Shown one piece after another: positions 1 through 22,233 of a stretch of 22,233 nucleotides of DNA. The position numbers and the translations under genes are program-made. Position 1 is the stretch's first letter. Each line of letters starts with the position of its first letter. The stretch spans positions 1-22,233 of IMG/VR virus record IMGVR_UViG_3300019487_000102. One strand, given 5' to 3'. The notes under the pieces are model-generated. The model was not told where the DNA came from. It did not search any database and saw only the letters and a list, made by a program, of their open reading frames with translations. Source of the DNA: a virus.

Positions 1-743
1 AGGTCGGACGAGTAGATCAGGAGGTTCGGCGCGCAATCGGCAACCGCGCACCGCGAGACGCTGACGTAGTCGAAGGACTGATAGTCACCCGCCTGGCGCC
101 CGGTCGCGCCGTCCAGGAGGCTGAAGAAGACCGGGGTCGAGGGCGGAACCGCGACGCCGGTCAGCAAGCCAGCGGACGCGCTTGCTAGCGAGTACAGGTC
201 ATTGGCCCCGCTCGTGGTGCCGAGCCGGAGTCCGAAATCAAGCTGACCACGGCCGGCGAGCGCCAGCGCCCGGAGCGCATAGGGGGCGTATGCCGTGACT
301 GCGAACGACTGGGTATTGCGGATCGAGCGCGCCGTGATCCCGGCCGCGCGCGTGGCGCGCAGGCGCCGGTCCGCCACCGAGACCACCGCCTCGGCGCCCG
401 AGCTGTCCCAGTTCGTGAGCCCGCTCGCCCAGTAGGGATTCGAGAGTAGCTCCGAGGTCGGAAACGATCCGGCAAGTCGGCGCCCTGGGTTCGTCGCGTA
501 GACACGGCCGGCGCGGCCTTGCAGGGCCACTAACGCGGCCATGATCCGGCGACGCTCGAGCGCCGTGTCGGTTGCCGATGCGGTAGCATTCGAGAAGTCG
601 AGGCGCGCGCCCAGGCGATCGCCGCCCAAGGACGCCGTGCGAGGGGGGCCGCCGAAGTCGGAGAGGCTGACGCCTACCGATTCCAGATAGTTGAAGGTGA
701 CCCCGGCGCAAGTCAGCCAGGCGGGGAGGAGATGGTCGTCCAT
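1..743 (-). CDS. Tail-tip or minor tail protein, 3' end outside window
   Basis: The ATG at 743 lies one base after the tape-measure stop, and the frame stays open for about 247 codons to the window edge, so the C-terminus is missing. The N-terminal part contains RRIMAALVALQGRAGRVY (about residues 65-82), a pattern I associate with uncharacterised tail proteins encoded just after tape measures. From about residue 98 a beta-rich stretch begins with SNPYWASGLTNW (101-112). This resembles the opening of jelly-roll carbohydrate-binding modules. Position and composition suggest a distal tail or receptor-contact protein. The function is inference; the reading frame and its coupling to the tape measure are seen directly. 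Confidence 0.8.
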   Translation of the reverse strand, partial: MDDHLLPAWLTCAGVTFNYLESVGVSLSDFGGPPRTASLGGDRLGARLDFSNATASATDTALERRRIMAALVALQGRAGRVYATNPGRRLAGSFPTSELLSNPYWASGLTNWDSSGAEAVVSVADRRLRATRAAGITARSIRNTQSFAVTAYAPYALRALALAGRGQLDFGLRLGTTSGANDLYSLASASAGLLTGVAVPPSTPVFFSLLDGATGRQAGDYQSFDYVSVSRCAVADCAPNLLIYSSD

Positions 744-744
744 G

Positions 745-2511
745 TTATACCGGGCTCAGCCGGTAGCGACCGCGACGGATGCCCTCGATGACGCGCGACT
801 CGATCATCTGGCCATGGCGCTCCAGAATCCCGGGCATGGCCTCCGCGAGGTCCATCGAGGCGCCCCTGGCGTCCATATTCAGCGGAGCATTGACCGTAAT
901 CACGCAGCCGCCTCCGCCCATCGCGCCTTTCGGGACGATCGCGCCGGAGGAACCTGGCACGAAGAGCTCGGGCCCCTGCTCGCCGACCATGTACGGGCGA
1001 CCGCTGGAGACAGGACCGCCGCCGGCGCGGTGCGGAGCGCTGGTGAAACCGCTGAACAGGCTGCCGATAAAGCCCGCGAATCCACCGGCCGAACCGCCGC
1101 CGCCAATGCCGCCGAGAAGAGAAAAGAGCTGCTGCGTGAGGGTGTTCGCAAGGATTCGACGAAACGCATCGAGCGCGCTCTGGGCGAAGTCGTCCATGCC
1201 GTCGCCCATGTTGTAGATCACGTCGCTGATGGCCGTGAATGCCTGGCGGGCACTCTCGTCCTTTAGGGTGGAAAAGAGGTTGTCGGCTTTCTCCTTCGCC
1301 ACGATCAAGCGCTCGGCTGTAACCTCCACGTCCTTCAGGTTCTCGTCCAGGTAAGCGCCTAGTCGCTTGTTAAACTCGGCGCCGTCAATCAGACCCGAGG
1401 CCAGTAGTTCCTGGAGCTGAACCTTGAATGCTTCATAAGCGCGCGCGGCCTTCTGGGCGTCGGTCGCAGTGCTCTGCAGCATCTCGGAATAGATATTGCT
1501 GAATCCAGGCACGATGCGCTGGGCTGTGACGAGCGCCTGACTGATCTCTCGCACGGCGCCCGCCGCCGCCGCAAAACCGGACGCCTCCGGGCCTGACTTG
1601 AAGACCCGACCGCGGCCGCTGAGCGGATCGGACTTCGGGTTCATAAGAATTTCGAGCTTTTCCGTTAGGCGCTCGATTTCATCCGAATTAAACGCTGCGG
1701 CTGCGCCGGCCAAAGCCTTCAGTCGACGTTCCGTCTCGGCAATCAGATTCTCTCGATCGCTACCGCCCCCAATCAGAATTCTGAATCTATCGGCAAGTGT
1801 GGTAACGGCTGGCCCTAACTTGAGGGCAAGCGTATCGGCCAACGCGCTTCCAGACTGCGACAACCGCTTGAAGGCATCATCTGCCTCCTGAAAGCGCCTG
1901 AGATCATCCTCCGAGAATGACTTCCCCATTTGCTGCGCTTCGGTGCGCGCCGCTCGAATCCCGGCCGCCCCCTGCTCGAACATGGGCAGGAGGTCAGCGC
2001 CTGCGCGGCCGAATAGTTCGACCGCCGCACGGGTGCGATCCGCGGGGTCCTTCAGGCGTGAAATCTGGTCAGCAATAAGTTCCAGCTGCCTGTCTGGCGA
2101 CAGCACCTGCAGGTCCTCGAACGTGAGGCCGAGCGCCTTGAGCGCCGCGACTGGCGCCTTTACGCCAGAGCCGGCCTGCGATAGCGCGACTTGCATCTTC
2201 TTCACGCCGGTCGCGAACGTACCGAGGTCGATATCCGACATGCGGGCAGCATGGGCGAGCTCGGACGCAGCCTCGGCCGCCATGCCGGACTTCTCCGCGA
2301 ACTTCGCCAGGTCGTCGCCGGCCTGGATTGCGCCGCTCACCGCACGTGTGATGCCGTAGATCGCAGCACCGACACCGACAAAGTTGAACGCTGCCCGCAG
2401 CTTCGTGGCGATCTGCTTCTGGGCGCTCTCGGTGTTGCGGACGATGTTCCGCAAAGCCATTGCGGTCTCGTCGCGGCCGCGGAATGCGACCTCTGCCTTT
2501 GCAATCGTCAT
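745..2511 (-). CDS. Tail tape measure protein
   Basis: This 588-residue protein should fill the tail tube, set tail length and help DNA entry. The N-terminal ~350 residues are Ala/Lys/Glu-rich and probably helical or coiled coil, with a hydrophobic stretch FVGVGAAIYGITRAVSGAI at about 44-62. The C-terminus carries the lambda gpH-type signature GRPYMVGEQGPELFVPGSSG (504-523) after a Gly-rich hinge. The start ATG overlaps the stop of the frameshifted GT product by four bases (ATGA). At about 1.5 angstrom per residue, the family rule of thumb predicts a tail of roughly 90 nm, short for a siphovirus. Its place directly after the G/GT pair confirms the call. Confidence 0.95.
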   Translation of the reverse strand: MTIAKAEVAFRGRDETAMALRNIVRNTESAQKQIATKLRAAFNFVGVGAAIYGITRAVSGAIQAGDDLAKFAEKSGMAAEAASELAHAARMSDIDLGTFATGVKKMQVALSQAGSGVKAPVAALKALGLTFEDLQVLSPDRQLELIADQISRLKDPADRTRAAVELFGRAGADLLPMFEQGAAGIRAARTEAQQMGKSFSEDDLRRFQEADDAFKRLSQSGSALADTLALKLGPAVTTLADRFRILIGGGSDRENLIAETERRLKALAGAAAAFNSDEIERLTEKLEILMNPKSDPLSGRGRVFKSGPEASGFAAAAGAVREISQALVTAQRIVPGFSNIYSEMLQSTATDAQKAARAYEAFKVQLQELLASGLIDGAEFNKRLGAYLDENLKDVEVTAERLIVAKEKADNLFSTLKDESARQAFTAISDVIYNMGDGMDDFAQSALDAFRRILANTLTQQLFSLLGGIGGGGSAGGFAGFIGSLFSGFTSAPHRAGGGPVSSGRPYMVGEQGPELFVPGSSGAIVPKGAMGGGGCVITVNAPLNMDARGASMDLAEAMPGILERHGQMIESRVIEGIRRGRYRLSPV

Positions 2512-3136
2512 TCCAGAGCGCCCTCGATTGTCTGCATGGCTGCCAGGTAGATAGCCGGCTGGTCGCTAATACCGCCGGACTGGTAGAGGTGCCCAGCCCT
2601 GTAGTGGCGAAACAGGGACAGGAGATGCACGGACTCGGGATTCACGAGACGGCGTGGACACGAGCGTGTCGAGTTGGAGTAGCCGCCATGCCCATCCGGG
2701 AAGATGGGCTCCCCTTCGACCTGCCACCTGGGGATCGGTGCCTCGCCGTCTACGCAATCACATGACTCGCACGGCGCCCACTTCGGGTCGCGCGCTAGGT
2801 AAACGGCGACTAGGAGTTTTTTCTTTCCGCCCTCGTAAGAACGCGCCTGGTGTAGAGCTCCTGAGCGCACTCGGCGATCCACACCTGGTGGTCGTAATCG
2901 AACTCGCCGGAGAGGAACTCGGCCTTTGCCTTGTCTGAGAACTCGACCGAAATGCCGCGCCATCCGACTACGTTGTGTCGAAGCACACTGACCATGTCCT
3001 CGAACTCGAGGCCGCTACCGCCGAAGCACTTGATCATTCGAAATCCAGTCGCCTGGTCGATCGGCCGAAGATCGAACTCGACCGGCTTTTCAGGATCGGG
3101 CTGATGTGCAGGTTTGAATATGAAGTTCTCGAACAT
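2508..3136 (-). CDS. Tail assembly chaperone GT, -1 frameshift product
   Basis: The 108-residue G frame (start 3136) ends at a TAG at 2810-2812. Just before it lies A AAA AAC (2816-2822) in the phase needed for a -1 slip. After slipping, translation continues as LLVAVYLARDPKW and runs 102 residues to the TGA at 2508, giving a 209-residue GT protein. The T-like part has four cysteines in a C-x2-C-x-C...C arrangement and a conserved-looking end (HYRAGHLYQSGGISDQPAIYL). In lambda, G and GT act together to load the tail tube protein on the tape measure. The T part has no start codon of its own near the slip, so expression by frameshift is the natural reading. Confidence 0.85.
2810..3136 (-). CDS. 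Tail assembly chaperone G, zero-frame product
   Basis: This 108-residue protein lies between the tail tube and tape measure genes, the fixed place of the lambda G gene. It has no signal peptide or membrane segment, as expected for a cytoplasmic assembly chaperone absent from the mature virion. The ATG at 3136 was chosen over upstream in-frame codons because GGGGAGGGAGC precedes it at good spacing and the residues before it look non-coding. The last codons contain the slippery heptamer that also yields GT. The protein is acidic to neutral with a charged C-terminus (RAERKNS). Confidence 0.88.
   Translation of the reverse strand: MFENFIFKPAHQPDPEKPVEFDLRPIDQATGFRMIKCFGGSGLEFEDMVSVLRHNVVGWRGISVEFSDKAKAEFLSGEFDYDHQVWIAECAQELYTRRVLTRAERKNS
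2816..2822 (-). promoter_or_regulatory. Programmed -1 frameshift site A AAA AAC
   Basis: On the minus strand the zero frame reads AGA AAA AAC TCC TAG. Slipping both tRNAs back one base on AAA AAC keeps pairing and moves translation into the 102-residue T frame. A AAA AAC fits the X XXY YYZ rule for -1 slippery heptamers. I did not establish a downstream stimulatory hairpin. Confidence 0.85.
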
Positions 3137-3156
3137 GCTCCCTCCCCGGCGAGCGG

Positions 3157-4104
3157 TTACGTGAACGCGAGCGAGAAGTCCGTGTCTGCGGTGCCCGACT
3201 CGTGGCAACCGAAGAGCAGCCGGCGATTGCGAAAGCCTTCCGCTTCGCCCGGCTCGACCCCGCGGTAGTGCATCTGCGCGCAGGTCAGCGCCAGACGGTT
3301 GCCGGCTGTGGCTCCGAGCGTGCCGGACGCTAGCGCGCGCGCCGTGCCGGCCTTCAGATCGGCCAGGTTGCTGATCGTCGCAATCAGCTCGGAGTGCATC
3401 AGCAGCGACAGAGTGGGATCGCGCTTTATGATCGTGACGTTCCCGAAGCCGTCGGTGTCGTTCACGTTCGGCGGGACCTCCACCTGGTTGTTCAGGTTGA
3501 GCTCGTACTCCTGGACGATCAGGTTAGCTACGCCACCGATCGTAGTCGCCAGGCCCTTGACCGCTACCGGGACGGTCGTATTGATCGTCGGCACCGGCTG
3601 CGTCTGATCCGTCGTGGTGCCGAGTCTGCCGACGAACTCGAAGCTGCCCATGACCGGCTCGCCGGCCGCGAAGCGGATCGAGACGTTCCCGCGGCAACCG
3701 CTGAAGATGTGCCGCACGCGCCCGAACTCGAAGGCGTACATCGTCACGGACTCGAGCGCCGTCGATACCGGGGCGTAGGTTACTGACGTGCCGCCGACTA
3801 TGGTCTCGCCCATGCCGCAAGCGCGCAGCAGCGGGCCAATCTCGGGCGCGGTGCCGGCTGCGCCTGAGCCCTTAAACTCGGCTTCGAAGCGAATCCCGCC
3901 CACAGTTCCGCCGTAGACGTGCTGCAGGGTGCCAAGTGACGCGCGGACCGCCTGGCGATCGAACATACGCAGCCGCTCGAGCGGAACGATCTGCAGATTG
4001 CGGAACAGGATGGCATTCGTGCCAGCGACCGGCGTCGGGTCGGTGCCGTAGGTGCTCTCGATCTTCGCGAGCAGCACCTCGTTCGAGATTGGACCGTGGC
4101 CCAT
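3157..4104 (-). CDS. Major tail tube protein
   Basis: This 315-residue protein precedes the tail assembly chaperones, the usual place for the tail tube subunit. It is rich in beta-prone residues, with phrases such as FEAEFKGSG and APEIGPLLRACG (about residues 72-97) that I associate with the Phage_tube_2-like tail tube family. It is longer than a minimal tube subunit, leaving room for an extra surface domain. The ATG at 4104 overlaps the preceding gene's stop by one base (TAATG). The product should polymerise around the tape measure into the tail tube. Confidence 0.85.
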   Translation of the reverse strand: MGHGPISNEVLLAKIESTYGTDPTPVAGTNAILFRNLQIVPLERLRMFDRQAVRASLGTLQHVYGGTVGGIRFEAEFKGSGAAGTAPEIGPLLRACGMGETIVGGTSVTYAPVSTALESVTMYAFEFGRVRHIFSGCRGNVSIRFAAGEPVMGSFEFVGRLGTTTDQTQPVPTINTTVPVAVKGLATTIGGVANLIVQEYELNLNNQVEVPPNVNDTDGFGNVTIIKRDPTLSLLMHSELIATISNLADLKAGTARALASGTLGATAGNRLALTCAQMHYRGVEPGEAEGFRNRRLLFGCHESGTADTDFSLAFT

Positions 4105-4286
4105 TACGTGGACTCCTTCTCAGGTGCCGGCGCGGGTGCGCGCAGCGCGTTTTCGATCTCGTCTTCCGACGCGCCCGCGGGCAGCGTCACGGAGCCGCCG
4201 CGCCGCAAGGCATAGGAGCCGTTCAGCTTCTCGCGTTTCACGCGAGCGACGGGTCGGCGATCTTCATTCGATACGGGGTCAGCCAT
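4104..4286 (-). CDS. Small hypothetical protein between tail terminator and tail tube
   Basis: This 60-residue protein is charged, beginning MADPVSNEDRRPVARVKREK and ending in a Pro/Ala/Glu tail. I do not recognise a family. The ATG at 4286 was chosen because AGGAG lies five bases upstream; a GTG two codons earlier has no such site. Its first ~49 bases overlap the end of the preceding tail-terminator-like gene in another frame, and its stop overlaps the tail tube ATG by one base. The position suggests a tail-related role, but nothing in the sequence shows one. Confidence 0.75.
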   Translation of the reverse strand: MADPVSNEDRRPVARVKREKLNGSYALRRGGSVTLPAGASEDEIENALRAPAPAPEKEST

Positions 4287-4681
4287 GAGCACTCCTGGCG
4301 GGCAGCGATACGCTTACCGTCAGCCTCGACGATCGGAGCCGTCGCGCCGGCGTAGCGGGTGTCGCTGACAAAAGGGAGGCCGAGCGTCTGGTCGGCCATC
4401 AGGGCGACGTGGCTCGCCGTCCTGAGCGCGAGCAGAGCCGCGATCGCGTCGGCCTCGGTATCACCGCTGACGATCGCGTCTATGACGACCGTCAGCTGAC
4501 TGTCAATGAAGACGATGTTCTGCGCCTCGAGGGGCGCGTCGGGCCCCATGCGGACGCTCACCGCGGGCAGTTCCATATCCGGGTCGTAGCTCAAGACGCG
4601 ATGCTTCTCGGCTGCAATACCGCCCGCGAGTAGCTTCGCGACGACTGCGTCCAGGACCTGCTCGGCGCGATGCACAGCCAT
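4238..4681 (-). CDS. Tail terminator-like protein (lambda gpU position)
   Basis: This 147-residue protein lies two genes before the tail tube and just after the FII-like joiner, matching lambda gpU. The layout also fits: an N-terminal helix (HRAEQVLDAVVAKLL), then a short segment ending in LPAVSVRMG, then a long strand-rich part with QLTVVIDAI, and a final strand ending ECSWLTPYRM. Tail terminators cap the growing tail tube and bind the head connector. The ATG at 4681 overlaps the upstream stop by four bases (ATGA). Function is from pattern and synteny; no single diagnostic motif exists for this family. Confidence 0.7.
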   Translation of the reverse strand: MAVHRAEQVLDAVVAKLLAGGIAAEKHRVLSYDPDMELPAVSVRMGPDAPLEAQNIVFIDSQLTVVIDAIVSGDTEADAIAALLALRTASHVALMADQTLGLPFVSDTRYAGATAPIVEADGKRIAARQECSWLTPYRMKIADPSLA

Positions 4682-4980
4682 CAGGCGCTCCGCAGATAGA
4701 CGAGCGTAATCCCGGTGCCGTCAGGCTCGAAGCGCTTGACCCGGAACGCTTTGACGCCGCCGTCGACCGAGACCTGGACGACCGCATCCTTCTGCAGCTT
4801 CGCAGCCGCAACGTCGGAGCTCCGCATCGTAGCAACCGGGCCGCGCTCCTCCACATCGTTGACGGGCAGGTATTGCTCGTCGAACACGACGGAATAGCCG
4901 GTCCCGCCTTGAGCCGCGAGCGTCGCTCCGTTGCCGAGCGCCTGGATCTCCGCCAGGCGATCGGCATCGGATTCGAGCAT
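4681..4980 (-). CDS. Head-tail joining protein, FII-like
   Basis: This 99-residue protein has a short N-terminal helix followed by a beta-rich domain (SVVFDEQY, AVVQVSVDGGVKAFRV, TGITLVYLR) like lambda gpFII, which joins the finished head to the tail. Its place between head genes and the tail terminator supports this. ATG at 4980 was chosen; a GTG one codon earlier overlaps the preceding TAG and is an equally possible start. The stop shares ATGA with the next gene. Confidence 0.65.
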   Translation of the reverse strand: MLESDADRLAEIQALGNGATLAAQGGTGYSVVFDEQYLPVNDVEERGPVATMRSSDVAAAKLQKDAVVQVSVDGGVKAFRVKRFEPDGTGITLVYLRSA

Positions 4981-4982
4981 CA

Positions 4983-5363
4983 CTAGACGATCTTCTTCTT
5001 ACCGCTGGCAACGACGCCAACCAGTGACGGGCCGGTGGCGATCGTGCCGACGTACCCGAGGAAGCCTCCGACGACCTGCTTCGGATCGACTACCAGCGAA
5101 GATGTGCTGTTCGCCGTGTTCGTGCCGAAGGTCTGACCGGAGATGTCGGCTGCGCCGGTGCCGTTGGCGTCCGTTGCGCTTTGCAGCTTGCCGGCGATGG
5201 TGCCGGTCACGGCGCCGAGGTTCTGAGTGACGAGGATCTCGCCGTCATAGGCGCGGACGTCCAGCCATTTACCTGATCCGCTCGTAGCATTGGCGGTGGC
5301 CGCCGCAGACAGCGAGGCGAGCAGCGAAGTGGAAGTAGCCGCAGAGGCTTGACTATTCAACAT
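4983..5363 (-). CDS. Head-associated hypothetical protein, Ala/Ser/Thr-rich
   Basis: This 126-residue protein starts at an ATG with AAGGAG nine bases upstream. The first ~30 residues are almost only Ala, Ser, Thr, Leu and Asn. The rest is beta-prone with phrases such as KWLDVRAYDGEILVTQNLG and VGGFLGYVGTIATGPSLVG. Similar proteins are common just downstream of capsid genes in temperate siphoviruses, but I know of no assigned function. A decoration or minor head role is possible from position and composition only. No signal peptide or membrane helix is convincing. Confidence 0.8.
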   Translation of the reverse strand: MLNSQASAATSTSLLASLSAAATANATSGSGKWLDVRAYDGEILVTQNLGAVTGTIAGKLQSATDANGTGAADISGQTFGTNTANSTSSLVVDPKQVVGGFLGYVGTIATGPSLVGVVASGKKKIV

Positions 5364-5366
5364 GAC

Positions 5367-5570
5367 CTATTTCTCCTTCTTGCCGGACTTCTCCGGCGCG
5401 GGTGATTTGAGCGCGGGCGCAGGATCCGAGACGGGTTCATCCTTGACCCGTTCGACGGCTCCGATGCCAGCGAGAAAAGTGACCAGGGCGGGTTCCAGGT
5501 CCGCGGAGTCGCCGGCCTTTAGGTGCCGGTCGACTCCGATGCAAACACCCCGCAGTGCTTTGACCTTCAC
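5367..5570 (-). CDS. Small head-region hypothetical protein
   Basis: This 67-residue protein begins at a GTG three bases after the capsid stop codon, with no clear ribosome binding site, so it probably depends on coupling to capsid translation. The first ~40 residues (starting MKVKALRGVCIGVDRHLKAG) form a compact segment of a type often seen as a small gene after major capsid genes. The C-terminal ~25 residues are Pro/Lys/Glu-rich and probably disordered. Function unknown; an assembly or connector accessory role is guesswork. Confidence 0.75.
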   Translation of the reverse strand: MKVKALRGVCIGVDRHLKAGDSADLEPALVTFLAGIGAVERVKDEPVSDPAPALKSPAPEKSGKKEK

Positions 5571-5573
5571 GGA

Positions 5574-7475
5574 CTAGGCCGCGAGGTTGGTCGACACGAC
5601 GAACGCCTGCGGGTAACGCAGGAGCACGTCGACCAGCCACATCGCGCGGATGCCGACCTGCGCCGTGTTGAAGCGCGTGCCGCCATTGTCGGTCGACAGC
5701 TCAAGTACGCCCCACTCGCCGATGACGACCTCGTCGAAGCTGCCGAAGATCAGGTTACCGGAGGCGAGCTGTTCGCTCGACATCGCGCGGAAGCCGACCA
5801 TCGACCCGTCGAGCAGGTTGCCTTCCCAAAGCGGGGTATCCGTGCTTGAGAAGCGCTGCTTCTGCGCCAGCACCGATGCGCCGGTGATGTTGGTTACAAA
5901 GCCTGGGTTCCCACGAATGGCATTTGCCGCACCCGCCGCCGCAACGAACGCCAGGATCTTGGCGTAGCTCGCCGCCGCCGCGTCCTGACCGCTCGTGATT
6001 CCGGGCGTGTTCTTGATGCCCAAGGGCTGTGCACCGCCCGTGCCGTTGATGACCGCAGCGTCCACGCCATCGATCGCGACGTCGGCCGCGAGGTCGGCCA
6101 TGACGAACTGCTCGGCCGACGGGGACGACTGCGCGAGCAGCTGTTCCGAAACGTCGGTGATCGCGATGCAGGTCTTCGGCGTCATGGAAAGCTGACCGAG
6201 CGCCTGATCGGCCGCGGTCACGCTCACGCCTTCACCGGCCTGCCAGGTCACCGAGACCTTGCCGGTCTGACGCGGGAAGGTCACATTTCCCTGCAAGCCG
6301 GAAAGCCTACGGGCGCCAAGCGACATAGACACCGAGCGGTTCCGCAGGATGTCGATGAAGCCCATGTTCTCGACGTTGACCAGGTAGCCGCCTTTCGAGC
6401 CAGGCGTGGTCGCCAGTGCGCGAACGGCTGCTTCGCCCAGCGGACGCTGCAGCACTTCCGACGGGATGAGCATCGACGAGCTCAGCTCGCGGCCCAGCTG
6501 CTTGCCGACTGCGCGCGAGCACTCGTACTCGAATCCAGCCTCCTCGATGAAGCGCCTGTCCTGACCACCGAACCGCAGGGCGCGGATCGCACGGAACAGG
6601 CTGTAGCGGTTCGTCTCGCTGCGGGACAAGCCGAGCGCAGCTGCTGTCATCGGCTTCTGTTTGCCGCGCTCTTCCAGCACGTCACAGATTTCCTTGCCGA
6701 CCTGGGTCAACGAGGTGCCGTCCTCGATCCAGCGCGCCTCGACGCGGGCGTCGATGCGGTTCGCCTTGCTGAAATACTGGATCGCCTCGCGGCGCTCCTT
6801 TTCAGCCTGGACTGCGGTGACTGTCTCGGCGCGGGACGGTTCTGCAGCAGCAGCGCGGGGCTGCGCTTCGGCGTTAGGGGCCGCCGCGCCCTGGGGGGTT
6901 TCCATTCTAACTTGCTCCTGGGTTGCGGCGGTGCCCGCCGTAGATGAAGTCCGCAAAATGCGAACCTCGAACTCTTGGCCAGCGCCTGATCGGCCCTGAC
7001 CGACTGTCGGATCCGCGGGAACCGAGACGATCGAATACTCGAGCGGCTCCCATTCGCGGACGTAGCTGGTGTGGGTCTTCGGGTCTTCCTCGACCCGGTG
7101 GACCCGGTAGCGCGTTGAGACGTTGCGCAGGCCACCATTCATCATGGCCTCGACTTCGCGCGCCCTTTCGGTGTCGAAGAAGTGCGCATCGACGATCGTG
7201 CGCTCACCTTCGATACGCACGTCATCGACCATCCCGACCGGGTCGTCCATGTCGTGATTGAACAGCAGCGGGAGCGCGCGCAGCTTCGCGCGATCCAGTC
7301 GGACCGAGCCAGGCTTGTGATCCAGCACCTCGTCGCCGAAGAAACGCTCGACGCGGTATGTGGATGAGCCGCTGAACTTGATCGAGGTCGGCTTTCCTGA
7401 TTCCTTGCGGATCTCGATGTCGCCGACATCAAGCAGCCTGGTGAGCGCCGCAACTTTGATCGTCTCTTCTGTCAT
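5574..7475 (-). CDS. Prohead protease fused to HK97-fold major capsid protein
   Basis: One 633-residue frame joins two proteins that are usually separate. Residues 1 to about 165 match HK97-type prohead proteases, with the catalytic His in LLFNHD (H74), Ser in GGLRNVSTRYRV (S120) and the family end motif EYSIVSVPADP (146-156). An Ala/Pro/Glu-rich linker (about 180-240) and a helical region resemble the scaffolding delta domain. The rest, from about 310, resembles an HK97-fold capsid subunit, ending with VGIRAMWLVDVLLRYPQAFV. The protease should act in the prohead to free the capsid subunits. ATGA overlap couples it to the portal gene. No separate scaffold gene is present. Confidence 0.92.
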   Translation of the reverse strand: MTEETIKVAALTRLLDVGDIEIRKESGKPTSIKFSGSSTYRVERFFGDEVLDHKPGSVRLDRAKLRALPLLFNHDMDDPVGMVDDVRIEGERTIVDAHFFDTERAREVEAMMNGGLRNVSTRYRVHRVEEDPKTHTSYVREWEPLEYSIVSVPADPTVGQGRSGAGQEFEVRILRTSSTAGTAATQEQVRMETPQGAAAPNAEAQPRAAAAEPSRAETVTAVQAEKERREAIQYFSKANRIDARVEARWIEDGTSLTQVGKEICDVLEERGKQKPMTAAALGLSRSETNRYSLFRAIRALRFGGQDRRFIEEAGFEYECSRAVGKQLGRELSSSMLIPSEVLQRPLGEAAVRALATTPGSKGGYLVNVENMGFIDILRNRSVSMSLGARRLSGLQGNVTFPRQTGKVSVTWQAGEGVSVTAADQALGQLSMTPKTCIAITDVSEQLLAQSSPSAEQFVMADLAADVAIDGVDAAVINGTGGAQPLGIKNTPGITSGQDAAAASYAKILAFVAAAGAANAIRGNPGFVTNITGASVLAQKQRFSSTDTPLWEGNLLDGSMVGFRAMSSEQLASGNLIFGSFDEVVIGEWGVLELSTDNGGTRFNTAQVGIRAMWLVDVLLRYPQAFVVSTNLAA

Positions 7476-9094
7476 TTCACGGGCCTCAGAAAAGTAGAAA
7501 CCCGCTTTGCGGGCGGGTTTGCTTCGGGATCGGGTAGCTCGTCCACCTGATCGGGCGGTGGTTTCTCCGGCGCCTGCGCCGCGCCGGACGTCGCCACCTG
7601 CTCCGGGTCGGTGTCGAGCACGAGGCCGTACTCGTCGGCCAGCGCGATCTCCTTCGAGCGCTGCTCGAGGATCTCTTCGATGTCTCCGCCGGACTGCGAG
7701 ACAACATCCTGCAGCGTGGCGAAGCCGGCTCGGACTGCCGCCTTAAAGGCCTCGACCTCCTTCGTCGGATCAACCCATCCCCAGCCGCGCGGACGGAAGC
7801 GGACCGACTCGAACTTGCGGACGTCGGCCGCGAAGGCATCGATGCTTATCGATCGTATCGCGCCGGAGAGCACAGCCATTTGCAGCCAGGAGTGGTGAAT
7901 CTTTTCGCGAAAGTCGACGATGAACCAGCCCTGAATCGCGCGCCAGAGATCGCGGTCGTCGAGCAGCGCAAGCCGCGAGCTGCTGTAGTTGCTTTGCGAG
8001 TAGTCGCGGCTCAACGACTCATAACTGACGCCGATGCCGGCTGCCATCTCGCGCAGCATGTAGCGCATGAACGGGTCCAGCTGCGGGTTCGGCGCGCTCG
8101 GCGCCGAGTCGATCCAGGTCTCGCCTGGATTCAGGCGCGCGACGGTGCCGGGCGCGAGTTCCATCTCGACGGAGCCGTCTGCCTGCTCCTCCCCGAACGT
8201 CGCAGCGTCGTCAGGCGTCTGGATGATTCCCATCCGCACGGCCTGGGCTCGAGCGCGAATCACCTCGGCCTCGGTGTAGCCGTCCAGGTCATTCAGACGA
8301 CGGACGACCGTATGCAGCCAGGGTTCCCCTCGCGTCTGCGGCCAGCGGTCCACGATCGACAGGTGAATAATTTGGTCAGCTGGCACCCGCTCGATCTGAT
8401 CGGTCGCGGTGCCATCGAACCGAAGCTCGGACGGGTGGCGCTGGCGCACGTAGTACGCGACCGGCCGGAAGAATGAATCGAGTTCGATGCCCATGCGCAC
8501 TGTATTCCCCGAGCCCGCAGGAAGGCCGGGATAGTGGTAATCGTCAGCAACGCGCTCGGCCTCGATCAGCTCAAGCGCGAACGGGATGCGGGAATCACCG
8601 AACCTAGTGACATGCTTACGGATGAACACTTCACCCGCCTCGAACACCTGCGCCATGAGCGCGCGTTCGAAGTTCTTGAAATGCAGCCTCCCGCCGGTGT
8701 GACAGTTCTCAGCCTTGCACCACTCCGACCAGACCAACTCAATCTCGTCGTTCACGCGCGCGTTCAATTCGGCGCGGGAGTTGTAAACCTGCGCCTGCAG
8801 GCCAATCCCCTGGCCGATCACGTTGTTCACGACCAGCACGCGCGCGCGCTTGGCGTAGCTCGAGTCGCGAACCAGCGCGCGTGAGCGGGAGCGTAGGACC
8901 GTCAGGCTCGAGACCAGCTCGGCATCGGCGCTACTGTTCGCCGGCGACCATCCCGCAGTCAGCCGATCATGTCGAGCCGATGAGTACATACGCTGACGGA
9001 TCGCGCCGGAGAGCGCACGATTCCTCGGCTTCTGTGCGCGATCCTGCGCTTCCTTGACGATTGCCGCGCCGAGCGGTGTCTCGTACCAGTTCAC
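7472..9094 (-). CDS. Portal protein, lambda gpB type
   Basis: This 540-residue protein fits the lambda-type portal family in length, position and sequence (VLRSRSRALVRDSSYAKRAR near the N-terminus, ARVLVVNNVIGQGIGLQ, EAGEVFIRKH, ELIEAERVADD). Twelve copies form the ring through which DNA enters and leaves the head, and it nucleates head assembly. The start is a GTG overlapping the upstream stop (GTGA). The final ~40 residues are Pro/Glu-rich, and their DNA contains an 8-bp inverted repeat. The family member in lambda is cleaved near its N-terminus; I cannot see whether that applies here. Confidence 0.95.
   Translation of the reverse strand: MNWYETPLGAAIVKEAQDRAQKPRNRALSGAIRQRMYSSARHDRLTAGWSPANSSADAELVSSLTVLRSRSRALVRDSSYAKRARVLVVNNVIGQGIGLQAQVYNSRAELNARVNDEIELVWSEWCKAENCHTGGRLHFKNFERALMAQVFEAGEVFIRKHVTRFGDSRIPFALELIEAERVADDYHYPGLPAGSGNTVRMGIELDSFFRPVAYYVRQRHPSELRFDGTATDQIERVPADQIIHLSIVDRWPQTRGEPWLHTVVRRLNDLDGYTEAEVIRARAQAVRMGIIQTPDDAATFGEEQADGSVEMELAPGTVARLNPGETWIDSAPSAPNPQLDPFMRYMLREMAAGIGVSYESLSRDYSQSNYSSSRLALLDDRDLWRAIQGWFIVDFREKIHHSWLQMAVLSGAIRSISIDAFAADVRKFESVRFRPRGWGWVDPTKEVEAFKAAVRAGFATLQDVVSQSGGDIEEILEQRSKEIALADEYGLVLDTDPEQVATSGAAQAPEKPPPDQVDELPDPEANPPAKRVSTFLRPVK
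7498..7520 (-). repeat. Hairpin at the 3' end of the portal gene
   Basis: An exact 8-bp inverted repeat (AAACCCGC and GCGGGTTT, 7-base loop) lies inside the last codons of the portal gene. An alternative 5-bp stem, CCCGC-TTT-GCGGG on the plus strand, overlaps it. On the minus strand the stem is followed by CTACTTTTCTGAGG, which is only moderately T-rich. It could be a leaky terminator, an RNA-processing or stability element ahead of the abundant capsid message, or chance. Confidence 0.45.
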
Positions 9095-9633
9095 GGGCTT
9101 CCGAACCTCACGCGGATGTTCCTCCCTAGTCCTGCGTTCTCGCCCTGGTCCTCGGCGCGCACTTCGGCGCGCAGCCGATCACGCCAGTCGAGGAGCTCCT
9201 TCGGTTGCAGCCGCGCGATCGACCGACCGGCGATGCTCATGCTGAGCTGGTCGCCGCTGGCCTTGCCCTCGAGCGTCGCCTCAAGGGCCTCGAGCGTCCG
9301 ACGCGCCCAGCTGCGCGTATCAGAGAATCCGACCGCCGCGGGGTCGCGCGTGACCTCGGCATAGCCTTCGTCGACCGTGTAGATCGACGAGCCGTTCACC
9401 GCGCGGGCGCGGTACTTGTAGCGCCCTGGCTTGTAGCCGGCCGTAGTCGCCGCCGCGATCGAGAAGCTGTGCGTCGTTCCCGACGCGGACCCCGCAGCGC
9501 TAAAGGCCTGGTCCTTATTCTCGAAGTAGTACGTCAGCGTCCAGGTGCCGGCCGGGTAGTCTGGGAACTCGCGCGTCCATTGCCAGAGATCCCCCGCCAC
9601 GAACTGCGGCGGGACCTGCTCGGGAATGGACAC
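9091..9633 (-). CDS. gpW-like head-tail joiner with extra N-terminal domain
   Basis: It lies between the large terminase and portal genes, where lambda has gpW (68 residues). The C-terminal part, about 107-165 (TLEALEATLEG ... LSMSIAGRSIARLQPKELL ... DRLRAEV), has the helix, two-strand, helix pattern of gpW, which seals the filled head and forms the tail attachment site. Residues 1 to about 95 are an added beta-rich domain (WTLTYYFENKDQAF, YKYRARAVNG), resembling an Ig-like fold. The GTG start at 9633 has GGAGG seven bases upstream. The stop overlaps the portal GTG. The gpW assignment rests on pattern and position. Confidence 0.72.
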   Translation of the reverse strand: MSIPEQVPPQFVAGDLWQWTREFPDYPAGTWTLTYYFENKDQAFSAAGSASGTTHSFSIAAATTAGYKPGRYKYRARAVNGSSIYTVDEGYAEVTRDPAAVGFSDTRSWARRTLEALEATLEGKASGDQLSMSIAGRSIARLQPKELLDWRDRLRAEVRAEDQGENAGLGRNIRVRFGSP

Positions 9634-9634
9634 T

Positions 9635-11542
9635 TCAGCGCCTCCAGTTCGTTATGAAGTTGCTCGGCCGCTTCATCATCACGCGCGGTTTCCGCTTGGG
9701 CGCCGGCTCGTCGCTCGCCTGATCATTCGGTGGAACGACCGCCTGTTCGGCGGGAACCAGCCCGCCGGCGCGCTTGCGGAGTAGCTCGGCTCCGCCGCGG
9801 CCGACCAGTGCCGCGTAGGCGTACACCGTGCAGTCGAGGGCCTCTTGCCGGATGCCGGTCGAGCGCGGGCGCCACAAGCGAACACGGCGCCCCTGCACCT
9901 GACGGTAGACGACGGTCTCGCTGGTCAACTGCTCGAACCAGACCTCGTCGGTGTCGGCGTCGAAGTGCAGATAACCGGGGCCAGGCGAGACGATCTTCCG
10001 CAGCCGGCCGTAGAGGATTTCCTTGATCGTGTCGACGCCAATCAGCCAGACGTCGACCCGGACCTTCGTGCCCTTGCCGGGTCGCTTCGGCCAGACGAGC
10101 CGACCAGGGCCGCCGGCGCCCTTGATCGCCCAGACCCGGAACCGCTTACGCTGCGCGCAGTAGCGATATACCTGCTCGGTGAAGTGACCGCCGGAGTCGA
10201 CGCAGCACGCCTCGACGACCAGCTTCCGCCCGTCGTCGGTCTCGAACCGCCGCCGCAGCAGGTCGTCGTGCTCGGCCCATACCTGGGGCTGGCCCGGGTC
10301 GCCGCGGAGTACCACGTGCTCGAGGCGCCAGCACTCCTCGTCAGCGCCCCAGCCGTAGATCGTGGACTCGAGCCGGTCGTCCTGGACGTCGGTGCCCATC
10401 GTGACCAGCACCACGCCCGGAGGCAGCGAGCCCGAGGTGTACGACTCGCGCCGGCTCAGCAAGGCGCCTGCCTCGAGCGTTTCGCCCTTGTCCTCCCAGG
10501 TCTCGCCGAGCGCGGTGTTGATCCACGTCTGCAGCGTCTCCGGGAAACGCTTCGCGCGCAGGAAGTCCTGCGCCATTTCCCGCCAGGTCGTCCAGAGCGA
10601 GTACAGCGCCGACAGGTGGAAGCCAGCGATCCCGAGCGACTGCTTCGTCGCGCGCCACTCGCCGCGTAGCATCATCTGCAGCTTGCCGGCCTCCTCGATC
10701 TCCGTGCCGCAATGCTGGCAAACGTAGACCGCGAGCTCCGGGTGCTGATCCGGCCAGCGGACCTGAGCCCAGACGAGCCGCTGGAATTGCTCGCAGCTCG
10801 GACACGGCACGAAGTAGTAGCGCTGGTCAGACTGATCGAACGCCGCCTCGATCCGGCTCGACCCTTTCACTGTCGGAGTCGAACCCATCAGAATCTTTCG
10901 GTTCCTGAACGTCGCGGTGCGCCGCTTCGCCAGGTCGATCGGGTCCCCCTCGGTTCCGGCGCTGGTCGGGAATCGGTCCACCTCGTCGCAGAGCAGCACC
11001 CGGATCGGTCTGGACGCGAGGCCGGCCGGCGAGTTCGCGCCGATCACCGTCAGGTGCCCGCCGAGGAAACGCTTATGCAGTAGCGTGTTCCCGGAGTCCC
11101 GGCTCCGCGGGTCTGCGATCCGGTCGGTCAGGACCGGCGTGTCGCGGATCATCGGCGCGAGGCGGTCCTTCGACCAGGCCTCCGCCATCTCGAGGGTCGG
11201 CTGCAGCAACAGGATCGGCGCCGGCTCCTGGTGTATGTGGTAGCCGATGCAGTTGTTCAGGATCTCGGTCCAGCCGACCTGCGCGGCCTTCATCACGACG
11301 ATCTCGCTCACTGAGTGGTCGCGGATCGCGTCCATCACCCCGCGCTGGTAGGGCGCGCGGTCAGTCCGCCACTGGCCGGGCTCGGCGCTGCTTTCGCTGC
11401 TGAGCTTGCGGTACTGGTCCGCCCACTCGCTGACCGTCAGGGTCGGCGGGGGCGCCCACAGCAGCCACATCGGCGCGAGCATCGCCTGGGCGGTGGGCTG
11501 CGAGCTCTGCCAGGGCTTCGTAGATGAGCCGTCGTACTTCAT
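9635..11542 (-). CDS. terL: Terminase large subunit, lambda GpA family
   Basis: This ATP-driven packaging motor and nuclease cuts concatemeric DNA and pumps it into the prohead. In the 635-residue version starting at ATG 11542: LTVSEWADQYRKL (about 35-47) and AEPGQWRTDRAPYQ (53-66) are family hallmarks, KAAQVGWTE (85-93) is the Walker A-like loop, VLLCDEVD (182-189) is Walker B, and ILMGSTPT (217-224) follows. Cysteines at 247, 250, 275 and 278 could hold zinc. MGTDVQDDRLE and CCVDSGGH supply acidic residues expected in the C-terminal nuclease. Other possible starts are a TTG at 11575 and an ATG at 11482. None has a strong ribosome site, so the N-terminus is uncertain. It overlaps the small subunit gene. 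Confidence 0.95.
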   Translation of the reverse strand: MKYDGSSTKPWQSSQPTAQAMLAPMWLLWAPPPTLTVSEWADQYRKLSSESSAEPGQWRTDRAPYQRGVMDAIRDHSVSEIVVMKAAQVGWTEILNNCIGYHIHQEPAPILLLQPTLEMAEAWSKDRLAPMIRDTPVLTDRIADPRSRDSGNTLLHKRFLGGHLTVIGANSPAGLASRPIRVLLCDEVDRFPTSAGTEGDPIDLAKRRTATFRNRKILMGSTPTVKGSSRIEAAFDQSDQRYYFVPCPSCEQFQRLVWAQVRWPDQHPELAVYVCQHCGTEIEEAGKLQMMLRGEWRATKQSLGIAGFHLSALYSLWTTWREMAQDFLRAKRFPETLQTWINTALGETWEDKGETLEAGALLSRRESYTSGSLPPGVVLVTMGTDVQDDRLESTIYGWGADEECWRLEHVVLRGDPGQPQVWAEHDDLLRRRFETDDGRKLVVEACCVDSGGHFTEQVYRYCAQRKRFRVWAIKGAGGPGRLVWPKRPGKGTKVRVDVWLIGVDTIKEILYGRLRKIVSPGPGYLHFDADTDEVWFEQLTSETVVYRQVQGRRVRLWRPRSTGIRQEALDCTVYAYAALVGRGGAELLRKRAGGLVPAEQAVVPPNDQASDEPAPKRKPRVMMKRPSNFITNWRR

Positions 11543-11918
11543 TGGCGACTGACTCGCCGTGGTCTGGGTGGACAAGTTGGCGAACCGTCTCCGGGATCTG
11601 CACCAGTCGCTGGCGGGTCGTCGAGATCATTCCCGCGATCCACTGGCGAACGTCATCGTCGAGCAGGAGCTTCCCGGCCCGGAGCTCGACGTCCTGGTGG
11701 GTCTTGTCGGCCTGCCACTTCGCGAGCCGCGCGCGTTCGCGTTCGAGGTCCAGCCCGCCGGAGGTCGCCAGCTTCTCGCGCTGCCACTGAAGGACGAGCT
11801 CCGCGTCGTAGGTGCCATCCTCGTTCCTCGGGGCGTCCGCCCAGTCGCGCAGCGAGCGCGACGTGACTCCGCAGAGCCGGGCCATCTCCTGCTGGGTCAA
11901 ACGCCGAAGATCACTCAC
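11361..11918 (-). CDS. terS: Terminase small subunit, Nu1-like
   Basis: The N-terminus holds a winged helix-turn-helix (TQQEMARLCGVTSRSLRDW), as in lambda Nu1, which binds the packaging site and recruits the large subunit. A charged helical middle (LERERARLAKWQADKTHQDV) resembles the Nu1 oligomerisation region. The GTG at 11918 was preferred over one three codons earlier because AAGG lies eight bases upstream. The last ~50 residues overlap the large subunit gene, and from about residue 145 become Ala/Gly/Arg-rich with poor third-position GC. That tail looks like read-through into another gene's frame. The functional protein may effectively end near residue 145. Confidence 0.85.
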   Translation of the reverse strand: MSDLRRLTQQEMARLCGVTSRSLRDWADAPRNEDGTYDAELVLQWQREKLATSGGLDLERERARLAKWQADKTHQDVELRAGKLLLDDDVRQWIAGMISTTRQRLVQIPETVRQLVHPDHGESVANEVRRLIYEALAELAAHRPGDARADVAAVGAPADPDGQRVGGPVPQAQQRKQRRARPVAD

Positions 11919-11965
11919 TTCCCCCACCTTGTCGGCGTTTCACGTGATACGGGTGCTGCTATCCC

Positions 11966-12048
11966 CCACCGGAAGGAACCTAGTAACCCATTGGCGCTAG
12001 AAATACAGGGGGATTGCCATTACCCGACCCACTTTGCCACCGGAAGGA
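11966..12048. repeat. 12-base direct repeat around the HNH gene 3' end
   Basis: CCACCGGAAGGA occurs exactly at 11966-11977, just after the HNH gene stop, and at 12037-12048, within its coding end, 71 bases apart. It may be a trace of a duplication or insertion event at the 3' end of the HNH gene. It is short enough to be coincidence. Confidence 0.5.
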
Positions 12049-12426
12049 CCCGTCGCGTTCAAACAGCGATCTAATCAAAGGCTTGCGCGACTTGCTGAAG
12101 TTGCATGGCTTGCAACAGACCACCACGTTATCTAATGAGTGGTGACCGCCCAAGGTGAGCGGATGAACGTGATCCATCGACTTGTGTAGCGACCCAATTC
12201 GCTCTAGGCAATATGAGCAGAACACCGCTTCGGCGAAGAGACGACAGATCGACTCCGATGTGATTGAGCCGTCATCGGTCGCTGCAATCCTTGCTGCGCG
12301 CCGCGCCTTTATCGTCTGCGCCTTGAATATCTCGCGTGCGCGGAACTCTTCATCAAGTCGATAGCGAACCCGATACTTCTCTGAATCTGGATACCCTTTC
12401 CAATTCCTTCGATCTGCGGCCGTCAT
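11980..12426 (-). CDS. HNH endonuclease
   Basis: This 148-residue protein has the HNH beta-beta-alpha metal motif: CSYC (70-73), MDHVHPLTLGGHHSLDN (84-100) and CCKPCN (104-109). His86 and Asn100 sit at catalytic-type positions, and two CxxC pairs probably hold structural zinc. Phage HNH proteins beside the terminase can be required for genome packaging cleavage, or can be selfish homing endonucleases. A hand count over 12061-12360 gives 161/300 GC (54%), clearly below one sampled terminase line (72%), consistent with separate acquisition. The ATG at 12426 has no good ribosome site, and a CxxC-containing frame overlaps its start, so the true N-terminus may differ. Confidence 0.85.
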   Translation of the reverse strand: MTAADRRNWKGYPDSEKYRVRYRLDEEFRAREIFKAQTIKARRAARIAATDDGSITSESICRLFAEAVFCSYCLERIGSLHKSMDHVHPLTLGGHHSLDNVVVCCKPCNFSKSRKPLIRSLFERDGSFRWQSGSGNGNPPVFLAPMGY

Positions 12427-12505
12427 GGGTCGCTGACACTTTCCTGTAGACAGGCGCGAACGACTCGACTGACTTATCAGCCAAGCATCCAGTACAACGC
12501 TTCAT
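12353..12505 (-). CDS. Candidate 50-residue CxxC ORF, possible frameshifted HNH N-terminus
   Basis: An ATG three bases after the preceding gene's TAA opens a 50-codon frame starting MKRCTGCLADKSVESFAPVY. Many phage HNH proteins begin with a similar CxxC segment followed by a lysine/serine/phenylalanine pattern. This frame runs into the HNH gene in a different phase and stops at 12353. One extra or missing base near 12400 would join it to the HNH frame as ...DGRRSK-NWKGYPDSEKYR. It could instead be a separate microprotein or a chance frame. The second CxxC usual in such N-termini is absent. Confidence 0.4.
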   Translation of the reverse strand: MKRCTGCLADKSVESFAPVYRKVSATHDGRRSKELERVSRFREVSGSLST

Positions 12506-12508
12506 GTG

Positions 12509-13273
12509 TTAGATCAAATGCCTCGCGGCCTGCTTCCTGCTGGCGAGCTCGATCTCGTACTTGAGCTGCAGCGGGTAGTGCTTCTGGAACTCGCGCTCGG
12601 CGATCTCGAAGAAGTGCAGGCGCTTTCGATACTTCGGACTACGCACGAAGATCAGCACGGGCTCGACTGCCGTGCCATATCCGAACACCACGCGCCGATA
12701 GATCCCCCGCCTGGTCAATCGCCCGCGCGGCGCTCTCAGGTAGAAGTAAGTCTCGCCGTAGGCCTTACCCTTGACCCTCGACACACGGCCAGGCGCGCGG
12801 GTGAGCGCGTCGAAGGATGCGTCGACCCTGGACAGGATCTGCTGCATCTGTCCACGGCTGATGTTTCCGTGACCATCTAGCCTGGCCTTCGCGCCGGGCA
12901 CGATGTACTCGTCTGATGCAAGAATCCCACGCTGCCGTAGCAGGGTCTCGCTTCTCTTACTGACCCTGCCACCACCAGCAATGTGATGGCCCAGCCAGGA
13001 GATGTGCTTGTTCGGCAAGCTGATCGCGTCGTCTTTGATCTTCAGGGTGGCCTCAAGATTCTGAGGCGTGGCTGCTTTGATCCAGGTCGAGTCGAGCGTG
13101 CGGCGGGTGGGTCGATCGAATACCCGGCCAGCGTCTCCAGTTATAGCGGGCTGTATTGCTTTCTTGACCGTGAAGGTCAACGCCTTCGCAATCGCAAGCG
13201 GGACGACTGTCTTCTGCCAGAGCTGCAAGTCGCGCGTCAGCTTCGTCGTGTTGATCGAGACCGACAGCTGCAC
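12509..13273 (-). CDS. Minor tail protein-like (Z/gp10-like), virion assembly
   Basis: This 254-residue basic protein starts at a GTG overlapping the previous stop (TAGTG), with AAGGAAG just upstream. The N-terminal pattern KTVVPLAIAKALTFTVKKAI (21-40) followed by VFDRPTRRTLDSTW (51-64) and an alternating LEATLKIKDD matches a phage family I know from proteobacterial siphoviruses, loosely related to lambda minor tail protein Z. The C-terminal helix (HFFEIAEREFQKHYPLQL) also fits. In lambda, Z acts between FII and U in tail maturation. Here that place is empty and this gene lies before the terminase. Assignment to Z is tentative; virion assembly is likelier. Confidence 0.6.
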   Translation of the reverse strand: MQLSVSINTTKLTRDLQLWQKTVVPLAIAKALTFTVKKAIQPAITGDAGRVFDRPTRRTLDSTWIKAATPQNLEATLKIKDDAISLPNKHISWLGHHIAGGGRVSKRSETLLRQRGILASDEYIVPGAKARLDGHGNISRGQMQQILSRVDASFDALTRAPGRVSRVKGKAYGETYFYLRAPRGRLTRRGIYRRVVFGYGTAVEPVLIFVRSPKYRKRLHFFEIAEREFQKHYPLQLKYEIELASRKQAARHLI

Positions 13274-13761
13274 TAGCGCTTCCTTACGTTGACCCTCTGC
13301 CTGGCGATGCGCGTCAAGCCATCCAGCGTGAACGTGAACACGGCGTCATAGCTCTCACCGGCGACCCCGCCAGCATAGGTGGCGAGGATCTTAAAGTTCT
13401 CCGATACGCTGACGCTCGAGATGGTCAGGCCAGTCGGATCGGATTGTGCCGATGGCCCGCTGACTACGTTCAAGCCATTAGCGGCCGCAGCTCGGCACGT
13501 CCACGTTGCGCTGCCGTCGATGTTCTGCTCGGTGATCGTGGTCTTCCATCGGGGTTCCTTGTTCCCGGTCAGGCCGGCGAGCGTTACCTCGTAAGAGAAA
13601 CCGTTCGGCACGTTCGGGCGGATAAACTCCGCCAGAGATACGGGCTCGTTAGGTTGCCAGCGCAGTACGCACAGATCGTACAGGTCGATTAAGACCTTCA
13701 GCGACTCGCCCGGGTCCTTTACTGCGTCTTCTCTGACGCGGTACTCCGAGTCGCTGGACAT
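13273..13761 (-). CDS. Two-module beta-rich virion protein
   Basis: This 162-residue protein has a start segment VKDPGESLKVLIDLYDL (14-30). A module follows with the recurring phage pattern FIRP.VPNGFSYEVT.AG.TG..EPRW....DGSATWTC (about 46-89), and then a second beta-rich module (about 112-160) containing ATYAGGVAGESYDAVFTFTL. Both are typical of surface-exposed phage structural proteins with Ig-like or carbohydrate-binding-like folds. It lies directly after the repeat protein and is coupled to the next gene by TAGTG. A fibre, decoration or tail-surface role is inferred from fold pattern and neighbours. Confidence 0.65.
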   Translation of the reverse strand: MSSDSEYRVREDAVKDPGESLKVLIDLYDLCVLRWQPNEPVSLAEFIRPNVPNGFSYEVTLAGLTGNKEPRWKTTITEQNIDGSATWTCRAAAANGLNVVSGPSAQSDPTGLTISSVSVSENFKILATYAGGVAGESYDAVFTFTLDGLTRIARQRVNVRKR

Positions 13762-13773
13762 TCTCCGCTCCTG

Positions 13774-14847
13774 CTAATGGATCGTTTTGAACCGGGTCGG
13801 ATCAGCGCCACCCTCGAAGCGGTCCTCGTCATCTTCTGCGTCGAAGTCCTGGCGATCAGCCGTTGCTTGCACTCGGTCAGGATCAGCGTGCGCCGTGAAA
13901 CGCTGCTGATCCGCATAGGCTACGAACAGAGCGCGGAACTCAGTCGTGCTCGGGGCCGCGGGCTGAGTGGGGTCTATGACCCACGCGCCGAGGCGATTCG
14001 GCGCCCTGGCGCGCGCAGGCTGCAATCCAGATAACAGCCACTGCAGCCCATCCGGCCGATACAGCGCAGCGAACGGAGGCTGGGCGAATGCGCCGAGAAG
14101 CCGACGCTCGACCGGCGCTCTCGTGTTCCCGCACGGTAGCCAGGTCAGCGATTGCGGCTCGAAGATCGGCTGCTGCTGCAGCGTCCAGTCGAGGCGCGCG
14201 CGCGGCAGCGCCTTACCCGAGTAGCTGTCCTCGGACTGCCAGGTCAGGAACTCCGGCCGGAACAGCGCAGCAAAAGGTGGCTGCTGGAAGTCTGCGACCC
14301 GGCGGAGCTCGGTGCGGGCGACGTATTCCCTACCCTGCGGGATCCACTCCATCGTGCGCGGGTCGTAAGCGGGCGCCTGGAACTGAATCGGCCCGACGGT
14401 CCAGTCACGCTGTACTCGAGTCGTGGGCCGCGCGGTGTAGCGCGTGGCGCCGTCCCATTGCAAGTGCTCTGGCTTGTAGAGAGCTTCGAATACCGGCTGC
14501 GCGAAGGCGCCGAGAAGCCGACGCTCGACCGGCACCTGCGGAGCACGGCCCTGCGGTATCCATTCCAGCGTCCGCGGATTCGCCGGCGGGATCGGATCCA
14601 GTACGCCAGAGCGCGTGAGCGCGTAAGGCAGTCGCTGCCCGCGGTAGCTATCCTCTGCGATCCACTGCAAGCCCTCGGGCTTGTAGAGCGCCGCAAACTC
14701 AGGCCGGGCGTAGTCTCCGAGCCGATTCTGCGCTAGGCCGCGTTGCGGTGCGCGTCCCTGCGGTATCCAGGTAAGGCGAGACGCGACCGGCTCGGTCCAG
14801 ACCGGACCAGTGACCGGCGTGTATTGCAGCTGCGTCCGCTCTGCCAC
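13774..14847 (-). CDS. Repeat protein: four ~70-residue units plus nonapeptide ladder
   Basis: This 357-residue protein has four tandem units at about 25-93, 94-165, 166-233 and 234-303. Each opens with a WIPQG-like block (LTWIPQGR, LEWIPQGR, MEWIPQGR, LTWLPCGN). Each continues with RRLLGAFAQPPFAALYRP or a close variant and ends in LQW or LTW. The C-terminus (309-355) is a second repeat of nine residues: YADQQRFTA, HADPDRVQA, TADRQDFDA, EDDEDRFEG, GADPTRFKT. No cysteine pattern, enzyme motif or signal peptide is visible. The start is GTG at 14847, dependent on coupling to the gene just upstream. The repeats and the virion-type neighbours suggest an elongated structural or fibre protein. Function is otherwise unknown. 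Confidence 0.85.
   Translation of the reverse strand: MAERTQLQYTPVTGPVWTEPVASRLTWIPQGRAPQRGLAQNRLGDYARPEFAALYKPEGLQWIAEDSYRGQRLPYALTRSGVLDPIPPANPRTLEWIPQGRAPQVPVERRLLGAFAQPVFEALYKPEHLQWDGATRYTARPTTRVQRDWTVGPIQFQAPAYDPRTMEWIPQGREYVARTELRRVADFQQPPFAALFRPEFLTWQSEDSYSGKALPRARLDWTLQQQPIFEPQSLTWLPCGNTRAPVERRLLGAFAQPPFAALYRPDGLQWLLSGLQPARARAPNRLGAWVIDPTQPAAPSTTEFRALFVAYADQQRFTAHADPDRVQATADRQDFDAEDDEDRFEGGADPTRFKTIH
14090..14533. repeat. Exact 27-bp DNA repeat within the repeat-protein gene
   Basis: The same 27 bases (beginning gcgccgagaag, ending ctcgaccggc) occur at 14090-14116 and 14507-14533, encoding PVERRLLGA in repeat units 4 and 2. Identity at synonymous positions suggests recent duplication or gene conversion between these two units. 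Units 1 and 3 have diverged more. Confidence 0.85.
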
Positions 14848-14849
14848 AC

Positions 14850-15095
14850 CTAGTAGCTACCTGTATTGATCAGCCGCTCGAGATCCTTACAAGTCCAGCA
14901 CCCGGGCGCCCCGCAATGCGCCGCGCGGTGCTTCATGCAGAAGCCGCGCCTCCGACCAGAGCCTGGCTGCACAACCCAGTGCCCGCCGCAATGGCAGCAC
15001 TGCAGCGTGTCACGGGTTACCACCGGACCATCTCCGACGATGATGATATGCCCGGCGGGTTGGCGCGCCGACTCTTCGGAAAGAGTCGAGCTCAA
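14850..15095 (-). CDS. Cys/His-rich small zinc-binding protein
   Basis: This protein of up to 81 residues has cysteines at about 33, 34, 36, 53, 61, 66 and 69 and nearby histidines (CCHCGGHW, GFCMKHRAAH, CGAPGCWTC). This looks like one or two zinc-binding knuckles. Similar small proteins occur among virion genes of temperate siphoviruses, with no function I can name. The start is unclear. A TTG directly follows the previous gene's TAA in the same frame. A GTG about 24 codons later has GGAG eight bases upstream but would remove GHIIIVGDGP, which looks like real protein. The gene is tied to the repeat-protein gene by a two-base gap. Confidence 0.7.
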   Translation of the reverse strand: MSSTLSEESARQPAGHIIIVGDGPVVTRDTLQCCHCGGHWVVQPGSGRRRGFCMKHRAAHCGAPGCWTCKDLERLINTGSY

Positions 15096-15539
15096 TTACT
15101 CGTCCCAGCCTATCGTCAGGTTCGTGTTCGGTGTGCCGCCAGACGAGATCGACCGCACGCCGATGCCGTTCGCAGTGCCGACCACGGTGCGCAACTCGCG
15201 GCCCGGGTTGGAGATCCAGGTGAACGTTGCGCGCTGGTTGAGTGGGAGTTCGAGCAGGAAGTCCGCCTCGTAGGTCGGCTCCGTCATCGTTCCACCGCGC
15301 AGGTTGCAGGAGGCCGCGGCCGATTGCGGGTCCGTCGGCTTCTCGAGGACCGCCGTGCCACCCGTGCCCGCGGTCGTGTGCCGATACGCATCGTATCGGG
15401 TAGCGATGTCGGCCGGTGGGGCGTCGGAGCCGAGAATCATCTGGTGGATCTTGCCGACGACCGAGGCTGACGACTCGAGGGCGAGGATCGTCAAGTTCAA
15501 GCCGGCCGGCGTCCGGTGGACGCCCTGGTACGCTGCCAT
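15096..15539 (-). CDS. Virion-associated hypothetical protein
   Basis: This 147-residue protein begins MAAYQGVHRTPAGLNLTILA and contains ADIATRYDAYRHTTAGT, NQRATFTWISNPGRELRTV and a closing strand TNLTIGWDE. It is beta-rich and recalls a recurrent uncharacterised protein of phage structural clusters. The ATG at 15539 has GGAG nine bases upstream. It ends in TAA with the Cys-rich gene following in the same frame without a gap. A structural role is inferred from neighbours. Confidence 0.75.
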   Translation of the reverse strand: MAAYQGVHRTPAGLNLTILALESSASVVGKIHQMILGSDAPPADIATRYDAYRHTTAGTGGTAVLEKPTDPQSAAASCNLRGGTMTEPTYEADFLLELPLNQRATFTWISNPGRELRTVVGTANGIGVRSISSGGTPNTNLTIGWDE

Positions 15540-15551
15540 GGTGAAAAACTC

Positions 15552-15707
15552 CTACGGGTTGATGAGGTTTGCCGGTTTCTGGCCGGACTCGACGATCTTC
15601 GGCTTGCTGATAAGGATCGGGGTCGGTGGCTGCATGGCTGCCATGATCTGAGCGACGCTAGGCCCCGACGCCGCAGGTCGGTTGCCGAAGAAAATCCGAT
15701 GCAGCAT
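15552..15707 (-). CDS. Small hypothetical protein, 51 residues
   Basis: An ATG five bases after the preceding TAG opens a 51-codon frame starting MLHRIFFGNRPAASGPSVAQ and ending NLINP. It fills exactly the space between two neighbouring virion-type genes. No ribosome site is strong, so coupling is likely. The Pro-rich second half (MQPPTPILISKPKIVESGQK) looks extended. Function unknown; its fit in the operon argues that it is real. Confidence 0.65.
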   Translation of the reverse strand: MLHRIFFGNRPAASGPSVAQIMAAMQPPTPILISKPKIVESGQKPANLINP

Positions 15708-15711
15708 GGTG

Positions 15712-16023
15712 CTAGGCGGTCGTCAGAATCGTGAAGGCGTAATCACTCCACTCGGCCGGCACCGTCTGGTCGTGGAAGATGACCGTGACCTTGTCGGCGT
15801 TCATTTCCGTCGAGTCCAGCGCGGTGGTCACGATCTCCGAACTCGCTGGCGATACTGACGGAAGCGTCGCGAGGTTCGCCTTCGCGCCGTTGTCCTTCGA
15901 GACCTTGACGTCACCCGAGGCTAGGGTCGGGTTCACCTTTGCAAAGCCCGGGTTTAGCGCATCTTCGAGTACGACGTCGGTCGACCAGGCCGTGCCTTTG
16001 GTCGGGGGGTTTTCGTTTGCCAT
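15712..16023 (-). CDS. Virion-associated hypothetical protein, 103 residues
   Basis: It begins MANENPPTKGTAWSTDVVLE and ends with DKVTVIFHDQTVPAEWSDYAFTILTT, a phrase I associate with uncharacterised phage structural proteins in such clusters. The composition is beta-prone with many Thr, Ser and Val and no cysteine. Its ATG follows the Asp-box gene's stop by three bases. A surface or decoration role is plausible but not shown. Confidence 0.75.
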   Translation of the reverse strand: MANENPPTKGTAWSTDVVLEDALNPGFAKVNPTLASGDVKVSKDNGAKANLATLPSVSPASSEIVTTALDSTEMNADKVTVIFHDQTVPAEWSDYAFTILTTA

Positions 16024-16026
16024 GCG

Positions 16027-17208
16027 CTACATGCCGATCGCGTGTCGGAACTGCGGCTGCGTGAGACAAACGCTGATCTTGATTTCCGGGGGCGAGCTGG
16101 CGATCTGCACCGCAGCTAACGGACGCTGGATGTAGCGCCACGGCACCGTGATCAGCCAGCGCGTGTTGCGTACCGCATTCGTCACCAGGGTCTCCGGGCT
16201 CCACGTCGCGCCGCCGTCCGTAGAACCTTTGCAGTAGACGTTGATGGACGTGTTAAAGGTTTCACTGCCGCCCGATTTGCCGCCGTAGAACACCAGCCAG
16301 TACCCGGTGACCGAGTCGATGCTGATGGCGCACATTCCCTGGCCGCCGGTGCTGTTGAGCACGACGTTCGCCGAGGTTTCGGTGATCGCTGATTCGGTGA
16401 TCTTCCAACAGCGCAGGTCGGCATTCGCAGTGCCGGTGCCGGACCATGCAACCAGCACGATGCGGCTGTTCGTCAGGTCAACCGCGACTGCAAAATCCGG
16501 CCAATTGTTCGCCGGATCCTGCTCGGTCATCGAGGTTGCGATCGATGTCTCAGCCCAAGTATTAGCCGAGTCGTCGTAAACCTTGCGGCTGATCTCGTTG
16601 GCGCTGGCGTCCCAGAAGATCGCCATGATGTCCTGATCGTCCGCGGCAAAGCCGGGCACGAGGATCATCTGGTCGCCGGTGGCTATGGTCTCGTCAACCG
16701 TGCGCGCAGCGTCCCATGCCCCGTTTGGAACGTTGGCATTTGGAAGCCGGTAAAAGCCGCCTTCCGCCCCGGCGTCGATCACAGTCTTGCAGTAGACGTT
16801 CCCGCCGCGAGCGCGCGTGATCGAGAGGTGACAGCCTGCGGCGGTCGAAGCGCCAGCAAAGATCGTCGTCTGCGTCGAAAGGGCGTCCGAGCTCGCCGTG
16901 TCGATCGTGCGGTATAAGGTGTCGTCGGTTGCCGATTCGGTATAGGCGCAGTGAATCAGGCCGGCCGCTATACCGCTCCATCGGTCGAACCAGATCGAAA
17001 GCTGAGTAACCGTACCCGCGAATACAACAGTCGCGGCCGACCAGGTGAGCCCCCCGTCGGTGGACTTCTTGAATGCCACGTCGGCGCCGGAGTCGACATA
17101 CACACAGTAAAGAACGCCGGCGGTTGTCTCGACGAGGTAGTTCGTGCTGGCGGTGTTGGAAGTTGCCGCAGCGACCTCGGCAACCATCACATCGGCACGA
17201 GCGGGCAT
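16027..17208 (-). CDS. Sialidase-like Asp-box (BNR) protein
   Basis: This 393-residue protein starts at ATG 17208 with AGGAG six bases upstream; upstream in-frame residues cross a hairpin and look non-coding. Two Asp-box motifs, STDGGLTW (49-56) and STDGGATW near the C-terminus, each sit in beta-hairpin context. Between them lie repeated strand-rich segments such as GGNVYCKTVIDAGAEGGFY and NSRIVLVAWSGTG. This fits a sialidase-type beta-propeller. I see no clear set of sialidase catalytic arginines, so it may bind glycans or serve as a structural propeller rather than cleave. As first gene of the late operon, before virion-type genes, a fibre or host-surface role is plausible. Confidence 0.75.
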   Translation of the reverse strand: MPARADVMVAEVAAATSNTASTNYLVETTAGVLYCVYVDSGADVAFKKSTDGGLTWSAATVVFAGTVTQLSIWFDRWSGIAAGLIHCAYTESATDDTLYRTIDTASSDALSTQTTIFAGASTAAGCHLSITRARGGNVYCKTVIDAGAEGGFYRLPNANVPNGAWDAARTVDETIATGDQMILVPGFAADDQDIMAIFWDASANEISRKVYDDSANTWAETSIATSMTEQDPANNWPDFAVAVDLTNSRIVLVAWSGTGTANADLRCWKITESAITETSANVVLNSTGGQGMCAISIDSVTGYWLVFYGGKSGGSETFNTSINVYCKGSTDGGATWSPETLVTNAVRNTRWLITVPWRYIQRPLAAVQIASSPPEIKISVCLTQPQFRHAIGM

Positions 17209-17228
17209 CGAATCTCCTGCAAATAGAA

Positions 17229-17259
17229 TGGGCCCGAGCCGTATGCCGACCCGGGCCCA
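17229..17259 (-). repeat. Hairpin ahead of the Asp-box gene
   Basis: An inverted repeat (TGGGCCCG and CGGGCCCA, 15-base spacing) lies 20 bases before the Asp-box start codon. On the minus strand it is followed by TTCTATTTG and then the ribosome site. It could be a weak terminator or a leader structure affecting translation. A second small inverted repeat (GCTGCGG/CCGCAGC) lies at 17346-17360. Confidence 0.45.
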
Positions 17260-17391
17260 GTGCCAGTGCTTGGGGATGCAAATCACCGGCCGCCGCTCAG
17301 GGAGGGGAACGGCGACGCCTCGCGGCGCTCGGGAACAGGGCCGCCGCTGCGGCCCGCAGCCTGTGCCGAAGCAGCAGGGGGTGAAAACGAC

Positions 17392-17415
17392 GAAGGCCCG
17401 CGCTGGCGGGCCTTC
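17392..17415 (-). terminator. Rho-independent terminator at end of early operon
   Basis: A perfect 10-bp stem (GAAGGCCCGC and GCGGGCCTTC) with a 4-base loop is followed on the minus strand by GTCGTTTTC. It lies about 60 bases after the last early gene and about 185 bases before the first virion gene. It should separate the early and late transcription units unless read through. Confidence 0.75.
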
Positions 17416-17443
17416 AGTGGGGGCATTCTCCCCACACTAGGGA

Positions 17444-17472
17444 AATGTAAGGAATATCCGACGTGATTGCAA
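17444..17472 (-). promoter_or_regulatory. Candidate late promoter upstream of the terminator
   Basis: In an AT-rich pocket on the minus strand, TTGCAA (17467-17472) and TACATT (17444-17449) are separated by 17 bases. Each matches sigma70 consensus at four of six positions. Transcription would start near 17437 and meet the terminator within about 25-45 bases, as in the lambda pR'-tR' arrangement. The match is weak and no experiment supports it here. Confidence 0.35.
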
Positions 17473-17477
17473 TAGCT

Positions 17478-18050
17478 TCAAGCACATGCGAGTCGCTCGA
17501 CGTGGCTCCGCATCCAACGCCGCATGTGGCTCTTCCCGATCGACAGCCAGGTGATGTACCGCCACCGCAATGCCGCGTATGGGTCGTGCAGCTGCTTGCG
17601 CCATGTGCCCTCGCCCACTCGCGCCAGGGCGAGATAGAACGGCGAGATCGTGGCTGGTCTTCCGACCGGCATTGAGCCGTCCTCGTTGGGAGTGCGGAAC
17701 CGCCATGGCTGGCGTTCCTCAAGCAGAGCGATCTCGGCCAGCTCATCGAAGTATTCGCCGCGGGGGCCGTCCGTGTGCGGCACGGTGGTCACCCATTGCA
17801 TCTCGGAGCGCATTGCCTGCCCGAAGGCTGAAAGCCGCTGCCGGAGTGTCTTAGGCACTGCGTCCTCGTCCTGGAAGCCGTCGGTCGCGCCGGCGTAGCT
17901 GTAGAGCATGGCCGCCAGGATCTCCGGCTCCAGATTCGCGCACGCCTGCCCAGCCTCGGCGACAGTCCAATACGGGCGCCCACTACCAGGGACGATGAAC
18001 GGCTGGACGGAACGCCCGGCCGTCAGGGTTATCAGCATTTCAGGGGTCAA
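17478..18050 (-). CDS. Hypothetical protein, last gene of early operon
   Basis: This 190-residue protein starts at a TTG overlapping the previous stop (TTGA). GAGGAG five bases upstream decides this start over an ATG four codons later. It has WTVAEAGQACANLEPEILAAML near the N-terminus and a basic helical end (ALRWRYITWLSIGKSHMRRW) that might bind nucleic acid. I do not recognise the family. Its place directly before the terminator and late genes is where lambdoid phages keep the late antiterminator Q, so a Q-like role is a positional guess. No zinc finger or clear helix-turn-helix was found. Confidence 0.8.
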   Translation of the reverse strand: MTPEMLITLTAGRSVQPFIVPGSGRPYWTVAEAGQACANLEPEILAAMLYSYAGATDGFQDEDAVPKTLRQRLSAFGQAMRSEMQWVTTVPHTDGPRGEYFDELAEIALLEERQPWRFRTPNEDGSMPVGRPATISPFYLALARVGEGTWRKQLHDPYAALRWRYITWLSIGKSHMRRWMRSHVERLACA

Positions 18051-18373
18051 GCGATCTCCTCCTCGACTTCGTCAAAGGGTGGCTGGCTGGAGTAGCGGAA
18101 GGGCTTCGGGCGCTTCCTGAACGGCAGCACATTGGCCGGCAGCTTCGGCCCCAGGGACATGGTGATCGGTCGGCAGGCCTCCCATCGCCCGTTGATGATG
18201 CGGACCTGCCCGCGGTGCTTGAGCTTCAACAGCAGCACCCCGACCGCGAACGGCAGGACGCGCTTGCGCTTCCGGGACATCCAGGCCACGAGCTCGTCGT
18301 AGGTATAAGAGCACGACAACAGGCGGAGCCTGATCAGCTCGGCGGTTTGCACGGGAAATGTTCCACGTGGCAC
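18047..18373 (-). CDS. Probable winged-helix DNA-binding protein
   Basis: This 108-residue basic protein starts at a GTG one base past the nuclease gene stop. Residues about 10-65 (AELIRLRLLSCSYTYDELVA ... GVLLLKLKHRGQVRIINGRW) have the helix, helix, long helix and beta-wing layout of winged-helix domains. The C-terminal ~40 residues are Pro/Lys/Arg-rich and end in an acidic run. It could be a repressor, activator or nuclease partner. Its stop overlaps the TTG of the next gene. Confidence 0.6.
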   Translation of the reverse strand: MPRGTFPVQTAELIRLRLLSCSYTYDELVAWMSRKRKRVLPFAVGVLLLKLKHRGQVRIINGRWEACRPITMSLGPKLPANVLPFRKRPKPFRYSSQPPFDEVEEEIA

Positions 18374-18374
18374 C

Positions 18375-18785
18375 TCACCGGATCTGCGTCCATGCGCCCT
18401 CTTTTTTCTGGAACATCTTGAACGTCCAGCCGGAGAAGACCTCTACCGCCTGTTTGAACTTGTTCATCCCGTCTGTTCGGATGTAGGCGCCTTTGATTTC
18501 GTGAATCTCGAGCTCTCCGCCTACTCCGAGCACGTCGAAGTCCGGCGTGTACCTCACACCGCCAGGCAGGCGCAGCGTGACGCGCTCGAAGCCCCAGTCC
18601 TTGATCTCCCCGGCCCGCTTGCGGTACTCGAGCAGCATCGCGTGCTCGGCCTCGGTCTTGTTCATCCGGTCCTTCGAGCGACCGATGACAGAGGCAGCCG
18701 CGGCGCGCAGGCATAAGCCGTGCAGCGTCGTCTTGTAGCCGGGACGCTTCAGGACCTGGGATAGCTGGGCTGCGTTCATCCTCAT
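18375..18785 (-). CDS. PD-(D/E)XK-type nuclease, DUF1064-like
   Basis: This 136-residue protein has the core pattern of restriction-endonuclease-fold enzymes: a helical N-terminal part with TEAEHAMLLEYRKRAGEI, then VRYTPDFDV with Asp82, then LEIHEIKG with Glu96 and Lys98. A helix carrying KFKQAVEVF follows. Phage proteins of this sort (DUF1064 and relatives) lie in replication/recombination clusters and may resolve or trim DNA before packaging. ATG at 18785 overlaps the previous stop (ATGA); a second ATG two codons later is possible. Enzyme activity is inferred from the motif only. Confidence 0.75.
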   Translation of the reverse strand: MRMNAAQLSQVLKRPGYKTTLHGLCLRAAAASVIGRSKDRMNKTEAEHAMLLEYRKRAGEIKDWGFERVTLRLPGGVRYTPDFDVLGVGGELEIHEIKGAYIRTDGMNKFKQAVEVFSGWTFKMFQKKEGAWTQIR

Positions 18786-18991
18786 GCCGCCGCCAGAAAG
18801 TCGTCGATCGTGATTCCTATGGGGACCTTAAGTTCGCGCCGGATGCACTGCTCGATCGTGTTGAGCGCGAACCCGGAGTAGTGCTTGTTCGATTTCAAGC
18901 ATGTGATGAACAGTTCGCCCATGTATTTCTGACCGACAGCACAAGGGATGCCCAGCTTCACCAGCGAGTTCATCACCTCGTAGGCAGGCAC
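18782..18991 (-). CDS. Small hypothetical protein, 69 residues
   Basis: It starts at GTG 18991 with AGGA about ten bases upstream; an ATG six codons later is the alternative. The sequence (PAYEVMNSLVKLGIPCAVGQ ... ALNTIEQCIRRELKVPIG) looks like a compact helical protein with three cysteines. I recognise no family. It is coupled to the nuclease gene by ATGA overlap, so a linked role is possible. Confidence 0.7.
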   Translation of the reverse strand: MPAYEVMNSLVKLGIPCAVGQKYMGELFITCLKSNKHYSGFALNTIEQCIRRELKVPIGITIDDFLAAA

Positions 18992-19001
18992 TACGCGGTC
19001 C

Positions 19002-19187
19002 TCATTTCGGCTTCTTGCCCTTGCTGACCCAGAGCGTGATCGTCGACCCGCGCTTTAATTGAGTGCGCCGCGCCGGGTCCTGCCGGTAGATGCGGCCCCT
19101 GTTCACCGTGGCGTGGTACTGGCGGACGACCTTCAGGGTGATGCCCTGCGTCGCAAGTTTCGCGGTAACTTCTGCGAGCGTGGCCAT
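19002..19187 (-). CDS. Single-domain PASTA-like protein
   Basis: This 61-residue protein consists of one PASTA-like unit: TLAEVTAKLATQGITLKV (helix and first strand), a VNRGRIYRQDP segment matching the usual 'G.V..Q.P' turn, then LKRGSTITLWVSKGKK, the typical final strand. PASTA domains normally occur in series outside the membrane on Ser/Thr kinases and penicillin-binding proteins, where they bind peptidoglycan or beta-lactams. This one has no signal peptide or membrane anchor. Its neighbour upstream is a two-helix membrane protein. GGAGGG lies eight bases before the ATG, which overlaps the previous stop. Confidence 0.7.
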   Translation of the reverse strand: MATLAEVTAKLATQGITLKVVRQYHATVNRGRIYRQDPARRTQLKRGSTITLWVSKGKKPK

Positions 19188-19465
19188 CAGGCAGCCCTCC
19201 GGGGAAATGGTGTGACGTTGTCAATGCGCTTCGGAGCTCGCTCTCCGCCATCAGGACCGGAGCCGGGGTCGAAGGTGTAGCGCCTGCGGTCGAGGATCTC
19301 GAGCCATTCGAAGATCCCCCAGAAGGTGTACGCCAGCAGTGCGACACCCAGCGCGACCAGCATGAATCGCAGCGGAGCCGGCGCGGGTATGCTCGCTCCG
19401 GCGACCAGCAGCACGACTGCGATCGTCCCGATCCAGGTCCAGAACTTCACCGTGAAGCGATCCAT
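19187..19465 (-). CDS. Small membrane protein with two transmembrane helices
   Basis: This 92-residue protein has hydrophobic helices at about 9-26 (WTWIGTIAVVLLVAGASI) and 33-51 (RFMLVALGVALLAYTFWGI), followed by a charged cytoplasm-like tail rich in Arg and Asp. The helix count would fit a holin, but no lysis genes accompany it and it lies in the early operon. A membrane-sited exclusion or host-takeover role is as likely. ATG at 19465 overlaps the previous TGA (TGATG); the stop shares ATGA with the PASTA gene. Confidence 0.75.
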   Translation of the reverse strand: MDRFTVKFWTWIGTIAVVLLVAGASIPAPAPLRFMLVALGVALLAYTFWGIFEWLEILDRRRYTFDPGSGPDGGERAPKRIDNVTPFPRRAA

Positions 19466-19743
19466 CACGCGAGCTGCTCGAGGCCGGAGATCAGAGAGTC
19501 GAGATTCGCCAGGTCGTTGGCCACAGACTCGCGCCGGACCCTGATCTCGTCGATTGCCGAGGAGATCGCCCCGCCTTTGCGCGCGGTGACCTTACTCACG
19601 ATCTGGCGGAGCTGCTTCTGGCCGCCAGCCTCTGACTTCGGTGCCTTGCCCTTCTTACACAGGCGACACTCGTCCTCGCCTTTCGGGAATCCAGTCGGGC
19701 CCTTCTTCAAGCCGCACTTCGTGCAGGTCTTCGACTTCGACAT
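19465..19743 (-). CDS. Internal in-frame product: zinc ribbon and coiled coil only
   Basis: ATG codon 120 of the longer frame is preceded by AGGAGGAG at about six bases, a stronger site than that of the full-length GTG start. Initiation there would give a 92-residue protein of zinc ribbon, basic linker and coiled-coil helix without the DNA-binding domain. Either this is the main product with the upstream part a separate gene that lacks a stop, or both are made. The strong site is seen directly; its use is inference. Confidence 0.5.
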   Translation of the reverse strand: MSKSKTCTKCGLKKGPTGFPKGEDECRLCKKGKAPKSEAGGQKQLRQIVSKVTARKGGAISSAIDEIRVRRESVANDLANLDSLISGLEQLA

Positions 19744-20100
19744 GGGCTCCTCCTGGGTGATAACTGGTCCGACCGTTCCGCTGCCGAACTCACCACTGGG
19801 CTGGAATTGCGCGGCAGCGTCTGGTGCCGGATCGGCATAAGCCGGCCTACGATCGACGACGCCGGTCTCGACGATCCTGGTGTGCTGTGGCTCGCGCTCA
19901 GTGCGGCCGTGGGCCGACGCGGTGCGAGTCCAGTGCCCGGGCGTCTTCTGTTCGATCAGGCCCTGGCGCTTCAGCTGCGAGACAGCGTGCTCGATCTGCT
20001 GCGGTGGCTTGTGCAGGCACTCCTGTAACTCGGCGAGCTTCATCCCGAACGACTTGCGCTCGATGAGTTGGACGATCTCGGCGGATAGTCCTGTCAGCAC
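19465..20100 (-). CDS. Winged-helix plus zinc-ribbon regulatory protein
   Basis: This 211-residue frame combines a winged helix-turn-helix at about 1-58 (MKLAELQECLHKPPQQIEHA, VSQLKRQGLIEQ) with a Pro/Ala/Gln-rich linker to about 118. A four-cysteine zinc ribbon follows (C126, C129, C145, C148; CTKCGLKKGPTGFPKGEDEC), then a basic segment and a C-terminal amphipathic helix (DEIRVRRESVANDLANLDSL) likely to form a coiled coil. The start is a GTG eight bases inside the previous gene. It probably binds DNA and oligomerises, as an early regulator. An internal ATG with a strong ribosome site may also yield the C-terminal part alone. Confidence 0.75.
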   Translation of the reverse strand: MLTGLSAEIVQLIERKSFGMKLAELQECLHKPPQQIEHAVSQLKRQGLIEQKTPGHWTRTASAHGRTEREPQHTRIVETGVVDRRPAYADPAPDAAAQFQPSGEFGSGTVGPVITQEEPMSKSKTCTKCGLKKGPTGFPKGEDECRLCKKGKAPKSEAGGQKQLRQIVSKVTARKGGAISSAIDEIRVRRESVANDLANLDSLISGLEQLA

Positions 20101-20294
20101 AGCGTCATCGCTTTAGCTTCAGCCAGTTGACGCGCGCGCACGATGCGGAGCTCGCGCTCGGCGCTGCGCCGTTGGACGCGACGCTCGTTCGCCACGAGTG
20201 CTGGGATCTTGAAGTCGCGAGCCTCTGCCCGCAGCAGGTTCCTCTTCGCGAGCGTCCGGCTATTGCGTTTCGCGTGCCACGGAGTGCGGGCCAT
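20094..20294 (-). CDS. Small basic protein, 66 residues
   Basis: It begins MARTPWHAKRNSRTLAKRNL and is very rich in Arg, Lys and Ala, with a long probable helix (RRSAERELRIVRARQLAEA). It has no hydrophobic segment or cysteine motif. Nucleic-acid binding is plausible from charge alone. ATG at 20294 shares ATGA with the upstream stop, and its end overlaps the next gene by seven bases. Confidence 0.65.
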   Translation of the reverse strand: MARTPWHAKRNSRTLAKRNLLRAEARDFKIPALVANERRVQRRSAERELRIVRARQLAEAKAMTLC

Positions 20295-20680
20295 CACACT
20301 GGCCACCAGGTCGTGTATTTCAACTTTCCGACCTGACGCTTCTCGCCCTTCACCACCCGCCCGGCATCGACGAGGTCGTGCAGGCGACGCATGACGGCGT
20401 GGCGCTCAAGGCCGGTCTGCACCCCGAGCTCGCGGTAGGTGAGGCCCGGCAACTTCAGGACCATCTCAAGGACGATCTTCTGGTGCGCCGCCCGCTGGCC
20501 TGTCTCGTGAATGTGGTCCACCGCCTCGTGGCTGGTTTCCGGGTCGGTGTTGCGCGCCGCCGGCGTCTCGCTGATCAGCCCGTCGTCGATGTTCCTGGCG
20601 ACGTTCGCTCGACGGGTCGCCTGAGCCTTCTCTATCGGCATCGCGAGCGGTAGATCGAGCAGCGAGAGCTGAGCGTTCAC
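20294..20680 (-). CDS. Winged-helix DNA-binding protein
   Basis: This 128-residue protein has RNTDPETSHEAVDHI (43-57), a motif frequent in a group of phage winged-helix proteins. It then has a winged helix-turn-helix at about 65-128 (VLEMVLKLPGLTYRELGVQT, RHAVMRRLHDLVDAGRVV) ending in a YTTWWPV wing. It probably regulates early genes or helps load replication proteins. The GTG start at 20680 has AGGTGA seven bases upstream. The beginning (MNAQLSLLDLP) is a short hydrophobic leader, not a signal peptide. Confidence 0.75.
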   Translation of the reverse strand: MNAQLSLLDLPLAMPIEKAQATRRANVARNIDDGLISETPAARNTDPETSHEAVDHIHETGQRAAHQKIVLEMVLKLPGLTYRELGVQTGLERHAVMRRLHDLVDAGRVVKGEKRQVGKLKYTTWWPV

Positions 20681-20684
20681 GCAC

Positions 20685-21069
20685 TCACCTGCGCGCCCGG
20701 CGATACGGCTCCGGCGGTGGCACCATCGCGTCCACCTCCTCCCAGGAGAGGCCCCTCGCTGCAGCCGACTCCTGGGCGGAGTTCCAGACCTTCACCGGCT
20801 CCCCGCTGATCTGTATCCACGCCGGCACTGGGGGCGCGACGCTTGGAGTTCTGCCTGGCTTCGTAGTCGAGCCACCACCCGCTGACCCAGCTCGGCCAGT
20901 GCCGCTGCTCGTGCTTGTCGCACCAGTTGGCGAGGATTTGCTCTGCGTTGTCGCGATGCTGGGCGGCGAGATACTTGGGATTGACGACGGTTCCGCCGAA
21001 AGCTTTCTTGAGCGATTCAAAGACGGAGGCTTCGTGGTCATTCAGTGGCGGGTTGAACAGCAGCGCCAT
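20685..21069 (-). CDS. Hypothetical protein split by an apparent +1 frameshift
   Basis: The frame from ATG 21069 reads as normal protein for about 80 residues (MALLFNPPLNDHEASVFESL ... WPSWVSGWWLDYEARQNSK). It then turns Gly/Ala-rich and runs to 20677. From about 20828 a second frame reads well (PAWIQISGEPVKVWNSAQES ... EEVDAMVPPPEPYRRAR) and stops at 20685. In that frame 19 of the first 20 codons end in G or C; the first frame drops to 16 of 26. A C5 run at 20830-20834 marks the switch, and removing one base joins the two into a ~127-residue protein. A sequencing error, a decayed gene, a programmed slip or two overlapping genes could explain it. Function unknown. Confidence 0.6.
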
Positions 21070-21359
21070 CACGCTGCCGTCGCGTCGATCGGATCCGGGA
21101 TGGTCGGATTCCCGAAGTGGAGCGGGAACTGGTCGTCGTTGCGCTCCGTCCAGTCGCCGAAGTGCATGAAGGCCGGGTCATTCATCTCGTTGTCGAGCAG
21201 CTCGCGTACGTATGCAGCGCGGTCCTGGTGCAACTCGAGGACGTACATCCCCTCGAGATGGACGATGCAGCGATGGTTCGGAAAGCACCGGCGCTCGAAT
21301 GCGCGCAGCGCCACAAGGCCGTCGACGTCGTGCTCGCTGATCTCGATCCTGATACGCAT
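21069..21359 (-). CDS. Hypothetical protein, 96 residues
   Basis: It begins MRIRIEISEHDVDGLVALRA at ATG 21359, which has GAGGGG about seven bases upstream. The body contains CFPNHRCIVHLEGMYVLELH and an acidic, aromatic end (DPAFMHFGDWTERNDDQFPL). The frame is open without a stop for more than 100 codons upstream, but that part has weaker third-position GC and no ribosome site, so I start it here. I know no family. It is the first gene after the non-coding gap and overlaps the next gene by one base (TGATG). Confidence 0.7.
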   Translation of the reverse strand: MRIRIEISEHDVDGLVALRAFERRCFPNHRCIVHLEGMYVLELHQDRAAYVRELLDNEMNDPAFMHFGDWTERNDDQFPLHFGNPTIPDPIDATAA

Positions 21360-21795
21360 TGCAGCCCCTCGTAAGTCTGGAACTAGCGTGGATCCGATCC
21401 GACTCTTCCTTCCGACTTCCGGGGGTAACCTGTTCCCCCTCGTATCTGCGGACGCGGCTGTGCCCTTGCTGGCGAGTAGCCGGTCCGCCTGCCCCACCCT
21501 CTGCAGAGCTGCGCGTCGATCAACTTCCACCGCGTCGCGGTGCTGCTTTTCGCCCCTCTTCGACTCGACCAGGGCGCCCGGTACTACAGGCCCTCGCTTC
21601 CGGGTCTCGACGTGATCGCGCGTGGTTTCCCCGCCTCCCTCACGTCCAGCCGCGGATGTGCCGCCGCGGCGCCGGCAGAGTTCAGCCGGCTGCTGGCCTC
21701 CTACGAAGGATTACGGCCGGCACGGACAGACGCCCACGCGATCGCGCGCAAGAATCGCAGCGCGACGGGTTCAGGTTATGTCCATGCGTAGCGCT
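21360..21795. other. Long stretch without a convincing gene
   Basis: This stretch separates the CII-like gene from the early operon. I read all three minus-strand frames here. One is open from about 21712 to the next gene but offers only a GTG at 21530, without a ribosome site. Another gives a 41-codon frame from GTG 21807 (MLFFSATHGHNLNPSRCDSC at its start) through a T8 run. An isolated AGGAGG complement lies at 21697-21702 with no start codon at usable distance. Plus-strand frames look like antisense noise. It may hold an operator or promoter region that I cannot identify. Confidence 0.4.
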
Positions 21796-21825
21796 AAAAA
21801 AAAGCACTCAGCGCCTCCCCTGCTT
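21796..21825 (-). terminator. T8 tract with weak stem after the CII-like gene
   Basis: On the minus strand AAGCA and TGCTT can form a 5-bp stem with a 14-base loop, followed directly by eight T residues (21796-21803), striking in this GC-rich sequence. It overlaps the last codons of the CII-like gene. The stem is poor, so this is a candidate terminator or slippage-prone tract. Confidence 0.35.
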
Positions 21826-22200
21826 CGGCTTCACGCCGGCCGACGCCAGCAGCTGCGCGATCTCGGGCAGCATCTGGTTCAGCCGGTCGAGCGAGGCGCG
21901 GCGCTTCGTGTCCTCGTCGGTGAGGAACAGCGCCATCAGGTAGTACAGGGGCGTGAGGTCGCCCGTCGACTGCATGATGCGGACCATCAGGTTCACATCG
22001 CACGAGCGCGGATCTCCGTCCGACGGGCTCAGCCGCCTGGCGAGTTCGGACGCTGAAATGTCGCAGTCCGCAGCCACCGCCTTCGGCCCACGCCGGTCAT
22101 TCAGCACCGACCAGTGAATGCAGTCCCGTAATGACGGGAACCGCTGCAGAAGGCCCGGCTCGAGGTCGAGCGTCAGGCTGGGTCCGGCAACTACCCGCAT
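21808..22200 (-). CDS. CII-like phage regulatory protein (Phage_CP76-like)
   Basis: This 130-residue protein contains LRDCIHWSVLNDRRGPKAVA and ISASELARRLSPSDGDPRSC (about 24-67), then VNLMVRIMQSTGDLTPLYYL. This is the arrangement of the phage CII-like (CP76-type) regulators: a helix-turn-helix followed by a short dimer/tetramer helix. Such proteins steer the lysis-lysogeny choice or early transcription in temperate phages. ATG at 22200 has GGGAG about seven bases upstream. The promoter and any divergent repressor would lie beyond the window. Confidence 0.8.
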   Translation of the reverse strand: MRVVAGPSLTLDLEPGLLQRFPSLRDCIHWSVLNDRRGPKAVAADCDISASELARRLSPSDGDPRSCDVNLMVRIMQSTGDLTPLYYLMALFLTDEDTKRRASLDRLNQMLPEIAQLLASAGVKPKQGRR

Positions 22201-22233
22201 CGCGCGCTCCCGGTAGTTTCCGGTTCAGCTGCG

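Follow-up and report, generated by a model that had tools for sequence, protein, structure and literature searches.

A family of Trp/Pro repeat proteins in a three-gene cassette of unrelated phages, and its possible role as a virion appendage

The 357-residue repeat protein (REP) encoded at positions 13,774–14,847 of the window (minus strand, as are all the coordinates of REP, its cassette and its downstream neighbor given below) is encoded by the last gene of a conserved cassette of three that occurs in unrelated phages, a setting that the initial annotation had missed. The window is the whole 22,233-bp stretch that was analyzed; it is the complete viral-metagenome record IMGVR_UViG_3300019487_000102, and its genes include a lambda-type portal (TIGR01539), a prohead protease/major capsid fusion, and a tape-measure protein. 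The comparisons set out below best fit describing REP as a new family of repeat proteins within an equally new mobile cassette, the general kind being known. The reading that we favor, and to which we give about an even chance, is of a mobile virion-surface cassette, consisting of a 147-aa protein, a Cys/His protein, and REP, in which REP serves as an appendage of variable length. The genes around phage head genes are in many cases without an assigned function, and an invariant three-gene cassette offers a defined, testable unit.

Repeat register and family membership

REP starts with a GTG codon 2 nt past the stop codon of the upstream Cys/His gene and is laid out as a conserved N-terminal cap, eight units of about 35 residues that carry an LxW motif, and five C-terminal nonapeptides. 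The cap, VAERTQLQYTPVTGPVWTEPVASR (14,776–14,847), was delimited from the family alignment, in which Y9 and TGPVW are invariant and the consensus reads aersqYQYQPvTGPVWREPVA. The units, each 33–37 aa long, begin at LxW, end before the next LxW, and come in two flavors, for which the alignment of 68 units from 15 of the 16 family proteins gives the consensus LxWxPxGxxPxxx...RLGDFxqPxFxALYkPeg (type A) and LxWxxxDrYxGrxLpRaRxDwsvxPxxxxAPayDPqt (type B). In the window, the order is A B A B A B' A B (n = 8). Unit alignment places the type A units at residues 25–59 (unit 1; 14,671–14,775), 94–128 (unit 3; 14,464–14,568), 166–200 (unit 5; 14,248–14,352), and 234–267 (unit 7; 14,047–14,148), with the type B units at residues 60–93 (unit 2; 14,569–14,670) and 129–165 (unit 4; 14,353–14,463) and a short B unit with an internal LDW at residues 201–233 (unit 6; 14,149–14,247). 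The terminal unit 8 (residues about 268–302; 13,942–14,046) was recognized by a motif common to relatives, LQWLLSGLQPAR...LGAWVIDPTQP, which stands immediately before the variable C-terminus.

The initial annotation had described four units of about 70 residues, and the four blocks on which it relied (WIPQG/WLPCG, P.F.ALY.P, and LQW) are indeed present, but each is a pair of 33–37-aa units, A plus B. The elementary unit is about 35 aa rather than 70, because the halves of the 70-residue blocks align with each other and because relatives break the A-B alternation (A-A-A-A-B-A-B in contig L018, A-B-B-B in L026, and B-B-A in L028). The autocorrelation of the whole protein peaks at lag 72, with a score of -0.21, the 99% limit from shuffles being -0.47. 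As for the C-terminus, the five nonapeptides at residues 311–355 (13,783–13,917) are exact 9-mers as first described (YADQQRFTA, HADPDRVQA, TADRQDFDA, EDDEDRFEG, and GADPTRFKT), and their lag-9 score was reached by 0 of 5000 shuffles, but only some of them fit the proposed ADxxRFxA pattern closely. This region is replaced in relatives, and no match to it was found among the phages searched.

The whole window protein, used as a query, retrieved nothing from isolate phages, viral contigs, or 84,980 genomes, and a second scan of a genome collection for REP came back empty. An alignment of its four A units (A2) recovered five viral contigs, an alignment of six full REP proteins (A3) gave 14 loci, and further REP contigs were added by scans with the two upstream neighbors, the 147-aa and Cys/His proteins, with duplicates removed. 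Defined by an N-cap followed by several LxW units of about 35 aa, encoded directly after a Cys/His gene and downstream of a 147-aa gene, the family comprises the window and 17 other metagenomic viral contigs, all uncultured, with protein lengths of 181–563 aa and identities to the window protein of 31–51%. The unit HMM matched all members over multiple domains with E-values below 1e-11, and other ORFs and reversed ORFs used as controls scored no better than 0.1. The initial failure to assign the 70-residue unit to a known repeat family was borne out by searches, in that the REP unit had no match in Pfam, PHROGs, NCBIfam, PDB sequences, or, by tblastn, isolate-phage records; one relative weakly matched phrog_8490 (5e-4), a PHROG without a described function, and a literature search did not find the family. 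PDB sequence searches with REP, with a REP-like protein in L003, and with profiles of the gp77-like protein discussed below and of the 147-aa and Cys/His proteins yielded nothing beyond chance.

The cassette, its relatives, and its insertion sites

The first gene of the cassette (15,096–15,539) encodes the 147-aa protein, recognized in alignment A5 by SDATPAD, GTMTEPTY, and LNQRATFTW motifs, and the second (14,850–15,095) an 81-aa Cys/His protein, a putative zinc finger (alignment A4) that is present in every REP contig and follows the pattern C-x-H-C...H-W...GSG...G-x-C...C-G...C..C. The window copy of the latter reads CMKHRAAHC, with His where 11 aligned relatives have Cys (a CMKC motif), a substitution compatible with a zinc ligand. 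The order 147-aa protein, Cys/His protein of about 80 aa, REP is kept on one strand in 17 of 17 REP contigs, in which identities to the window proteins are 54–84% for the 147-aa protein and about 36–68% for the Cys/His protein. The genes mostly abut, although in L016 and L092 about 0.46 kb more separates the 147-aa gene from the Cys/His gene, and the cassette of L030 is cut at the contig end. An independent test of the linkage came from a scan with the 147-aa family alone, which found 19 loci: the unit HMM detected REP in all 16 of those at 54% identity or more and in none of the three at 41% or less. Among annotated phage records, MW202566.1 (L033; 5695–7646) alone has distant 147-aa and Cys/His genes, and it also carries genes annotated mhsp60 and groEL ahead of its terminase.

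Scans with the Cys/His family reached further, and the unit HMM found REP in 16 of its 45 loci, the remaining contigs being without it. In the distant loci, the gene after the Cys/His gene shows a period of 33–38 or 71–72 residues (z > 4) in eight loci, against one of 62 control ORFs, and a QYQ/QYP N-terminus occurs in this gene in 11 of 31 loci, not all of them independent, compared with 29 of 1058 ORFs in a background count that itself takes in REP genes; one protein in this slot has a Laminin_G_3 (lectin-like) domain. The distant repeat proteins were not matched by the REP unit HMM, searches of phages with two of the zinc-finger-linked ones returned no match, and they are taken here as analogues of REP, with no kinship claimed.

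Different proteins with a period of about 33 residues and an N-terminal domain are encoded in L003 (5806–7977; 724 aa) and L005 (2666–4654; 663 aa), where they occupy the slot before a gp77-like gene and are preceded by Cys-rich and approximately 156-aa proteins; they are not claimed as REP homologues, since despite their similar period and position the unit HMM did not match them. In L011, it is a Gly/Ala-rich short-repeat protein (4735–5601) that precedes the gp77-like gene, so that this slot looks generally variable. The phage structural region of the same contig also contains a sulfotransferase-like sequence (FVAIPRTGSTSIASAL; 2250–2702).

The genes flanking the cassette encode terminase, portal, protease, capsid, connector, or tail proteins, and they include at least five portal/connector families, namely phrog_12082 (the L014 group), phrog_332 (L028), phrog_12 (L019 and L021), phrog_21 (L026 and L035), and phrog_156 (L032, a partial match). 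In most contigs with assignable flanks, the cassette has terminase or portal genes on one side and scaffold, protease, or major capsid genes on the other; the window has it before the small terminase gene, the L035 copy separates the large terminase from the neck/portal genes, and in L015, L018, and L092 its neighbors are tail, internal-virion, or undefined virion genes instead of capsid genes. The portal and capsid proteins of L026 are 57% and 38% identical to those of the window, and the other REP contigs compared share no further window gene. Since both flanking genes and positions differ among contigs, the cassette is bound neither to a particular backbone nor to a particular site. A cassette common to phages with at least five portal families raises the questions of its contribution to the virion, of the way it attaches to capsids that are unrelated, and of the reason for which a repeat protein of adjustable length is always paired with a Cys/His protein; if it does encode a surface appendage, this would be a transferable one, compatible with many capsids.

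Gain, loss, and exchange of units

Comparison of unit number among relatives, which the initial annotation had singled out as informative, revealed variation by whole units: the REP proteins of L014 and L017, which are 84% identical, differ by one whole unit of 35–36 aa, and the window protein lacks one 37-aa unit present in L019. L019 and L035 are collinear through most of the repeats and end in unrelated sequences, and the short C-terminal periods differ from protein to protein (9 in the window, 9 in L019, 11 in L026, and 12 in L035). The sequence pattern is one of a conserved N-cap, predicted to anchor the protein, and a replaced C-terminus; together with the elastic middle, this is how an anchored appendage whose tip is exposed would be expected to look.

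Within the window gene, the 27 identical bases reported earlier for two units were located in units 3 (14,507–14,533) and 7 (14,090–14,116), and the tract, GCCGGTCGAGCGTCGGCTTCTCGGCGC, exceeds anything in 60 synonymous-codon shuffles, in which the longest identical tract averaged 15.2 bases and reached a maximum of 22. No other member among 16 of the family has an identical tract above the maximum of its own shuffles, and the signal of unit exchange is therefore specific to the window gene. In line with the suggestion of ongoing exchange, a recent conversion or duplication between units 3 and 7 is plausible, in this gene alone.

Proposed role and alternatives

Structure prediction of the whole protein, a check put forward with the initial annotation, was run and yielded no fold: AlphaFold2 gave a pLDDT of 31 from the single REP sequence and, with 28 in-phase alignment rows, a pLDDT of 58 and a pTM of 0.14, with almost no helix or strand. 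The alignment-based model has no helix of four or more residues, and REP contains 11.2% Pro. This low-confidence model speaks against a compact globular repeat of the Ig, TPR, or beta-propeller type, and its near-absent secondary structure is what would be expected of an extended or oligomer-dependent chain, with disorder equally compatible.

In the favored reading of REP as a variable-length appendage, the N-cap (YQYQPvTGPVWREPVA) would dock on the virion, probably through or together with the 147-aa and/or Cys/His proteins; the Trp/Pro/Arg units of about 35 residues would form an elongated stalk without a compact fold, the length of which would be altered by gain, loss, and conversion of whole units; and the C-terminal segment would be an exposed, swappable tip touching the host or the environment. 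It is the virion location, the docking, the stalk shape, and the adhesive tip that we infer here, and the unit structure, the cap, the length changes, the cassette order, and the differing backbones that were observed directly. What speaks against this reading is the Cys/His partner, which virion appendages do not usually have and which might indicate a task inside the cell.

The earlier proposal of a fiber or tail component is right in placing the gene among virion genes, but the tail is just one option, given that the cassette mostly lies between terminase/portal and major capsid genes; this frequent placement makes head attachment at least as likely. That REP is specifically a tail-fiber or tail-tip component, attached through a neighboring gp77-like adaptor, we consider unlikely. 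The gene directly downstream of REP in the window (13,273–13,761), which is followed by a minor tail protein, weakly resembles Pfam PF23148, the gp77 fiber-tail adaptor of podophages, with an E-value of 3e-4 that does not reach the curated cut-off; L003 and L005 likewise have a gp77-like gene after a protein with a period of about 33 aa, and tail-collar-like genes lie downstream of the cassette in L015. However, the gp77-like gene better matches a head-decoration PHROG (2e-5), falls outside the conserved cassette, and does not adjoin REP in the other REP contigs compared, and the cassette sits between portal/terminase and capsid genes in L014, L017, L021, L023, L028, and others.

A less probable possibility is that REP is not a free-standing fiber but a mostly disordered linear binding strand, a cement or assembly organizer that would engage one repeated virion subunit, or one copy of the 147-aa protein, per unit. 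The lack of regular secondary structure in the alignment-based model, the single conserved LxW...P...W constellation of each unit, as expected for repeated docking, and the obligate 147-aa partner all speak for such a strand, although swapped C-termini and a loosely fixed number of units are more in keeping with an exposed appendage than with a strand bound to a fixed lattice. Least probable of all is a cassette that acts inside the cell and outside the virion, in host take-over, as an assembly chaperone, or in a defense-related role, for while the Cys/His protein resembles intracellular zinc-binding proteins and all members lack virion annotation in Pfam, PHROGs, and NCBIfam searches, the cassette lies among late virion genes in unrelated phages and REP evolves in an appendage-like manner.

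Among known systems, REP as an appendage may come closest in its working to the accessory capsid fibers T4 Hoc and phi29 gp8.5, by analogy and as a member of neither. T4 Hoc is built of Ig-like modules with a C-terminal capsid-binding domain (PMC10385173, PMC7602432), and capsid fibers of this type share with REP a conserved binding end and a string of variable repeated modules, Hoc being accessory and surface-exposed and REP so by proposal; in REP, however, the conserved end is N-terminal, and tandem Ig-like domains were found neither by Pfam matching nor, as a beta-sandwich, in the low-confidence AlphaFold model. The phi29 gp8.5 protein is an accessory elongated head appendage with a proposed role in aiding cell attachment (PMC6542822, PMC7602432), and as an appendage REP may resemble it in this, but gp8.5 is an alpha-helical coiled coil, whereas REP is Pro-rich without predicted helix. 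Collagen-like phage fibers likewise have a low-complexity repeat stalk of variable length, but their Gly-X-Y tract is absent from the REP translation. No homology of REP to a tail-fiber family was found in PHROGs, Pfam, NCBIfam, PDB sequences, or phage tblastn, and the weak likeness to PF23148 noted above belongs to the downstream gene and not to REP itself. It is also possible, if on balance doubtful, that proteins like REP make up a widespread unnamed class of virion appendage, characterized by Trp/Pro repeats of about 35 residues, a QYQ/QYP N-terminal anchor, and a Cys/His partner, in a cassette that would pass from one tailed-phage backbone to another, unrelated one, while recombination of units re-tuned the tip and the length of the stalk.

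The surroundings of the cassette in the window hold further genes of note. Upstream of it and in the same direction, a 419-aa protein (16,027–17,286) gives weak BNR/Asp-box matches, as in a sialidase-like beta-propeller, and on the other side an HNH endonuclease (11,980–12,426) lies between the minor tail and small terminase genes, with a relative at the same place in L012 and L013.
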